Shown here: piece after piece, positions 1 through 60,297 of the stretch
Layout of the letters: each line of letters begins with the position of its first letter
How positions within the stretch are numbered: the stretch's first letter is position 1
Assembly (NCBI GenBank): GCA_016882195.1
Contig: VGLU01000001.1
Coordinates: forward strand, 166,001-226,297
DNA: 60,297 bases
Direction of reading: 5' to 3'
Origin: Thermoproteota archaeon
Lineage (GTDB): Archaea > Thermoproteota > Methanomethylicia > Methanomethylicales > Methanomethylicaceae
Notes under the pieces: generated by a model
What the model saw: only the letters and a program-made list of their open reading frames with translations
Database searches by the model: none
What the model was told of the DNA's origin: nothing
Program-made: the position numbers and the translations under genes

Positions 1-374
1 CAGGGGATCAGATCCTTGGAGCCGCTCTTGAGGATCCCCTGGAGTGCCCTTCCCATGAAGAGCATAAGGGAGGCGTCTTTCAGGTACCTGACGGCGGTAC
101 CATGCTCGGTCTCGGGCGTAATGGAAAATAGCCTGTTCCTGGTCGCAACTACCATATCGAAGGATGATGCTGCCTCAAAGGAGGGGGGCATCTGTGGTGG
201 AGCGTAGGCGAGAGGCTTGCCCCAGAACCCCAACTTCTCGGCGAAGAGCGAGTCCGGCGGGCTGAAGGCGTAGCACTCCCCAGCGCAGCACGTAGCGGCG
301 CACTCCACTGCGGGCGAGCCGCTCCTCGGGCAGATTCGGCCTGGAACCGGCATCCGTCCGCTTGCGGGCGGCAC
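1..374 (-). CDS. Partial Cys-rich protein, 3' end beyond window
   Basis: An open minus-strand frame runs off the left edge. It can start at GTG (374) or at ATG (353), so only about the first 120 residues are visible. The N-terminal part is rich in cysteine (four Cys within about 15 residues near residues 18-27 counted from the ATG), which could bind metal or an iron-sulfur cluster. It begins just 5 bases after the stop of the Fes protein gene, so it is probably the third gene of the operon that starts with the cysteine desulfurase. I do not recognise the family. The start and the function are both uncertain. Confidence 0.5.
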   Translation of the reverse strand, partial: MPPASGRMPVPGRICPRSGSPAVECAATCCAGECYAFSPPDSLFAEKLGFWGKPLAYAPPQMPPSFEAASSFDMVVATRNRLFSITPETEHGTAVRYLKDASLMLFMGRALQGILKSGSKDLIP

Positions 375-379
375 CGGTC

Positions 380-889
380 TCAGCTAACCGCTGCCCAGAG
401 CGAGCGTACGAACCTGCTCAGCTGCCAGAAGGCACTGCTCTCGTTGGAGGCGCGCCGGATCAGCACCCGTCCCTCTGAGAAGCCCATCACGTCCCCCCAC
501 TCCGATTCCAGCCTTGCGATGCCGAGCGAGGGGGAGATCCTGAGACCGGGAACGGCGTGGTTGAATATGTTGTCGAGGGTAATCATGTCAAAGTATCCAT
601 ATTTGGAACCCTCAGGCGGTAGCAGGGAGACCTCAACAGATATGCGGTCGGCGTCGGTGGGACATGGGCGTATGTAGGATATACTCGGTTTCTGAGTCCC
701 TCGGGGAACTGGTGGACTGCACGAGAATTCGTTCACATTGTAAAGGCCTGCCCGGAAGTATATGCACTCTGATAGGGGGAGCTCGCCCGAGCAGAACCTC
801 CGCAGCATTGTGATGCAGGAGGTATTGCCGCAGTAGCCGCAGTCGGTCTTCGGAAAGTTCTTGTAGTTCTCATAAAGGCTCTTCGCCAT
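380..889 (-). CDS. Fes-domain 4Fe-4S protein
   Basis: A protein of 169 residues. Residues 17-42 hold C17-x2-C20-x4-C25-x16-C42 within a CGYCG...C context. That is the Fes-type 4Fe-4S pattern found in the corrinoid iron-sulfur subunits of acetyl-CoA synthase and in several small anaerobic redox proteins. The rest (residues 50-169) has no motif I know. The ATG at 889 is preceded by AGGTGAT, which argues against the longer frame reaching 952 inside the neighbouring gene. It lies 10 bases after the cysteine desulfurase gene, so cluster delivery from that enzyme is plausible. The exact role is unknown. Confidence 0.7.
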   Translation of the reverse strand: MAKSLYENYKNFPKTDCGYCGNTSCITMLRRFCSGELPLSECIYFRAGLYNVNEFSCSPPVPRGTQKPSISYIRPCPTDADRISVEVSLLPPEGSKYGYFDMITLDNIFNHAVPGLRISPSLGIARLESEWGDVMGFSEGRVLIRRASNESSAFWQLSRFVRSLWAAVS

Positions 890-899
890 TGTTATCACC

Positions 900-2105
900 T
901 CACAGCATGGTCTTTGATATCTCGGAGAGGGCGCTGAGGAGGACTTCCACATCCTGCTCCGTATTGTAGAGGTACACGGATGCCCTCACGGTCCCGCTGT
1001 CCAACTTTAGGATGTGCTTGTGCAAAGGGAGGGCGCAGTGGTGACCTGATCTGACCATCACACCTGCCGCTGCGTCCAACGCTACTGCCAGGTCGTGGGG
1101 GTGGAATCTTCCAAGATTGAAGGAGAAGATGCCGGCCCTCTTTCTCGGGTCCTTTGGACCGTAGAGGGTGAGGCTCGGCACCTCTTGGAGGCCCTCGAGT
1201 ACCTTTTTGGTAAGGGAAGCGTCGTGTGCCGCTATATTGGGCATACCTATCTCCATGAGGTACGAGGCGGCAGCCCCCATCCCTATGACCTCGGCTATGG
1301 CAGGTGTGCCGGCCTCATAGCGGGACGGCCCCTGCCTCAGCCTGTAATGATCAATCCCCACATCCTCGATTGTGCCGCCCCCTATACAGAGCGGCTCGAT
1401 CTTCTCCTGCAGGTCCTCACGTATGTACAGAGCACCCGCACCGGTCGGGCCACACATCTTGTGACCTGAGAAGGCGAGGAAGTCGCACCCCAGAGCCTTC
1501 ACGTCGACCTTCGTGTGCGGCACGGACTGCGCTCCGTCGACGAGCACGAGGGCGCCCTTGTCATGGGCCATCTTGACGATCTCCTTCACCGGGGGCCTCA
1601 CGCCCAGAACGTTGGAGGTATGCGTAACGGCGACGAGCCTTGTCCTGCCATTTATAGCCCGCTCAAAGTCTGAGAGGTCGAGGAAGCCCTCTCCGTCGGA
1701 CATGACGACCTTTACCTCTGCTCCCACCCTCTTGCGGGCCCTCAGCCACACGATGAAGTTCGAGTGGTGCTCGAGGATGGTCGTGACGACCCTGTCGCCC
1801 TTCTTCAGACCCTGCCCGCTGGCAACAAGGTTTATGCCCTCTGAGGTGTTCCTCACCAAGATGATCTCCTCGGGCTTCGCATTTATGAGGCGGGCGATCT
1901 CCGCCCTCGCGCCCTCGAAGGCGTCGGTCGCGATCTGCGCTGCCTTGTATATCCCCCTTTCGATGTTTGCCCTGTACTCCCTGTAGTACTCCAGCATCTT
2001 ATTCAGGACCGGTTCTGGCGTCAAACTGGTCGCCGTCGAGTCCAGGTATATGCAACCCTGCCTCAGGAATGGAAAGTCCTTCCGAATGGACTCAGTGTCG
2101 AGCAT
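900..2105 (-). CDS. Cysteine desulfurase, SufS/Csd class
   Basis: A PLP enzyme that removes sulfur from cysteine for Fe-S cluster or thio-cofactor synthesis. It has 401 residues, the normal family length. The PLP lysine is K216 in SGHKMCGPTG, and the persulfide cysteine is C357 in RSGHHCALP, the SufS/group II signature. The substrate-binding THTSNVLG motif is at about 161-168. It starts with ATG and heads a minus-strand operon with the Fes protein and the Cys-rich partial gene. No sufBC is visible in the window, so which scaffold receives the sulfur cannot be seen here. Confidence 0.93.
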   Translation of the reverse strand: MLDTESIRKDFPFLRQGCIYLDSTATSLTPEPVLNKMLEYYREYRANIERGIYKAAQIATDAFEGARAEIARLINAKPEEIILVRNTSEGINLVASGQGLKKGDRVVTTILEHHSNFIVWLRARKRVGAEVKVVMSDGEGFLDLSDFERAINGRTRLVAVTHTSNVLGVRPPVKEIVKMAHDKGALVLVDGAQSVPHTKVDVKALGCDFLAFSGHKMCGPTGAGALYIREDLQEKIEPLCIGGGTIEDVGIDHYRLRQGPSRYEAGTPAIAEVIGMGAAASYLMEIGMPNIAAHDASLTKKVLEGLQEVPSLTLYGPKDPRKRAGIFSFNLGRFHPHDLAVALDAAAGVMVRSGHHCALPLHKHILKLDSGTVRASVYLYNTEQDVEVLLSALSEISKTML

Positions 2106-2250
2106 CGGATCACCAGATTGAACATGGAAATTATTGCCTTATTTCAATTTAAAGGTATGGTGGGGCATTTTCCTAAGTTTTTATTCTGGGGTTTAGCAAC
2201 GTTTATATCTTGTTGGATCAGAGATTTGAAACGTTAAGGAGGCAATATGT

Positions 2251-2460
2251 ATGGGAAGAACTGGAGTTCTAATCGCGTTTGCGGTGATAGGCTACTTCGT
2301 CGGAGTGGCGGCGTACTACATTGGTAAGCACGTGTGGCCTTGGCTACTGGAAGTTCTGCCATTCTTGGCTCAAGCGGACTGGATAATAGCGGGTATAATT
2401 GGGGCAATCGTAACGGTGGTACTTGTAGTCGTCTGGTCCTACACCACAAAGAGTTCCTAG
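2251..2460 (+). CDS. Small two-helix membrane protein
   Basis: A protein of 69 residues with two predicted membrane helices (about 5-25 and 44-63) joined by a short loop rich in aromatic residues and Pro. The start is well supported: AAGGAGG at 2236-2242 lies 8 bases before the ATG, and a TATA-like TTTATATC stands near 2201. Its stop codon overlaps the stop of the convergent TrmB gene by 4 bases. The family is not recognised. Confidence 0.7.
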
Positions 2461-3797
2461 CCCAACTTAGGAGCCATCTCTTTTTCATCAACCCCAGCCT
2501 TTTCTGGCCTACCTGGTCCCCTGCTCGTGAGCTTGTACTGCATCAGCCAGTGGTTCTCGTTGGAGTTGTAGACGCTCGCTATGGAGACAGCGTCAAATCC
2601 GAATATATCAAGGAGGCCAAGGAAGAAGAGGCCCCAGATAGAGGGCGGGATACCGAATCCGCGATCGGCGGCTATCTTGTACGAGGGAGAGATGTTCCCT
2701 GAGAGTTCGCATGTTATGAGGTTCAGCGGCGCATCGTACGTGAATTTGGACTCCACGCCCTCGTAGAGCAGGTAGAGCGAACTCAAGAGGTTAAGGGAAT
2801 CTGGGAGGTTGGACAGTACGAAGGGCGTGGAGGATTTCACCGACTCCAACGTCTTGCGCCCGAGTTCGGTGAGGGCGGGATGAAGCTTGGAGCCCATCTT
2901 CGTGGAGAGGCTGTCCATAAGGTGCAGGTAGAAGAACGGCAGGAACTGGTTTACCTTGGGGTCGATGATGAAACTCTCGGGTAGCAACGAGTTTTCAATC
3001 ACCAGCATGAGGGAACCAAAGTCTCTGGCGGTGCTCCAGTCTATGCCATTCATGATATCCTTGAAGAAGGTGCAGATGTCTCCGCCCATGAAGTACTCCG
3101 AGATGGTGGTGGTTGTTTTCTTAACCACCGTCCTCCTGAATATTATGAGTTCCTTCCCGTCCACGAGCATGAGGTTGTTCTGGGCTGCGAAGGGCAGGTA
3201 CTTGATGGTTATCAGGTCGGAGAACCTGCGCAGGGTGGCGCTGTCCTGCTTGGTCGCGTTTATCATTACTTTTACTTGGACGTCGCCTCTGGACGCCGCG
3301 TTCAGTGCATCATAGCAGTTTTCGAATATTATCTCCAGCCCCTCATGATTTAGCGTGAACAGGATATCCTTGGACGCGTTATCGATCAGCTCTCTGAGCC
3401 GCTTTATGGTGTCCTCCTGATTTCCAGTTATCCAATACTCTCTCTTCTCCAGCTTGTCGGCGGCCGAGGAGGTCTCATGGATCTTTCTCAGCTCAATAAC
3501 GGCATTCTTCATGAGCTTGAGGTCCTGCTCAAGGTCTTTGATGGGGTCTGTCAGCGCTGTGGAAGGTGCTCGCCCCGTGACCCTCACTGGCTTCACTGGG
3601 AAGAAGCTGACGAGTTTGCGCTTCTCCAGGTTCTTTAAGACAGGATAGATCTTTGTCCGCGGGACTTTGCTGTTGGCGGCTATGTCTTTTATACCGCAGG
3701 TGCCGGTCTGCATTAGAGTTAAATAGACTTTTGACTCGTATTCGGTCAGCCCAAACTTGGTTAGAGCCTGGGCGAGGGATTTATTCTGTAACTCCAC
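2457..3797 (-). CDS. TrmB-family transcriptional regulator
   Basis: A protein of 446 residues. The N-terminal winged helix (about 8-75) has the TrmB pattern ([16 protein letters not shown], then a recognition helix with [15 protein letters not shown]). A coiled stretch (about 90-115) and a large C-terminal domain follow. Classic TrmB proteins bind sugars there and are about 340 residues long, so this one has roughly 100 extra residues of unknown function. The start is GTG at 3797 with GGTGA upstream. It is divergent from the first cdvB gene and shares a 97-base promoter region with it, so it may regulate itself or the division gene. That link is inference. Confidence 0.85.
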
Positions 3798-3841
3798 TCG
3801 GTGTCACCGAAGTAACAGGCACTGCAGTTACACTATTTTAT

Positions 3842-3890
3842 GGTCACACCACTCTTATAAAGTTTAGGATTTTACCGTAGAGTGGTGACC
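3842..3890. promoter_or_regulatory. Divergent promoter with imperfect inverted repeat
   Basis: GGTCACACCACTCT (3842-3855) and AGAGTGGTGACC (3879-3890) form an inverted repeat, with a 2-base insert in the left arm. They flank TTATAAAG (about 3855-3862), the likely TATA box of the downstream cdvB gene. The right arm also contains the GGTGA ribosome-binding site of cdvB (GTG start at 3895). A related GGTGTCACC lies at 3800-3808 before the TrmB gene. Confidence 0.5.
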
Positions 3891-3894
3891 GAAA

Positions 3895-4533
3895 GTGAGC
3901 AAATTCGTAGATAGATGGGAGAAGACAGACTCTCCGAGCATAGGCACCAAGGTGAGGGAATCGGTTCGCCCACCAGGTGCACTGAAGCCGAGGCTAGACG
4001 CCGCTATAAGATCCATACAACTGCAGACCCAGAAGCTGGAGATCGCCAACCAAAGGTTCCAAGAAAGAGACAGGATGATGTTCAGCAAGGTTGTTGACGC
4101 TTACTCCAAGCATGATATAGACCACGCAAAGATCTACGCGAATGAGTTGGCCGAGATACGAAAGATGTCAAAGATGCTGATGCAGGCCAAGATGGCTCTG
4201 GAGCAGATAGTGATGAGGCTGAACACAGTCACGGAGCTCGGCGACATCGTCGTGACGCTCGCCCCAGCCATGGGAGTGATAAGGAGTGTCAGAACAGGCA
4301 TTGCATCCCTACTGCCAGAGGCAGAGAGGGAGCTCGGCGACATTAGCACGACCCTCAGCAGCATACTCGTCGATGCTGGACAGGGCGCAGGTCTGAGCCT
4401 GAACTTCGACAGTGCCAATGAGGATGCAATGAAGATCCTCGACGAGGCCGCAACGGTGGCGGAGCAGAAGGTAAAGGAGAAGTTCCCAGAGCTTCCAGCG
4501 GGCGTAGCTACAGGAGAGAAGACAGGGTTCTAG
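3895..4533 (+). CDS. cdvB: ESCRT-III-like division protein CdvB paralog 1
   Basis: An archaeal ESCRT-III (Snf7-like) protein of 212 residues that should polymerise on membrane and be remodelled by the Vps4-type ATPase CdvC. The body is the typical long basic helix hairpin (about 25-110, with AKIYANELAEIRKMSKM), followed by a helical tail. The C-terminal KFPELPAG (about 197-204) resembles the short proline-containing MIM that binds the MIT domain of CdvC. It has no winged-helix tail, so it matches the short CdvB1/B2-type paralogs. It starts with GTG after GGTGACC. The paralog at 25386-25997 ends with the same KFPELPA motif. Confidence 0.88.
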   Translation: MSKFVDRWEKTDSPSIGTKVRESVRPPGALKPRLDAAIRSIQLQTQKLEIANQRFQERDRMMFSKVVDAYSKHDIDHAKIYANELAEIRKMSKMLMQAKMALEQIVMRLNTVTELGDIVVTLAPAMGVIRSVRTGIASLLPEAERELGDISTTLSSILVDAGQGAGLSLNFDSANEDAMKILDEAATVAEQKVKEKFPELPAGVATGEKTGF

Positions 4534-4667
4534 GAGAGCGGATAATGGCTACTCCAAAAACCCCCCTTTTTCTTGTAACGGTAGGAACATATGTTTCAAA
4601 AGTTCCCCCTTCAGGCTTACAAGGAACCCCAAATCCCCAGACAGTCTAGTCCAGGAGGTGGAGTCTC
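4534..4667. other. Intergenic region between cdvB paralogs
   Basis: 134 bases between the first cdvB and the second. A C-rich then T-rich run (CCCCCCTTTTTC, about 4561-4572) shortly after the stop codon looks like an archaeal termination signal. AGGAGGTG at 4653-4660 is the strong ribosome-binding site for the TTG start at 4668. No other gene is seen. Confidence 0.45.
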
Positions 4668-5507
4668 TTGTTTAAGAAATTATTCAAGCGGGCTCCACCT
4701 CTTAAGGACGCATTGGATGACACGATTATCAGGTTGAATCAGCAGAGGAAGAAGTTAGAGATTCTCAGCTGCAAGATCAAGAGCAGGGAGAGGGTGCTCT
4801 TTGAGTCTTGCACCATTGCCCTCCAGAAGAAGGATTCTGAGAGGGCGAATATTTACGCTAACGAGCTTACTGAGGTAAAGAAGGTTCACAGGACGATAAC
4901 GAACGGCACGCTGCTCTTGGAGCAGCTCATACTCAGGATGGAGACCCTGAGGGAGGTTGGATCGACCTTCGCCCAGCTGAAGCCCACCTTGGAGGTCGTC
5001 AAGGAGATCTCGGGTCAGCTCTCGGAGGTCATGCCGGAGGTCTCCAACGAGTTGTCAAACATCGGAAGCATCCTTGATGACGCAATGATAAGCATGAATA
5101 TTGACGTGAGTCAAGAAATGATTATGAGGATACCCGACTCGGTGATGGGCGAGGAGATAATTGAGCAGGCGTCAAACGTCCTCAAGAGCAGGATAGAGGA
5201 GGAGCTGCCCGTTCCGCCCAAGGAGGAGAGGTACGCGCGAGCGATACTGCTCGGAGGGGACGAGGAGGCGGTGGATGTTCCCACCCCGAGGGTCGTAACG
5301 AATATCGGGAAGAACGTAGGAAACAAGGAGGAGGCGGTCCTCGTCTATCTGAGAACGAACGGCGGAGAGTTCGATCTCGGGGAGTGCAGCAAGTGCTGCA
5401 AGGTTCCGGAGTCTGAGATACCAGATATAATAGAGGGCTTATCCAGGAAGGGGCTGATAAAGATAATGACTGTCGAGGGGGCAATCGCAGACGATGGCAG
5501 TAAGTGA
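4668..5507 (+). CDS. cdvB: ESCRT-III-like CdvB with winged-helix tail
   Basis: A protein of 279 residues. Residues 1-180 are the ESCRT-III core (ANIYANELTEVKKVHR near 62-77). A linker follows with the Pro-rich ELPVPPKEER (about 194-203), a candidate MIM2 motif for the CdvC MIT domain. The last 65 residues form a winged-helix-like domain (AVLYLRTNGG...EIPDIIEGLSRKGLIKI). This is the layout of the Sulfolobus division protein CdvB, whose winged helix binds CdvA. The start is TTG, 7 bases after AGGAGGTG. Its 3' end overlaps cdvC by 14 bases. No cdvA-like gene is found in the window, so what recruits it is open. Confidence 0.9.
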   Translation: MFKKLFKRAPPLKDALDDTIIRLNQQRKKLEILSCKIKSRERVLFESCTIALQKKDSERANIYANELTEVKKVHRTITNGTLLLEQLILRMETLREVGSTFAQLKPTLEVVKEISGQLSEVMPEVSNELSNIGSILDDAMISMNIDVSQEMIMRIPDSVMGEEIIEQASNVLKSRIEEELPVPPKEERYARAILLGGDEEAVDVPTPRVVTNIGKNVGNKEEAVLVYLRTNGGEFDLGECSKCCKVPESEIPDIIEGLSRKGLIKIMTVEGAIADDGSK

Positions 5508-6684
5508 GCTGGAGTCCGCGGTCAAGAAGTATGCCGGAGAGGCCATAAGGCTCGATAAGCAGGGTTCAAAGGGATTGGCAATCACCTACTATCAGAAGGC
5601 GATAGACGTCCTTCTGAAGATGGTGAACCTTTATCCGAACTACGAGCTGAACAAGGTCTACGTCCAGAAGGCCATGGAATACCAAGAGAGGGTAAAGGTT
5701 CTTCAGGTCGGCTCCTCGGCGGAGTCGGCGGACGATGATTACTCCATGCCGGAGATAAGGCCGCTTAACAAGCCCGACTCGGCGATCAAGGCCGTGGAGG
5801 CCCAGCCAAAGAAGGCGGCTTATGAGGATCTATTGGTGGTGGACAAGCCAAACGTCAGGTGGGAGGACGTATCCGGGTTAGAGGATACGAAGAAGGCGCT
5901 GAAGGAGGCGATAGTTTATCCCGCTAGGAGACCAGACCTCTTCCCGCTCGGCTATCCTAGGGGGATACTCCTATATGGTCCGCCAGGGTGCGGGAAGACC
6001 CTTACCGCGGCGGCCGTTGCCACCGAGATAGACGCCGCGTTCTACTCTGTGGATGCGGCATCGATAATGTCAAAGTGGCTGGGTGAGGCCGAGAAGAACG
6101 TCGCGAAGCTCTTCAGGTCGGCCAGAGAGGTCGCGATGAGCAACGGGTCCTCGATAGTGTTCATAGACGAGATAGACTCCTTGCTTGGGTTACACTCCAA
6201 CGAGGTTGGTGGGGAGATAAGGGTCAGAAACCAGTTCCTGAAGGAGATGGACGGCATCATAGACAAGGGCAAGACATGGCCGGTTTACGTCATAGGCGCC
6301 ACTAACAAGCCCTGGGCTCTTGACTGGGCATTCATAAGAAGGTTCCAGAAGAGGATCTACGTCCCGGTACCGGACTACGATACGAGGTTGAAGATGTTCC
6401 AGCTCTATACGCAGAAGCTAGTTATGGATGGTGTAGACATCCAGGAGGTCGCAAGACTTTCCGAGGGATTCTCAGGAAGTGACATCAGGGATATCTGCCA
6501 GGCGGTTCAGCTGAAGGTGGTAAGTGAACTCTTCGAGTCAGGTCTCATCACGGATATGAGCTCGAGGCCACGTCCCATAAACATGGACGACTTCAGGTAC
6601 GTCTTCGGGCGGCGGAGGCCCAGCGTCACGCAGGACATGATAAAGGCATACGAGATGTGGTCAGAGAACTTCAAGGCGACCTAG
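5494..6684 (+). CDS. cdvC: CdvC / Vps4-type AAA ATPase
   Basis: An ATPase of 396 residues that disassembles ESCRT-III filaments during cell division. The N-terminal MIT domain (about 1-75, KYAGEAIRLDKQGSKGLAITYY region) binds CdvB tails. The AAA module has Walker A GPPGCGKT (162-169), Walker B IVFIDEID (221-228) and the second region of homology with arginine fingers near FIRRFQKRI. The C-terminal part shows the Vps4 helix arrangement. Overlap with the preceding cdvB means that the two are co-transcribed. Length and domain order match Sulfolobus CdvC. Confidence 0.96.
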   Translation: MAVSELESAVKKYAGEAIRLDKQGSKGLAITYYQKAIDVLLKMVNLYPNYELNKVYVQKAMEYQERVKVLQVGSSAESADDDYSMPEIRPLNKPDSAIKAVEAQPKKAAYEDLLVVDKPNVRWEDVSGLEDTKKALKEAIVYPARRPDLFPLGYPRGILLYGPPGCGKTLTAAAVATEIDAAFYSVDAASIMSKWLGEAEKNVAKLFRSAREVAMSNGSSIVFIDEIDSLLGLHSNEVGGEIRVRNQFLKEMDGIIDKGKTWPVYVIGATNKPWALDWAFIRRFQKRIYVPVPDYDTRLKMFQLYTQKLVMDGVDIQEVARLSEGFSGSDIRDICQAVQLKVVSELFESGLITDMSSRPRPINMDDFRYVFGRRRPSVTQDMIKAYEMWSENFKAT

Positions 6685-6777
6685 TGCAGGCGCCCTATCT
6701 CCCCTCCCGTTTCCATTCCCTATTTTCATTTTTTGTTTTCGATTGGTTTTTTAGTTATCCTATGCATAGTAAAATGT

Positions 6778-7749
6778 ATGGTCAAATGGATCATTGCCCA
6801 CGGCGATTCTGACGGCATATGCTCCGGAGCAGTAGCCCTCGCCGCATACAAGGAGGCGAAACTGTTCTTCTCGCACCCCACGGGTCTCGCGGAGGACATC
6901 AAGCAAGTGGACGGGGACGTGATAATCTGCGATATAGCACTCCCGGCTCGCACCCTTAACGGCGTGCTTGAAGAACTCGTGCGGATAAAAGGCAGCGGGC
7001 ACAAGACGATATACATCGACCACCACCCATTTCCGCCCAACTTTGACCCTGAGGCCTTCCCGTGGGAGTTTCACCACTCTCTAAGCGCCAGCGCGGCAGA
7101 GCAGACTTTCTCGACCTTGGAGGACAGACTGACGCTGGACTTTAGCAGGGTCGCCATCTACGGTGCCATCGGTGACTACCTCGACAGGACTCCGAATATA
7201 GACGAGTGGTTGATGTACTGGGACAAGAGGTCGCTATATCTGGAGAGCGGGCTCCTGATACGGGCCATTGACTCGATGGGCAGAAACCACGACCTAAAGA
7301 GGGAGGTCGCAAGATACCTTGCGAATAACAACCTCCCAAGCCAGGACGAGAAACTCGTTAGGAGGGCTATCGCTGAGGCGATCCGCGATGAGGAGATGAG
7401 GAGCCAGGTAAAGGAGGTCGTGAAGGTGGTCGGGGAGGTGGCCTACGTCCTTGACCTCGACTGGTCCCTAAGCAAGAGCGCGATAAACTCGAAGGCCCTG
7501 ACAGGGACGCAAGTGGGAATTGGTGCCGAGACCCGAAGGGAGTTCATTGATATGAGCCTCAGGACGCATTCGGAGAGATTGGATCTGAACAGGATGGTCT
7601 TAGCCATTACGGAGAAGATTGGCGGCAGCGGGGGCGGGCACCCAAAGGCGGCAGGGGCAAGGGTGCCTAGGGAGAAGTTCCAACTCTTTGTGGAGGAGCT
7701 GAACCGCTTGATTTCAGAGGCTCTCAAGGAACCTACTGTGGAGTACTAA
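6778..7749 (+). CDS. DHH/DHHA1-family phosphoesterase
   Basis: About 323 residues from the ATG at 6778; an upstream in-frame start at 6733 would add a hydrophobic stretch that does not fit the family. The N-terminal DHH domain has HGDSDGICSGAVA (about 8-20), CDIALP and the DHH motif in YIDHHPFPP. The C-terminal DHHA1 domain ends with GGSGGGHPKAAGA, which binds substrate phosphate. Relatives are RecJ-like nucleases and NrnA-type oligoribonucleases that use Mn2+. Archaeal GAN-like proteins associated with the replisome are also in this family, but the specific role cannot be told from sequence. Confidence 0.88.
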   Translation: MVKWIIAHGDSDGICSGAVALAAYKEAKLFFSHPTGLAEDIKQVDGDVIICDIALPARTLNGVLEELVRIKGSGHKTIYIDHHPFPPNFDPEAFPWEFHHSLSASAAEQTFSTLEDRLTLDFSRVAIYGAIGDYLDRTPNIDEWLMYWDKRSLYLESGLLIRAIDSMGRNHDLKREVARYLANNNLPSQDEKLVRRAIAEAIRDEEMRSQVKEVVKVVGEVAYVLDLDWSLSKSAINSKALTGTQVGIGAETRREFIDMSLRTHSERLDLNRMVLAITEKIGGSGGGHPKAAGARVPREKFQLFVEELNRLISEALKEPTVEY

Positions 7750-7755
7750 ATCAAA

Positions 7756-7770
7756 AGTCAACATTTGACT
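7756..7770. promoter_or_regulatory. Palindrome upstream of lysW promoter
   Basis: AGTCAA-CAT-TTGACT is a perfect inverted repeat about 20 bases upstream of the AT-rich TATA element (ATATTTATAAATAT, near 7788-7801) of the lysW-lysX operon. The same CATTTGACT half appears twice in the promoter of the nearby PadR regulator (9436-9458), which suggests a shared regulator. Confidence 0.55.
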
Positions 7771-7841
7771 AAGTAAATTTTACAGAAATATTTATAAATA
7801 TAAATAACTGTTAATTCGAAATCAATCTAGGAGGACTCTAT

Positions 7842-8012
7842 GTGAAGCTGAAATGTCCAGAGTGCGACGGAGATATAGAGACCAAGGAGGTCATCGAGGG
7901 AGAGATCTTAAACTGCAACGACTGCGGAGCCGAGCTTGAAGTTACAAAGAGTAAAAAGGGAACTTTTGAGCTGAAGGTAGCAGAGTCTGAAGGGGAAGAC
8001 TGGGGAGAGTAA
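7842..8012 (+). CDS. lysW: LysW amino-group carrier protein
   Basis: A protein of 56 residues, too short for many gene finders. It carries the amino acid being built: LysX links alpha-aminoadipate (or glutamate) to its C-terminal glutamate. The N-terminal CPEC (5-8) and CNDC (25-28) bind zinc, and the acidic protein ends with the hallmark EDWGE. The start is GTG at 7842 after AGGAGGA; the ATG two bases upstream is immediately followed by a stop codon. It lies 6 bases before lysX. The other carrier-dependent steps (LysZ, LysY, LysJ, LysK) are not in the window. Confidence 0.95.
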   Translation: MKLKCPECDGDIETKEVIEGEILNCNDCGAELEVTKSKKGTFELKVAESEGEDWGE

Positions 8013-8018
8013 AAGCAG

Positions 8019-8882
8019 GTGGCACCGTCCCTCTCTCTTCTCTATGACAGGATAAGGACGGAGGAGAAGGAGCTCATCAATGCGGCTGAGAAGAGGGGGG
8101 CAGATCTGAAGGCCGTGGATGCGAAGGAGCTGCATCTGACACTGACCGACCCTTCAAAGGAGAGGGACCTATTCGGAGACATCGCGCTCGAGAGGTGCGT
8201 GAGCTACTTCAGGGGACTCCACATCACAGCGGCGTTGGAGGGCAAGGGGATACGCGTCATCAACCCGCACAGCGTGGCCAGCGTATGCGGCAACAAGCTC
8301 CTCTCCAGCATCCTGCTAGCCAGAGAGGGCATACCGACCCCCAAGACTGTTGTGGCGTTCACTAAGGAGGAGGCGATGAAGGCGGTGGAGGAGATGGGCT
8401 ACCCCGCGGTGATTAAGCCGGTCTTCGGCAGCTGGGGAAGGCTCATAGCTCCGCTGAAGGACAGGGAGACCGCTCAGGCGATACTGGAGCATAGGGAGGA
8501 GATGGGGAACCCGCTCTACCAGATATACTACATCCAAGAGATGGTGGAGAGACCCCCAAGGGACATAAGGACAGTGGTGGTGGGGGACGAGATCGCGGCG
8601 TCCATATACAGGTACTCCGCGCCGGAGGACTGGAGGACAAACATCGCGAGGGGCGGTAGGGCTGAGGTCTGCCCCCTGAGCGAGCAGTTGAAGGAGATAA
8701 TCCTAAAGGCGGCCAGGGCGGTTGGCGGCGGCGTCCTCGGCGTGGATGCCATGGAGACCAAGGAAGGGATAGTCATTCACGAGGTGAACAGCACGGTGGA
8801 GTTCAAGGGGGCGATGTCGGTATCAGAGGTCGACATACCCGGAAAGATAATCGAGTACGCGCTGAACCTCGCTAAAAGATAG
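8019..8882 (+). CDS. lysX: LysW ligase LysX (ATP-grasp)
   Basis: A RimK-like ATP-grasp ligase of 287 residues that joins the amino group of alpha-aminoadipate, and in some archaea glutamate, to the C-terminus of LysW. The preATP-grasp region (about 1-90) is followed by the ATP-binding lobe (AVIKPVFGSWGRL, about 130-142) and the Mg-binding end (GVDAMETKEGIVIHEVN, about 240-256). The GTG start lies 6 bases after lysW. Only one LysX is seen. Archaea with one copy may use it for both lysine and arginine, so substrate choice is left open. Its 3' end overlaps the convergent PadR gene by 11 bases. Confidence 0.93.
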   Translation: MAPSLSLLYDRIRTEEKELINAAEKRGADLKAVDAKELHLTLTDPSKERDLFGDIALERCVSYFRGLHITAALEGKGIRVINPHSVASVCGNKLLSSILLAREGIPTPKTVVAFTKEEAMKAVEEMGYPAVIKPVFGSWGRLIAPLKDRETAQAILEHREEMGNPLYQIYYIQEMVERPPRDIRTVVVGDEIAASIYRYSAPEDWRTNIARGGRAEVCPLSEQLKEIILKAARAVGGGVLGVDAMETKEGIVIHEVNSTVEFKGAMSVSEVDIPGKIIEYALNLAKR

Positions 8883-9417
8883 ACCTCTTCTTCGCCTTCT
8901 CTATCTTGGTGTCCACAACATCAAGGCATTCCTGCAGGGACTGCATGACGCTGAGTATTGTCTCGCGCCTCGCCTTCAATTCTTTGAACCCCTCCGTCAT
9001 CACTTCGGAGATAAACATGGAGAATATGCTTGGAGGGGCGATGTGTGGATTATCCAGATCAAACATGTCCTTCAGGAAGCTCTCGAAGAGCCTGTTTATT
9101 CCGAGGGCTATCTCGCTCTGTTTTAGGATGACCTTCTCGAGGGTCTTCTTTCCATCGTCTGTAATTACATAGACCTTTCTCTTCCTGCCCTTGTTTGAGG
9201 ACCACTCGCCCTGCACCAGGCCCTCGTTCTCCAGCTTCTTCAGGACCGGGTAGACGCCGCCGGGCGTCGGTTTCCAGAAGCCCTGCGTGGTCTCCCGCAT
9301 GACTCGCATCACGTCATAACCGGTAAGGGGCCTCTCGTTTATCATGAGAAGCAGAGCCATGCCCATGTAGCCCTTCCTGCTCCACTCCAGACTCTTGGAG
9401 ACTGGATCGCTAAACAT
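8872..9417 (-). CDS. PadR-family transcriptional regulator
   Basis: A protein of 181 residues. The winged-helix domain (about 15-95) has PadR features: a helix pair MALLLMINERPLTGYDV, then GGVYPVLKKLENEGLV, then a basic wing KGRKRKVYVITDDGKK. The C-terminal half (about 105-181) is helical and should form the dimer. It is convergent with lysX. Its own promoter carries two ATTTGACT direct repeats downstream of the TATA box, and the lysW promoter carries the same motif as a palindrome, so autorepression and control of lysW-lysX are reasonable. The effector is unknown. Confidence 0.88.
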   Translation of the reverse strand: MFSDPVSKSLEWSRKGYMGMALLLMINERPLTGYDVMRVMRETTQGFWKPTPGGVYPVLKKLENEGLVQGEWSSNKGRKRKVYVITDDGKKTLEKVILKQSEIALGINRLFESFLKDMFDLDNPHIAPPSIFSMFISEVMTEGFKELKARRETILSVMQSLQECLDVVDTKIEKAKKRSIF

Positions 9418-9435
9418 GGTTAATCACTCTGTCCA

Positions 9436-9458
9436 CATTTGACTGAATATATTTGACT
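9436..9458. promoter_or_regulatory. Direct repeats in PadR promoter
   Basis: CATTTGACT (9436-9444) and ATTTGACT (9451-9458) are 14 bases apart. On the minus strand they read AGTCAAAT and lie between the TATA-like TCATATATCGG and the ATG at 9417, so a bound protein would cover the transcription start. They match the palindrome before lysW. Confidence 0.5.
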
Positions 9459-9610
9459 CCGATATATGAACCTTGCGTTAGGAACCCGATTCCTTTGGCA
9501 TAAAATAGGGTCTCAATAGCAAAGAGCCTTGGCGCATGATGTTTCATGGGTGTATAGGAAATTTTTTAAGGGTTCTTACACAAATAAGCGAAGGTCTTTG
9601 GTGACCTTTA

Positions 9611-10864
9611 ATGGTAATGACCATATCGGAGAAGGTCTTGGCCAGGGCCTCCGGCAGGGAACGCGTAGAGGCAGGGGAGTACGTGGTTGGAAAGATCGAT
9701 CTGGCAATGATCCACGACCTCACTGGCCCGCTCACGCTCAATGTTCTCAAGGAGGTGGGCTACGACAAGCCATGGGATCCGGATCGCGTTGCGATAATTT
9801 TAGATCACCAAGTTCCTGCGAACTCCACCGTTACCGCTGCGCTCCAAAAGCAGCTCAGGGATTACGCCAGAAAGTACGGCCTGAAGAATTACCACGACTT
9901 GGGAAGGCAGGGCGTCTGCCACCAGATACTGGCGGAGAGCTACGTAAAGCCAGGGATGCTGGTGGTGGGGGCGGACTCCCATACCTGCTCGCTCGGCGCG
10001 CTCGGTGCCTTCGCCACGGGGATCGGTTCGACCGAGATGGCTGCGGTCTTCTTGACGGGTGAACTCTGGTTCAGGGTCCCCGAAAGCATAAAGTTCGACC
10101 TCAAAGGGAGGTTAGGAAAGGGAGTGTCCGCAAAGGACGTCATACTCAATATCATTGGAAGAGTGGGTGTAGATGGCGCGCTTTACTGCGCCGCCGAATT
10201 TACCGGAGAAGGTGTGGAGCGGTTGAGCGTTGACGGCAGGCTGACCGTGTGCAATATGGCAATAGAGATGGGCGGAAAGACGGGGATAATCAACCCGGAT
10301 AGGAGAACGCTGGAGTATACGGGCGTGAAGTCTGCCCCCCTGAGGAGCGACCCAGACGCCAATTACTTGAAGGTCGTAGAGGTGGACCTGGACGAGATTG
10401 AGCCGCAGGTGGCAATGCCCCACTCAGTGGACAACGTGAAGCCCGTAAGTGATGCTGGCGGGGTGAGGGCAGATCAGGTCTTCATCGGATCATGCACCAA
10501 CGGCAGACTCGAGGATCTCAAGGCGGCGGCAGGGATCTTGGAGGGTAAGAAGGTCAACCCGAACACCAGACTGATAGTGATACCTGCTTCACAGAAGATC
10601 TACCTCGAGGCAGAGAGGAGAGGGTACATCAAGACCTTCGTAGAGGCCGGCGGGGTCGTCTGCAACCCCAACTGCGGTCCCTGCTTGGGCGGACACATGG
10701 GGATCCTGGCAGATGACGAGACGTGTGTAAGCACCTCCAACAGGAACTTCATGGGCAGGATGGGCAGCACCTCCTCGAAGGTCTACTTGGTCTCGCCAGA
10801 GACGGCGGCAGCGACCGCCATCGAGGGAAGGCTGGCTGATCCTAGAAAGTATATGGGGGGATGA
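9611..10864 (+). CDS. leuC: 3-isopropylmalate dehydratase large subunit
   Basis: An aconitase-family large subunit of 417 residues, of the archaeal LeuC/AksD/LysT class. The 4Fe-4S cluster ligands are the Cys in GSCTNGR (about 297) and the two in CGPCLGG (about 356-359). The early HxxP region (DHQVPANSTVTA) and ADSHTCSLGALG are typical active-site segments. It overlaps leuD by 4 bases (ATGATG) and leuD overlaps leuB by 4, a tight three-gene operon. The partner LeuD has a YLVL loop, close to the YLVY of isopropylmalate isomerases, so leucine synthesis is the better guess for this set. Start ATG at 9611 or 9617. Confidence 0.88.
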   Translation: MVMTISEKVLARASGRERVEAGEYVVGKIDLAMIHDLTGPLTLNVLKEVGYDKPWDPDRVAIILDHQVPANSTVTAALQKQLRDYARKYGLKNYHDLGRQGVCHQILAESYVKPGMLVVGADSHTCSLGALGAFATGIGSTEMAAVFLTGELWFRVPESIKFDLKGRLGKGVSAKDVILNIIGRVGVDGALYCAAEFTGEGVERLSVDGRLTVCNMAIEMGGKTGIINPDRRTLEYTGVKSAPLRSDPDANYLKVVEVDLDEIEPQVAMPHSVDNVKPVSDAGGVRADQVFIGSCTNGRLEDLKAAAGILEGKKVNPNTRLIVIPASQKIYLEAERRGYIKTFVEAGGVVCNPNCGPCLGGHMGILADDETCVSTSNRNFMGRMGSTSSKVYLVSPETAAATAIEGRLADPRKYMGG

Positions 10865-11373
10865 TGGACGTGAATGGTAGGGGTAAGGTCTGGCTCTTTG
10901 GAGACGACATAGACACGGACGTGATACTCCCCGGAAAGTACCTCGTACTTACGGATCCGAACGAGATGGCGAAGCATGCGCTTGAGGGGCTGGTGGAAGG
11001 CTTCTCTAAAAAGATCGCCAAGGGAGACATAATCGTTGCGGGGAAGAACTTCGGCTGCGGCTCCAGCAGGGAGCACGCGCCGCTGGCGCTCAAGTATGCC
11101 GGGGTAGGCGCGGTCGTTGCGAGATCCTTCTCCAGGATATTCTTCCGGAATGCGATAAACATAGGGTTGCCAGCGGTCATATCCGAGGACGCCAGGGACG
11201 TATTAAGGGAGGGAGAGGTCATCTCAATTGATCTCAAGGGGGGTTACATCCAGAGGAGGAACGGCGAGAAACTGCCCGTTGGGGGGTATCCGCAGTTCCT
11301 GCTCGAGATCCTCAATGACGGCGGACTGTTGCAGAATCTCAAGAAGAGGGTCAAGAAGGAGAAGAGAAAATGA
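10861..11373 (+). CDS. leuD: 3-isopropylmalate dehydratase small subunit
   Basis: The swivel-domain subunit of the isomerase, 170 residues. It has DTDVILPGKYL, then the specificity loop YLVLTDP, then [14 protein letters not shown], the conserved substrate-binding segment. In Methanocaldococcus the leucine enzyme has YLVY in this loop while the homoaconitase has YLRT (from memory of that work). The loop here therefore points to isopropylmalate as substrate. It overlaps both neighbours by 4 bases. Confidence 0.88.
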   Translation: MMDVNGRGKVWLFGDDIDTDVILPGKYLVLTDPNEMAKHALEGLVEGFSKKIAKGDIIVAGKNFGCGSSREHAPLALKYAGVGAVVARSFSRIFFRNAINIGLPAVISEDARDVLREGEVISIDLKGGYIQRRNGEKLPVGGYPQFLLEILNDGGLLQNLKKRVKKEKRK

Positions 11374-12392
11374 CAAAGAAATATAAAATTGCCCTGATGC
11401 GTGGGGACGGGATAGGTCCGGAGCAGACGGAGGCCACGCTTACGGTCCTCTCTGCGCTGGAGGAGACGGCGAGCTTTAGGATGAAATTCCTCGAGGCAGA
11501 AGGTGGCGACGAGTGCATGAAGAGGAGGGGGGAGGCGCTGCCCGCCGAGACCGTAGAGACCATAAGGAACTCTGACGCCTGCCTCAAAGGACCCGTGGGC
11601 GAGAGCGCTGCAGACGTGATAGTGAGGCTGAGGATACTGTTCGATCTCTACGCAAACCTGCGGCCCATCAAGTCATACCCCGGAATTCCAGCCATGAGGC
11701 CGGACATAGACATGATGTTCGTGAGGGAGAACACGGAGGACCTCTACAAGGGGTATGAGTTCATGGTTGGAGACGACACCGTTGCCCTCAGGGTTATCAC
11801 CAAGAGGGGGTGCCTGAGAATAGCTGAGGCTGCCTTCAAGCACGCCCTCAGAAGGAGGAAGAAGGTCACTGCGGTCCACAAGGCTAACGTCTTGAGGGTG
11901 ACCGACGGCCTATTCAGAGACATGTGCAGGGAGGTCTCTGCCAGACATCCAGACGTCTCCTTCGAGGAGCTGTATGTGGATGCGGCATCCATGCATCTCA
12001 TAAAAAGACCGCAGGAGTTCGACGTGATAGTTATAACGAACATGTTTGGGGACATCCTTTCGGACGAGGCCGCACAGATTGGCGGCGGGCTGGGCATAGC
12101 GGCGGGTGCCAACGTTGGTGACAGGTACGGTCTATTCGAGCCGATCCACGGCTCGGTGCCGGCGAAGGCAGGCAAGAACGTGGCGAACCCAACATCGATG
12201 ATACTCTCGGCTAAGTTGATGCTGGACTGGTTGGGAGAGGCTGCTGCCGCCAGGAGGATCGAGGCTGCGGTGCACAAGACCCTCTCTGAGATGAAGGTCG
12301 TGACGTACGACTTGGGCGGAACCGCGAAGACGAACGAGATGGCAGAGGAGATCGCGAAAAATATCCGCGCCCTGTCAGTTACCCGCGGCTGA
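11370..12392 (+). CDS. leuB: 3-isopropylmalate dehydrogenase-like
   Basis: An NAD-dependent beta-decarboxylating dehydrogenase of 340 residues. It shows GDGIGPEQT at the N-terminus, RLRILFDLYANLRP (substrate arginines, about 90-103), VRENTEDLYKG, and the metal-binding FGDILSDEAAQ near residue 225. The nucleotide-binding end has EPIHGSVPAKAGKNVANP. As the last gene of leuCDB it most likely oxidises 3-isopropylmalate. A homoisocitrate dehydrogenase role cannot be excluded by sequence alone, because a second homolog lies at 17589-18611. Confidence 0.85.
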   Translation: MTKKYKIALMRGDGIGPEQTEATLTVLSALEETASFRMKFLEAEGGDECMKRRGEALPAETVETIRNSDACLKGPVGESAADVIVRLRILFDLYANLRPIKSYPGIPAMRPDIDMMFVRENTEDLYKGYEFMVGDDTVALRVITKRGCLRIAEAAFKHALRRRKKVTAVHKANVLRVTDGLFRDMCREVSARHPDVSFEELYVDAASMHLIKRPQEFDVIVITNMFGDILSDEAAQIGGGLGIAAGANVGDRYGLFEPIHGSVPAKAGKNVANPTSMILSAKLMLDWLGEAAAARRIEAAVHKTLSEMKVVTYDLGGTAKTNEMAEEIAKNIRALSVTRG

Positions 12393-12534
12393 AGCCTGTG
12401 GGCTTGCAACTCAGGGTGTTTTGATACCATCTTCCACACCCCTCATTTTGCAAGACGAGCCCACTGACGAGGGCTCCCCCTCAGGAAACTGGCCCCCAAG
12501 AAATAACGTCTGGGGATGCCTATTCTGGTGCGGT
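12393..12534. other. Non-coding stretch beside TnpB remnant
   Basis: 142 bases between leuB and the decayed tnpB. It contains GAGCCCACTGACGAGGGCTC (about 12459-12478), which forms a short stem. In IS605-type elements the region just past tnpB holds the right end and the guide (omega) RNA, so this may be its remnant. No terminal repeat or target site could be fixed by eye. Confidence 0.3.
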
Positions 12535-12893
12535 TCAATCTAAGCTGAGGACAGGGTTGCCCCGTTTTGTTCCCCTGAAGCTGAGCCTGAGGCTGAAGAG
12601 CCTCTTATCAAAACGGACTATGCACTTCCTTATGCCCCTTTTCACGGTTTTGCGTACGCTCCACGCATAGCTTATAGCCTCTATCACTAGCTGGGATGCC
12701 ACACTGTACTTGTCCCTGAACCCTCGGTATGTTTCAGCGTGGAGTTCAGCCCTCGACTTGACGCCGCCGGCGTGGCTAAGGGTCTCATGCACATACTAAA
12801 GAATGTCGTGTAGGTCTCCCTGAGCAGCCTCTCCTTTTTCCTGGTGGGATCGAGAAGGTTCAGAGGCAGGCACTTCTGCGTAGGCTTCCCCAA
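12535..12893 (-). pseudogene. Decayed TnpB (IS605/IS1341-type) fragment
   Basis: Two overlapping minus-strand frames together read like the N-terminus of a TnpB/OrfB protein: KCLPLNLLDPTRKKERLLRE then ETYTTFFSM in one frame, continuing as HETLSHAGGVKSRAELH and RDKYSVASQLVIEAISYAW in the next. The join near 12790 fits a one-base deletion. The frame stops at 12535 after about 115 residues, so the RuvC-like nuclease part is missing. It is an inactive remnant, with no tnpA seen. Family assignment rests on the typical helix pattern and is moderately sure. Confidence 0.65.
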
Positions 12894-12990
12894 AACAATA
12901 TAACATATTCAAATAGAACACATTATGTCGCAATTCCTCCCACCTCTAAAGAGCGTGGCTTCCTTTTGACGGAATTGTGACCCAGGGCGC

Positions 12991-13947
12991 TCACTTGGTC
13001 TCTTCTACGTCGATTATGCCGTCAGTGGTTATTGCGAAGAGGCACTCGCTCTCCGGGTGCATAGGGGAGTCGATTATCCGTGCAATCCTCCGGCTCTCCT
13101 TTGACTTTCTGAGCCAGATCCTGTAGGTGGTGCCGTGGGCAAGGATGTTCCCTCCGGCGGGCTTGTTCGGGTTGCCGAAGAAGGTGTCTGGGGTGGACTG
13201 TATCTGGTTCGTCACGACGACTGCCATGTTGTAGATGTCCGACATCCTGAGCAGCTGGTGCAGGTGCTTGTTCAGCTTCTGCTGTCTGGGGGCGAGGGCC
13301 TCCCTGCCTGGGTACTCTGACCTAAGGTGCGTTATCACGGAGTCCACAACCAGCAGGCGCACGTTGTTTGGGACTACGAGGTTGGCGGCCTCGTCTGCTA
13401 GGAGCATCTGATGGTCCGAGTTGTAAGCCCTGGCGTAGATTATGTTTCCCAGTATTGTGTCCGGGTCAAGGCCAAAGTTCTTGGCTATGTTCATTATGCG
13501 CTCCGGCCTGAAGGTGCCCTCAGTGTCGATGAAAAGCGCCCGTGCCCCGAGCCCGCCCTGCTCCACGGGGAGCTGCACGGTCACGCAGAGTTCGTGGCAG
13601 ATCTGGGTCTTGCCCGATCCGTACTCGCCTATGAGCTCTGTGATGGCCTGCGTCTCTATACCTCTTCCCAGCAGGTTATCAATGGCCTTTGTGCCGGTCG
13701 TGACAAAGCCTATGTTTGCCCTTTTCGAGAGGACATCCTTGGCCGTCGTGAACCGAATGTTGAGTAGCGCCCTTGCGTTCTGGGTGATGACCGATGCCTT
13801 CTCCTCCGTGAGTTCGGCTATCTCGGTAAGCGTGCGTGTGGGCGTTACCGCCAGAGCCTCCACCGAAGTTATCCCTGCCTCCCTTAGCTTCTCGGCGGTG
13901 GCCGGTCCGACGCCCTCGACGTCTTCCAGTTCGTGTTTTACTGCCAA
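12991..13947 (-). CDS. radA: DNA repair/recombination protein RadA
   Basis: The archaeal Rad51/RecA-type recombinase, 318 residues. The N-terminal helix-hairpin-helix domain (about 1-60, VEGVGPATAEKLREAGI) is followed by the ATPase core with Walker A GEYGSGKT (107-114), Walker B LLVVDSV (about 199-205) and the L2 region with NQIQSTPDTFFG. Length and domain order are typical. It starts with TTG at 13947 after AGGAGA. It is transcribed alone, divergent from asd. Confidence 0.97.
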   Translation of the reverse strand: MAVKHELEDVEGVGPATAEKLREAGITSVEALAVTPTRTLTEIAELTEEKASVITQNARALLNIRFTTAKDVLSKRANIGFVTTGTKAIDNLLGRGIETQAITELIGEYGSGKTQICHELCVTVQLPVEQGGLGARALFIDTEGTFRPERIMNIAKNFGLDPDTILGNIIYARAYNSDHQMLLADEAANLVVPNNVRLLVVDSVITHLRSEYPGREALAPRQQKLNKHLHQLLRMSDIYNMAVVVTNQIQSTPDTFFGNPNKPAGGNILAHGTTYRIWLRKSKESRRIARIIDSPMHPESECLFAITTDGIIDVEETK

Positions 13948-14273
13948 AATTTTTCTTCTCCTAGTTTAGAGGGCGTTAGAGGGAGGATTTAAACCTTTCA
14001 ATTGTTGGGCTCCATTAACGTATCCTGACTGAAGGACGATATTATTTTAAAGTTATTGAGGGGGGAGAGGATAGTAGGGCGAAGGTATTCGAAAACGCCT
14101 TCGGGAAAAGACTTAAATTAACGATGAAAGCAATACTATGGTAATTCGATGGTTGCTCAACGGGGGGTACTGTGGTGACCGCCTACCAAACCCAGTAAGG
14201 GACTCGGCACGAATTCTCTACATGGCAATCTCGTTCTCTGGGGCAACCATGAACATGTGCAGGAGGTTTTTGC
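13948..14273. other. Intergenic region and long asd leader
   Basis: 326 bases between radA and asd. GACTTAAATTAA (14110-14121) is a good TATA-like element for asd, which leaves a leader of over 100 bases, long for an archaeal gene. The leader has a ten-codon open frame ending in TGA (14149-14178), a hairpin candidate pairing GGGGGGTA (about 14162-14169) with TACCAAACCC (about 14184-14193), and AGGAGG at 14261-14266 before the GTG start of asd. No known riboswitch was recognised. Confidence 0.35.
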
Positions 14274-15344
14274 GTGGATAAAATCAGAGTAGGAATTTTG
14301 GGATCTACTGGTTCGGTGGGTCAGAGATACGTGAACATGCTTAGGGACCACCCGTGGTTCGAGGTAGCTGCCCTCTCGGCATCCAGAGACTCTGTTGGAA
14401 AGACGTACAAGGAGGCAGCCAAGTGGTTCCTCGATAGGGATATGCCAGTCGAGTGTGCCGAGATGAAGGTGATTCCGGCTGACCAGAAGGCGTTTAAGGC
14501 GGAGAAGGTGGAGCTTGTCTTTTCGGCGCTCCCCTCCGAGGTTGCCAAGACCGCGGAGGCGGAGATGGCTGAGGCGGGCTTCACTGTTGTCGCGGATACA
14601 GGCGCCCACAGGATGGATCCGGACGTCCCGATCTTGATACCTGAGGTCAACAGCGAGCATCTTCTCGCGTTAAAGGAGCAGAGATCCAGGAGAAAAGGGA
14701 TAATCGTCACCTTATCCAACTGCACGGCACTCGGGCTCGCCATATCCCTGAAGCCTGTGCAGAAGGGGTTCGGGCTCAGAAGGGTCCTCGTATCAACCAT
14801 GCAGGCGGTTTCAGGCGCCGGGTACTTCGGGGTGCCTTCTATGGCAATCGTTGACAACCTCATACCATACATCAAGAATGAGGAGGAGAAGGTTGCCCAG
14901 GAGATCCTGAAGATTCTGGGTGAGTACAAGAACGGGTTCAAGTTTGCCAAGATAAAGGTGGGAGCTAGCTGCCAGCGGGTGGGAGTTCTCGACGGGCACA
15001 CGGAGGCGGTCTTTCTCGAGACGGAGAAGCCGGCGACTCCGGAGGAGGTAAAGGCTTGTATGAGGGCCTTCGAGGGCGAGCCGCAGAGGCTGAAGCTTCC
15101 CTCGGCACCCATACCACCGATCATTGTCAGGGAGGAGATCGACAGGCCACAGCCTAGGCTGGACAGGATGGCTGGGAGCCCCGAGAGGGCTAAGGGCATG
15201 GCAACGGTGGTGGGAAGGGTTAGGAGCGAGTCCGCCCTGGACAATGGGATAAAGTACGTGATGCTGAGCCACAACACCATAAGGGGCGCCGCAGGGAATG
15301 CTATATTAATAGCCGAACTCTTAAAAGCAAAAGGCATAATCTGA
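14274..15344 (+). CDS. asd: Aspartate-semialdehyde dehydrogenase
   Basis: Reduces aspartyl phosphate to aspartate semialdehyde, the entry to threonine, methionine and (in other organisms) DAP-lysine synthesis. It has 356 residues, of the archaeal/fungal-type class. The NADP-binding GSTGSVGQRY is at 10-19, the catalytic cysteine is C150 in LSNCTALG, and the conserved His lies in GVLDGHTEAVF. The GTG start follows AGGAGG. It lies 39 bases upstream of lysC and forms an operon with it. Confidence 0.95.
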   Translation: MDKIRVGILGSTGSVGQRYVNMLRDHPWFEVAALSASRDSVGKTYKEAAKWFLDRDMPVECAEMKVIPADQKAFKAEKVELVFSALPSEVAKTAEAEMAEAGFTVVADTGAHRMDPDVPILIPEVNSEHLLALKEQRSRRKGIIVTLSNCTALGLAISLKPVQKGFGLRRVLVSTMQAVSGAGYFGVPSMAIVDNLIPYIKNEEEKVAQEILKILGEYKNGFKFAKIKVGASCQRVGVLDGHTEAVFLETEKPATPEEVKACMRAFEGEPQRLKLPSAPIPPIIVREEIDRPQPRLDRMAGSPERAKGMATVVGRVRSESALDNGIKYVMLSHNTIRGAAGNAILIAELLKAKGII

Positions 15345-15383
15345 TCGTGTTCATGAAAGATGGAGCATAACAAAGGTGATTCC

Positions 15384-16781
15384 ATGAGGCTTGTGATGAA
15401 GTACGGCGGGCCCTTGATGGATGGTCCGGAGCAGATAGATAATTCGGCCACGCTAGTTGCGGAGAGGTCAAAGAAGGATGACGAGATCGTGGTCGTGGTA
15501 TCCGCCATGTCCGACGTCACGGACGAGCTCTTGACGATGGGGGAGAGCGCGAGGCTTGGGGACATGGAGCGCGTCAGGGCGAACTTGTCGAAGATGGAGA
15601 AGAAGCACCTGGAGGCTGCCCAGAAGCTCTGCGACGAGAAGACGCTGGGCGAGACCGCGGTAAAGATTAAGAAGCTGATGGAGACCCTCGACCAGTGCCT
15701 TACGGGGATCTTTCTGCTGAGGGAGCTGACGCCTAGGTCAAAGGACCTCCTGCTCTCCTTCGGGGAGAGGCTCGCCACGCCGCTGATGAGGGGGGCGCTC
15801 TTGCGCAAGGGAATCAAGGCAGTGGATCTCACCGGAGGCGAGGTGGGGATAATAACGGACAGCACCTACGGCAATGCCAAGCCGCTCCTCAACATCACCG
15901 AGGTGATGGTAAAGGACAGGCTGCTTCCCATTCTTAAGGGGGGGGTGGTGCCTGTGGTGACAGGGTTCATCGGGCAGGACGAGAATGGGGTGATCACGAC
16001 CCTGGGCAGGGGCGGCTCAGACTATACGGCCACCATTCTGGCATCGGCGCTGGAGGCGGACGAGGTCTGGATCTGGAAGGACGTGGACGGGATAATGACG
16101 GCTGACCCCAAGATGGTCGCCAGCGCCAAGACCATCTCGATCCTCTCCTACGCGGAGGTCATGGAGATGGCCTACTTCGGCGCCAAGGTTTTGCACCCGC
16201 TCACGGTGACCCCGGTTCAGGAGCGGAGGATACCCATAAGGATCCGGAGCGCATACAACCCGTCCAATCCAGGAACGATAATCAAGGAAAAGGGTAATGA
16301 GGACAAGACCGTCAAGGCGGTCACCGCTATAGAGGACCTCAGCATCATTACCACGGGCGGCGCCGGGATGATCGGGATACCCAGCGTCGTGGCCAGGGTC
16401 TTCTCCACCCTTGCCGCCAATAACATCAACGTGCAGATGATCTCCCAGAGCTCCTCGCAGGCGAACATATCGATGCTGGTGAGGAAGACGGATCTGGAGA
16501 GGGCACTGAAGGCGCTGAAGGTGGAGTTCAGGAATGGCGACCTCGTACGGGACATACACACGATTCCAAAGGTGGCGGTCGTCGCCATAGTCGGCGAGGG
16601 GATGCGCGGCACAAAAGGGATCGCTGCCAAGATGTTCTCGGCGGTGGCGGAGGCCGGCGGAAACGTCCTCACCATTGCTCAGGGCTCCTCCGAGCTGAAC
16701 ATATCCTTTGCCATACTCGAGGAGGACGTGAAGAAGGTGGTGGAGGCCATCCACAAGGCCTTTGGACTGGATAAAGCCTGA
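15384..16781 (+). CDS. lysC: Aspartokinase
   Basis: Phosphorylates aspartate. About 465 residues from the ATG at 15384, which follows AGGTGAT; a start at 15360 would add eight residues. The kinase domain begins MRLVMKYGG (KFGG in most relatives) and has TLGRGGSDYTA for substrate and ATP binding. Two ACT domains follow (about 310-465), with SQSSSQANIS and AQGSSELNIS motifs, so feedback control by an amino acid is expected. As lysine appears to be made by the LysW route, threonine or methionine is the likely feedback ligand (inference). Confidence 0.95.
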   Translation: MRLVMKYGGPLMDGPEQIDNSATLVAERSKKDDEIVVVVSAMSDVTDELLTMGESARLGDMERVRANLSKMEKKHLEAAQKLCDEKTLGETAVKIKKLMETLDQCLTGIFLLRELTPRSKDLLLSFGERLATPLMRGALLRKGIKAVDLTGGEVGIITDSTYGNAKPLLNITEVMVKDRLLPILKGGVVPVVTGFIGQDENGVITTLGRGGSDYTATILASALEADEVWIWKDVDGIMTADPKMVASAKTISILSYAEVMEMAYFGAKVLHPLTVTPVQERRIPIRIRSAYNPSNPGTIIKEKGNEDKTVKAVTAIEDLSIITTGGAGMIGIPSVVARVFSTLAANNINVQMISQSSSQANISMLVRKTDLERALKALKVEFRNGDLVRDIHTIPKVAVVAIVGEGMRGTKGIAAKMFSAVAEAGGNVLTIAQGSSELNISFAILEEDVKKVVEAIHKAFGLDKA

Positions 16782-16842
16782 GCCGCCGCTTTTGATATTT
16801 TCTGAGCGGAAAACAAAAAGAGGAAAGGGCAGCATCTGACTT

Positions 16843-17520
16843 CTAGCCGAAGGCCCTGTCTCCTGCATCTCCGAGGCCGGGGAGTATATAGCCGTGCTCG
16901 TTAAGCCCTTTATCCACCGCAGCCGTGAAAATCTCGATCTTCGGGTACTTTTCAAGTATCCTCTGGATGCCCAGCGGCGCACATATGACCGTGGCCACGA
17001 TGAACCTCTTTGGATTGTTGGCCTTGCAGATCTCGTCTATGACGGCCAGTAACGTGCAGCCTGAGGCCAGCATGGGATCGGCTATGATGAGGGTATCATT
17101 CGGGTAGATCGTGGAGATCTTGCTGTAGTTCCTCTCTATCCTGAAGTTGTAATTTGGAGCCGCTATCCCTCCCTCGATCCTCTTAGCACTGACAATGCTC
17201 TGTCTGGCTGCTGGCAGCACCTTGAGCATGCCCTCAACGAACGGCACCGCGGCACGGAGTACGTTAACGATCATGACGTGCTCTGCGTCCGTGAGCTTAA
17301 TTCCCTTGGTTTTGACGCCCGTTGGTGTATGAACCGCCACCGTCTCGTAGTCCATGGTTCTTGCGATCTCTATTCCGATGAGGCGGCCGAGCTTGACCAG
17401 CCCTTTTCGGAATGCGATCTGTCCGGTATTCTTGTCTCGAAGGGTGGTTAGAACCTCTTGCGCCAGAGGATGATCCACAATTTTAACGTTTGGATAGTTT
17501 TTCAAATGAACCCTTCTCAA
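16843..17520 (-). CDS. upp: Uracil phosphoribosyltransferase
   Basis: Salvages uracil to UMP with PRPP. It has 225 residues. The PRPP-binding loop is DPMLASGCTLLAVID (about 145-159). The uracil-binding end has GYILPGLGDAGDRAFG, diagnostic for Upp. The frame starts at TTG (17520). A second TTG five codons later is preceded by GAAGG and could be the real start. It is convergent with lysC. Confidence 0.95.
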   Translation of the reverse strand: MRRVHLKNYPNVKIVDHPLAQEVLTTLRDKNTGQIAFRKGLVKLGRLIGIEIARTMDYETVAVHTPTGVKTKGIKLTDAEHVMIVNVLRAAVPFVEGMLKVLPAARQSIVSAKRIEGGIAAPNYNFRIERNYSKISTIYPNDTLIIADPMLASGCTLLAVIDEICKANNPKRFIVATVICAPLGIQRILEKYPKIEIFTAAVDKGLNEHGYILPGLGDAGDRAFG

Positions 17521-17588
17521 AGTTAATTTAGAAGGTGTATATTTAGGTTTAGGTTCATGGAAAAATGATGGGCGAGGATGAAAAACGG

Positions 17589-18611
17589 CTATTTCTTGGA
17601 GAGTTCGTCTGCGACCGCCCTTGCAAAGTCCATCGTTCCCGCCTTACCGCCCAGGTCACGGGTGACGGTCTTTCCCTCGGCAAGAACTGCGTCGATGGCT
17701 ACCTCGAAGCGGGCGCCTGCATCAAGCTCGCCCAGGTACTTGAGCATCATGGCGGCAGAGAACATTATTGCTGCGGGGTTTGCGTCCCCCTTTCCAGCGT
17801 GCTTGGGCGCCGAGCCGTGTATCGCCTCGAAGAAGGCGTAACGGTCTCCCACGTTGGCGCTGGGTGCGATGCCGAGGCCTCCCACGATGCCCGCGCACTC
17901 GTCTGAGAGAACGTCACCGAAGAGGTTGGTGGTGACGATGACATCGATGTCCTGCGGTTTCATGGCAATCCTCATGGCAGCCGCGTCTATGTGCATCTCG
18001 TCGAAGAGTATGTCAGGGTAACTCTTGGCGACCTCGGCGCAGACGTTTCTGAAGAGGCCGCAGGTCTCCTTCAGGACATTGGCCTTGTGGACTGCGGTGA
18101 CCCTCTTCCTCTTCTCTCTCCTCGCGAGGTCGAAGGCGAACTTCGCTATCCTCTCTGAGCCCCTCCTCGTTATGACCCTTACGCCCAAAGCGGAATCCCC
18201 AAGGTTGTACTCCAGTCCCTTGTACATTCCCTCGGTGTTCTCCCTGACTATTACCATGTCCACGCCCTTATGGATCGACGGGACACCCGGATGGTTCCTG
18301 AAGGGCCTCACGTTGGCGTAGAGATCGAGCAGTTGCCTGAGCGTGACGGTGGCGCTCTTGAAGGAGCCCGGTCCTGGAGGGGTCTGAGTCGGCCCCTTCA
18401 GGCACGCATCCGAGGACTTTATGATGTCCACGGTCTCCTGCGGAAGCTGGTTCTTGTACTTCTCCCATGCGTTGAGCCCGGCGGCGACCTTTGTGAACTC
18501 AAGTTTGAGACCCACGTTCCCAAGAGCGTGGATGGCGGCCTCGGTGATCTCAGGACCTATTCCGTCACCGGTTATAACAGCTACCTTGTAGACTCTCCCC
18601 AATTCAGACAC
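17589..18611 (-). CDS. Second LeuB-like (homo)isocitrate/isopropylmalate dehydrogenase
   Basis: 340 residues, homologous to the LeuB at 11370-12392. It has GDGIGPEITEAA, TLRQLLDLYANVRP with substrate arginines, VRENTEGMYKG, and LFGDVLSDECAG for metal. The loop PGPGSFKSATVTLRQ before the arginine helix differs from the first copy (SAADVIVRLRI) and is more like homoisocitrate or isocitrate dehydrogenases. It probably serves the lysine route (LysB/HICDH), working with the second aconitase-like pair at 22329-24094. Alternatives are the AksF step of coenzyme B synthesis or a general isopropylmalate enzyme. GTG start. Confidence 0.8.
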   Translation of the reverse strand: MSELGRVYKVAVITGDGIGPEITEAAIHALGNVGLKLEFTKVAAGLNAWEKYKNQLPQETVDIIKSSDACLKGPTQTPPGPGSFKSATVTLRQLLDLYANVRPFRNHPGVPSIHKGVDMVIVRENTEGMYKGLEYNLGDSALGVRVITRRGSERIAKFAFDLARREKRKRVTAVHKANVLKETCGLFRNVCAEVAKSYPDILFDEMHIDAAAMRIAMKPQDIDVIVTTNLFGDVLSDECAGIVGGLGIAPSANVGDRYAFFEAIHGSAPKHAGKGDANPAAIMFSAAMMLKYLGELDAGARFEVAIDAVLAEGKTVTRDLGGKAGTMDFARAVADELSKK

Positions 18612-18707
18612 CCAGAATGTTGTTTATGTAGTCGTGGTTCTGAAATACTGCACGACAGTATATGATTCTTACGCTTTTCAAGCGCTTCGAGGGCAAGCTT
18701 TAAATTT

Positions 18708-18727
18708 ATGTTGTATAAATACTACAT
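18708..18727. promoter_or_regulatory. Palindrome at start of nucleotidyltransferase gene
   Basis: ATGTTGTATAAATACTACAT reads ATGT-N-GTAT-NN-ATAC-N-ACAT, symmetric in 16 of 20 bases, and ends directly at the ATG (18728). TTTAAATTTA just upstream (about 18699-18708) would be the TATA box of a leaderless transcript, so a protein bound here would block initiation. Confidence 0.55.
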
Positions 18728-19345
18728 ATGATGAAAGAATACAACATAAACCAGACGACGCTGAGGATACTCGGGCTGTACCGGAGCGACTACAGGCGAT
18801 CCCTTCATCTGAGGGAGGTGTCCAGGGAAACAGGTGTTGATGTAAAGGCGGTCCAGCTACAGCTCAAGAGGCTTGAGAAGATCAACATCCTATCGAGCGC
18901 CGCCAAGGGGAGGGGCAAGGATTACTCCCTAAACCTTAATGACCCGCTCACGATGTATTACATGGTGCTTGCGGAGGCCTTTGCTTCCACAGAATACCTT
19001 GCCAGGAACTTCGTGATCAAGAAGATCGCCAGCGAGACCAGAGATCGTGTAGATGGGACGATGATACTGTTTGGAAGCTTTGCAAGAGGGGAGGGCACGG
19101 AGGGCAACCCCGTAGACCTCCTGATAATAACGGGCGGAACGATGGATAGCAGCATCTTCGCGAAGACGGGCGGCCTCATTAGCAGGGAGATAAGGGTGAA
19201 GTCCATGGACAAGGCATGGTTCCTCGAAGGCTTTGGGATGGGGGATCCCTTGATAACGGAGGCAGTCTCGAGCCACATCCTGCTGAAAGGAATTGATGAA
19301 TTCTGTAGCCTCATGTGGCAATATCATGCGAAAAAACGGACCTAA
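18728..19345 (+). CDS. Winged-helix / nucleotidyltransferase-fold protein
   Basis: 205 residues. Residues about 5-85 form a winged helix (SLHLREVSRETGVDVKAVQLQLKRLEKI). Residues about 105-150 have GSFARGEGTEGNPVDLLII, the MNT-type nucleotidyltransferase motif. The usual D-x-D is reduced to VDLL, so only one acidic residue is kept and catalysis may be lost or changed. Such fusions act as regulators or MNT antitoxins, but no HEPN partner lies next to it. The palindrome at its start suggests autoregulation. A second ATG directly follows the first. Confidence 0.75.
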   Translation: MMKEYNINQTTLRILGLYRSDYRRSLHLREVSRETGVDVKAVQLQLKRLEKINILSSAAKGRGKDYSLNLNDPLTMYYMVLAEAFASTEYLARNFVIKKIASETRDRVDGTMILFGSFARGEGTEGNPVDLLIITGGTMDSSIFAKTGGLISREIRVKSMDKAWFLEGFGMGDPLITEAVSSHILLKGIDEFCSLMWQYHAKKRT

Positions 19346-19408
19346 TGCCCGGAACAGAACAGAAGAGGGACCGAAGGCACCCCATTAACGCCCGCGCATG
19401 ATCTTTTT

Positions 19409-20116
19409 TCATGAATTCTCTATTATCCAGACCATCTCTTGCTTGTAGGAGGTCAGGGGGCGGTAGTCGAAGCCACCGTATATGAACCACTTCTTGAAGC
19501 CAGCCAAGCGCAGGAGCACCTCAAACTCCCTCTTGTAGATGAGGGCAAACCGGTAGTTCCCCTTCCAGTAGACGTCCCCGCCCTTGTAAACTATGGCAGC
19601 AGTCTCGATGATCTGATCAACCTCATTCACGAAGTAAGACTTCTCCCTTAGCCCAAAGTTTCCCTTATCGGTGACTATCAGTTCCTCGGATTCCTTCCCG
19701 TAGCTCATCATCCGCTCTATGTCGGGATAGAAGAAGTTGAGGATGAGTCGGCCTCCTGGCGCGAGGTGCTTCTTGAAGTTCCTCAGGGTCTTCAGCTGGT
19801 CATTGGTTGTGAGGTTGTAAAGGAACGACCTGAAGGGGACGACTATGAGGGCAAACCTCTCGTCCAGCTTGAAGTTACGCATATCACCTACGCTTACCCT
19901 CGGCTTCAGGTTCATGGCTTTTGCCTTATTCTTCAGTTCAACCAGCATCTCGCTGGATATGTCTATGCCGTATGTGTCTATCCCTTCCTTCAGGAGCTCG
20001 AGGTATATCCTTCCCGTGCCGCAACCGACTTCCAAGACCTTTCCTTTGGCTTTTTTGGTCTCTTTCTTGTAAAAATCGATGTCTTCAGTGTATTTGCCGT
20101 AGATTATATCATACAC
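19409..20116 (-). CDS. Class I SAM-dependent methyltransferase
   Basis: 235 residues from the GTG at 20116. The SAM-binding motif I is VLEVGCGTGRIY (about 27-38), motif II has GIDISSEML, and GDMRNFKLDERFALIVVPF follows. The C-terminal half has the YWKGNYRFALIYKREFEVLLRLAGF pattern common in this family. Upstream in-frame codons encode AEYDAWAK, which reads as the usual YDxWAxVYD start of these enzymes, yet no ATG, GTG or TTG is available there. Translation may begin at ATT (20146) or ATA (20152), just after GGGGGA. Substrate unknown. Confidence 0.85.
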   Translation of the reverse strand: MYDIIYGKYTEDIDFYKKETKKAKGKVLEVGCGTGRIYLELLKEGIDTYGIDISSEMLVELKNKAKAMNLKPRVSVGDMRNFKLDERFALIVVPFRSFLYNLTTNDQLKTLRNFKKHLAPGGRLILNFFYPDIERMMSYGKESEELIVTDKGNFGLREKSYFVNEVDQIIETAAIVYKGGDVYWKGNYRFALIYKREFEVLLRLAGFKKWFIYGGFDYRPLTSYKQEMVWIIENS

Positions 20117-20198
20117 CTTAGCCCAAGCGTCATATTCAGCAGTAATATTTATTCCCCCGTTTTATATAATATATTTAATATTTCATATATAAGTAGCG

Positions 20199-20831
20199 GT
20201 GGGTAATAGCTTAAATCATTGGATGGGCTACAACATGGGTTCTGAGAGGAGCGGGGTGCTGGAGAGGGTAAAGAGGCAGATCCTGACCGTGGCGGGGACG
20301 CTGGGGGCTGCGGAGCTGAACATGGAGCAGCGCCAGACCGTGGCGGTGCTGGAGGAGAAGGCGATGGGGAACGTCCTCGGCGGGATGGGCAGGGGGAGGA
20401 ACGAGGGAGTGACCGAGACACTGAAGAGGGAGGTCGTGATGGTCTTCTTCGTGGACGCCAACTTCGTGATCCCCGAGGATCCCCAGATAATGGTCCTCAT
20501 GCACAAGGGCGAGGTGGTCGGCTGGACGTCCATGGATCCGAGCGTGATAAAGAGGTACAAGGAGGACAAGAACTACCTGGTGCTCAGCGACTACTTCATA
20601 ATAAAGAAGGACGCAAAGATCAGCGCCGCCGCCTTCGCCAGCGGGGACTCGTGCTTCATCTTCAAGGGCGCGCAGATGGAGGAGTTCTCGAGGATTCCGG
20701 AGATAAAGGATCATATCATCTCCATACCCTCACCGCCCGGCTTCGCCTACCTGCATACGCTCTTCAAGGACAAGATGGGCCTCAAGGACCCGAGGATAGG
20801 CGGATTCCTCATCGGATTCAACCTGAGATGA
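20199..20831 (+). CDS. Conserved-looking hypothetical protein
   Basis: 210 residues from the GTG at 20199; ATG codons at 20223 and 20235 are possible alternatives. It is divergent from the methyltransferase gene and shares an AT-rich promoter (TTTATATAATATATTTAATA, about 20161-20180). The first 80 residues are polar and helical. The second half alternates strands and helices (MVFFVDANFVIPEDPQIMV, then NYLVLSDYFIIKKDAKIS). No motif that I can name. Confidence 0.6.
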   Translation: MGNSLNHWMGYNMGSERSGVLERVKRQILTVAGTLGAAELNMEQRQTVAVLEEKAMGNVLGGMGRGRNEGVTETLKREVVMVFFVDANFVIPEDPQIMVLMHKGEVVGWTSMDPSVIKRYKEDKNYLVLSDYFIIKKDAKISAAAFASGDSCFIFKGAQMEEFSRIPEIKDHIISIPSPPGFAYLHTLFKDKMGLKDPRIGGFLIGFNLR

Positions 20832-20880
20832 ATGGTTCATATTGGTTGAGATGATTGTTCGATCTCACAGGGGTGCAAAA

Positions 20881-21633
20881 ATGGAGGCGGAGGATCTGAG
20901 GAATAAGCTGGTCGTGGTCGCCGGCGGAGGATACTTCGGCACAAAGGCCGTGAGGCTTGCCAAGGATATGGGGGGAAGGGTTGTGGCGATTGACAGCAGA
21001 GTTGATTGCGAGGCGAGCAAGTTTGTAGACAGAATAGTTAAGGGGGAGGATCTTCATGGAGCCCTGAACGTAAGGGCGGGGTCTGCGACCCTCTTCCTGT
21101 GCGATGCGGTGGAATTCCTATCCCATATAATGAAGGCCACCGTGCCAGACTATATTGTCCCCTCCGTGCCCGGGCATCTGGCAGGGAAGTTGGTTAAGAA
21201 TTGGCTCGAGCGAGAGGGTTTTGTGGTTGAATGCGGATCAGAAGCCATGAGGAGCGTCGTAGAGGGTATTCCTGAGGGTCTGGTCGTACACCAAGACGAG
21301 GGCATGGGCATCATCATCACAAGCTACATGCAAGAGGGAGGGCAATGCAAAGTTCCTTGCGACCAGCCCTTGGATCGTTGTAAGACCACTGGTAGACCTA
21401 AGAGTGGACCTATGTACCGCATATTGACATACGCTACCCGTGACAAAGTTATCTTATCGAGAATACTGTTCAGCCACAATCTTAGGGGGGAGGTCGGCTT
21501 TTTTGAGGGATCAGAGCTGATGTCCTTTTTATTAGACGTTAAACGGCTTAAAGTCCCCTACAGTATTGCCATAGGGACCGCGTGCGGCTGTCATGGGATC
21601 GTGAACCTGTTCTCAATCCGTACCCCGTCATGA
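20881..21633 (+). CDS. Rossmann-like protein coupled to DUF1638 gene
   Basis: About 250 residues from the ATG at 20881, which follows GGGGTG. The N-terminus (NKLVVVAGGGYFGTKAV, about 7-23) is a nucleotide-binding Rossmann fold like TrkA-N or precorrin dehydrogenases. The middle has a Cys cluster (QCKVPCDQPLDRCK, about 157-170) and the end has GTACGCHG, so metal or cluster binding is possible. Its stop overlaps the ATG of the DUF1638 gene (ATGA), which shows translational coupling. The exact family is unknown to me. Confidence 0.7.
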   Translation: MEAEDLRNKLVVVAGGGYFGTKAVRLAKDMGGRVVAIDSRVDCEASKFVDRIVKGEDLHGALNVRAGSATLFLCDAVEFLSHIMKATVPDYIVPSVPGHLAGKLVKNWLEREGFVVECGSEAMRSVVEGIPEGLVVHQDEGMGIIITSYMQEGGQCKVPCDQPLDRCKTTGRPKSGPMYRILTYATRDKVILSRILFSHNLRGEVGFFEGSELMSFLLDVKRLKVPYSIAIGTACGCHGIVNLFSIRTPS

Positions 21634-22295
21634 GTGTTGGAGGTGGAGGGATAGAGTTGCAAGGGAGTGTTCGGCCTTACCTGATCTACTGCGGAATATT
21701 GAAGGAAGAGATAGAAAGATTGATGGAGCGCGGTTCTCTGCCCGTTGAGCCATACTTTTTGGATGCAGGCCTCCATGCCGACTACGGCGACTTGGAGAAG
21801 GGGCTGACCCGGGCCATAGGGAAGTGTTCGAGGGACGGAACGAGGGGGGTTGTCGTTGTCTACGGCGACCTGTGCCACCCCAACATGAAGGGGCTGATAG
21901 GAAAGTATGATAATGTCGTTAAGGTGGACGCCCTCAACTGCATCGATTGCCTGCTTGGCGGTCACGGAAGGCTCTTGGAGATAGACCCGAACCACGAGTA
22001 CTTCTATCTCTCGCCCGGCTGGATGCCCTCAAGGTTAAAGGCAAACGCGCGGTTCAGATCCATCTTCGAGAAGAGCGAGGAGGAGATGAGGAGGCAGTTC
22101 AGCAGGCTGAGAGGGATTATTCTCTTTGACAGCCTTGGAAATCTGGAGGGTTTTGAGGAAGAGGTGGAAGACTTCAGTCGTAGGACGGGGCTTCCAGTCT
22201 TGGAAAGTAGAGTGGTGGGCCTGGACGGACTGGAAGGTCTTATCCTTGAGGCGATCAAAAGGCTTGAGCAGGTTCGTGGGGCCAAGTCACGGTGA
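21630..22295 (+). CDS. DUF1638-family protein
   Basis: About 221 residues from the ATG at 21630, which overlaps the previous stop. YLIYCGILKEEIERL near the start, then a DAGLH segment, then GVVVVYGDLCHPNMKG and DALNCIDCLLGG, match DUF1638. From memory, DUF1638 genes are often found near corrinoid-dependent methyltransferases in methanogens and anaerobic bacteria, but the biochemical role is unknown. Conserved Cys and His residues could hold a metal. Confidence 0.75.
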   Translation: MSVGGGGIELQGSVRPYLIYCGILKEEIERLMERGSLPVEPYFLDAGLHADYGDLEKGLTRAIGKCSRDGTRGVVVVYGDLCHPNMKGLIGKYDNVVKVDALNCIDCLLGGHGRLLEIDPNHEYFYLSPGWMPSRLKANARFRSIFEKSEEEMRRQFSRLRGIILFDSLGNLEGFEEEVEDFSRRTGLPVLESRVVGLDGLEGLILEAIKRLEQVRGAKSR

Positions 22296-22328
22296 GTCCA
22301 AGAGGCAGATCCGAGAATGGGTGAGGGC

Positions 22329-22847
22329 CTACTTGGTAGGTTCTCTTTCCCAGACGAAGCCGCCCCTCTTCCTATAGTGATCTACAAGCCCGCCATCCTC
22401 GAGTATGGTCATCAGGAATGTGGGGATGGGCTTGAAGGAGTATATCTTGTTCCCCGCCTTTATCTTACCTTCTCTGAGCGAGACCTCGACAATGTCCCCC
22501 GTCTTGACCCTGTCCACCACCTCTGGGCACTCCACGACCGGCAGACCAACGTTGAAGGAGTTTCTGTAGAATATCCTGGCGAATGACTTCGCCACCACCG
22601 CGCTCACCCCGGCGTGCTTTACGACCACGGGCGCCTGCTCCCTGCTGGATCCGCAGCCGAAGTTCTCGCCCGCAACGATTATGCCCCCCTTGGAGACTTT
22701 GGACGCGAACTTAGGGTCGGCGCCTTCCATCGCGTGTTTGGCGAGTTCGTTGAAATCGATGGTCTTGAACTTGTACTTGCCTGGAATTATCAGGTCGGTG
22801 GAGATATCGTCCCCGAACTTCCAGACCCTCCCTTTCAGTACCTCCAT
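22329..22847 (-). CDS. Aconitase-family small subunit, LysU-like
   Basis: 172 residues, a swivel domain with [11 protein letters not shown] and [14 protein letters not shown]. Unlike the first LeuD, the specificity loop reads YKFKTID, and the C-terminus ([16 protein letters not shown], then [11 protein letters not shown]) resembles the Thermus homoaconitase small subunit LysU. It therefore likely works on homocitrate/homoaconitate in the LysW lysine route. A role in leucine or coenzyme B synthesis is a weaker alternative; it lacks the YLRT loop of methanogen AksE. It starts 3 bases after the large-subunit stop. Confidence 0.8.
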
Positions 22848-22849
22848 GT

Positions 22850-24094
22850 TTAGTCCCCCTCAGGAACAGTGAACATTCCATTGAGTGCCGAGTGTGCCGC
22901 TGTTAGCGGGGACGCAAGATAGATGTCTGCGTCGGCGCAACCCATCCTCCCCTTGAAGTTCCTGTTCGTCGTTGAGATCACTATCTCACCCTGTGAGGGG
23001 ACACCATGGTGCCCGCCGACACAGGGTCCACAGCCAGGCACGCCCACCGCGCAGCCGGCCTTCACCAGCTCCTCGATTACACCCTCCCTTAAGGCATCCA
23101 GCATAACCTCGCGGGAGGCAGGCATAACTATGGTTCTTGCCTTCACCCTCTTCCCTTTAAGGATCTTAGCTGCGATCCTGAGATCCTCGAGCCTACCGTT
23201 GGTGCAGGACCCGATGAATACCTGGTCGACAGGCTTGCCCTCGAACTCCGAGACAGGCTTCACGTTGTCCACTTGGTGCGGACACGAAAGCTGCGGCTCC
23301 AAACTTGTGGCGTCAACCTCCAGCACATCCGAGTACCTGGCGTCTTTATCGCCAGACAGTTCGATGAAGGGCACATCTATCCTCCCCTTCAAAAACTCCT
23401 TCGTCGTGCTATCGGAGGCAATCAGACCGGTCTTGCCGCCCATCTCGATCGCCATATTGGTCATGGTCATCCTGCTGTCCATGGTCATACCCTTGACGGT
23501 GTTGCCCGTGAACTCCACCGCCTTGTATGTGGCGCCGTCTGCCCCCACCTCGCCTATGGCGTAGATGACGGCGTCCTTTGACGTCACGTTCCTCTTGAGC
23601 TTTCCAGTAACATTTACCTTCAGCGACTCCGGCACTTTAAACCAGAGCCTTCCCGAGGCGAAGACTGCGGCCATGTCCGTGGACCCTATTCCTGTCGCGA
23701 AGGCTGCGAACGCGCCGTGGGTGCAGGTGTGCGAGTCCGCCCCGACGACGACACCGCCCGGGAAGACGTAACCCTTCTCAGGAAGGATCTGGTGGCAGAT
23801 TCCCTCGCCCACGTCGTAGAGTGTTATCCCGTGCTTCTTGGCGAAGTCGCGCATCATCTTGTGGAGCGCCGACGTGCCCTCGTTGGAGCTGGGAGAGATG
23901 TGGTCGATGACGAATATTGCCTTCTTCTTGTCCCAGACCCTCTTTGCGCCCATATCCTCGAAGCTCTTGATCATTAACGGTGCGGTCCCGTCGTGCGCCA
24001 TGGCGGCATCTATGGGGAGGACGACTATTTCCCCGGGGGACGGGTCGCGTCCTATCTTCCTTGAGATGATCTTCTCGGCAAGTGTCAAACCCAT
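22850..24094 (-). CDS. Aconitase-family large subunit, LysT-like
   Basis: 414 residues with the same architecture as the LeuC at 9611. Cluster cysteines are in GSCTNGR and CGPCVGG, and [12 protein letters not shown] is conserved. Paired with the LysU-like subunit directly downstream, it should form a homoaconitase (homocitrate to homoisocitrate). Both aconitase-like pairs in the window look intact. It is divergent from nikR. Confidence 0.82.
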
Positions 24095-24182
24095 CGTAAG
24101 ACCACCAAACGTCGTCTTTTATTGGCGGGTATAATTTTAAACCTATCGGGAGCCCAAGGAAACCATTATTAAAAACAAGAGC

Positions 24183-24200
24183 GCCTTATGTATTGAAGGC
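24183..24200. promoter_or_regulatory. Inverted repeat before nikR
   Basis: GCCTT-N8-AAGGC lies just upstream of the nikR ATG (24203) and downstream of a TATA-like TTATTAAAAA (about 24166-24175). It probably overlaps the transcription start, which would suit autoregulation. The arms are short, so this is tentative. Confidence 0.35.
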
Positions 24201-24202
24201 AT

Positions 24203-24619
24203 ATGAGCAAGAGATCCGGTGTCGAACGATTCAGCGTTTCCGCCCCGCCCGAGCTGGTGCGCGAGTTCGACGAGGTGATAAACAAGCTGGGACAGGACCG
24301 GTCGAAGGCAATACAGCAGGCCATGAGGCTGTTCCTCTCGGAGCACAGGTGGGTCGATGGACCGGAGTCGGGAGGGTGCACGGGGGCGATCGTGCTGATA
24401 TACGACCACGGGGTGCACGAGGCCGAGGAGGAGCTGACAGACCTGCAGCACGGCTACCGGCAGGTGATAAACTCGACGCTCCACCTCCACATAGATGAGA
24501 GGAACTGCCTCGAGATAATCGCGGTCAGGGGAAGGGTATCGAGCGTGAAGGGACTGATCGACAGACTCGCGGCGTGCAAAGGGGTTAAGCAACTAAAGCA
24601 CACGGTAGTCGGAGTCTAA
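24203..24619 (+). CDS. nikR: Nickel-responsive regulator NikR
   Basis: 138 residues. The ribbon-helix-helix DNA-binding part (about 6-48, ERFSVSAPPELVREFDEV) is followed by an ACT-like nickel-binding domain. The square-planar Ni ligands H83, H94, H96 and C102 keep exactly the spacing of Escherichia coli NikR (H76, H87, H89, C95). No nickel transporter gene is near, so its targets lie elsewhere. Nickel control fits an anaerobe with hydrogenases or similar enzymes. Confidence 0.95.
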   Translation: MSKRSGVERFSVSAPPELVREFDEVINKLGQDRSKAIQQAMRLFLSEHRWVDGPESGGCTGAIVLIYDHGVHEAEEELTDLQHGYRQVINSTLHLHIDERNCLEIIAVRGRVSSVKGLIDRLAACKGVKQLKHTVVGV

Positions 24620-24668
24620 TGTTAAAGAAACGACAGGGGTTAAGGGATGTTTTGGTACGCACCGTAGT

Positions 24669-25076
24669 TCATATAAATACAATTTCTTTCTGCAAATCTT
24701 TGAAGTGCTGATCGCCCGTGACAACTTTCGCATTGTTCATTTGAGCGGTGGCCAATATTATCGAGTCGGTCAGTCCCCAGTTGGGCACATCCCTCTTACG
24801 CACAACATCTATCTCCCCAGCCTTCTCCGCTATCTCCTCTGTGAGATCCACGATCACGGTCGACGCCTTTGTGAATGCCAACTTGGCAGTTCTCCCTGCC
24901 ATCGTCTCCCTGTCAGCGGTGACTTCCTTGAGGAATTTTCTGCTTAGCTCAGCGATTACTATGGTGGGCGTGGCAGATTCCTTCCCTTCCACATATCTCC
25001 TGACGGCCTCACCCCGCTTTGAGCCTATGAAGTACTCAAACCACGCGAAGGAGTCTATCACATAATCAAAGCTCAT
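24669..25076 (-). CDS. vapC: VapC-type PIN-domain toxin
   Basis: 135 residues from the ATG at 25076. The PIN nuclease acidic residues are visible: D in YVIDSFAW near residue 8, E in IVIAELSRK, and D in GLTDSIILATA and VVTGDQHF. Such toxins cut tRNA or other RNA. It overlaps the antitoxin gene by 11 bases, as usual for vapBC pairs. Confidence 0.9.
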   Translation of the reverse strand: MSFDYVIDSFAWFEYFIGSKRGEAVRRYVEGKESATPTIVIAELSRKFLKEVTADRETMAGRTAKLAFTKASTVIVDLTEEIAEKAGEIDVVRKRDVPNWGLTDSIILATAQMNNAKVVTGDQHFKDLQKEIVFI

Positions 25077-25266
25077 GGGACTCGGCCTCGTCCTCTTCCG
25101 TGAAGGGTGCAAGGTTAGGGTTTGAGCCGAACATTGATTTGGGGATCTTGTACCTCTCAGCCAGAAGTCGCATTATTACCTCATCGTAGTTCTTTGCCTT
25201 CTTTTTCTTTACGAGATCACGCAGTATCTGAGCCGTCTTCTTGCTGACCTGGATCGTGGTGCTCAT
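25066..25266 (-). CDS. vapB: VapB-type antitoxin
   Basis: 66 residues from the ATG at 25266 (STTIQVSKKTAQILRDLVKK). The N-terminal part looks like a ribbon-helix-helix or AbrB-like DNA-binding module of archaeal VapB proteins. The acidic tail (FTEEDEAESHEL) should bind the toxin. An upstream frame to 25338 would translate the palindromic promoter and is unlikely. The perfect palindrome directly upstream is the probable operator. Confidence 0.85.
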   Translation of the reverse strand: MSTTIQVSKKTAQILRDLVKKKKAKNYDEVIMRLLAERYKIPKSMFGSNPNLAPFTEEDEAESHEL

Positions 25267-25269
25267 AGT

Positions 25270-25291
25270 TATATCTATAGCTATAGATATA
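25270..25291. promoter_or_regulatory. Perfect 22-bp palindrome, vapBC operator
   Basis: TATATCTATAGCTATAGATATA is a perfect palindrome ending 3 bases before the vapB ATG. The half-site repeats once more outward (TATAGA, then TATAGAC, to about 25300). The same AT-rich run contains TATA-box-like sequence, so VapBC binding would block transcription. Confidence 0.75.
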
Positions 25292-25385
25292 GATATAGAC
25301 AGTCTTAAACGTTGTGGAAAAAGGAAGAAATCCTGCATAATTAATGGAAGGATAAAAAAGGAAAAAGGGTATTGACCGTCGCAGA

Positions 25386-25997
25386 CTACAGCTTGACGCC
25401 TTCCCGGGATACCTCTGCAGGGAGTTCTGGGAACTTCTCCTTGATCTTCTGCTCAGCCACTGCGGCGGCGTCCGTCAGGATCTTGGCGGCATCATCGTTC
25501 GCGGTCTCGAATGAGACGCTCAAGCCCGAGGTCGCGCCCGCTTCAGCGACTATGCTGGAGAGCGACTCGCCGAGGCTGGCGAACCCTTTCTCCGCCTCGG
25601 GCACCACCTTGAGCACGCTGCTCTGTATGCCCTTGAGAATCGATAGCGCCGGCGTCACGGTGTTGAGGAAGTCGCCATAGTCCTTCACCGTTACGAGGCG
25701 CAGGGATATGGTTTCCAGTGCCAGTTTTATCTGCAGTACGCGCTTCTCAAGCTTTCTCACCTCAGCCAGCTCGTTCGCGTACATCAGAGCCCTTTGCCTG
25801 TCATGCTTGGTGTAGGAGTCGACGACCTTGGCAAAGATCGTCCTGTCCTTCTCGGAGAGCCTGGCGTTGGCGAAGTCGAGCCTCTGGTTCTGGGCGTTTA
25901 TCAGGTTTATTGCATTCTCTATATGCGGCTTGAGGGGACCAGGAGGGGCACGGGTCTTCTTCTGTGGGGCATCCCAGCTCTTTGTAAAGTCTCTCAT
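25386..25997 (-). CDS. cdvB: ESCRT-III-like division protein, third CdvB paralog
   Basis: 203 residues, closely related to the first paralog at 3895-4533: similar core (ALMYANELAEVRKLEKRVLQ) and the same C-terminal KEKFPELPA motif that may bind the CdvC MIT domain. It lacks the winged helix. It is a stand-alone gene with ATG start and AAGGTGG upstream. Together with the two others it gives three ESCRT-III proteins, as in Sulfolobales, where short paralogs act late in constriction. Confidence 0.88.
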   Translation of the reverse strand: MRDFTKSWDAPQKKTRAPPGPLKPHIENAINLINAQNQRLDFANARLSEKDRTIFAKVVDSYTKHDRQRALMYANELAEVRKLEKRVLQIKLALETISLRLVTVKDYGDFLNTVTPALSILKGIQSSVLKVVPEAEKGFASLGESLSSIVAEAGATSGLSVSFETANDDAAKILTDAAAVAEQKIKEKFPELPAEVSREGVKL

Positions 25998-26105
25998 TAA
26001 ATTTTTCCACCTTAGATGATTTCAAAGGTGAAAGTAGTTAAAAAGAGTTTCGAGTTGGCTACACAGGATTCTGCGCAAAAGCCGGAGAGGGCTGGCAGGC
26101 TTCTG

Positions 26106-26606
26106 TTAGCGCTCGATGAGCACGGAGCACCCCGCCTCGGCGGCAACCCTCGTGCTCACGCTCCCGAGGTTCTTTAGAGATCCCACCTTGTCCTTGCTCC
26201 CCATAACGACCAGATCTATACCCTTCTCTTTTGTGAAGCGAAGGATCTCTTCTGCCGGATCGCCCTCCAGCAGCACGATCTCAGCATCTATGTGTGCCTC
26301 AGCAGCCGCCTTCTTTGCATAGTCCAAGATCTCCTTGGAAAACTCCATCTGGATGTCGTAAAACGCAGGCTCGATGGCGATCTCGGATTTGGTCTGGTAC
26401 GGGAGTGCTGTGCTCAGCACATGCACTATGTAGAGCCTTGAACTGGATACCTTCGCTAATGCCAAAGCCCTCATGAGAATCATTACCGAGACTAATGGGC
26501 GGTCGACGCCTACCATGATCTTTTTGTAGGGGGGGATGCGGTAGCTCTTAATATACTCCTCAAAATGTGTTTTAGCGGCTGCAGGAACTTTCTTTGCTTC
26601 CGGCAT
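26106..26606 (-). CDS. Universal stress protein, UspA family
   Basis: 166 residues with one Usp domain (about 25-166). The N-terminal strand KKIMVGVDRP and the ATP-binding GSKDKVGSLKNLGSVS near the end follow the G-x2-G-x9-G pattern in modified form (GSKDK). About 22 extra residues precede the domain. The role is general stress or signal binding, with no specific partner visible. Confidence 0.88.
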   Translation of the reverse strand: MPEAKKVPAAAKTHFEEYIKSYRIPPYKKIMVGVDRPLVSVMILMRALALAKVSSSRLYIVHVLSTALPYQTKSEIAIEPAFYDIQMEFSKEILDYAKKAAAEAHIDAEIVLLEGDPAEEILRFTKEKGIDLVVMGSKDKVGSLKNLGSVSTRVAAEAGCSVLIER

Positions 26607-26740
26607 ATTCGCTCACCAAGCCAGTGCGCTGATTTCATATATGCTCTGAGATATACATATTTTATTGTTGGTCAGTCTCGTCACCCCGTCAACATCATAG
26701 TTATATTCCACGGAGGTGTCGGTTACCAAGGAGGATCAGC

Positions 26741-27376
26741 ATGGAGAAGGCACTGTACTTGGTGTCTGGAGGGATCGATTCGCCGGTTGCCGCGTACCTA
26801 GGCATATGTAGTGGCTGGAAGCCGGTCTTTGTATACTTTGACAATGTGCCCTTCACGGGCGCAGATACCAAGGAGAGGGCGCTAAGGACCATCGAGAGGG
26901 TAACCCGTGTGACTGGCGTCAAGGGGGAGACGATCGTAGTGCCCCACGGGAGGGATCTCGAGATGATCGTTGGGAGGTGTAAGAGGAACTTCTCATGCCT
27001 ACTCTGCAAGAGGATGATGTACAGGAAGGCGGAGAGGATCGCCGATCAGCATGGCTGCGGTGTTATAGTTACCGGCGAGATCCTGGGGGAGCAGGCGAGC
27101 CAGACGCTACGCAACCTGATCTTGGACAGCACGGTTGTTAGAACCCCGATCCTGAGACCGCTATTGGGCATGAACAAGCTGGAGGTGGAGGGCATCGCCA
27201 AGGAGATAGGGACGTTCGAGATCTCCACCTCAAGGGCACAGCCCTGTAGCGCCGCCGCGGTAAAGGCGAGGACCCGCGCCAAGCCGGAGGAGCTGGAGGG
27301 GGAGGAGGGGAAGATACCCGTCGAGGAGCTGGTAGAAGAAGGGGTAAGGGGCGCGGTGAGGGTCAGTCCGCCCTGA
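26741..27376 (+). CDS. ThiI-like PP-loop sulfurtransferase domain, stand-alone
   Basis: 211 residues that correspond to the catalytic C-terminal domain of ThiI, which makes 4-thiouridine in tRNA. The PP-loop is SGGIDS (9-14). C86 and C89 (CLLC) and C169 (QPCSAA) are spaced as CxxC and then 80 residues, the arrangement I recall for the 3Fe-4S cluster ligands of methanogen ThiI. The THUMP/NFLD part is absent and lies in the convergent gene (27363-28412), with which it overlaps by 14 bases. The two proteins may act as a complex. Confidence 0.82.
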   Translation: MEKALYLVSGGIDSPVAAYLGICSGWKPVFVYFDNVPFTGADTKERALRTIERVTRVTGVKGETIVVPHGRDLEMIVGRCKRNFSCLLCKRMMYRKAERIADQHGCGVIVTGEILGEQASQTLRNLILDSTVVRTPILRPLLGMNKLEVEGIAKEIGTFEISTSRAQPCSAAAVKARTRAKPEELEGEEGKIPVEELVEEGVRGAVRVSPP

Positions 27377-28412
27377 CCGTGATCTCTTTTGAGGCAGAGA
27401 GGATCCGTTCCAGCTCACTATCGGAAAAGTCATGATCCAGCGAGGTCTTCTTATCGTACCTGGCGGAGACTGAGAGGTCAATGCCTACCATTTCAGACCA
27501 GCGCTCGAGGAGGCGGTCATCCATGGCGATGAGTGGGAAGAAGATACAGACCTGAGGCTGTGTGATCTTTCTGAGTGCCTTCAGGCTTGGCTGCAGGCCT
27601 GAGACCGCCCCTCCCATCCCCTTACTCTTGGCGGCGCACACGGCTAGCTGGAGCTGGAGGGGGCGCAACCTGTCAGCATTCCTCTCGTTGGGGGGTACGA
27701 CTATTGCCCTAATGCGGTTTCCTGGCATCCACCCGGCGAGGATTCGCAGGTTCACGAGCGTGGAGCTCGTTAGCCCCTCCTTCTTCTCCAAAACCAGCGC
27801 CTTCAGCTGGGCGCCCCTCTTCATCATGCACCATGACGCGAGCAGAGAGTCCGCCGTCTCGTCCACGATCCCTAGTAGCATCTCCTGGGTGCCGACCGGG
27901 AAGCCGTCCGGACCCCTTATGGCCCGTGCGTAGATGATCGCCAGCTCGTCCCGGATCTCCACGCTGATCACCTGCTGGGGGTTGGTGAGGTCGACCTTAA
28001 GGTCCTTGCCGAGACCCCGAATCGACTCGCCGAGGAGGGCGGCCACCTGAACGCTTGAGTAGGGGTGAGAACCAGTCCTCCTGCACCTCACCGCGAAGGT
28101 GCCCGACCTGAGGGTCTTTTGAGCGATCTCGGTCCCGGCCTGCACTATAGTCTCTAAGTCGGACTTTAAGGCGACCCCTGGCGAGGTGGAGGAGACCCCG
28201 AATACCCTCGCCACGCGCCTGGCGGCCCTCTCGCTCTCCTCCGTGCGTATGTAGATCCTCCCAGCCGTGCGCCAGATATCTGAAAACGGGATGCCCTCGT
28301 CCTTGAGGATTCCGTGAATTGTCTTGAGGACGAGGTTCTCGTACGCCCGCCTCACCGGCTTGCTCTTGATCCCTATCTCCCCTCCGGTCCGGACGACGAC
28401 CACACCCTCCAT
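27363..28412 (-). CDS. THUMP-domain protein with degenerate ThiI PP-loop
   Basis: About 349 residues from the ATG at 28412 (AAGGAAG upstream); a TTG at 28430 is an alternative. The N-terminal ferredoxin-like and THUMP domains (about 1-165, EIGIKSKPVRRAYENLV then SVEIRDELAIIYAR) are those of ThiI and bind tRNA. The following domain aligns with the ThiI PP-loop domain, but the SGGIDSPVA segment is replaced by GIVDETADSLLAS (about 181-193), so ATP pyrophosphatase activity is probably lost. The active domain is in the neighbouring convergent gene. Confidence 0.78.
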   Translation of the reverse strand: MEGVVVVRTGGEIGIKSKPVRRAYENLVLKTIHGILKDEGIPFSDIWRTAGRIYIRTEESERAARRVARVFGVSSTSPGVALKSDLETIVQAGTEIAQKTLRSGTFAVRCRRTGSHPYSSVQVAALLGESIRGLGKDLKVDLTNPQQVISVEIRDELAIIYARAIRGPDGFPVGTQEMLLGIVDETADSLLASWCMMKRGAQLKALVLEKKEGLTSSTLVNLRILAGWMPGNRIRAIVVPPNERNADRLRPLQLQLAVCAAKSKGMGGAVSGLQPSLKALRKITQPQVCIFFPLIAMDDRLLERWSEMVGIDLSVSARYDKKTSLDHDFSDSELERILSASKEITVRAD

Positions 28413-28516
28413 GGCACATGCTTCCTTCAAGAAGATTGACGGGGACGGGATAAATACTTAACTAAAAGAAAGAATATGAGTGGTGTAAACGATAGAGGTT
28501 ATGGAGGTTCGGGTTC

Positions 28517-29152
28517 ATGTCCTTTGACGAGGCTGAACTTAAGGAGCAGCTCGTAAGGTGTATGAAGGTGCTCCACATGAGGGGGCTCATGACGGGCATA
28601 GGGGGCAACGCCAGCGTCAGGATGGAGGGGACCACTGAGGTCCTGATAACCCCGGCAGCCCTTTACAAGGGGGAACTCAAGCCTGAGGACATCGTCAAGA
28701 TCGACCTCGAGGGTAACGTGATAGAGGGGGTCTTCAAGCCCTCCATAGAGTGGCACTTCCACAGCGCCATTTATAAGAGGAGGATCGATGTGAACGCGGT
28801 CATACACACCCACAGCCCCATGACCACCGGTCTGGCGCTGGCGGGCAGGAAGATAGAGCCCGTGACCCTCGAGTCCGCCGTGATGCTCGCGGACGTCCCC
28901 ATCCTCGAGTTCAGGTACCCCGGTACGAAGGAGTTGGGTGACCTGGTGGCGGAGAACATACTCGGGCACCGCGCCGTGATACTGCAGAACCACGGCGTCA
29001 TCGCCGTTGGATACGACCTGATAGAGGCTCTGACAACCGTGGAGGTCCTGGAGGAGGTCGCGACCATGATGTTCGTCGCCTCCCACTTCGGGGGGGCTAA
29101 ACTTATACCCTCAGACCAGATAGAGTTAATCAAAAAACTCTACAAGATCTAG
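28517..29152 (+). CDS. Class II aldolase / adducin-family protein
   Basis: 211 residues. The zinc site is HTHSPM (about 95-100), with another His in QNHGV (about 156-159); the phosphate-binding GGNASVR (about 29-35) is at the N-terminus. Members include fuculose-1-phosphate aldolase and MtnB. Archaeal versions can serve in methionine salvage or sugar-phosphate cleavage, but this cannot be told here. It ends 10 bases before serS, so the two are co-transcribed. GGAGG precedes the ATG. Confidence 0.88.
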   Translation: MSFDEAELKEQLVRCMKVLHMRGLMTGIGGNASVRMEGTTEVLITPAALYKGELKPEDIVKIDLEGNVIEGVFKPSIEWHFHSAIYKRRIDVNAVIHTHSPMTTGLALAGRKIEPVTLESAVMLADVPILEFRYPGTKELGDLVAENILGHRAVILQNHGVIAVGYDLIEALTTVEVLEEVATMMFVASHFGGAKLIPSDQIELIKKLYKI

Positions 29153-29162
29153 AGGGATCAGG

Positions 29163-30449
29163 ATGCTCGACATAAAGATCGTCAGGGATAACCCAGGCGC
29201 CGTGAGGACCAACCTGGCAAGAAGGAATGACCCTGGGGTTTTAAGGATGTTCGACGAGCTCCTCGGCCACGACCAGGAGTGGAGGAGGTACTTCGCAGAG
29301 GCAGGCGAGCTGAGGAGCAGGAGGAACAAGGTCACGGAGGAGATAGCCAGGCTGAAGAGGCAGGGGCTAGACGCCTCGGAGAGGATGAGGGAGGCGGCAG
29401 AGATCCCGCAGAGGATCAAGGAGGTGGAGGATAAGATGAACCTCCAAAGGGAGAGGATGGACTACATCCTAATGCGACTGCCGAACCTCATGGACGAGAG
29501 CGTGCCGTACGGGAAGGACGACACCGAGAACGTCGTTGTGAGGACATGGGGCGAGCCGAGGAAGTTTGGCTTCAAGGTGAAGGATCACATTGATCTGGCT
29601 GAGGCTCTCGACCTAGCGGATATGGAGAGGGCGGCCAAGGTATCGGGGGCGAGGTTCTACTACCTGAAGGGGGACCTGGTGAGGCTGAACTTTGCGGTTG
29701 TGGCATACGGATTGGACTTCATGGCACAGAGGGGCTTCCTGCCATTCCTTCCGCCCTACATGATGAGGAGGAGGATCGTGGAGGGAGCGGTCGCGCTAAC
29801 GGACTTCGAGGACATGATCTACAAGATAGAGGGGGAGGATCTCTTTCTACTGGCTACGGCGGAGCACGCACTTTTAGGGTTGCACGCCGACGAGATACTG
29901 GACGGGAAGAGCCTCCCGCTGAGGTACTGCGGGGTGAGTCCCTGTTTTAGGAAGGAGGCGGGGGCGCACGGCAGGGACACCAAGGGGATATTCAGGGTCC
30001 ACCAGTTTGAGAAGGTGGAGCAGTTCGTGTTCTGCAAGCCTGAGGACTCGCCGAAGGAGCACGAGCTCCTGATAAGGAACGCGGAGGAGCTCTTCCGGAG
30101 CCTGAAGCTGCCGTATAGGATAGTGAACGTCTGCAGCGGGGACCTGGGAACGGTGGCGGCCAAGAAGTATGATTTAGAGGCTTGGCTGCCGGGGCAGGGG
30201 AAGTACAGGGAGGAGGTCTCGTGCAGCAACTGCACCTCGTATCAGGCGGTCAGGTCGAACGTGAGGTGCAGGGACAGGACAAGCGACCCCACGAGGTACG
30301 TCCACACGCTCAACAGCACCCTCGTAGCTACAGAGAGGACTCTGGTTGCCATCATGGAGAACTACCAGCAGGAAGACGGTAGCATAGCCATCCCCGAGGT
30401 GCTGGTACCGTACATGTCCGGACTGAGAGAGATAAAGCGCGCCAAGTAG
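29163..30449 (+). CDS. serS: Seryl-tRNA synthetase
   Basis: 428 residues, the standard type (not the rare methanogen type). The N-terminal coiled-coil arm (about 30-100) binds tRNA-Ser. Motif 2 is PCFRKEAGAHGRDTKG (about 259-274) and motif 3 is NSTLVATERTLVAIMENYQ (about 388-406). Length is typical. It lies directly downstream of the class II aldolase gene. Confidence 0.97.
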   Translation: MLDIKIVRDNPGAVRTNLARRNDPGVLRMFDELLGHDQEWRRYFAEAGELRSRRNKVTEEIARLKRQGLDASERMREAAEIPQRIKEVEDKMNLQRERMDYILMRLPNLMDESVPYGKDDTENVVVRTWGEPRKFGFKVKDHIDLAEALDLADMERAAKVSGARFYYLKGDLVRLNFAVVAYGLDFMAQRGFLPFLPPYMMRRRIVEGAVALTDFEDMIYKIEGEDLFLLATAEHALLGLHADEILDGKSLPLRYCGVSPCFRKEAGAHGRDTKGIFRVHQFEKVEQFVFCKPEDSPKEHELLIRNAEELFRSLKLPYRIVNVCSGDLGTVAAKKYDLEAWLPGQGKYREEVSCSNCTSYQAVRSNVRCRDRTSDPTRYVHTLNSTLVATERTLVAIMENYQQEDGSIAIPEVLVPYMSGLREIKRAK

Positions 30450-30493
30450 CATGCTGATTTGAGCCGTTATGTGGGGCGACGGAGGGTTTCATA

Positions 30494-32332
30494 CTGAGTT
30501 ATCAGGGCGGCTACACAGGAAAGCTCCTCAGGGTTGACCTCACGTCCAAAGAAATGCGTGAGGGGAGGCTGAGCGAAGAGGTTCTGAGGAAGTTCCTAGG
30601 CGGCAGTTCCCTAGGGGCAAAGATGATCTACGACGAGCTCGACCCCTCTGTGGGGCCTTTGGAACCTGATAATCTGCTCATATTCTTGACCGGCCCGCTG
30701 ACCGGAACCATGTGCCCCTCCTGCGGAAGGTACTGCGTCTGCACCAGATCGCCTCTGACAAACATATGGGCTGAGGCCCACGCGGCGGGCTACTGGGGTC
30801 CGGAGCTGAAGTTCGCGGGCTTCGATGGGATTGTGATAAAGGGGAGGTCCGAGAGGCCTGTTTGCCTATGGATCAAGGACGGGGCTTACGAGCTGAAGGA
30901 CGCCGTGGCGCTCTGGGGCAGGGACACCTACGAGACGGAGGAGGCGCTTAGAAAGGAGCTGCAGGACGAGAAGGTTAAGGTTGCATGCATAGGGCAGGCT
31001 GGCGAGAGGCTCGCAAGGATATCCTCGATAATGAACGACATGGGCAGGGCTGCGGGCAGGTGTGGCGTTGGGGCGGTAATGGGCTCAAAGAACCTAAAGG
31101 CGATAGCGGTAAGGGGGACGAAGGTGAACGTCTTCCCAGTGGCCAAGGAGGCTCAGCTGAAGGAGTACCTCCGGAAGATCTACGTCTCCATCAGATCCCA
31201 TCCAACGGTCCAGATCTACACCTCTTACGGTACGGACGGCATAATGAGCATGATGCACGAGTACGGGGACGTCCCGATAAAGTACTTCACGAGGGGCGAG
31301 TGGACCGACGGCGTCAGGAAGCTGTGCGGCGAGACCATGTCCAAGACGATCCTCTACAAGCAGTACGCCTGTTACAGGTGCCTGATAGCCTGCGGGAGGG
31401 AGGTCAAGGTCGCAGACGAGAAGTACGGGGTTTTGGGTGCAGGACCTGAGTACGAGACCTGCGCCTCGCTCGGCATGCTTTGTATGAACGACAACTTGGA
31501 AGCGGTCTCGAAGGCGAACGACCTCTGCAACAGGTACGGGCTGGACACCATATCCACGGGCAACGTGATAGCCTTCGCCATGGAGTGCTACGAGAAGGGG
31601 CTGATAACCAAGGATGAAGTTGGTCTGAACCTCACGTGGGGGAATGCCGACGCGATAATCGAGATGGTCAACAAAATAGGGAGGGGGGAGGGCTTTGGCG
31701 CCGTTTTGGGGGAGGGCGTAAGGAGGGCGGCAGAGAGGATAGGGAAGGGCGCGGAGGAGTTTGCGGTTCACGTCAAAGGGCTGGAGGTGCCCATGCACGA
31801 CCCGAGGGCGTTCAAGGGGATGGGGCTTCAGTACGCCACATCGCACAGGGGTGCCTGCCACCTGAGGGGAATGATGTACCATATAGAGCAGGGCGAGAGG
31901 GTGCCCGATCTTGGAATACACAAGAGGTACGAGAGGTTCACGGTCGACGACAAGGCTGAGCCGGTCATCGCCATGCAGAACTGGCACGACGTGTTGGACT
32001 CCATGATAATGTGCAAGTTCGCGATCGTGCCGCCGGCATCCGTCCTGGCTATGCTACAGATGGTCACTGGGTTGGACTACAAGCTCCCGGACCTGCTGAA
32101 GGCTGGGGAGAGGGCTTACAACCTGAAGAGGCTAATAAACGCGAGGTACGGGATGACCAAAAAAGACGATACCCTGCCCAAGAGGCTGCTACTCGAGCCG
32201 CTCCCCGACGGCGGATGCAAGGGGAGCGTGGTGGAGCTGGACAGGATGCTGCCCGAATATTATAGGTTGAGGGGCTGGGACGCGGAGGGTATGCCTACAC
32301 CTGAGAAGCTGCGGGAGCTCGGGCTTCCGTGA
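30494..32332 (+). CDS. aor: Aldehyde:ferredoxin oxidoreductase, tungsten-type
   Basis: Oxidises aldehydes to acids with ferredoxin using a tungstopterin. The first ATG in frame is at 30554 (592 residues), but the preceding codons encode GGYTGKLLRVDLTSKE, the conserved AOR N-terminus, so the true start is probably CTG (30494) or ATA (30491), just after GGAGGG. Cluster cysteines lie in CYRCLIAC (about 273-280 from the ATG) with a fourth near MIMCKF. Pterin-binding glycines and EAHAAGYWGPELKFAGFDG are present. The tungstate transporter at 46675-49080 supports tungsten rather than molybdenum. Confidence 0.92.
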   Translation: MSYQGGYTGKLLRVDLTSKEMREGRLSEEVLRKFLGGSSLGAKMIYDELDPSVGPLEPDNLLIFLTGPLTGTMCPSCGRYCVCTRSPLTNIWAEAHAAGYWGPELKFAGFDGIVIKGRSERPVCLWIKDGAYELKDAVALWGRDTYETEEALRKELQDEKVKVACIGQAGERLARISSIMNDMGRAAGRCGVGAVMGSKNLKAIAVRGTKVNVFPVAKEAQLKEYLRKIYVSIRSHPTVQIYTSYGTDGIMSMMHEYGDVPIKYFTRGEWTDGVRKLCGETMSKTILYKQYACYRCLIACGREVKVADEKYGVLGAGPEYETCASLGMLCMNDNLEAVSKANDLCNRYGLDTISTGNVIAFAMECYEKGLITKDEVGLNLTWGNADAIIEMVNKIGRGEGFGAVLGEGVRRAAERIGKGAEEFAVHVKGLEVPMHDPRAFKGMGLQYATSHRGACHLRGMMYHIEQGERVPDLGIHKRYERFTVDDKAEPVIAMQNWHDVLDSMIMCKFAIVPPASVLAMLQMVTGLDYKLPDLLKAGERAYNLKRLINARYGMTKKDDTLPKRLLLEPLPDGGCKGSVVELDRMLPEYYRLRGWDAEGMPTPEKLRELGLP

Positions 32333-32363
32333 TGAGATGTTGCTGAAAGAGGCACCTAGTCGA

Positions 32364-33071
32364 TCAGAGGGAGTTCAGGATCCCCGGCACCTCGGCGATA
32401 GAGTTGACCGATACGTCGGGATGGGACGCGGTCAGCTCTTTTTTGAAGATGCCGTTCAGTAATCCGACGGTCTTTGTTCCCGCCCGTCTTCCGGCCTCGA
32501 TGTCTATGGGCATATCACCAACCATGGCTGTCTCCTCCGGCCTGAGTCCCAGCTGCTTCAGAGCAAAGAGCAGAGGGTCTGGAGAGGGTTTTCCATTCTT
32601 TACGTCATCCCTGGACACTGCAGCGTCGAAGTACGACTCTATAGAGAACATCTTCAGTATGTGATGCAGCTCCTTTCTGCTCCTGGTGGTCACGATGGCC
32701 ATCTTTACTCCCCTATTCTTGAGGGTCTCCAGGACCTCGGGGACGCCGTTGAAGAGATTTGAGTTGTTTGCGATGTGTTTCAGGCGGTAGTATACGAGCA
32801 CCATCATATGGACCCTCTTGTAAGGGCGGAGCCCCACATATTTTCCAAGCCGCCACAGGAACGAGATGTTGGCTAACAGCGAGGATCTTGCTATCAGAAT
32901 CTTGCTCAGGTTCTCGCCCACGTTGCGCCTCTCCTCCTCGGTGATGGTGATGCCCAGACTCTCCACTACCTTGACGAATGCCTCCTGCATGGGCATTATG
33001 CAGTCGAGCAATGTCCCATCAAGGTCGAAGAGGACTCCTGAGATCAAGGGGCACACCTGAAGCGAGATCAA
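32364..33071 (-). CDS. HAD-superfamily phosphatase
   Basis: 235 residues from a TTG at 33071; a TTG at 33047 preceded by CAGGTG may be the real start. HAD motif I is FDLDGTLLD, motif II lies in VTTRSRKEL, and the end has GKPSPDPLLFALK and VGDMPIDIEAG (motifs III and IV). A helical cap lies between. It resembles phosphoglycolate phosphatase and other Gph-like enzymes. Substrate unknown. Confidence 0.85.
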   Translation of the reverse strand: MISLQVCPLISGVLFDLDGTLLDCIMPMQEAFVKVVESLGITITEEERRNVGENLSKILIARSSLLANISFLWRLGKYVGLRPYKRVHMMVLVYYRLKHIANNSNLFNGVPEVLETLKNRGVKMAIVTTRSRKELHHILKMFSIESYFDAAVSRDDVKNGKPSPDPLLFALKQLGLRPEETAMVGDMPIDIEAGRRAGTKTVGLLNGIFKKELTASHPDVSVNSIAEVPGILNSL

Positions 33072-33173
33072 TTCGTGATAGACCTTAATAATTTATTGAT
33101 CGAAGACGCGTAAATTTTACCATAGTTTTAATGGTAGGGCGAGCGCGGTCTATCAGCTCTTAGTTTCGTCATA

Positions 33174-34637
33174 TTAGCAGTTATCATGCTCATGGTTACA
33201 GACTGCTTCCTCATGTTCAGAGATCCCCCATTCCCTATGTAATAGCTCTTCCACTGCACTTCGAGGATCGATACTAGAAAGATGGTCAATTACCTCTTGT
33301 CCATACTTGGAATCAAATCTGAGGGAATTTAGTATTGTTCGTGCTTCTTCTTTCGAGAGTCCATAGAGGGTGAATACCACGAAGTCAATTTTCTCCAAAG
33401 TTTCATTCAGCCCCTTCTCTATGGAGAACAGATCTTTTGGGATTGACAGAGCCTCACCATTGAAGACTCTGAAGTCGTGAGGTTTCAATTTTTCCGCGCT
33501 CACATAATTTCTAAAGTCCCACGATACTGCCTTAACGATTTCAATGGTCTGCTTTGCCGGATCAGGTCTGAGGATCGGTATATTTCTGTTCAATAACCCC
33601 GCCAGCGTTATGGGCGGCGGGGCATAAGGATCATTAAGCGCACAGTAAACGTGGAGCATTAGTTCCTTTTTGATAAAGACAATCTCGAATAGCCCGATTA
33701 GAGGCCCTCGCTCATTTTGACCATAGATCATGATAGATTTTTTTTCAGGATCCGCCTCGATCACCAAGTTCTCAAAACTTTTATGATGGATCTCTGGGGT
33801 GGAATGAAATGCGGTTTTGGAGGTCCAGCGGTCATCTAATCTCTTTTCCGAAGAGCATTTTTTGTCCTCTGCTAGGATCTCTCGAAGTTTCACGGATTCT
33901 GACATCATGTATTCGGAATAGTTTTTCCAGATGTCGAGAAAGCCACGCCTTGCCTTCTTCAGGTTAGATGCCTCATTCGAGAGCCGGATCAATAGGCTTC
34001 CGATCCTGTCATCAGGTTTGACCAGCGGAGCCAATTTTATCGCTTCGGCATCGATCTTGAGTACTTTGCCGTGAGTCCTCTTCGCCCCATAGACGAGCCA
34101 GAACCACATGAGGGAGGAGTTTAGGATGGCCACCAAATATCTTGGGTCTATACCCTCCGGATCGATGTAATATGCATGCCCGTCCATAAAATATGGCAAT
34201 TCAACCCAAGCAAACTTTGGATGCCTCGTGGCACTCACGGAAACAATCTTTCTTCTGTTCATAAAGATGCCGTCTTCGAGCACCGCACTTTTCTTAGCAT
34301 CAAGAATCAACTTGCCCGCTGGTTTATCTTCGTGGTAAAAAGAATCTATCTGATCGCCCAGATAGAAAGGTTGGATAGACTTTTCATATCCCGGAGTTAT
34401 TGAATTGAGTTCAGCCTCGGCAGGAAGGAAGACCTCCTCTTTTCCTTTCACGCCCAGAGTCTTTTTGATGCGATTCGAAGCCCTATACCTTGAAAGCATA
34501 ACCCCTCGTGAGATCTTCCGGGCGGGTATCTTGTAATCCGATCGCAACGTGATCTTATTTAGGATGCTCTTGTATTGTTTGGAGAGAGTAAGGTCCCTGC
34601 CGAGCCGTTTGCCTTCCCAAGGGCGCATGCCTGTCAT
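33174..34637 (-). CDS. Orphan TaqI-C-like DNA specificity protein
   Basis: 487 residues. The segment about 85-215 (HPKFAWVELPYFMDGHAYYI, YLVAILNSSLMWFWL, LAPLVKP) looks like the TaqI/Eco57I-type C-terminal target-recognition domain of type IIG restriction-methylation enzymes. The methyltransferase (NPPY) and nuclease domains are missing, and no partner gene lies next to it. Its more AT-rich sequence than the neighbours suggests transfer. It may be a remnant, a solitary specificity subunit, or part of a defence module with its partner elsewhere. It is divergent from the TPR gene. Confidence 0.6.
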   Translation of the reverse strand: MTGMRPWEGKRLGRDLTLSKQYKSILNKITLRSDYKIPARKISRGVMLSRYRASNRIKKTLGVKGKEEVFLPAEAELNSITPGYEKSIQPFYLGDQIDSFYHEDKPAGKLILDAKKSAVLEDGIFMNRRKIVSVSATRHPKFAWVELPYFMDGHAYYIDPEGIDPRYLVAILNSSLMWFWLVYGAKRTHGKVLKIDAEAIKLAPLVKPDDRIGSLLIRLSNEASNLKKARRGFLDIWKNYSEYMMSESVKLREILAEDKKCSSEKRLDDRWTSKTAFHSTPEIHHKSFENLVIEADPEKKSIMIYGQNERGPLIGLFEIVFIKKELMLHVYCALNDPYAPPPITLAGLLNRNIPILRPDPAKQTIEIVKAVSWDFRNYVSAEKLKPHDFRVFNGEALSIPKDLFSIEKGLNETLEKIDFVVFTLYGLSKEEARTILNSLRFDSKYGQEVIDHLSSIDPRSAVEELLHREWGISEHEEAVCNHEHDNC

Positions 34638-34783
34638 CAGCCATTACCTTCACCGCGACAGCTATATAAAAGTAAAAGAAAGGGCCCATAGCTACCAACA
34701 CGCCGATCGTGGCGCGCATTGAAGGAAAACAATCCAAAATCCAACGCAAAATCTTTAATATTTTTTTTAATAGAGAGAGATGC

Positions 34784-35689
34784 ATGAACTTTTCCGAAAA
34801 GAAACAGGATTCACAGGCATCATTCCATGAGGCCGAATCCCATTATGCGAAGGCCTCCAAGCTTGAACAGCAGGGGAGGTATGAGGAGGCGATAGCAGAG
34901 ATGGACAAGGCAATAGAACTCATTCCGAATCTTGATCATTATCGTTACACCAAGATCAGGATCCTTGAGTTGGCGGGCAGGCGTGAGGAGGCGATAAAAG
35001 AGTATGATAAATTGTTAGCCATACTCCCTAAAGATGCGGGCGCCCACTTTAGCAAGGCGTATTTCCTGTTTCTGAAGACGCAGAGGTATGAAGAGTCTCG
35101 AGAGGAGTACGATAAGGCAATAGAGATTAATCCGAATAAATGGGAGTACCGCTATTGGAAGGGGCGGGTCTTATCTTTAATGGGCAAGTACGAGGAGTCG
35201 TTAAAGGAGTACGATAAGGCAATAGAAATTATTGCGGTCGTCTCGGACGTACTGCGCTATGATTTTGCGTTGTACAGGGGCGTCGCCCTGTTAGGGTTGG
35301 GAAGATACGAGGAGTCGATATCCGAATTCAACAAGGCCATAGGGCTCTATCAGGATGAGTTTACAGCATACATGTACAAGGGCTACTCACTCGCCAAGAT
35401 GCACAGATACGATGAGTCTGCCCAGGAATTTCAGAGAGCACTTCAGATACGGCCCGGCTCGGTCCCCACATATGTCAACTACAGCAAGCTCCATGCCATA
35501 AAGGGCGATATAGAAGGGGGGTTGAGGCTGTTGACTGCATTATTGAAATCAGGAGAGGCTGATCAAGATCTCTGCAAATTTATTCGGGGAGTGCTCACGG
35601 GAGAGAAGGATCGGGAACTGGGAAGGATAATGGAGGAAAAAGAGAGGGAAATGCTTCAAGCATTTCTGAGGGAGAATTGCCCCTCGTAA
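34784..35689 (+). CDS. TPR-repeat protein
   Basis: About 301 residues from the ATG at 34784; the upstream frame from 34709 is probably untranslated. It contains about five to six TPR units, e.g. AEMDKAIELIPNLDHY, EEYDKAIEINPNKWEYRYWKGR, EFQRALQIRPGS. TPRs mediate protein contacts. No other domain is seen. It is divergent from the orphan specificity protein and, like it, more AT-rich than the surroundings, so the two could have arrived together. Confidence 0.85.
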   Translation: MNFSEKKQDSQASFHEAESHYAKASKLEQQGRYEEAIAEMDKAIELIPNLDHYRYTKIRILELAGRREEAIKEYDKLLAILPKDAGAHFSKAYFLFLKTQRYEESREEYDKAIEINPNKWEYRYWKGRVLSLMGKYEESLKEYDKAIEIIAVVSDVLRYDFALYRGVALLGLGRYEESISEFNKAIGLYQDEFTAYMYKGYSLAKMHRYDESAQEFQRALQIRPGSVPTYVNYSKLHAIKGDIEGGLRLLTALLKSGEADQDLCKFIRGVLTGEKDRELGRIMEEKEREMLQAFLRENCPS

Positions 35690-35816
35690 TATTGAATGCC
35701 CACCATGGGAAAGAAAGTGCTTGTGAATATGTGCATTATAAACGAAAGAAGTTCTTAATTACAAAAGCCAAACCTTTTAAACAATAACACCGTTAAGGAA
35801 GATACAGGTTGTACAT

Positions 35817-36464
35817 ATGGCAACAAAAGAGGAAATTTTGGCAGGTCTAGCAAAGGCCGTGATAGATGGAGATGTCGATACTGCAAAAAAATGGGCGCAG
35901 GCTGCGATTGACAGCAACATTGATGCATTCGAGGCGCTTACCAAGGGCTGCCAACAAGGCATGAAGGTCATGGGTGACAGGTACTCCGCCGGGGAGGCGT
36001 ATATCCCCGAGATCATGCTCTCTGCAGATGCGATGTACACGACCATGGACATGTTGAGGCCACACCTGAAGGCAAAGGCTGTCGCACCGGGCACCATAGT
36101 GATGGGCGTCATAGAGGGAGACGTTCACGACATCGGCAAGAACATTGTGAAGATGATGCTGGAGGCTTCGTCTGTTAACGTGGTCGACCTAGGGAGAGAC
36201 GTGCCAATCGCCGCATTCGTTGACAAGGTCAAGGAGGTCAACGCCAACGCCATCGGCATGTCATCACTGATGACCACCTGCATGTTCAAGATGAAGGACG
36301 TCGTGGACATGCTGGTAGAGCAGGGTCTCAAGCCCAAGGTCAAGGTGATGGTCGGCGGCGCACCAATATCTGAGGAGTTCGCAAAGTCGGTCGGTGCCGA
36401 CGGATACGCTCCGGATGCCGCCGAGGCGGTCAAGGTCTTCGAGAAACTAATGAGGGGTGCCTAA
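35817..36464 (+). CDS. Corrinoid methyltransferase protein, MtaC/MtbC-like
   Basis: Carries the methyl group on its cobalamin between two methyltransferases. It has 215 residues: an N-terminal helical cap (about 1-88) and a B12-binding Rossmann domain with DVHDIGKNIV (102-111), in which H104 is the lower axial cobalt ligand, then SSLMTTCM and GGAPISEEFAKSVGADGYAPDA. It lies directly before a MtaA/MtbA-like gene and forms an operon with it. No substrate-specific MtaB, MtmB or MttB-type methyltransferase is next to it, so the methyl donor is unknown. Confidence 0.93.
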   Translation: MATKEEILAGLAKAVIDGDVDTAKKWAQAAIDSNIDAFEALTKGCQQGMKVMGDRYSAGEAYIPEIMLSADAMYTTMDMLRPHLKAKAVAPGTIVMGVIEGDVHDIGKNIVKMMLEASSVNVVDLGRDVPIAAFVDKVKEVNANAIGMSSLMTTCMFKMKDVVDMLVEQGLKPKVKVMVGGAPISEEFAKSVGADGYAPDAAEAVKVFEKLMRGA

Positions 36465-36465
36465 A

Positions 36466-37521
36466 ATGGTAACGTCATTGGAGAGAATAGTAGCAGCGCT
36501 TACCATGCAGGAGGCCGACCGAGTCCCAGCGGGACCGCTCGTATGCGGTGCCGCGCGGAGGGTCTACGGCATAACGTACGACAAGGCTGCAAGGAACCCC
36601 GAGCTCTGGGCGAGGTCTCTTATACAGTCGCAGAAGATGATTGGACACGACGGCTTCCTTCTGCTGGTCGATCTTAGCGTTGAGTGCGCAGCTTGGGGGC
36701 AGTCGGTGGATTACCCAATAGAGAGCACGCCGATAACAAAGGCGCTGAAGGGCGACCCGCTGATAAAGACCACTGAGGACTATGAGAAGCTTGAGTACGT
36801 GGACGCTAGAAAGGCAAACAGGATGAAGGATGTCATAAAGATAGCGGAGATTGTAGCCAAGGAAAAGGGCAAGGAACTTGGTGTAATGGGATTCGTTTAT
36901 GGACCGGCAGGGACCCTGTCCATGATGAGAGGCCTTGACAAGATGAGCATTGACCTCAAGAGGAACCCATCGGCGGTCAAGAAGGCGCTGAAGGTTATCA
37001 ACGATGTGTTGCTGGACTATACGGTGGCTCAGATGGAGGCGGGAGTCCACGCAATCGTCCTTGATGTCCTCTTCGCGTCAAAGTTCATCTGGAGCAGATC
37101 AGTCTACGACGAGTTCGAGGGCCAGTTCTGCACGAAGATCGCTGACGAGGTCCGCAAGCACAACTGCGTGGTAATACTGCACAACTGCGGCCAGGCAACA
37201 TACTTCGACACGATGATCAAGTGGTACAAGCCAACGGGCATCTCGATCCACTACCTGCCCGACGGTGTGACATCGTTGCAAGATCTCAAGGAGAAGTGGG
37301 GCAAGCAGACGGCCATACTGGGACTCATGGACTGCCCGAAGACGCTCTACATGGGAACCGAGGAGGACGTGATAAGGGAGGCGAAGGCTCAGATCGAGGC
37401 CCTAGCGCCGGGTGGAGGCTTCCTGCTCTGCTCGGGTTGCGAGTTCCCGCCAAACGCATCGCTTCTGAACGCCAGAGCCATGGTAGAGGCCTGCAAGATG
37501 TTCCCGTACAAGAAGTCGTAA
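36466..37521 (+). CDS. UroD-family methyltransferase, MtaA/MtbA/CmuA-like
   Basis: About 351 residues from the ATG at 36466, one base after the corrinoid protein stop; a GTG at 36457 is an alternative. The fold is that of uroporphyrinogen decarboxylase. The zinc site of methylcobamide methyltransferases is visible as H-x-C in LHNCGQ and a later Cys in CSGCEFPPN. It should move the methyl group between the corrinoid protein and a thiol (coenzyme M) or another acceptor such as tetrahydrofolate/tetrahydromethanopterin. The acceptor cannot be told from sequence. It may itself be the substrate-specific methyltransferase, as for some O-demethylases. Confidence 0.85.
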   Translation: MVTSLERIVAALTMQEADRVPAGPLVCGAARRVYGITYDKAARNPELWARSLIQSQKMIGHDGFLLLVDLSVECAAWGQSVDYPIESTPITKALKGDPLIKTTEDYEKLEYVDARKANRMKDVIKIAEIVAKEKGKELGVMGFVYGPAGTLSMMRGLDKMSIDLKRNPSAVKKALKVINDVLLDYTVAQMEAGVHAIVLDVLFASKFIWSRSVYDEFEGQFCTKIADEVRKHNCVVILHNCGQATYFDTMIKWYKPTGISIHYLPDGVTSLQDLKEKWGKQTAILGLMDCPKTLYMGTEEDVIREAKAQIEALAPGGGFLLCSGCEFPPNASLLNARAMVEACKMFPYKKS

Positions 37522-37526
37522 ACCAC

Positions 37527-37544
37527 CCTTTTTCCTTTTTTTAT
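37527..37544 (+). terminator. T-rich terminator after methyltransferase gene
   Basis: CCTTTTTCCTTTTTTTATT directly follows the stop codon of the methyltransferase gene. Such pyrimidine/T runs end transcription in archaea without a stem. The HyuA-like gene downstream has its own TATA-like element (CTTTAATA, 37554-37561), so it may be a separate transcript. Confidence 0.5.
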
Positions 37545-37586
37545 TACCCAACAGGCTTTAATAGAGAGAATTGGTGTGTTTCTCAT

Positions 37587-39548
37587 ATGTTTGGCGTCGG
37601 AATTAGCAGCGGCGGATCATTCACCGACGCGGTAATAATGGACCTTAAGGACTGGCGGGTCATCGCCAAGGCGAAGTCGCCGACGACCTACCAGGACTTT
37701 TCCCTAGGAATCATAAGCTCGCTCGACAAGGTGCTCTTGGCGAGCCAGATCCCCGCGGATCAGGTGGGGCTCGTCTCCCTCGCCACCACCCTCGCCACGA
37801 ATGCCATAATAGAGGGACGCGGGGGCAGGATCGGGCTCATTCTGATCGGGATAAAGCATTTGGAGCTGGTGGGGTTAAAGCCTGAGACCGCGAGGGATCT
37901 GCCCGTGCACAGCGTCGCGAGCATAGTGGGAGGGCACGGACCGGACGGGATCGAGGCCGCCCCGCTTGACGTCGGCGGCGTGAGGGAGGCGGTCAAGCAC
38001 ATGCTAGGGGAGGTCGACGGCTTTGCCGTCTCGGGGTTGTTCAGCGTCAGGAACCCCGAGCACGAGCTTACGGTCAAGAGGATGATAGCGCAGACCTGTT
38101 CAAAGCCGGTAGTCTGCGGTCACGAGCTCGCGGGCTCGCTGGGCATTTACGAGAGGACGGTCACGGCAGTCCTCAATGCAAGAATCATCCCGATAATCGA
38201 GCGCCTCATGAAAGAGGTGAAGGGGGCGCTCGCGCAGAGGGGGATCAGCGCGCCGCTCATGCTCGTGAGGGGGGACGGAGCCCTGATGAATGAGGCGGTG
38301 GCCCTCGAGCGGGCGATCGAGACTATCCAGTCAGGGCCGGCCGCAAGCGTCATCGGGGGCAAGTTCCTCGCCTCGAAGGACGACGTGGTGGTTATGGACA
38401 TCGGTAGCACAACAACCATCATTTCCACCGTGAAGGCTGGGACGGTAAAGACGGACGAGAGCGGCGCGACCATATCAGGGTGGAAGACGAGGGTACGGGC
38501 GGTCGACGCCGACGCTCTGGGCAACGGCGGTGATAGCAGGATCTGGATCGACGATGCAGGGAGACTGAAGGTCGGACCGCGGAGGGTGATGCCCCTCGCA
38601 TTTGCGTCCATAGACTTCCCAACATTGAAGGAGAAGATTGCCAAATCGGGCTCTTGGGAGTTCATAAACGCGTCCAAGGCAATGAGGAAGGTTGACGGCA
38701 GCGAACTCATTAACCGCTTCATCGGAACCGTCAGCAGGCTTGAGCCGATAACGTTGGACGGCCTGAAAAATGAGCTTAGTGATGTCCCGGTGGTTGATCA
38801 CCTTTTCAAGACGCTCGACGAGGCGGGCTTCATCGCTAGGATAGGTCTGACGCCAACTGACCTCATGCATATCAAGGGGCTGTTCCCGCTCGGCGACATC
38901 GAGGCTGCCAGAATGGGAGCGGAACTTCTGGCTAAGACGCTGGGCATCACGGCAGAGGAGCTCTTCGACAGGGTCTGGAAGATAATGGTTCACAAGATCA
39001 CGCTCAGGCTCACGGAGTTGCAGAACTCGGGCGGCGCCTCATACAGCAACTCGGCGGATCAAAGCGCCGTCATAGGTGTGCTTGAAAGCGTGGTCAGCGG
39101 CGCGCTCGGAGATCTCAAGATCTCATGCACGCTCAACTCCCCTATTGTCGGCATAGGAGCACCTGCGCACCTCTTTATACCCCAGGTGGCCAAGGAGCTG
39201 AACACCGAGGCCATAATACCCCCCAACCATGAGGTGGGTGCGGCCATTGGTGCGCTGATAGGTAACGTCGCGAGCACAAGCGAGTTCCTCATCAAGAAGG
39301 AGATGGCTACATCGAATTTCGTGGTCTTCCCCGGCCGGCATGTATTCACGGAGCTTGAGCCCGCGGTCGAGTTCACCTTAAAGATGGGCAAGGAGGTATC
39401 CTTCGCGCAGGCAAAAAGGGCAGGCGCCGCCGAGATCGAATTCAGGGTCGAGAGGAAGGACAAGGTTGTTCCAAATCTGGGGTTCATGTGGAGCGAGATT
39501 AAGGTAACTGCCACAGGCAGACCATCTCTGGAAGGGAGAGAGAAGTGA
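37587..39548 (+). CDS. Hydantoinase/oxoprolinase (HyuA)-like ASKHA protein
   Basis: About 653 residues from the ATG at 37587. The N-terminal GVGISSGGSFTDAVI (3-17) and the later VVMDIGSTTTIIST (about 268-281) are the two phosphate-binding motifs of the ASKHA/HyuA fold. The usual first aspartate (GIDVGGT) is replaced by serine. TLATNAIIEGRGGRIGLI is the HyuA signature. The place in a corrinoid cluster suggests an ATP-dependent role in corrinoid or methyltransferase activation, like RACE proteins that share the ASKHA fold, but no iron-sulfur domain is present. A true hydrolase of cyclic amides is the alternative. Confidence 0.8.
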   Translation: MFGVGISSGGSFTDAVIMDLKDWRVIAKAKSPTTYQDFSLGIISSLDKVLLASQIPADQVGLVSLATTLATNAIIEGRGGRIGLILIGIKHLELVGLKPETARDLPVHSVASIVGGHGPDGIEAAPLDVGGVREAVKHMLGEVDGFAVSGLFSVRNPEHELTVKRMIAQTCSKPVVCGHELAGSLGIYERTVTAVLNARIIPIIERLMKEVKGALAQRGISAPLMLVRGDGALMNEAVALERAIETIQSGPAASVIGGKFLASKDDVVVMDIGSTTTIISTVKAGTVKTDESGATISGWKTRVRAVDADALGNGGDSRIWIDDAGRLKVGPRRVMPLAFASIDFPTLKEKIAKSGSWEFINASKAMRKVDGSELINRFIGTVSRLEPITLDGLKNELSDVPVVDHLFKTLDEAGFIARIGLTPTDLMHIKGLFPLGDIEAARMGAELLAKTLGITAEELFDRVWKIMVHKITLRLTELQNSGGASYSNSADQSAVIGVLESVVSGALGDLKISCTLNSPIVGIGAPAHLFIPQVAKELNTEAIIPPNHEVGAAIGALIGNVASTSEFLIKKEMATSNFVVFPGRHVFTELEPAVEFTLKMGKEVSFAQAKRAGAAEIEFRVERKDKVVPNLGFMWSEIKVTATGRPSLEGREK

Positions 39549-39549
39549 T

Positions 39550-40200
39550 TTGAAGGTCATTCAGATAGCAGGCTTTCTGGGAAGTGGAAAGACCTCCGCC
39601 CTATTGATAATATCGAGGAAGATCAGTTCCGAGCATAAGAAGAGAGTTGCCATTATAGTCAATGAGATCGGCGACGTGCCTGTGGATGCCAGGGTTTTGG
39701 AGCTTGGCGGTCTGAGGGTAAAGGAGATAGCCGGGGGCTGCATCTGCTGCGAGCTCAGTGGCAACCTAGCTCTGACGCTATCAGAATTGGCTGACAAGTT
39801 TGGTCCAGATATCGTCCTGATTGAGCCCACAGGGGTCGCCATCCCAGATCAGGTGAAGGTGGCGATCGGCATGGGCCGCCGGGATACCACTATCCCAATA
39901 GACGCCGGTCCAGTTATCGTCATCTACGATGCCTTCAGGATCGATGAGCTCCTTTCCAATGAAACAGTAAACAATTTCATAAACAGACAGATTTTGAATG
40001 CCGACGTTGTAGCCATCAACAAGGTTGATCTCGTTGACGGGGCGCGTATTCAATACTGTGAGAATAAGATCCGGGAGACGAACCCGAACGTCAGGATGAT
40101 GAGGATATCCGCACTGAAGGGTGAAGGAATCGATGAACTGACCAGAATAATCCTCGAGGAGGAGGGCACCGCCAGCATTAGACCGGGTGCTCTGCCATGA
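39550..40200 (+). CDS. CobW/COG0523-type GTPase
   Basis: 216 residues. The P-loop is GFLGSGKT (8-15), the metal-binding GGCICC follows (about 61-66), and NKVD gives guanine specificity. G3 E-x-x-G is in IEPTGVA. These GTPases deliver or insert metals (Zn, Co, Ni). Here zinc loading of the MtaA-like enzyme or cobalt/corrinoid handling are both possible. The protein lacks the C-terminal domain of many CobW proteins. It starts with TTG one base after the HyuA-like stop and overlaps the next gene by 4 bases. Confidence 0.88.
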   Translation: MKVIQIAGFLGSGKTSALLIISRKISSEHKKRVAIIVNEIGDVPVDARVLELGGLRVKEIAGGCICCELSGNLALTLSELADKFGPDIVLIEPTGVAIPDQVKVAIGMGRRDTTIPIDAGPVIVIYDAFRIDELLSNETVNNFINRQILNADVVAINKVDLVDGARIQYCENKIRETNPNVRMMRISALKGEGIDELTRIILEEEGTASIRPGALP

Positions 40201-40604
40201 GTGGGCTTTCCCATTATGTAGCGGACAAAGAGTGGGGATACGGGATCGCCTTCAAACTGTCCTCATCAAAGGCTTTAACCCCCGAGGAGACGACTGAGAT
40301 GGCCCGTGAGGCTATGAAGGAACTGGCAGAGGAGGCCATTCGCAGGGGCGCCATAATGATAGGCCACATAAAGTGTATTCTTAAGGCCTCTGGCGGCTAT
40401 GTCAAGGCGGACACTATAGGCGCAAAATACGGCGTATATGTAGAGGCCAAGCTAACGGAGCCGGTGCGGGAGGCCATTCTGGTGGTAAACTCCATAGTTG
40501 TGGGCTTGAGCAAGGACGAGAACATAGAATTGACGCGTAACCTCACCAAGAAGGTCGCCGAAGGGTATGGTTTCAACGTGATAATTCTCGAAACGAAGAC
40601 CTAA
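40197..40604 (+). CDS. Unknown protein ending corrinoid cluster
   Basis: 135 residues, coupled to the GTPase gene by an ATGA overlap. It looks like a compact alpha/beta protein with EAMKELAEEAIRRGAIMIGHIKCILK and a repeat of hydrophobic strands (AILVVNSIVVGL, NVIILETKT). One His and one Cys (GHIKC) might bind metal. I do not recognise the family. Its tight coupling makes a joint function with the CobW-type GTPase likely. Confidence 0.75.
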   Translation: MSGLSHYVADKEWGYGIAFKLSSSKALTPEETTEMAREAMKELAEEAIRRGAIMIGHIKCILKASGGYVKADTIGAKYGVYVEAKLTEPVREAILVVNSIVVGLSKDENIELTRNLTKKVAEGYGFNVIILETKT

Positions 40605-40666
40605 ACAATCACGATGCCTGCAATTTTGGAAGAAGGCCGTGCGAAGAAGTTCTGGCATAATAGTGA

Positions 40667-41764
40667 TTATTTATCATTTTCAGTCGATTTCTCAAGAAGA
40701 GCACTTTTTACCATGCCTATTAAAACCTGTCTCAAAAATGGAGGTAAATTAACCGAATCGTATTCTTTCGTATTAGTGTTCACGCTCAGGGGCTCCGTGC
40801 TGTTATGAATCTGCTTAGAAAAGAGAAAATCGGTAAAATTTTTCCCCAAAACTTCTATTTTTCCAAATTCTGGCGGAATTAATCCTTTTTCGATATCCTC
40901 ATCTATTTTCACAGCGGCCATCAAAACCAAAGCGGAGAGCGGATCTTTTTTCAAAATTGTGATTAGGTAAGAGGACAGGGCATTCTCATCCGCATTCAGA
41001 CTTTTGATTTTCGATAATTCTGAGGCCAATTTCTCTATCGGCAACTGGCGTTCTTTGAGTCTTTCAAAGATCGAACGGCAGGGCAAATATTCGTCTTGGT
41101 TCAATATAGATTCTCTCACAGCCGATCTTGTGCAATGCCCAATTAATCTGCCCAGTTTCGAGGCTGGCCCGCCATACTTTATAGCCGAGCCTCTGTTTGT
41201 AGTTGCCACGACGAGGCTGTCCGTTATTGTTCCAGTAGCCGAGTCGCCAGAATACTTACTTCGTATATCTAAGGCCCTTAATGTAGCGGTTTTGGCCTCG
41301 GTTGCTGTACATAAAGTGCTCATCAGACAACTTTCCGTGGGATTTCCATCTATTAGGACTATCAAGTTTACTGTTCCGGTGATGGCTTCTACTTGTATAT
41401 CCTCACCGGCAGATTCGGCGTGATGGCAACCAGCGGTGGCAATAACGCTGACAGCAAGATCGCCCTCTTTTTTGGTGACCACGGAAAAATTATCTATCTT
41501 TGCAGCGGTAATCATACCAATCGCATCTTCTGTAAATCCAAGTTTTTTTGAAGAGTTTAAAACGAGAGTTTCCGGGTTCTCGTGAAGTATTTTATCGTCA
41601 TATCCTTTAGGGACTTCCACATTAAGTATTGTCTTTACTTTCTTGAAACCGCCATTATAAACAGCAGTGCTAACTGTGCTCAGAGGGGTGCCAGAGATTA
41701 CCGCGAGCACATTGCCCTTTAAGATTAATTCCACATCATTGTCAACAAGTTTAAATTGACGCAT
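40667..41764 (-). CDS. cbiZ: Adenosylcobinamide amidohydrolase CbiZ with C-terminal extension
   Basis: CbiZ cleaves the side chain of adenosylcobinamide so that salvaged corrinoids can be remodelled. The first about 230 residues match the family: LAVISGTPLSTVSTAVYNGG, TAGCHHAESAGED, NLIVLIDGNPTESCLMS, TEAKTATLRALDI, GTITDSLVVATTNRG. About 130 residues follow that have no clear domain. CbiZ is otherwise near 220 residues long. It sits beside the corrinoid methyltransferase cluster but is on the other strand and more AT-rich, so it was probably acquired separately. Confidence 0.88.
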   Translation of the reverse strand: MRQFKLVDNDVELILKGNVLAVISGTPLSTVSTAVYNGGFKKVKTILNVEVPKGYDDKILHENPETLVLNSSKKLGFTEDAIGMITAAKIDNFSVVTKKEGDLAVSVIATAGCHHAESAGEDIQVEAITGTVNLIVLIDGNPTESCLMSTLCTATEAKTATLRALDIRSKYSGDSATGTITDSLVVATTNRGSAIKYGGPASKLGRLIGHCTRSAVRESILNQDEYLPCRSIFERLKERQLPIEKLASELSKIKSLNADENALSSYLITILKKDPLSALVLMAAVKIDEDIEKGLIPPEFGKIEVLGKNFTDFLFSKQIHNSTEPLSVNTNTKEYDSVNLPPFLRQVLIGMVKSALLEKSTENDK

Positions 41765-41788
41765 AATGCCACCTTCAAAATATGTCTC

Positions 41789-43075
41789 TCATTGCTTAGC
41801 ACCCTTGAAGAACTCCCATGCTATATTGAATCTCCAGGGATCACCCTTCTCGGTTAACCGTATTTTGTTATCTCTAATCTCGATTAGCCCTTTTTGTTGC
41901 AATCTCCTTATGGCATCCGGGAATGCCTCTTCAGGGAACTTGCCGAACCGCGCATTAAACTCCTCACGGTCCACAGGAATCCGAATGTAGATTAGCATCA
42001 TAGCCTCCCTCATTTCATCTTCCTTTGAAAGCCTCGAAAGCTTTGCTACGGGAAGCACCCCTTTTTTAACTGTCGCAATATAATCTTGGACACCCTCTAT
42101 GTCTGAGTAGGGAAAGTTGCCTATGCGCCCCATGAAAAAACCAGCCCCCGTTCCCACAATCTCAGAAGAGGGTTTGTAAAAATCTTCCTTGAGCCTTGAG
42201 AACCTGTTGTGGCATGTGGGCGAATACCCATTTTCCTTGAAGGTATTATAAGCTTCAAGATACATTTCGAGTTCCGTTGCGCAACCACCAGCGGGAGGTA
42301 TCTCACCCATTGCAATTCTTTTTGCAAGACTCGTGTCCGGGTATATATCAAGAGGGTAACAATCCACGCTTTCCAAGTCCAACTCTAGCGCTTGCTTTAG
42401 GTCTTCTTTCCACTGCCTCAATGTCTGCGAAGGGAGGTTGTAGAGTAAATCGATGCTGACGTATAGTCCATGCCTCTTGGCCTCTTTCAATTTCAGCACC
42501 GCGTGTTGGCGGCTATCACGAAGCATAAGGATTTTGCGGAGTGAATCGTCAAATGTTTGGATCCCTATATCTAACTGGTCAACCTTATTTGAAGATAAAA
42601 GGCTTATTTTTTCCTCAGAAAGATTATTGGTGCACGCAGTGAATTTTGTAAGGGAGTCCTCCCTTAAGTTAAAAGTTTCTCTGCAATATCGCAAAATATC
42701 CACGATCTGTTCCTTTGCAATGACCGAGGGACTACCGCCACCCACGTAAAGTTCATTGAAAATGCTAGATTTGACGTACTTTTTTTCTGCGTAAAGGCCC
42801 AATGCCTTCTTCATAGCAGTTATGTATGATGCAACATTTTGCTTTTCACAGCTAACAGGAAAATAGCAAAAGGCACATCTACCATCGCAGAATGGAATCC
42901 AGGGCTGAAGTTCGCTCACCTGATCGGTTATTTTTTCTGTTTTGAGAAAATCAGTAAAAATAGTGAGGGCGCGGGAGGTGGGAACTGCAAGATCTCTGTA
43001 GGTCATCGGAGGCCAGTGTTCAATTTTATCATATGGCCAACCCCCATGACTTACATGTTGCATCGGAAGTTCCAC
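41789..43075 (-). CDS. HemW/HemN-like radical SAM protein
   Basis: 428 residues. The radical SAM cysteines are C63, C67 and C70 (CDGRCAFC). GGGSPSV and DLLYNLPSQTLRQW are the SAM-binding motifs of the HemN/HemW/ChuW group, and the C-terminal winged helix (EEFNARFGKFPEEAFPDAIRRLQQKGLI) is typical too. The group includes heme chaperones and anaerobilin synthases. Its place 24 bases upstream of cbiZ on the same strand hints at tetrapyrrole or corrinoid handling, such as heme or cobinamide breakdown; this is inference. GTG start with a TATA box nearby. Confidence 0.85.
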   Translation of the reverse strand: MELPMQHVSHGGWPYDKIEHWPPMTYRDLAVPTSRALTIFTDFLKTEKITDQVSELQPWIPFCDGRCAFCYFPVSCEKQNVASYITAMKKALGLYAEKKYVKSSIFNELYVGGGSPSVIAKEQIVDILRYCRETFNLREDSLTKFTACTNNLSEEKISLLSSNKVDQLDIGIQTFDDSLRKILMLRDSRQHAVLKLKEAKRHGLYVSIDLLYNLPSQTLRQWKEDLKQALELDLESVDCYPLDIYPDTSLAKRIAMGEIPPAGGCATELEMYLEAYNTFKENGYSPTCHNRFSRLKEDFYKPSSEIVGTGAGFFMGRIGNFPYSDIEGVQDYIATVKKGVLPVAKLSRLSKEDEMREAMMLIYIRIPVDREEFNARFGKFPEEAFPDAIRRLQQKGLIEIRDNKIRLTEKGDPWRFNIAWEFFKGAKQ

Positions 43076-43283
43076 TCTTAATAGAAGGATTCTTTGAAAC
43101 TTTTATAGTTAACTCACAATAGAATAAAACATCCATATGACGACCTAGGGCGCCATCGTAGCCATGCTATGCCGGTCCCAAAGCATCCGGGGGGACCGAT
43201 CTCCATCTCAGCCCAATAGGAAACCTGTTACCCGGAAATAGGCTGAAGAAAAATTGATAAGTTGTCCTTCCCTTTGATGAGTT
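43076..43283. other. Intergenic region with hairpin
   Basis: 208 bases between divergent genes. CGGTCCC (43173-43179) and GGGACCG (43192-43198) make a 7-bp stem with a 12-base loop, and ATGCT/AGCAT nearby could pair instead. AACTATAAAAG on the minus strand (about 43103-43113) is the promoter of the radical SAM gene. No known RNA family recognised. Confidence 0.35.
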
Positions 43284-44225
43284 ATGAACGGCAAGTTTCA
43301 CGAAGATATGACTATTAATTCTCTACTTAGGCGGGGATACGACGTTTCCGCGGCAAAGAAGGTAGCCGTCGGTAACCTGCTGATCGACGTATATTCCAAC
43401 ATGCCGGTGTCCCTGTCTGTTGTTAAACTTGGACCACGGAACTCCGAATGCGCTAGATTCCACTTTGACAACCTTCTCACACCGAAAGACGTTAGGGATA
43501 ATTGGGGCCTCCTCCAAAGATCTGCTGAAGAGGCATTTCGAGAACCGGCAAAAAAGTGTGATTACGAACTTATTCTTCTGAAGATGGGGGTAGTTCTTCA
43601 TGCCGTTCAAGACTTCTATTCACATTCAAATTGGGTCGAACAGTGGGACAAGAACGGCTACGAGGTCAGCAGAATACCGACTTGGGACGAAGCGGAGGCG
43701 CTGATGAGAACAAATCCGAATGAACAGGTGGCAAAAGATGCTGCGATGATAGTAAACTCGGTACATACGGGAGAACTTGGGACCAACAGAAAAAAAGTGA
43801 AAAAGAACGCAGAAACACATGATGATCTAAACAAAGACGCGCCAAACTCGAAGAGGGGGTTGATGCAACCTCAATTCACTAAGGCGATGAGCTACCACGA
43901 TCTAGCGAGGACGCTGGGTGAGCGAGCTACAGACGAATGGGAAAAGAAGATAGAGGGTTGGATAAGGGCTATCAACAGCAATTGCAGCGGTAACTCATTG
44001 AAGCCTGAAAAAGGACTCAGGAGGAAAATAGCTGACGAAAACCGAGAGTTGAGGAACTTGTTCGAGAGTGCAGGTAGATGGGAAGAGAACAAAGACCCAG
44101 AATGGGTGAAAGTTACCTCTGCCTATCTTAAATGGGGAAATAGGTTTCTAGGTGAAATGAAAGAGATAGTTAGTAAAGACTTCAAAGAGTTCCGAGATAA
44201 AAACCCTATGAACAAGTATCTATGA
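43284..44225 (+). CDS. HET-C/zinc phospholipase-like protein
   Basis: 313 residues. VVLHAVQDFYSHSNWVEQWD (about 104-123) matches the core of HET-C-like and zinc-dependent phospholipase C-like proteins, whose His and Asp residues hold zinc. Other parts are polar and charged, and there is no signal peptide, so it acts inside the cell unless exported unusually. Such proteins in fungi act in self/non-self recognition; bacterial and archaeal roles are unknown. Sequence is AT-richer than the flanks. Confidence 0.7.
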   Translation: MNGKFHEDMTINSLLRRGYDVSAAKKVAVGNLLIDVYSNMPVSLSVVKLGPRNSECARFHFDNLLTPKDVRDNWGLLQRSAEEAFREPAKKCDYELILLKMGVVLHAVQDFYSHSNWVEQWDKNGYEVSRIPTWDEAEALMRTNPNEQVAKDAAMIVNSVHTGELGTNRKKVKKNAETHDDLNKDAPNSKRGLMQPQFTKAMSYHDLARTLGERATDEWEKKIEGWIRAINSNCSGNSLKPEKGLRRKIADENRELRNLFESAGRWEENKDPEWVKVTSAYLKWGNRFLGEMKEIVSKDFKEFRDKNPMNKYL

Positions 44226-44281
44226 AAGGATTCGGAATTGTATGAAAAAAGATTGTCAGAATCGTCCTTGGGAACAAATTC

Positions 44282-44404
44282 ATGGTTCTCTGCCTAGTCC
44301 CTTTTGTTCTTTATACCAACTCCTCCCTATTGAACCTAGTAAAGGATCACGTCAAGGCGCTTGAGGAAGAGACCGGCCTGCATATAGAACTTACGAGGCA
44401 GTAG
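44282..44404 (+). CDS. Possible tiny membrane peptide gene
   Basis: A 40-codon frame (ATG at 44282) begins with a hydrophobic stretch (MVLCLVPFVLY) and ends with a charged helix (KDHVKALEEETGL). A longer reading from an ATG at 44242 is blocked by one extra A in a run of six, so this could be a frameshifted gene. Weakly supported, no ribosome-binding site seen. Confidence 0.2.
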   Translation: MVLCLVPFVLYTNSSLLNLVKDHVKALEEETGLHIELTRQ

Positions 44405-44449
44405 CCTTTAACGGGAATGATCGAGGGTAAACTCAAATAATTGAAATAC

Positions 44450-44713
44450 CTAAATGGGCTGCAGTTTGTCGTCTACATAGATTTCAAGGGTGCATACGAT
44501 ACCTTCCTTCAGTACAACCTTCAGAGAATGCTTCTCCTGCTCCCCTACCTCCAATTGAACCGATCTGGAAGGGTTGGCAACGTTGGTGTTGCAGATTAGA
44601 TTACCATCAACAGACACCTTTACGTTTTCAGACAGCGAGCAGGCAGTTATGCTGACGGCGTGTTTCTCCTTTTCGCCTACTTGAAGTGAGACGTTTACCA
44701 TACGTATCGCCAC
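44450..44713 (-). CDS. Small beta-repeat protein
   Basis: 87 residues made of two similar halves: SLQVGEKEKHAVSITACSL with KVSVDGNLI, and QLEVGEQEKHSLKVVLKEG with EIYVDDKLQPI. Both halves look like beta-strand repeats. The function is unknown and no signal peptide is visible. The start could also be the second Met, four codons in. Confidence 0.65.
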   Translation of the reverse strand: MAIRMVNVSLQVGEKEKHAVSITACSLSENVKVSVDGNLICNTNVANPSRSVQLEVGEQEKHSLKVVLKEGIVCTLEIYVDDKLQPI

Positions 44714-44768
44714 TAAAGTTTGGCAATCGGCTTTATTTAAGCTTATAAGAACTGAACCCTAGGTTCTG

Positions 44769-45401
44769 CTATTTAAAAGCGCTTTGAGGGACTTTTGGCA
44801 CCAAGAACCGTTTCGCAAGCCCGAATCCGAAGACGATGATCCACGCAACCGCCAAGTCGATCACGCCCTGCGTCACGTTCATGCCAGAGACGAAGCTCAC
44901 GAAGCCCCACATGGAGCCGAAGAAGAAGGACTGGATCACCTGCTCCACTGGCATGGCGAAGAAGAGCGGGATCGCCCAATAGTAGTTGAGGAATACTGCT
45001 ACGACGCACCTCGCTAGTAGGGCCAGGGCGCCCGCGGGGGCGAACCTGGCGACAGAGCGGTAGGTCAGCGCAAGGTTGCTCCTATCCCTAAGGGGGGTTA
45101 GCTGGAGGGCACCGAGGACCAGCACCATGGATATCGTTGTTGAGAACTTCATCACGGCTCCCACAAAGCTGGCATATCCGATGACCATGAGTATGGCGAA
45201 GAGCCCGACCCCGGTGAGAAGGGCGTACCGGATCCCCAGTATGAAGAACACGATCATGACCGGAAGGGCAACGAAGTCTATGGACATCCCCCAAGGCGCC
45301 CTCAGGGGGAGTGCCCTGTTTATGAGCTCGAATACGGCTGTCAGCGCCAGCATGGACGCCACGACGGATATCTTGAAGGCTCTGGACTCCACCCGCGCCA
45401 T
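44769..45401 (-). CDS. ECF-type S component membrane protein
   Basis: About 210 residues from the ATG at 45401, with six likely membrane helices. The N-terminal helix (ISVVASMLALTAVFELINR) and LPVMIVFFILGIRYALLTG are like substrate-binding S proteins of energy-coupling-factor vitamin transporters (RibU-like). The vitamin cannot be told. No ECF ATPase or T component is nearby, which fits group II ECF systems that share a module. Confidence 0.75.
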   Translation of the reverse strand: MARVESRAFKISVVASMLALTAVFELINRALPLRAPWGMSIDFVALPVMIVFFILGIRYALLTGVGLFAILMVIGYASFVGAVMKFSTTISMVLVLGALQLTPLRDRSNLALTYRSVARFAPAGALALLARCVVAVFLNYYWAIPLFFAMPVEQVIQSFFFGSMWGFVSFVSGMNVTQGVIDLAVAWIIVFGFGLAKRFLVPKVPQSAFK

Positions 45402-45499
45402 GGAAACCACGAATAAGCATAGACGCGGGTACTAAAATTTAAGAGTATCTACTTATTTGTGAGTATGTTGCGGATTCTTTGCCAAGAGATCAGGCATGA

Positions 45500-46252
45500 T
45501 CAGCCATAGCCGGAGGGATGACCCCTCTTGACATTTACTTTACCGAACGGACAGACCTTGATGCACATGCCACAGATGTGGGCGGCGTGCTCCACCATAT
45601 GGTGCTTTTTGGCAAGCAGCTCCTTATTCTTGCTGAGCCTCTCGTAGCACTTGTTGGCGTCTAAGATCTCCTCCCTGCTGACGGGGCGAACCTCGAAGTT
45701 GGAGTACCTGAGCGCCTTCGATGGGCAGGACAGGACGCAGAGCCTGCACTCGCCGCACCTGTTGTCCATGGGCTTGCCCGGCTTGAGGGGCATGTCCGTG
45801 AGAGCCGTGGCCAGCCTGATCCTCGAGCCGTACGTCGGGTTTATGAGCAGCCCGTTCCGCCCTATCCAGCCCAGCCCCGCGGCCCAGGCGAAGGGCTTGT
45901 GGGAGACGTGTCCTAGATGATTCTTCTGGTCGACTCTCATGCTGGCTGGGACCGCGAGGGCGCGGTAACCTTTGCCAGAGATCTTTCCGGCGACCTTGAG
46001 GGTTATGCTGTCGAGGGCGAGGTTTGCTGTCCTGTAGGCGTGTGCGTAGAGCATTCCCGGATCCTCCGCGGTTATCATCTCGATGGCGCAACTGGGCAGT
46101 GCGATCGCCACGGAGACGGCGTACCTGAAGTTCTTAAGAGAGAGGCCGCCATACGTATCAACGTTTTTGAGCAGATGCAGGTCGGCAATGCCGGCGAGGC
46201 TGGTCCCTGCGTAACGAGCAAACGATAAGATCTCCTTTGTTTGCTTCTCCAT
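45500..46252 (-). CDS. QueG-like 4Fe-4S reductase
   Basis: About 250 residues from the ATG at 46252; TTG at 46264 with GGTGG upstream is possible. AWAAGLGWIGRNGLLINPTYG is the QueG-family core, and the C-terminus has two 4Fe-4S motifs: CGECRLCVLSCP and CGMCIKVCP. QueG itself is a cobalamin-dependent epoxyqueuosine reductase. Archaea use archaeosine instead, so this homolog probably has another redox role. Confidence 0.83.
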   Translation of the reverse strand: MEKQTKEILSFARYAGTSLAGIADLHLLKNVDTYGGLSLKNFRYAVSVAIALPSCAIEMITAEDPGMLYAHAYRTANLALDSITLKVAGKISGKGYRALAVPASMRVDQKNHLGHVSHKPFAWAAGLGWIGRNGLLINPTYGSRIRLATALTDMPLKPGKPMDNRCGECRLCVLSCPSKALRYSNFEVRPVSREEILDANKCYERLSKNKELLAKKHHMVEHAAHICGMCIKVCPFGKVNVKRGHPSGYG

Positions 46253-46366
46253 CTCATTGGGCAAGAAAGCCACCAGTATAAGGATGTTGAAGCGAATATA
46301 AAAGCTACAATTAAGCGGCCTGCGACATAAGAGATAGATATTGGTTCTATCCAATTTTGAGCGTGG

Positions 46367-46681
46367 GTGGGTATTTTGATAATTGTGGAGTTTTCTATCG
46401 TCCCCCTGGGAACTGGAGGCACGAGCATGAGCGACTACGTCTCAAAGGCTTGCAGGGAGGTAGAGAAGTCGGGCGTCCGCTATATGATAACACCGATGGG
46501 AACGATCATAGAAACAAATACTGTCGACAAGGCGTTTGAGGTAATAAAAAAGGCGCACGAGGCGGTGATCAAAGCAGGAGCCGCCAGAGTGAGCACCAGC
46601 ATCAAGATTGACGACAGGAGGGACAAGGAGAGGAGGATGGAGGACAAGGTCAAGGCAGTAAAGGTCAAAACGAGTCAGTAG
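46367..46681 (+). CDS. Thiamine-binding-like protein, MTH1187/YkoF family
   Basis: 104 residues. VEFSIVPLGTGGTSMSDYVSKA and YMITPMGTIIETN are the family signatures (DUF77). These proteins form ferredoxin-like tetramers and may bind thiamine or its parts. GTG start at 46367. Its stop overlaps that of the convergent tupC by 7 bases. The S component at 44769 could share its ligand, but this is a guess. Confidence 0.88.
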   Translation: MGILIIVEFSIVPLGTGGTSMSDYVSKACREVEKSGVRYMITPMGTIIETNTVDKAFEVIKKAHEAVIKAGAARVSTSIKIDDRRDKERRMEDKVKAVKVKTSQ

Positions 46682-47397
46682 ACCATCTCTCCCCTGATAA
46701 AAGAGAGTGTCTTGCTGTCCCGAGGGCTCGCGAAGAAGGCGGCGGAGTCGCTGAACTCCACGAGCTCGCCCTCGAGCAGGAAGGCAACGTTCTTGGCAAG
46801 CCTCTTCGCTTGGAATATGTTGTGGGTGATCACTATCACCGTGGTTCCCTGTTCCCTGTTTGATCTCTGCAGCACCTCCTCGATTATCGAGACATTGTAG
46901 GGATCGAGGTTTGCGGTTGGCTCATCCAAAAGGAGGAGGTCAGGGTCGTACACCAAAGCTCTCGCTAGCGCCACCCTCTGGGCTTCCCCGCCGGAGAGGG
47001 TCAGCGCGTTTCTCCCCCGAAGGTCGTGGAGGCGGAGGAGCTTCAGCATCTCCTCCACCTTCTTCTTTATTGTCTCGCCCTCTTCCCCGCGGAACTTCAG
47101 GCTGTACGCGATGTTGTTGAAGACCGTGGTGTTGAAGAGAACGGGGTTCTGAAAGACCATCCCAATCATCTTCCGGTGAAGAAAGGGCTCACCAGAGATC
47201 TTCTTGCCCTTGAGGAGCACCTCTCCAGAGTCAGCTTTCTCCAACCCGTCGATGATCCTGAGAAGCGTCGTCTTGCCGGAGCCGCTGGGACCAACCACGG
47301 AGAGGAGGTCCCCGCCCTCGATTTCGAAGGTCACGTCCTTTAGGGCATGTTTCCCATCGTAGCTCTTGCTTATCGATCGGCACTCAAGGAAGGACAA
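46675..47397 (-). CDS. tupC: Tungstate ABC transporter ATPase
   Basis: 240 residues. Walker A is GPSGSGKTTLL (about 35-45), the signature LSGGEAQRVALARAL (about 135-149) and Walker B LLLLDEPTANLD. It powers uptake of the oxyanion bound by TupA. It is the last gene of tupABC, 17 bases after tupB. The assignment to tungstate rests on the sequence of all three proteins, the TupR regulator and the AOR gene in the window. Confidence 0.9.
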   Translation of the reverse strand: MSFLECRSISKSYDGKHALKDVTFEIEGGDLLSVVGPSGSGKTTLLRIIDGLEKADSGEVLLKGKKISGEPFLHRKMIGMVFQNPVLFNTTVFNNIAYSLKFRGEEGETIKKKVEEMLKLLRLHDLRGRNALTLSGGEAQRVALARALVYDPDLLLLDEPTANLDPYNVSIIEEVLQRSNREQGTTVIVITHNIFQAKRLAKNVAFLLEGELVEFSDSAAFFASPRDSKTLSFIRGEMVY

Positions 47398-47414
47398 TCT
47401 ATCCCCTCCGCATC

Positions 47415-48131
47415 TTATGTGGTCCTCCTTACCCTCGACCGCATCTGCAGGTACGTAAGGAAGAGGTTCACGCCGAAGGCTATCAGAAGCAGTATTATCC
47501 CCAGCGCGATGGCGGTCGCGAACTCACCCATATTTGTGTAGAGCATTATGGCAGTGGTGAGTGCGCGGGTGTAGCCGAGGAGGTTCCCGCCCACCATCAT
47601 TATGGCACCCACTTCGGAGATTGCTGCACCGAAGGCTGCTATTATTGCGGTTATTAGCCCGAGCTTGCTCTCATTTAGGAGGACCCTCGCCTCCCATGAA
47701 GGGGGTGCCGACAGGGACACCAGCGTCTCCTTCAGCTTCGGGTTCAGGCTCAGGACGGAGGATATAGTGATCCCGCACACCACTGGGAAGGTGAGTATCA
47801 TCTGGGCAATTATCATGGCCTCCGGCGTGTATAGGAGCCTCAGGAAGCCGAGCGGGCCGGACACCGAGAGGAATAGGTAGACGACAAGGCCGACCACCAC
47901 GGGGGGCAGGCCCATCAGGGTGTTGATGACGGTGGTGACAACGGACCTCCCTCGAAAGTCCTTCCTCGCCACCAGGAAGCCGATGGGGATGCCGAAGGCT
48001 GCGCCCAGCAGGGTCGCGGCCAGCGAGACCCTCAGCGACAGGAGGGTAATCTCGAGTATCCCCTGGTCGCCGGAGAGGAGGATCTGGAGGGCCCTTGCGA
48101 AGCCCTCGGCTATTACCTCGAAGCCGTCCAA
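47415..48131 (-). CDS. tupB: Tungstate ABC transporter permease
   Basis: 238 residues with about five to six membrane helices. The EAA loop, which contacts the ATPase, is around AAFGAAISEVGAIMMVGGNLLG (about 175-196). It starts 7 bases after tupA. TupB proteins have this length and the ISEVGA motif. Confidence 0.9.
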   Translation of the reverse strand: MDGFEVIAEGFARALQILLSGDQGILEITLLSLRVSLAATLLGAAFGIPIGFLVARKDFRGRSVVTTVINTLMGLPPVVVGLVVYLFLSVSGPLGFLRLLYTPEAMIIAQMILTFPVVCGITISSVLSLNPKLKETLVSLSAPPSWEARVLLNESKLGLITAIIAAFGAAISEVGAIMMVGGNLLGYTRALTTAIMLYTNMGEFATAIALGIILLLIAFGVNLFLTYLQMRSRVRRTT

Positions 48132-48138
48132 CTTATCA

Positions 48139-49080
48139 CTACTCCAAACCTTTCGACTTTAGCAGAGAGTTGAGGTAGGTCACGGTGGCATTCTCTGAAG
48201 GCAGACCGATCGACTCCGGATTGCCGTAGACGGGGAAGAAGAGCTGCCTGCCGTCCACCGTGAAGTTGCCGATCAGCGACTGCCCCTGCCTGCTCACCAT
48301 GAAGAGGAGGAAGTTCGTGGCGAGGTCAGAGTTGATGTTTGGGTGCTTGGTGGAGTTGAGGAGTATTATGCTGTACGGGTTCAGGAGCGAGGTATCGTTC
48401 TCGCAGAGTACTACAAGGGAGAGGGTGGCGTTCATCGTCGACCGGAGCTTGTAGAAGGATCCCCGATCGCTTATGGTGTAGCCGCCCCTCTCGTTGGCGA
48501 CCCTTATCGTCGGCGCCATTCCGGACCCTGTGGATACGTACCATGTGCCGCTGGCGGATACGCCCGCGTCCGCCCACAACCTCTTCTCGAGGGCTTCTGT
48601 GCCGGAGTTGTCGCCCCTGGAGACGAAGGCCGCGTTGCCGTCGGCTCCTGCTCGGGCGATCCTGATCATCGCCTCCGTGGCGTTCGTCCCCCTCGCGCCT
48701 GCGGGATCGTTTGGAGGCCCTACTATCACGAAGTCGTTGTACATCACCGTCACCCTGAGCGTGCCGTTGCCGGACGAGACGAAGGCCTCCTCCCTTGCCC
48801 TGTCGTGGACCAGCAGGACGTCGGCGTCGCCCCTTGAAGCTACTTCTAACGCCTGCCCTGTGCCGAGGTAGAGCCATGTCATGTTCGCACCGAACCTGTT
48901 GTCGAAGTAGGGCTTGAGGTGGTCCAAGAGGCCGGTGTCTGCGGTGCTGGTGGTCGTCGCGATTACGAGCCTCTGGGGGGCGGCTGGCTTGTTTACGTAA
49001 AAGATCGCCAGGATTGCGGCTATTACCACGATTGCCACCACGACAAGAACCGAGATTCTGCTGTCTTTCAGCGAGGGCAC
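48139..49080 (-). CDS. tupA: Tungstate-binding protein TupA
   Basis: About 313 residues from the GTG at 49080 with GGTGAG upstream; a longer frame to 49296 would run through the regulatory palindrome and into tupR. An N-terminal membrane anchor (about 9-30, ISVLVVVAIVVIAAILAIFYV) places it on the outer face. The binding protein has LVIATTTSTADTGLLD, AFVSRGDNSGTEALEKRLW and YTISDRGSFY, the TupA pocket segments for the oxyanion. Confidence 0.92.
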   Translation of the reverse strand: MPSLKDSRISVLVVVAIVVIAAILAIFYVNKPAAPQRLVIATTTSTADTGLLDHLKPYFDNRFGANMTWLYLGTGQALEVASRGDADVLLVHDRAREEAFVSSGNGTLRVTVMYNDFVIVGPPNDPAGARGTNATEAMIRIARAGADGNAAFVSRGDNSGTEALEKRLWADAGVSASGTWYVSTGSGMAPTIRVANERGGYTISDRGSFYKLRSTMNATLSLVVLCENDTSLLNPYSIILLNSTKHPNINSDLATNFLLFMVSRQGQSLIGNFTVDGRQLFFPVYGNPESIGLPSENATVTYLNSLLKSKGLE

Positions 49081-49095
49081 GCGCTCACCGCCTGT

Positions 49096-49119
49096 CGTTA
49101 TATTTTTATGAATATAACG
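49096..49119. promoter_or_regulatory. ModE-like operator between tupA and tupR
   Basis: CGTTATATT-N6-AATATAACG has perfect 9-base arms, close to the ModE box known from bacteria (CGTTATAT half-site). It lies in the 75-base gap between the divergent tupA and tupR genes and overlaps the likely tupA promoter. Confidence 0.8.
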
Positions 49120-49155
49120 GTCATCTTTAAATAAGTTACGGTAGAGTTTAAAATC

Positions 49156-50196
49156 ATGAAGCCCGGCTTTACGGTCTGGCTGGAGGAGGACGGGAGATAC
49201 ATTCTGGGAGAGAAGGAGGCCAGCATACTTGAAGGAATTAAAAAGTTCGGGTCCTTCATGGCGACGGCGAAGTCCCTCGGAATGACCTACGCTCACGTCT
49301 GGATCGTTGTGGACGAGCTCTCCAAGAGGGTTGGTGAGCCAGTGGTTAGGGCACAGAGGGGCGGCGAGACCGGAGGGGGCGCGGTCCTCACGGACGCCGG
49401 GAACCGTTTTTTGGAGGAGTACAAGGCTCTGGAGGAGAAGGTCTCCAACTTCCTCGGTTCAAAAAAGGAGTTCATCTTCATCGAGTTCAAGAGACCAGAC
49501 CTCGCCATCATCGGAAGTAGCTGCGTCGGTGTCAAGGTACTTGCTGAGATGGTGAAGGGCCTCTCGACGGAGGTTGTGGAGGTGGGCTCGAGCGCGGGGA
49601 TAACGGCGGTAATGCTGGGGGAGGCTGACGTGGCAGGCATCCACCTCTTCGACGAGGAAAGTAAGACATACAACGTTCCGTTCGTTAGGAGGGCGTGGCC
49701 TAGCGGGATGGCGGTGTTGATCAGGGGGTACACCAGGGAGCAGGGGCTGATGATGAAGAGGGGGAACCCGAAACATATTAGATCAATAGAGGACCTGCGG
49801 CACAGGGGCGTGCGTCTAATCAACAGAAACTTGGGCTCCGGCACGAGGGAGCTTTTGGATAGGCTGCTGAGGGAGCACAGGATAGCGCCCAAGGATGTCA
49901 AGGGCTACGACTTCGAGGTTAGGACCCACGAGGAGGTGGCGAGGGCGGTCGAGGAGGGAAGGGCAGATGTGGGGCTGGGCCTCAGGGCAACGGCCTCAGT
50001 TTTAGGCCTTGACTTCGTGAAGGTCTGCGAAGAGAGCTTCGACTTTGTCGTAGAGAGGAGGAGGCTAGGGAAGTCGTCTGTCAGGGCCTTTATTGAGGCG
50101 CTCAAGTCTCCAAGGTTTGGAAGGGAGCTGGAGGGCAGGGCGCCGGGGATAAACACCCTTCCCGATACCGGAAAGGTACTAGATTATGGGAAGTAG
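49156..50196 (+). CDS. TupR/ModE-like regulator with binding-protein domain
   Basis: 346 residues. The N-terminal ModE-type winged helix (about 15-90; EKEASILEGIKKFGSFMATAKSLGMTYAHVW) should bind the palindrome upstream. The rest is a periplasmic-binding-protein-like sensor (about 110-330; GSSAGITAVMLGEADVAGIHL, INRNLGSGTRELLDRLL), related to the oxyanion-binding TupA. It probably senses tungstate or molybdate and controls tupABC. The 3' end overlaps the convergent gene by 13 bases. Confidence 0.9.
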   Translation: MKPGFTVWLEEDGRYILGEKEASILEGIKKFGSFMATAKSLGMTYAHVWIVVDELSKRVGEPVVRAQRGGETGGGAVLTDAGNRFLEEYKALEEKVSNFLGSKKEFIFIEFKRPDLAIIGSSCVGVKVLAEMVKGLSTEVVEVGSSAGITAVMLGEADVAGIHLFDEESKTYNVPFVRRAWPSGMAVLIRGYTREQGLMMKRGNPKHIRSIEDLRHRGVRLINRNLGSGTRELLDRLLREHRIAPKDVKGYDFEVRTHEEVARAVEEGRADVGLGLRATASVLGLDFVKVCEESFDFVVERRRLGKSSVRAFIEALKSPRFGRELEGRAPGINTLPDTGKVLDYGK

Positions 50197-50762
50197 CCCA
50201 CAACGAATGGTGTTACGTAGGTCTCCATGATAGCGGCCGCGAGCAGCATCATTGCTGATATGATATAGAGCCTCCATGCCCACATAAACGCCTGGCCCAT
50301 GGAGTATGGCTTGTGCTCCCAGACGCTGATAGCCTTCCTGATAGCCGCCAGACCGAAGCGCAACCCGCCGGCGCAGGCGAAGACCAGCGCGGGCAGTTCG
50401 AATATACCGTGGGGAGCAAGTGCCGCTACGGCGACGACCAGAGAGATCTGGTTGGTCAGGGCAGATCCCACCATCCCCACCATGAACCCGTTCAGCAGGA
50501 GGATGCCCGCCGGAACTACCAGAAGGACTGGGGCGAGGAGGAAGGCGAGCGAGGCGGTCAGGGTGTTCTTTGATACGAGAAAGAGGACTGTGAGCGCATC
50601 ATACGGCTTGTAGAACTGCACGTACTGCCCGATGCCCCTCAGAAACGGGTTGTCGGATATCGGGCCGCTGGTCTGGGGGATCAAGGCGCCCATCCACATG
50701 CCGAAAATCATCATCAGAGAAGCAGCCAATAAGTACACTCTATTCTCTTTGAGTAGCCCCAT
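50184..50762 (-). CDS. SpoIIM (DUF95)-family membrane protein
   Basis: 192 residues with about five membrane helices. APHGIFELPALVFACAGGLRFG (about 115-136) is the signature of the stage II sporulation protein M family. In archaea its members have no sporulation role, and their function is not settled. It ends opposite the tupR 3' end and follows the GNAT gene closely. Confidence 0.87.
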   Translation of the reverse strand: MGLLKENRVYLLAASLMMIFGMWMGALIPQTSGPISDNPFLRGIGQYVQFYKPYDALTVLFLVSKNTLTASLAFLLAPVLLVVPAGILLLNGFMVGMVGSALTNQISLVVAVAALAPHGIFELPALVFACAGGLRFGLAAIRKAISVWEHKPYSMGQAFMWAWRLYIISAMMLLAAAIMETYVTPFVVGYFP

Positions 50763-50771
50763 TCGAGACCA

Positions 50772-51044
50772 TCAGCCTTTGTAGAGCATATTGCCATATT
50801 CTGGGTGCCTCTTAAAATACTCGACTGCGAAGGTGCATACGGGCACGATAAGAAGGCCGTGCTCCCTGGCGTACTTCATGGAGGCCTTCACGAGCTCGCC
50901 TCCTACCCCCCTCCCCCTGTACTCCTCTGGAGTGTAAGTGGAGTCTAGGTACATCCTGTTCCCCTCTATGTGGAACATGATGTTGGCGCTTGCCCTCTCG
51001 TCGAGCTTTATGACGATCGCATTGTCCTTGACCTTAACCTCCAT
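50772..51044 (-). CDS. Small GNAT acetyltransferase-like protein
   Basis: 90 residues from the ATG at 51044. YRGRGVGGELVKASMKYAREHGL and PVCTFAVEYFKRHPEYGNM are the YjdJ-type small acetyltransferase domain, with acetyl-CoA bound at RGRGVG. It lies 9 bases upstream of the SpoIIM-family gene on the same strand. Substrate unknown. Confidence 0.85.
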   Translation of the reverse strand: MEVKVKDNAIVIKLDERASANIMFHIEGNRMYLDSTYTPEEYRGRGVGGELVKASMKYAREHGLLIVPVCTFAVEYFKRHPEYGNMLYKG

Positions 51045-51198
51045 AAAAGCGCCCTCAGAACTATATATGGCACGTTTATTTATTTCGTTTAGGATCAAGG
51101 TGGGTTGCCTAAAAGGTTTAGAATAGAAGATGCCTTCGAATATGATGATTATTAAGGAAGAAGAGACAGTAGAGATCTAAAAAGCACGAGGGGTCTAC

Positions 51199-52173
51199 AT
51201 GAGTGGCAGACATTCCGGTTCCAAGATCGGTAAAAGGAGAGAGATCAGGGATTCACTCATCGCAGACAAGGTGAAGGATCTCTTTGTGGACGGGAGGATG
51301 GACATAGTGACCCTGGTTCAAGGGTTTAGCAAGATGGGGGGGTTCATGGCTCCTCACCTAGCCAAGGCCTCTGAGATCCTTAAGGAGATGACCGCGGGCG
51401 GCACCACGGTATTCCTCTCGTTCACAGGGAACGTCGTCTCCACGGGGCTCCGCGGAGTGATAGCGCAGATGGTGAGGAAGGGGCTGGTGAACGCGATCGT
51501 TACCACCTGCGGCGCGCTCGACCACGACTTGGCGAGGGCGTACGGAGGCAGATATTCCTGTGGGGAGTTCGAGTACGACGACGTTATGCTGAACGAGCTC
51601 GAGATCCACAGGCTCGGGAATGTCCTAATCCCACTCGAGGACTACGGACCGCTAATCGAGAAGGTGATGAGGAGGGAACTGCCGGAGATAATGAGGGGGA
51701 GGGACTCGATCAGCCCGAGCGAGCTTGCCAGTGAGTTCGGAGGCAGGATAAAGGACGAGAACTCCATACTGAGGGCGGCCTGCGAGATGAAGGTCCCCGT
51801 TTATGTCCCGGGGATTATAGACGGATCGTTCGGCACGAACCTCTTCTTCTACGCCCAGACCAACAAGATCAGGCTGGACCTCTTCAAGGACATGAACTCG
51901 ATCCTGAACACTGTTTACGACTCTAGGAAGACCGGCGGCGTGATAATCGGTGGCGGGATAAGCAAGCATCACGTGATATGGTGGAACCAGTTCAAGGAAG
52001 GACTTGACTACTGCGTCTACCTCACCACAGCGCAGGAGTACGATGGGAGCCTCTCCGGGGCGCTGCCGAGGGAGGCGATCTCCTGGGGGAAGGTGAAGCC
52101 AAAGGCGAGGCACGTGGCGGTCATCGGGGACGTCACGATAACGCTCCCCCTAATAGTGGGGGCGGTGCTGTAG
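51199..52173 (+). CDS. Deoxyhypusine synthase
   Basis: Transfers the aminobutyl group of spermidine to a lysine of translation factor aIF5A. 324 residues. NAD-binding FLSFTGNVVSTGLRG (about 72-86) is near the middle, TTCGALDHDLAR follows, and the catalytic lysine is in GGGISKHHVIWWN (about 252-264). Length and motifs are standard. The start is ATG. It is followed 11 bases later by the primase-like gene. Confidence 0.95.
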   Translation: MSGRHSGSKIGKRREIRDSLIADKVKDLFVDGRMDIVTLVQGFSKMGGFMAPHLAKASEILKEMTAGGTTVFLSFTGNVVSTGLRGVIAQMVRKGLVNAIVTTCGALDHDLARAYGGRYSCGEFEYDDVMLNELEIHRLGNVLIPLEDYGPLIEKVMRRELPEIMRGRDSISPSELASEFGGRIKDENSILRAACEMKVPVYVPGIIDGSFGTNLFFYAQTNKIRLDLFKDMNSILNTVYDSRKTGGVIIGGGISKHHVIWWNQFKEGLDYCVYLTTAQEYDGSLSGALPREAISWGKVKPKARHVAVIGDVTITLPLIVGAVL

Positions 52174-52184
52174 GCGGTGTAAAA

Positions 52185-53006
52185 ATGACGAAACTGAGAC
52201 ACTGCTACCCGCTCAACTTCAGGCCGGCAAAGGTCTTCGAGAGGCGCAGGTACTACTCACGGCTGGACTTTGGTCTCATGGAGAGGTGGTTCAAGGAGAA
52301 GCCGGAGGAGCTGAGGAGACCACTCTTCCACCTCGATGTGGGGAACGAGACGAGGTACTACAAGAGGGAGTATCAGGGCAAGCTGGGAAAGCTCCTCTAC
52401 TTCGACGTCAAAGACTTCCAGGAACTTAGGGAGATGGTCCTTGAGTATCTGCCGGAGGACCTCTACTACGACAGGAACGTCTACAAGAACCCCTCCAAGT
52501 GCGCCGACTGCGACAGGAGGGGAAAGGGGTGCCTATCCTGCAACGAGGTTCTGGGTCAGGAGCTGATGTTCGACATCGACCCGGAGAACATAGACTGCCC
52601 CAACTGCGGCTCCCTGGACGACAGGGTCAAGGGCGCCTCAATGTTCAAGTTCTGCTACATCTGCTTCAACCGGGCGAAAGACCAGACGGTAGAACTCTAC
52701 AAGTGGCTGGAATCGAAGGGTTATGGGAGGCTCTCCACGGTCTACTCTGGGAGGGGCTTCCACATATACGTGGAGGACGAGGGGGCCTACAAGATGAACT
52801 ACGCCGAGAGGAAGAGGCTTGCAGGGGAGGTCAAGAAGAAGGGAATCGCGATAGACCCGTGGGTTACTGAGGGGGGATCAAGGCTCGCCAGGGTGCCGTA
52901 CTCCCTGAACGGGCTGGTAAGCAGGGTTTGCTACCCGATAGAGATAGGAGAGCTTAAGAAGCTCGACTTCTGGCGGTCCCGCCCCTTCGTGCCAGACTTC
53001 ATCTAA
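52185..53006 (+). CDS. Compact archaeo-eukaryotic primase-like protein
   Basis: 273 residues, shorter than most archaeal PriS (about 330-400). The catalytic AEP residues are visible: D130 and D132 (MFDIDPEN), S188-x4-H193 (SGRGFHIY), D224 (IAIDPWV), and the basic RLARVPYSLNG. Two zinc-like Cys sets lie before and inside the core (CADC and CLSC at about 106-119; CPNC and CYIC at about 138-160). It could be the cell's PriS in a reduced form or a separate repair or priming protein. No PriL gene is adjacent. Confidence 0.83.
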   Translation: MTKLRHCYPLNFRPAKVFERRRYYSRLDFGLMERWFKEKPEELRRPLFHLDVGNETRYYKREYQGKLGKLLYFDVKDFQELREMVLEYLPEDLYYDRNVYKNPSKCADCDRRGKGCLSCNEVLGQELMFDIDPENIDCPNCGSLDDRVKGASMFKFCYICFNRAKDQTVELYKWLESKGYGRLSTVYSGRGFHIYVEDEGAYKMNYAERKRLAGEVKKKGIAIDPWVTEGGSRLARVPYSLNGLVSRVCYPIEIGELKKLDFWRSRPFVPDFI

Positions 53007-53010
53007 TTGA

Positions 53011-53181
53011 CTATTTCTTCTTCTTTGCAGTCTTCTTTGCAGTCTTCTTTGCAGTCTTCTTTGCAGTCTTCTTTGCAGTCTTCTTTGCAGTCTTCTTTGC
53101 AGTCTTCTTTGCCTTCTCTTCCTTCTTCTTGTAGTACTCCTTCTTCTTCGCGGCTGACACCATTTCATCCTCAGATAACAT
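53011..53181 (-). CDS. Lysine-rich AKKT-repeat protein
   Basis: 56 residues from the ATG at 53181, or about 50 from the ATG at 53163 that follows TGAGGATG and may be the real start. After a short head (SAAKKKEYYKKKEE) come tandem AKKT repeats to the end (TAKKKK). The basic tail is like histone H1/bacterial H1-like proteins and should bind nucleic acid. It ends 4 bases from the primase-like stop and is divergent from the GTPBP1-like gene. The ORF in the opposite strand is a shadow. Confidence 0.75.
   Translation of the reverse strand: MLSEDEMVSAAKKKEYYKKKEEKAKKTAKKTAKKTAKKTAKKTAKKTAKKTAKKKK
53021..53112. repeat. Seven tandem 12-bp repeats
   Basis: TTCTTTGCAGTC occurs seven times without change from 53021 to 53104, followed by a shortened copy. 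On the minus strand each unit encodes AKKT. The identity at DNA level, including the third codon bases, points to recent expansion by slippage. Confidence 0.95.
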
Positions 53182-53298
53182 GTTGTCATGAGAGTTAATA
53201 TCAGTTTCTATGGATCATGGTCGGCTGTCGTTGGTGGGCATCAAGCAGAGATGCGAAAGGGTTATGATGAGAGGTTTACAATATTATCTGGAATTAGG

Positions 53299-54897
53299 AT
53301 GAGCAAGGACACTTTATCGGGGCTGCCTAGGGAGCGTGAGGAGGGCAACGTAGAGTACAAGCTCAAGATCACCCAGCCCACGAAGGACAGACTGGAGGAG
53401 CTAGCCTCCCAGATAAGGTACCGGCTGGCGGAGAAGGGAGGGGAGGCCTTCTACATCATAGGGGTGAGCGACTCAGGCGAGCCCTTAGGGATAAGGGACG
53501 AGGAGCTCGAGCTCTCGCTGGAGAACCTAAAGAAGGCGGCGGACCTCGCCGGTGCCAGAATCAGTAGGGTGAGGGAGGCCAAGGGAAAAGGCGGCAGGAT
53601 CGTGGAGCTCCTTCTACGTAGGTGCAGGGACCAGCTCCCGATACAGATATCTGTCGTGACCGCTGGTCAGGCGGACCACGGCAAGACGACCACGGTCGGC
53701 GTCCTGGTCGGCGGTGAGCTGGATGACGGCGACGGGCTGGTTATGGGCAAGATCGCGAGGTACAAGCATGAGGTGGTAATGAGGAGGACCTCCTCGGTTG
53801 CGGAGAGGGTGATGGGCTTCGACGAGGAGGGCACGGTCGTGAACTACCTGCTGCCGTCCCCGCTTGACGAGGCAGAGGTCTACCTGAACAGCAGCAAACT
53901 GGTCTCCTTCGTGGATATCGGCGGGCACGAGAGGTATCTCAGGACGGCGGTCAGGGGGCTCCTCTCCTACAACCCGGACTACGTCATGCTGGTGGTCGCG
54001 GGGAACGCGGGGGTCTCGACGATGACCAAGGAGCACCTGGGGATAGCCCTGAGCTTCAAGATCCCGATATTCGTGGTCGTGACCAAGACGGACCTGGCAC
54101 CGAAGGAGGTCTTCTCGAGCGTCTTCGAGGACCTCATGGCCCTGCTCAAGTCCCCCGGCGTCAACAAGATACCCCTGATGGTCAAGGATCTAGATGACGT
54201 AGCGATCTCCGCGAGGAACATAGGGAGCGGGAGGGTCGCCCCCATATTCGTTGCCTCCAACAGGAGCGGCGAGGGACTCTACCTACTGCGCAGGTTCCTC
54301 AACCTGCTCCCGCCCAGGCTCAAGTGGGACGCGGAACTCACCAAGCCGTTCATCCTCTACATAGACGACAAGTTCAACGTGCCGGGCGTCGGAGTCGTGG
54401 TCGCCGGGCTGGTACTACAGGGCTGGATAAGGACGAACGACAGGGTGCGGATAGGTCCCTTCGGGGACGGAACGTTCAGGGAGACGAGGATCAAGAGCAT
54501 TCACGCGAAGAGGGGGGTCTACGTGGAGAAGGCACAGGCCGGGAGGAGCGTTACCTTCGCTATAAGCGATGTCTCCTACGAGGAGGTTGAGAAGGGCATG
54601 GTCCTCGTGGGGGACGGGCTTCCGGCAAAGGCCGCCAGGGGCTTTGAGGCAGAGGTCTTCATACTCCACCACCCCACGACCATCCGGCCTGGCTACGAGG
54701 CCATCTTTCACATCCACTCCATAAAGGAGGCCTGCAGGCTCGTCTGGAGCTCCAAGGATCCGCTGAGGACCGGGGACAAGGCCATGATTAGGGCGGAGAC
54801 CGTCTTCAGCCCGATATACGCCAGGGAGGGCGACCAGTTCCTGTTCAGGGAAGGAAGGGCCAGGGGCATGGGCGTCATAACCAAGGTCTTTTATTAG
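53299..54897 (+). CDS. GTPBP1/GTPBP2-like translational GTPase
   Basis: About 532 residues from the ATG at 53299; ATGs at 53188 and 53251 are alternatives. An N-terminal region (EYKLKITQPTKDRLEELASQI) precedes the G domain with TAGQADHGKTTT (G1, about 128-139), DIGGHERYL (G3) and TKTD (G4, NKxD variant). Two beta-barrel domains as in EF-1A/EF-Tu follow. Eukaryotic relatives help in mRNA decay and ribosome rescue. The archaeal role is not established. Confidence 0.88.
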   Translation: MSKDTLSGLPREREEGNVEYKLKITQPTKDRLEELASQIRYRLAEKGGEAFYIIGVSDSGEPLGIRDEELELSLENLKKAADLAGARISRVREAKGKGGRIVELLLRRCRDQLPIQISVVTAGQADHGKTTTVGVLVGGELDDGDGLVMGKIARYKHEVVMRRTSSVAERVMGFDEEGTVVNYLLPSPLDEAEVYLNSSKLVSFVDIGGHERYLRTAVRGLLSYNPDYVMLVVAGNAGVSTMTKEHLGIALSFKIPIFVVVTKTDLAPKEVFSSVFEDLMALLKSPGVNKIPLMVKDLDDVAISARNIGSGRVAPIFVASNRSGEGLYLLRRFLNLLPPRLKWDAELTKPFILYIDDKFNVPGVGVVVAGLVLQGWIRTNDRVRIGPFGDGTFRETRIKSIHAKRGVYVEKAQAGRSVTFAISDVSYEEVEKGMVLVGDGLPAKAARGFEAEVFILHHPTTIRPGYEAIFHIHSIKEACRLVWSSKDPLRTGDKAMIRAETVFSPIYAREGDQFLFREGRARGMGVITKVFY

Positions 54898-54938
54898 TGT
54901 GGAAAGTGCCACGCCCGGCGTCAGCATTTATGGAGTTC

Positions 54939-55331
54939 CTATTGGTCGGTGTTGTTTTTTGAGGCGATGAAACGGCAATAGTTCTCTTCCACAACCCTCC
55001 TAGTCACGCAACCGATGTGCGGGCGGAGTCCGCCACCGAAGGCCTTCGGGATGTGGAGGAGCTCGTGGATGATCACCTTTACCTTGTTCTCCTCAGATAG
55101 GGCGTCATACCTCTCCGAGATCACCTCTACAATATAGTACGACGGGATGGAGAGGGCCTTTTGCCATATCTTGGAGAGGGAGTAGCAGCGCGCGATGCCC
55201 CGCCTAGACCGCGATCCCCTGCTCCGGAAGCAGAAGACGCGGTTAGGGTCTATGTGTGCAAGGGAGAGCCTCTCGATGACCTCCCTCACGAGCGACTGAA
55301 CGTCCTCTGCGGGGTGGTACGTTATGGACAT
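54939..55331 (-). CDS. Putative zinc metallopeptidase
   Basis: 130 residues with HELLHIPKAFGG (about 89-100), an HExxH zinc motif, and a further His in LRPHIGC that may be the third ligand. It resembles small COG-type putative metallopeptidases of phages and archaea. Substrate unknown. Confidence 0.8.
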   Translation of the reverse strand: MSITYHPAEDVQSLVREVIERLSLAHIDPNRVFCFRSRGSRSRRGIARCYSLSKIWQKALSIPSYYIVEVISERYDALSEENKVKVIIHELLHIPKAFGGGLRPHIGCVTRRVVEENYCRFIASKNNTDQ

Positions 55332-55423
55332 GGCAGATCATCGTGTTATAACTGATACCGGATAAATTGACATTAATAAAAATGAGGTGACGATAAAGCA
55401 AAGGAGGGTTTTGTTGAACCCTG

Positions 55424-55846
55424 CTACCTTCTTCGCCTGAACCTTCCCCGGTCATCGTCGTGGTAGAGGGGCCTGAACCTCGGGATCTGCTGGTCGTATG
55501 ACCGGTTCGAGATGTTGTTCTCCCTGTTGACGTTGGTGATGGTCTCGGTGGTCTCCTCAAGCGTTCCGTACTTGCCGATGTTCAGCCGCATGGTCCCCCT
55601 GAAGAGAGAGACGTAGCCGTTCTTTATGGATATGGTCTGGTCAGCCTTCACCCTCGGGATGTCGTTATCCCAGAGGCTGAGAATGATGCAGCCGGTCTCA
55701 TCCCCGACGAGGGCGTCTGCAACGTTGTGCAGCGATCCGTCCTTTGTGGAGACCTCCCTGCTCGGGTTTATCTCCAAAACTTTTACTAAAACGTCCACGC
55801 TTCTGGAGCCTGGATTCAGTTCCTCAACTTTCTTTACTTCAGACAT
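55424..55846 (-). CDS. Single-stranded DNA-binding protein, crenarchaeal OB type
   Basis: About 140 residues from the ATG at 55846 (TTGGAGAAAC upstream). The OB-fold (about 10-95; VDVLVKVLEINPSREVSTKDG, DETGCIILSLWDND, IKNGYVSLFRGTMRLNIG) is as in Sulfolobus SSB and RPA. The C-terminus is acidic and then Arg-rich (DDDRGRFRRRR), unlike the usual acidic SSB tip. Confidence 0.87.
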   Translation of the reverse strand: MSEVKKVEELNPGSRSVDVLVKVLEINPSREVSTKDGSLHNVADALVGDETGCIILSLWDNDIPRVKADQTISIKNGYVSLFRGTMRLNIGKYGTLEETTETITNVNRENNISNRSYDQQIPRFRPLYHDDDRGRFRRRR

Positions 55847-55998
55847 TGTTTCTCCAACTTTTGACTTGTCCGACTCGGCTAGAAGCAGAGTCTGCAAGGA
55901 GGAGATAAAGGGCCGAAGTAAATAAATCTTACTAACGCCAGTTCTGTCTAATCTAGGTCTGCGGCGTTTAAATAGGCGACCTTGGATTAGGCAGAACC

Positions 55999-57054
55999 CT
56001 AGCGCTTCCTCGCGCCCGAGACGAACTCCTCGAACCAGCGCTGCGCCTCTGCGATGGAGGTGTGTATTGGGGGGTTCTTGAACCCATACGCGGAGACGCT
56101 CGTCAGCTGTCCTCCAACCTTCCTATCCAACGCCAACTTGACCCCCCGCAGGACGTCCAGCAGCATCCCCGCACCGTTGGAGCCGTCATAGGTCCTGAAG
56201 TAGATGTCGACGATGACATCGGTTCCCAAGGTGTTCCTCCCCTCGATGTAGAAGTAGCTGGTCCTCCGGTCCTTCATGAAGCTCACGTAGTCGGAGGTGC
56301 CGGTTGCGACCTCAGACCCTGCGGGGAGGGCGTGCTTTATCGTATCTGACTTTACTTTGCGCTTCTCCTCCCTCCTGAAGTCCTCCAGTACGCCGTAGGC
56401 CTCCATGGATCCCCCGATATCCAGCTGGTAGGTCTTTTCCACCTTTACCCCCCTCCTGCTGAGGAAGTCCAGCAGTCCCATGTGGAAGGCTGTGCCCCCT
56501 ATCTGGCTCATCAGGTCGTCACCCACCAGCGGGAGGTTCTTGTCCTCAAAGGCCTCGACCCAGCGGTTGTCCGAGGCGATCCTTGACGGTGTGCAGTTTA
56601 TGAAGCCACACCCACCATGTATCGCGGCGTCTGCGTAGAACTCTGATGCTCTCTGGCAGCCCGTGGGGAGGAGGCTCACCAAGATCTCTGCCCCCACCTC
56701 GCGGAGGTACCTCTTGACGTCCACATCAGGAGATCCGTCCACGGATATCAGGTCCTTGAGGATCCCGTCGGCGCCGTCGAGCACCGGACCCTTGACGACC
56801 TCAACACCAAGAGGGGGGACATCGCATACCTTCAGGGCAACGTTTGGTTGAGCAAATATCGCCTCCGAGAGATCGCGCCCCACCTTTCTAGAGTCGATGT
56901 CGATCGCCCCAACGATCTCTACATCCGATGGGCGCATCCCGCCCACTTCTTGATGGATCAGGCCCACATCGTTATCCTTGTGAAAGACGATGCTCTGGAC
57001 GAGGGCTGAACAACAGTTGCCCACGCCGGCCACAGCCGCTCTAGTCTTGCCCAT
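55999..57054 (-). CDS. ino1: Myo-inositol-1-phosphate synthase
   Basis: Makes inositol phosphate from glucose-6-phosphate for inositol lipids or solutes. 351 residues, the actinobacterial/archaeal length. The NAD-binding GVGNCCSAL (about 10-18) is at the N-terminus, and the DDLMSQIGGTAFHMGLL and LDIGGSMEAYGVL segments build the active site. It is divergent from the wHTH-ParA pair. Confidence 0.93.
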   Translation of the reverse strand: MGKTRAAVAGVGNCCSALVQSIVFHKDNDVGLIHQEVGGMRPSDVEIVGAIDIDSRKVGRDLSEAIFAQPNVALKVCDVPPLGVEVVKGPVLDGADGILKDLISVDGSPDVDVKRYLREVGAEILVSLLPTGCQRASEFYADAAIHGGCGFINCTPSRIASDNRWVEAFEDKNLPLVGDDLMSQIGGTAFHMGLLDFLSRRGVKVEKTYQLDIGGSMEAYGVLEDFRREEKRKVKSDTIKHALPAGSEVATGTSDYVSFMKDRRTSYFYIEGRNTLGTDVIVDIYFRTYDGSNGAGMLLDVLRGVKLALDRKVGGQLTSVSAYGFKNPPIHTSIAEAQRWFEEFVSGARKR

Positions 57055-57125
57055 ATGGAATCACATGACCTCTTTACGCCACACGTATATTAAAACAGAT
57101 TGTTCCATAGAAAGGTTTTTATCCT

Positions 57126-57175
57126 AACAGTGGAAGTAATAACCTAACTGTTTAACACTAATACACAGGCTGTGT
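57126..57175. promoter_or_regulatory. Repeats and palindrome before ParA operon
   Basis: CCTAACAGT (57123-57131) and CCTAACTGT (57143-57151) are direct repeats 20 bases apart, and AACAGT/ACTGTT form an inverted repeat. ACACAG-G-CTGTGT (57163-57175) is a perfect palindrome that ends 4 bases before the ATG of the wHTH gene. They could be operators or centromere-like sites. Confidence 0.5.
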
Positions 57176-57179
57176 TTTG

Positions 57180-57581
57180 ATGAGCAGACCAGAGAGCAGA
57201 CAAGATAAAGATACGCTGGAAGCGTTGGCGAGGATGGAGAAAGACTTCAGCGCCATGAAGACCTACCTAGAGCAGATGGTCTTTCTCCAAAAGGAGATCC
57301 TCGACAGGCTCGGACAGGAGCAGACCAAGGTCAAAGAGAGTGAGGACGGCGGCTTGGATGCAGGCGTATTGCTAAGGCTCCCAGACCACCTCAGGAAGAC
57401 CATGATCGCGCTTAGCAGGCTCATTGAGGGGAGGGCCGACGGGGTAGCGAAGATCACCGGTCGAGCGAGGGCAATCGAGAGCGGCTATCTGAACCAGCTC
57501 GTTAGGATGGGTTACGTCAAGAAGATGCGCAGAAAACACCAGATTTATTTCTCGATAGAGGATGGTTACAACTATGGGTAA
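57180..57581 (+). CDS. Winged-helix protein upstream of ParA
   Basis: About 133 residues from the ATG at 57180. An N-terminal coiled coil (about 10-50, LARMEKDFSAMKTYLEQM) precedes a winged-helix domain (about 65-130; DHLRKTMIALSRLIEG, YLNQLVRMGYVKKMRRKHQIYF). It overlaps parA by 8 bases. In a ParA-linked position it might be the DNA-binding partner, like SegB, but it is not homologous to SegB as far as I can see. Confidence 0.7.
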   Translation: MSRPESRQDKDTLEALARMEKDFSAMKTYLEQMVFLQKEILDRLGQEQTKVKESEDGGLDAGVLLRLPDHLRKTMIALSRLIEGRADGVAKITGRARAIESGYLNQLVRMGYVKKMRRKHQIYFSIEDGYNYG

Positions 57582-58350
57582 ATTCATAACAGTGCACTCG
57601 TTCAAGGGAGGGACGGGAAAGAGCTTTCTCGCAGTCAATCTTGCGACGCTTTATGCCATGCAGGGGAAGAAGGTCGCCCTGCTGGATCTCGACTTCAGGG
57701 CGCCCACGCTACACGTGGTCTTTGAGCCGATGTTCCTGAAGTGCTGGATCAACAACGTGCTCGACGGGAGCATAAACGTCAAGGAGTGCATGGAGGACTG
57801 CTCGGACAGGATAGACAACAAGGGCAAGCTGTTCGTGAGCTTTGCGGACTTCTCGACCGAGGCGATAAGGGAGATGGTCTCGAAGGGCAAGAAGTGGGAG
57901 ATCGAGGCGCTTCAGAGGCTACTGCAGATGAGGAGGGACCTCCTAGACAACCTGAACTTCGACATCGTCCTCGCGGACACAAGCCCCGGTATACAGTACC
58001 TCGCGATAAACGCCGTGGTCGCGGCGGATGTTGCCCTTGTGGTTTCCACTCTGGACGATTCGGACGTCACCGGGACCGTGAGGATGATCCAGGAACTCTA
58101 CGACGTCTTTGAGAAGAAGACGGCCATCATAGTAAACAAAGCGATCGGGTACGGGACCATGAACGATGGGGAGAAGACAAAGATCCTGAACGGCCTGCAC
58201 GAGAAGTACAAGGAGACGGTGATAGGGGTACTGCCGTGCTTCTGCGAGGTCGGTGCGATGAAGAGGGCCTCAGTCTTTGTCCTCAAGGAGCCGAAGCACC
58301 CGTTCACGAAGATGATTGAAAAGATAGCCACCAAACTTGACGCGCTCTGA
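57574..58350 (+). CDS. ParA/MinD/SegA-type ATPase
   Basis: About 258 residues from the ATG at 57574 (the frame opens at 57562). The deviant Walker A is FKGGTGKSF (about 10-18), and LLDLDFRAPTLH and IVLADTSPG are the ParA motifs. The partner upstream supplies a DNA-binding domain. Roles could be chromosome or plasmid segregation or placing a complex on the membrane. No C-terminal amphipathic helix like that of MinD is evident. Confidence 0.88.
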   Translation: MGKFITVHSFKGGTGKSFLAVNLATLYAMQGKKVALLDLDFRAPTLHVVFEPMFLKCWINNVLDGSINVKECMEDCSDRIDNKGKLFVSFADFSTEAIREMVSKGKKWEIEALQRLLQMRRDLLDNLNFDIVLADTSPGIQYLAINAVVAADVALVVSTLDDSDVTGTVRMIQELYDVFEKKTAIIVNKAIGYGTMNDGEKTKILNGLHEKYKETVIGVLPCFCEVGAMKRASVFVLKEPKHPFTKMIEKIATKLDAL

Positions 58351-58360
58351 TTATCCGAGG

Positions 58361-59557
58361 CTACCGATACTTCTCCTTTACTTTTTTAGCGCGCTGCAGA
58401 TAGTTCTGCAGCTCTTTTTTCTGCATAACCTTATCCGGGAGGGTTTCTGGCAACAAAAGTATTACAAATACAGCCACAAAGAGGAATACACTGGTAAGCG
58501 GGAAAATCTGTTCCATTTGGATAACTGTCTCTTCTGTGTACAATATGCTCCTCGAATACAATCCGAGTATGGCTAAAGCCATTATGACTGATACAAAAAA
58601 GGGTCTCATTTTTGGCACAATAATATCGCCCACCAGAACCATTATGAAGTACACGGTGAGGATTCCCCATGCGATTCCATCAAGAAAAGTGTATCTGATT
58701 AGGAAACCGCCTGAAAGGGATACCATTGCATACTCCAAACCCAGATAGGCATAACAAAAGATCAACATCTTTTTCCTACCTATCTCATCCATCAGCACAC
58801 CGCCCAAAGTCATCGACACAAGCCCGATTACCAGAGTTGTGATGTTTAAGATAACAAACTCATTCCCCAATACCAGTTTCGTGCCGATGGCAGAGGTTAT
58901 TGCATTAACCAATAGAAATGTGAACCAAATGAAGCAGAACGCTACCTTTACACCTGCTCCGTATTTCACAAAAGGGCTCTCAACAGGCGTACTTTTCATG
59001 AAATCAATTTTAAACACAAGAAATGTGCTAATGAGTTTTATTAGACACAAAAGAATGCCCATTTGCACCGTCGTGGTGATGGAGAGAGAGCACCCAATTA
59101 TCAAGACATATATAATCGCTATGAAGACGCCAGATACGCTCCCTCGGTTCTCATAATTTGTTTTATTGACGATACGCGTAATAACACTTGGAACACAGAA
59201 ACCTACCGATAGTCCACCAAGAATGGAATAAAGCACCAGTCCATAAAGGCCGCTTATTGGCAAAATTAACATTATGCCGAAGATTACTCCTAGGAGGTTC
59301 CAAATCAGATGCCCCTTCAGCCTCAGCTTTTCATGAAAGAATGCGCCAATTATAAGGGAGACTATCGTGCAGGTAAAAAATGCCCCGAGGAAGAAGGGTT
59401 CCAGTCCCTGGCCTATGAGGTCAACTATTGCCATATAATTGTAAGTTGCCACATACATAGCAACAATGCTCAGTCCTGAATAGTAAAATATGGGAGATCG
59501 TCCAATAACTGACCAGCTCTCTCTGATCGAACGGGCCGTCTTCCCTACGTAAGCCAT
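58361..59557 (-). CDS. MFS-type membrane transporter
   Basis: About 398 residues from the ATG at 59557 with about twelve membrane helices. The MFS loop motif appears as GGVLMDEIGRKKML (about 252-265, between helices 8 and 9). It is AT-richer than its neighbours and may be acquired. Substrate unknown. Confidence 0.82.
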   Translation of the reverse strand: MAYVGKTARSIRESWSVIGRSPIFYYSGLSIVAMYVATYNYMAIVDLIGQGLEPFFLGAFFTCTIVSLIIGAFFHEKLRLKGHLIWNLLGVIFGIMLILPISGLYGLVLYSILGGLSVGFCVPSVITRIVNKTNYENRGSVSGVFIAIIYVLIIGCSLSITTTVQMGILLCLIKLISTFLVFKIDFMKSTPVESPFVKYGAGVKVAFCFIWFTFLLVNAITSAIGTKLVLGNEFVILNITTLVIGLVSMTLGGVLMDEIGRKKMLIFCYAYLGLEYAMVSLSGGFLIRYTFLDGIAWGILTVYFIMVLVGDIIVPKMRPFFVSVIMALAILGLYSRSILYTEETVIQMEQIFPLTSVFLFVAVFVILLLPETLPDKVMQKKELQNYLQRAKKVKEKYR

Positions 59558-59856
59558 TGTCACTCTATCCTTTTGTTGACATTCATAAACATTATAAGCA
59601 TTGTTATGGTAACTCACCGAAAGCTTTTTATTTCAGTTAAGTGTATATTAGTTCAACAGAAAAACAACAATATTGGTGGAAGGGGGTTAAACAAATGAAG
59701 AAATATCAGCCAGTTGCTATAAGACTTTGGTTCTAAGCCGCCGTTAAATGGGAAATAGTGGGTATAACAGCTTAGTGTACTTCAGATTGCGGTCGCTTAG
59801 GTTTACGCCCAAATTTCTTCATGAGGTTATAGTGGTATTATGGCATAGTGGTTTTT
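59558..59856. other. Intergenic region with 13-codon frame
   Basis: 299 bases. ATG at 59695 follows GGAAGGGGG and opens a frame MKKYQPVAIRLWF then stop (59734-59736). No gene follows on that strand. Otherwise AT-rich sequence with no clear feature. Confidence 0.3.
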
Positions 59857-60297
59857 TTATGATTTGAAGAGGGAAAGCAGCAACCAAGGCTCCTTTAGGC
59901 CTTCTATCGATGATTTGGCCTCTCTTACGTATTGTTCAGTGACATTAACCGTCTTCTCGAAGCCGTGGTTCTTCTCAGCCATAGATAAGATTTCGCATAG
60001 ATCCTCATTCCTGAGTGGTTCTTTTGGGTCGGCTATAGAAGCGTACATTTTCTGCAACTTTTGTCTGAGGGCAGGGTCCTTAAGGGTGTAAACCAGTGGA
60101 AGAGGAAGACTTTCCTTCGTTATCCTGGACGAGAGCTCGATTTTATCGTTAAACGTATCCTCAATGTCATCCCTCAGGATCGCAATCATGCCTACCAGTC
60201 GCCCAAACCTGCCAAGGGCCTCTATCTCCTTTCTGGAGCCGCCGCCGATTATCCCTCCAACTCTTGTGTAGGACTCCACATCTGCCGCCTTCATTCG
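59857..60297 (-). CDS. Polyprenyl synthetase, C-terminal part (cut by window)
   Basis: The frame is open to the right edge, so the N-terminal part with the first DDxxD is missing. The visible 146 residues include GRLVGMIAILRDDIEDTFND, where DDIED is the second aspartate-rich motif of trans-prenyl diphosphate synthases that make isoprenoid chains for archaeal lipids or quinones. Chain length cannot be told. Confidence 0.8.
   Translation of the reverse strand, partial: RMKAADVESYTRVGGIIGGGSRKEIEALGRFGRLVGMIAILRDDIEDTFNDKIELSSRITKESLPLPLVYTLKDPALRQKLQKMYASIADPKEPLRNEDLCEILSMAEKNHGFEKTVNVTEQYVREAKSSIEGLKEPWLLLSLFKS

Follow-up and report, generated by a model that had tools for sequence, protein, structure and literature searches.

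Methylotrophic methanogenesis is fed by corrinoid methyltransferases, and their known activation depends on RACE proteins. RACE proteins, such as RamA and RACo, are ASKHA-fold ATPases encoded near corrinoid proteins and methyltransferases. The HyuA/OplA/ApcC proteins possess Hydant_A_N and Hydantoinase_A domains, and the 5-oxoprolinase/hydantoinase reaction is completed by the partner protein HyuB. MtaA, MtbA, MtsA and the enzymes of type 1 mlp clusters are URO-D zinc methyltransferases with H, C and C ligands, encoded beside a corrinoid protein. As described, the type 1 mlp clusters carry a RACE gene, with no mention of HyuA or CobW (PMC10418091). COG0523 (G3E) GTPases encoded beside archaeal corrinoid methyltransferase genes have already been described as subfamily 13 (Haas et al. 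2009, PMC2770081). Bacterial glycine betaine clusters with HydA encode a HyuA-like protein next to corrinoid proteins and MttB-superfamily methyltransferases and co-induce it with them (PMC9768040), and this is a precedent for a link between HyuA and corrinoid proteins. The literature found on HyuA-like proteins with corrinoid proteins otherwise consists of annotation or proteomics mentions only.

The locus compared here with these systems lies in a window of 60,297 nucleotides, the whole stretch of DNA that was analyzed. It is composed of five genes, all on the forward strand, encoding a corrinoid protein, a URO-D methyltransferase, a HyuA-like protein, a COG0523 GTPase (CobW) and a 135-residue protein, P135. 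A preliminary description had proposed these genes with their families and coordinates, and a sequence check with Pfam matches and motifs bears all five out. Unlike the type 1 mlp clusters, the locus has no RACE gene, and it uses a URO-D pair where the glycine betaine clusters use MttB-superfamily enzymes. The source is a Methanomethylicaceae-like MAG that contains mcrA and is, for this reason, probably a methylotrophic methanogen. In our reading, held with a probability of about 0.5, the locus encodes a methyl-transfer pair of a corrinoid protein and a zinc enzyme, for which a dedicated ATPase and a metallochaperone in two parts serve as the maturation/activation set. Methyl transfer by the pair would serve methanogenesis. 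The locus marks a methyl-transfer pair that raises a new substrate question in uncultured methanogens. Moreover, a conserved extra ATPase without a hydrolase partner and a two-gene metallochaperone would, if the reading is true, point to unexplored maturation steps.

The corrinoid protein (35817..36464, 215 aa) is a methyl carrier that resembles MtbC, MtaC and MtgC. It possesses the B12-binding_2 (PF02607, 6.7e-19) and B12-binding (PF02310, 8.9e-26) domains and the cobalt-ligand motif DVHDIG (DxHxxG) by which corrinoid proteins are recognized. Its score against TIGR02370 is 203.8 bits, slightly below the cut-off of 215.3, and its PDB relatives include MtmC (3ezx), MtaC (2i2x) and the TMA corrinoid protein 7xcn. 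Coupled to this gene is that of the zinc-type URO-D methyltransferase (36466..37521; PF01208, 7.8e-53), for which an alternative GTG start is possible at 36457. The enzyme is a divergent relative of MtaA, and MtaA (4ay7) is its sole PDB relative. The motifs LHNCG and CSGCEF are found in its sequence (HNC...SGCEFPP), and the H, C and C zinc ligand positions are conserved. In contrast to MtaA, MtbA and MtsA, it falls under the MtaA/CmuA cut-off (TIGR01463, 138 vs 235 bits), which two other genes of the same genome exceed, and it reads SGCE, not PGCG, around the third ligand. Together with its counterpart in G010, a second Methanomethylicaceae genus, it forms its own clade. The URO-D protein would probably transfer a methyl group from a donor to coenzyme M or some other thiol, with the corrinoid protein as intermediate carrier. 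No separate substrate methyltransferase stands at the locus, which may be explained, by analogy with MtsA, if the URO-D protein itself takes the methyl donor.

The HyuA-like protein (37587..39548, 653 aa) belongs to the ASKHA ATPases and has both the Hydant_A_N (PF05378, 1.5e-29) and Hydantoinase_A (PF01968, 3.3e-33) domains, though the Hydantoinase_A match spans its first half only. The mechanical ORF call of this gene begins too far upstream, at 37221. Orthologues are found in Methanomethylicaceae at 52-64% and in Methanomassiliicoccales at 33-39%. ASKHA phosphate motifs had been claimed for this protein; the HyuA family stands, but the motifs are not canonical. Phosphate-1 is degenerate, with ISSGGSFTD in place of DTGGTFTD, and in phosphate-2 an I replaces the D of GGTSTD. 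The phosphate-1 residue is Ser in all four Methanomethylicaceae copies and Asp in 62/62 readable Methanomassiliicoccales copies. Judged from these residues, loss of the phosphate-1 Asp questions ATP hydrolysis by the window protein.

The PDB relatives of the HyuA-like protein are 5-oxoprolinase (6yra), N-methylhydantoinase (7hk5) and acetophenone carboxylase (5l9w). HyuB (PF02538) is found neither in the source genome nor in its whole order, and it is missing from 100 of 101 Methanomassiliicoccales genomes (present in one). HyuA itself is found in 91 of those 101 genomes, and several paralogues occur per genome. Because this obligate partner is missing, a hydantoinase role is unlikely, and the hydantoinase reading was rejected. 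The same absence makes the amide hydrolase activity that was named earlier as a ground for refutation unlikely, as far as gene content can tell. Window HyuA thus differs from HyuA/OplA/ApcC in its missing HyuB, its lost phosphate-1 Asp, its corrinoid neighborhood and its position in a separate, HyuB-less clade of the tree. This corrects a likely misannotation of such HyuA-like genes as hydantoinases.

Rather than a hydantoinase, the HyuB-less HyuA would be an ASKHA ATPase whose target is the corrinoid protein or the methyl-transfer pair. It might affect loading, the ligand state or the conformation, or it might ready the corrinoid protein for reduction by the separate RACE protein. The preliminary description had offered a more direct role, in which HyuA is an Fe-S-free replacement for RACE and reactivates the corrinoid protein by driving its cobalt from Co(II) to Co(I). 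HyuA and RACE do share the ASKHA fold, and several HyuA loci have no RACE gene nearby. However, a RACE gene is present in the same genome on a different contig (a PF14574 match on contig C21), most other genomes of the class have one too, and HyuA and RACE co-occur in one locus in several cases (e.g. L126, L161 and L164). HyuA also differs from RACE in that RACo_C_ter (PF14574) is not among its Pfam matches and that no cysteine is conserved in more than 90% of 68 copies, whereas electron transfer through an Fe-S cluster would call for conserved cysteines. Since these cysteines are missing and a RACE activator is encoded elsewhere in the genome, HyuA does not simply replace RACE, and we consider such a replacement very unlikely.

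HyuA could also act on the substrate. The donor would then be a methylated amide, hydantoin, betaine or the like that is less easily demethylated, and HyuA would phosphorylate its carbonyl oxygen so that the corrinoid protein and the URO-D enzyme could capture the methyl group. The three solved relatives work on substrate carbonyls, the several paralogues per genome would suit several substrates, and the HyuA-like protein induced with glycine betaine (PMC9768040) points the same way. HyuA often stands beside the corrinoid and URO-D genes without CobW and P135; in L172, L173 and L175 it directly adjoins the pair. One divergent HyuA gene is found among genes for S-Me-THD/DUF917, corrinoid and MtmB-like proteins. 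Against substrate activation, the HyuB that would complete the reaction is missing and copies from the window's family carry Ser in place of the phosphate-1 Asp. To our knowledge, no corrinoid demethylation requires substrate phosphorylation. On balance, we judge substrate activation unlikely. Our reading of HyuA as an activator of the corrinoid protein extends to a broader and more tentative proposal, which we hold possible but would not favor. In it, HyuB-less HyuA would represent a new class of factor, distinct from RACE, that uses ATP to mature or activate corrinoid proteins and works with CobW and P135 on a new corrinoid/URO-D pair in H2-dependent methylotrophic methanogens of two phyla, with a new methyl donor.

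The COG0523/G3E GTPase (39550..40200, 216 aa; PF02492, 9.5e-36) is composed of the G domain only. Its gene starts with TTG, and the translation contains GFLGSGKT (Walker A), GGCICC (CxCC), EPTG and NKVD (NKxD). YjiA (1nij) is its nearest solved relative. The Walker A motif, the CxCC motif and the co-location with corrinoid methyltransferase genes are common to this GTPase and COG0523 subfamily 13. Here the C-terminal half is, in most genomes, a separate gene without a CobW_C sequence match. This gene encodes P135 (40197..40604, 135 aa), earlier called an unknown partner and more probably the C-terminal domain that the GTPase chain itself lacks. CobW adjoins P135 in all 26 loci examined, and natural CobW-P135 fusions are present in several genomes. 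The AF2 model of P135 has a pLDDT of 89.4, and YjiA is the best PDB fold match to P135 alone (E 2.5e-3, TM 0.34). For a natural fusion, YjiA is the most similar fold over both domains (360 alignment columns, E 1.4e-13), with an uncertain inter-domain geometry. In sequence comparisons, Pfam and NCBIfam gave no match for P135, CobW_C matched none of 14 P135 members, and hhalign of P135 against the YjiA C-terminus gave P = 0.06-0.12, hardly above shuffles and not significant. The most plausible reading of P135 is that it is the C-terminal half of the GTPase, split off into a chain of its own; this supersedes its treatment as an independent new family. Together, the G domain and P135 would act as a metallochaperone of two chains, either supplying the methyltransferase with zinc or handling the cobalt needed by the corrinoid protein. 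Two other candidates for P135 were set aside: a relationship to HypA (matches of ~21 bits to a HypA-like gene in three genomes of one other genus, too weak) and profile matches to PDB designed ankyrin repeats (low-bit, motif-like and judged spurious).

Genes across genomes were located by searches and retrieved stretches. G010 has the identical five genes in identical order, followed by CbiM and CbiO-type genes. The set recurs repeatedly in Methanomassiliicoccales, which belong to another phylum, with a different position of HyuA; L188, L193 and L194 read CorrP-URO-D-CobW-P135-HyuA on one strand. The repeated neighborhood looked for after the preliminary description was thus found in two phyla. 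P135 lies within 10 kb of HyuA in 46 of 123 Methanomassiliicoccales copies overall, against ~3 expected at random, a value that is too low if, as may be the case, these genomes hold their methyltransferase genes in regional clusters. Among the 47 best-scoring copies, 41 have a HyuA gene within that distance. Recurrence in a distant archaeal phylum points to an uncharacterized maturation/activation system for methyl-using methanogens, and the Methanomassiliicoccales relatives make it testable, as this order has cultured members.

The set is not invariant. Within the window's family, only two of the genomes searched have all five genes. HyuA stands on short contigs without corrinoid genes in G025 and G029, and G025, G026 and G028 have CobW-P135 without this HyuA beside it, though in G026 and G028 it adjoins CorrP-URO-D. 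In a sample of 20 HyuA loci without P135, nine have no nearby corrinoid or URO-D gene. A rival possibility is that CobW-P135 has a general part in keeping zinc or cobalt levels steady when metal is limiting. Its neighborhood would then reflect nothing more than shared control by metal supply, and HyuA would be unrelated. In both Bacteria and Archaea, COG0523 proteins are tied to zinc limitation (PMC2770081), the cobalt-uptake genes CbiM and CbiO adjoin some copies (L134, L137, L192 and L194), as does CbiZ, and in 8 of 26 P135 loci no gene for a methyltransferase, RACE or HyuA lies in the vicinity. The other 18 Methanomassiliicoccales P135 loci adjoin corrinoid, methyltransferase, RACE or HyuA genes, however, and the neighborhood is kept across two phyla, so we regard pure metal homeostasis as quite unlikely.

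The HyuA, GTPase and P135 genes had been described as tightly coupled, which agrees with a spacing of 1 nt between the first two and an overlap of 4 nt between the last two. Downstream, on the reverse strand, is a neighboring gene for CbiZ, an adenosylcobinamide amidohydrolase of cobamide salvage (40667..41764; PF01955, 1.6e-49), whose membership in the locus is not implied. A T-run that is a possible archaeal terminator (37529-37545), followed by a TATA-like box (37556-37564), both on the forward strand, divides the genes into two blocks (37529..37564), as read by eye from the sequence. The same layout between blocks is present in G010.

All five genes of the preliminary description are present at positions 35817-40604 of the window, four confirmed by Pfam domain matches and the fifth, P135, as an open reading frame. 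PF02607 and PF02310 are both found in the corrinoid protein (35817-36464). The MtaA-like protein (36466-37521) is assigned to the URO-D family and the GTPase (39550-40200) to cobW, while the HyuA-like protein (37587-39548) has Hydant_A_N together with Hydantoinase_A, the latter over its first half only. P135 (40197-40604), a protein of 135 aa, has no match in Pfam or NCBIfam. The genes form two coupled blocks: the corrinoid and MtaA-like genes, and HyuA, GTPase and P135. By our reading of the sequence, a T-run and a TATA-like box separate the blocks, with the same layout in G010, a relative from another genus of the family. Because these elements precede the second block, HyuA, GTPase and P135 may be their own transcription unit. 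Directly downstream and convergent with the module (40667-43075, minus strand) are genes for CbiZ, an adenosylcobinamide amidohydrolase, and a HutW/HemW-like radical SAM protein. Elsewhere in the window, an aldehyde:ferredoxin oxidoreductase is encoded at 30554-32332 (PF01314/PF02730) and genes resembling those of ABC transporters lie at 46675-49296; a tungstate or molybdate link is a guess.

The neighbourhood recurs in a second genus and in a different phylum, as the preliminary description would predict. G010 has the same five genes in identical order, followed by CbiM (Pfam-confirmed) and genes resembling CbiN, CbiQ and CbiO. The full set is also found, somewhat reordered, in Methanomassiliicoccales, the order of the other phylum, where loci L188, L193 and L194 encode the corrinoid protein, URO-D, CobW, P135 and HyuA on one strand. 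Variants there have a tandem HyuA pair (L125, L127, L128, L177, L183, L187) or the corrinoid activator RACE with one or two MtaA-like genes (L126, L129, L178-L181, L184, L186), and CbiM and CbiO adjoin L134, L137, L192 and L194. HyuA occurs in 91/101 and P135 in 65/101 Methanomassiliicoccales genomes. By listed coordinates, 46 of the 123 P135 genes have HyuA at a distance of 10 kb or less (41/47 among the best-scoring copies); random placement would give approximately 3 overall, an expectation that is too low since methyltransferase genes may cluster regionally. The repeated gene order nevertheless argues for an association beyond chance. Half of the loci in a second survey of this order were picked for a nearby P135, so only the coordinate counts above can serve as frequencies. 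In the RACE-containing locus type (L058:7639-9935, L180, L184), a 457-aa protein of unassigned family precedes HyuA, and L058 additionally has an ArsR-like regulator ahead of HyuA.

P135 was first described as a separate partner of the GTPase and is better read as part of it. It adjoins CobW in the class members whose loci were read, and in ten Methanomassiliicoccales genomes at 26/26 loci. Several Methanomethylicaceae genomes, as well as one from another class, encode it fused to the GTPase C-terminus. The predicted structure is confident (pLDDT 89.4, pTM 0.82), and its best fold match among all PDB chains, a weak one (E 2.5e-3, TM 0.34), is YjiA, a zinc-binding COG0523 GTPase. YjiA is also the top match of a natural CobW-P135 fusion, with 360 alignment columns spanning both domains (E 1.4e-13), in a model whose relative domain orientation is unreliable (pTM 0.57); matches to other G3E proteins lie mostly in the G domain. 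Together, the adjacency, fusions and fold matches indicate that P135 takes the place of the COG0523 C-terminal domain. That it descends from CobW_C is unproven: P135 has no CobW_C match, and its sequence comparison with the YjiA C-terminus gave no significance. Several copies have His-rich stretches, as expected of a metal handler. Fused CobW-P135 genes also neighbour loci where a protein of 198 aa that matches no Pfam family (L033:8350-8943, L153:8508-9101, L154:9021-9617) sits between RACE and a URO-D gene that has lost its zinc ligands (HxC and the third Cys). A weak relative of this protein is encoded at 20199-20831 of the window.

Canonical ATP-dependent hydantoinases and 5-oxoprolinases require HyuB. 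HyuB (PF02538) is missing from the window's genome, its whole order and 100/101 Methanomassiliicoccales genomes. The search itself works, since it picked up genomes from other families of the class in which HyuA is accompanied by HyuB. The closest named relatives of HyuA are from a Candidatus Methanomethyliaceae MAG (64%) and two Verstraetearchaeota/Methanomethylicota MAGs (52-53%). A tree built by a quick method and with long outgroup branches separates 63 corrinoid-associated and related copies, as a single group, from HyuB-partnered outgroups. All 62 readable copies from Methanomassiliicoccales retain the phosphate-1 Asp; in 4/4 Methanomethylicaceae copies it is Ser, and the Asp after phosphate-2 is Ile there. 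Apart from these positions, HyuA shares 52-64% identity between genera, so the protein of the window's family probably retains a function, and its use of ATP may be altered. No conserved cysteine was found across the copies compared. The proposal that HyuA stands in for RACE is not supported: one RACE-type activator is encoded in the window's genome, on a contig other than the module's, and RACE occurs in most genomes of the class and together with HyuA at some loci. HyuA thus probably adds to RACE and does not replace it.

The zinc ligands H, C and C are all present in the window's URO-D protein. Its signature, HNC...SGCE(F/V)PP, is common to HyuA-adjacent URO-D proteins of Methanomassiliicoccales, whereas MtaA-type copies have HICG...PGCG; a tree places the window's protein in a different clade from the Methanomassiliicoccales group. 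In Methanosarcina barkeri, MtsA catalyses both half-reactions and has a corrinoid protein as its sole partner (Tallant et al. 2001, as cited in PMC4153887 and PMC10418091). One URO-D methyltransferase and a corrinoid protein can thus form a complete system. By analogy, we suggest that such completeness would account for the lack of a further substrate methyltransferase beside the pair.

Comparative genomics supports the corrinoid-linked accessory set guessed at earlier, and the chemistry inferred from these observations is most likely as follows. The corrinoid/URO-D pair would move methyl groups from an unspecified donor toward methyl-CoM. CobW-P135 would supply metal, either zinc for the methyltransferase, favoured by the zinc enzymes beside most locus types, or cobalt, favoured by the CbiM/CbiO neighbours. 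HyuA would be an ASKHA ATPase whose target is either the corrinoid protein or the whole pair. Published work places COG0523 subfamily 13 next to archaeal corrinoid methyltransferases (PMC2770081), a HyuA-like gene near mtaCB2 of Methanosarcina acetivorans (PMC11619418), and a co-induced HyuA-like protein in a glycine betaine cluster with corrinoid methyltransferases (PMC9768040). The literature searched, with subscription papers mostly outside it, holds no description of the HyuB-less HyuA clade, the split GTPase or the five-gene locus.

The window's genome (1.45 Mb, 97% complete) encodes mcrA and four B12-binding_2 proteins, and the host is naturally read as a methylotrophic methanogen. Two of its URO-D genes exceed the MtaA/CmuA cut-off; the window's copy falls below. 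On its contig C3, tandem MtmB-like genes (L021:4775-7530; 458 and 455 aa, PF05369) adjoin a corrinoid protein gene. They appear to be without the pyrrolysine codon usual for MtmB because both are full-length reading frames with no in-frame stop. The same contig has a second CobW-P135 pair (L020:5266-11410), with a corrinoid protein gene and three URO-D genes as neighbours; two of the three are MtaA/CmuA-like and above the cut-off. In the related genomes G026 (L048:282-8826) and G025 (L049:3-6378), a divergent 526-aa HyuA is found next to MtmB-like genes and a corrinoid protein gene, which may represent another role for HyuA in corrinoid metabolism. An upstream gene resembles a transporter gene, and in L048 a DUF917/S-Me-THD gene adjoins HyuA.
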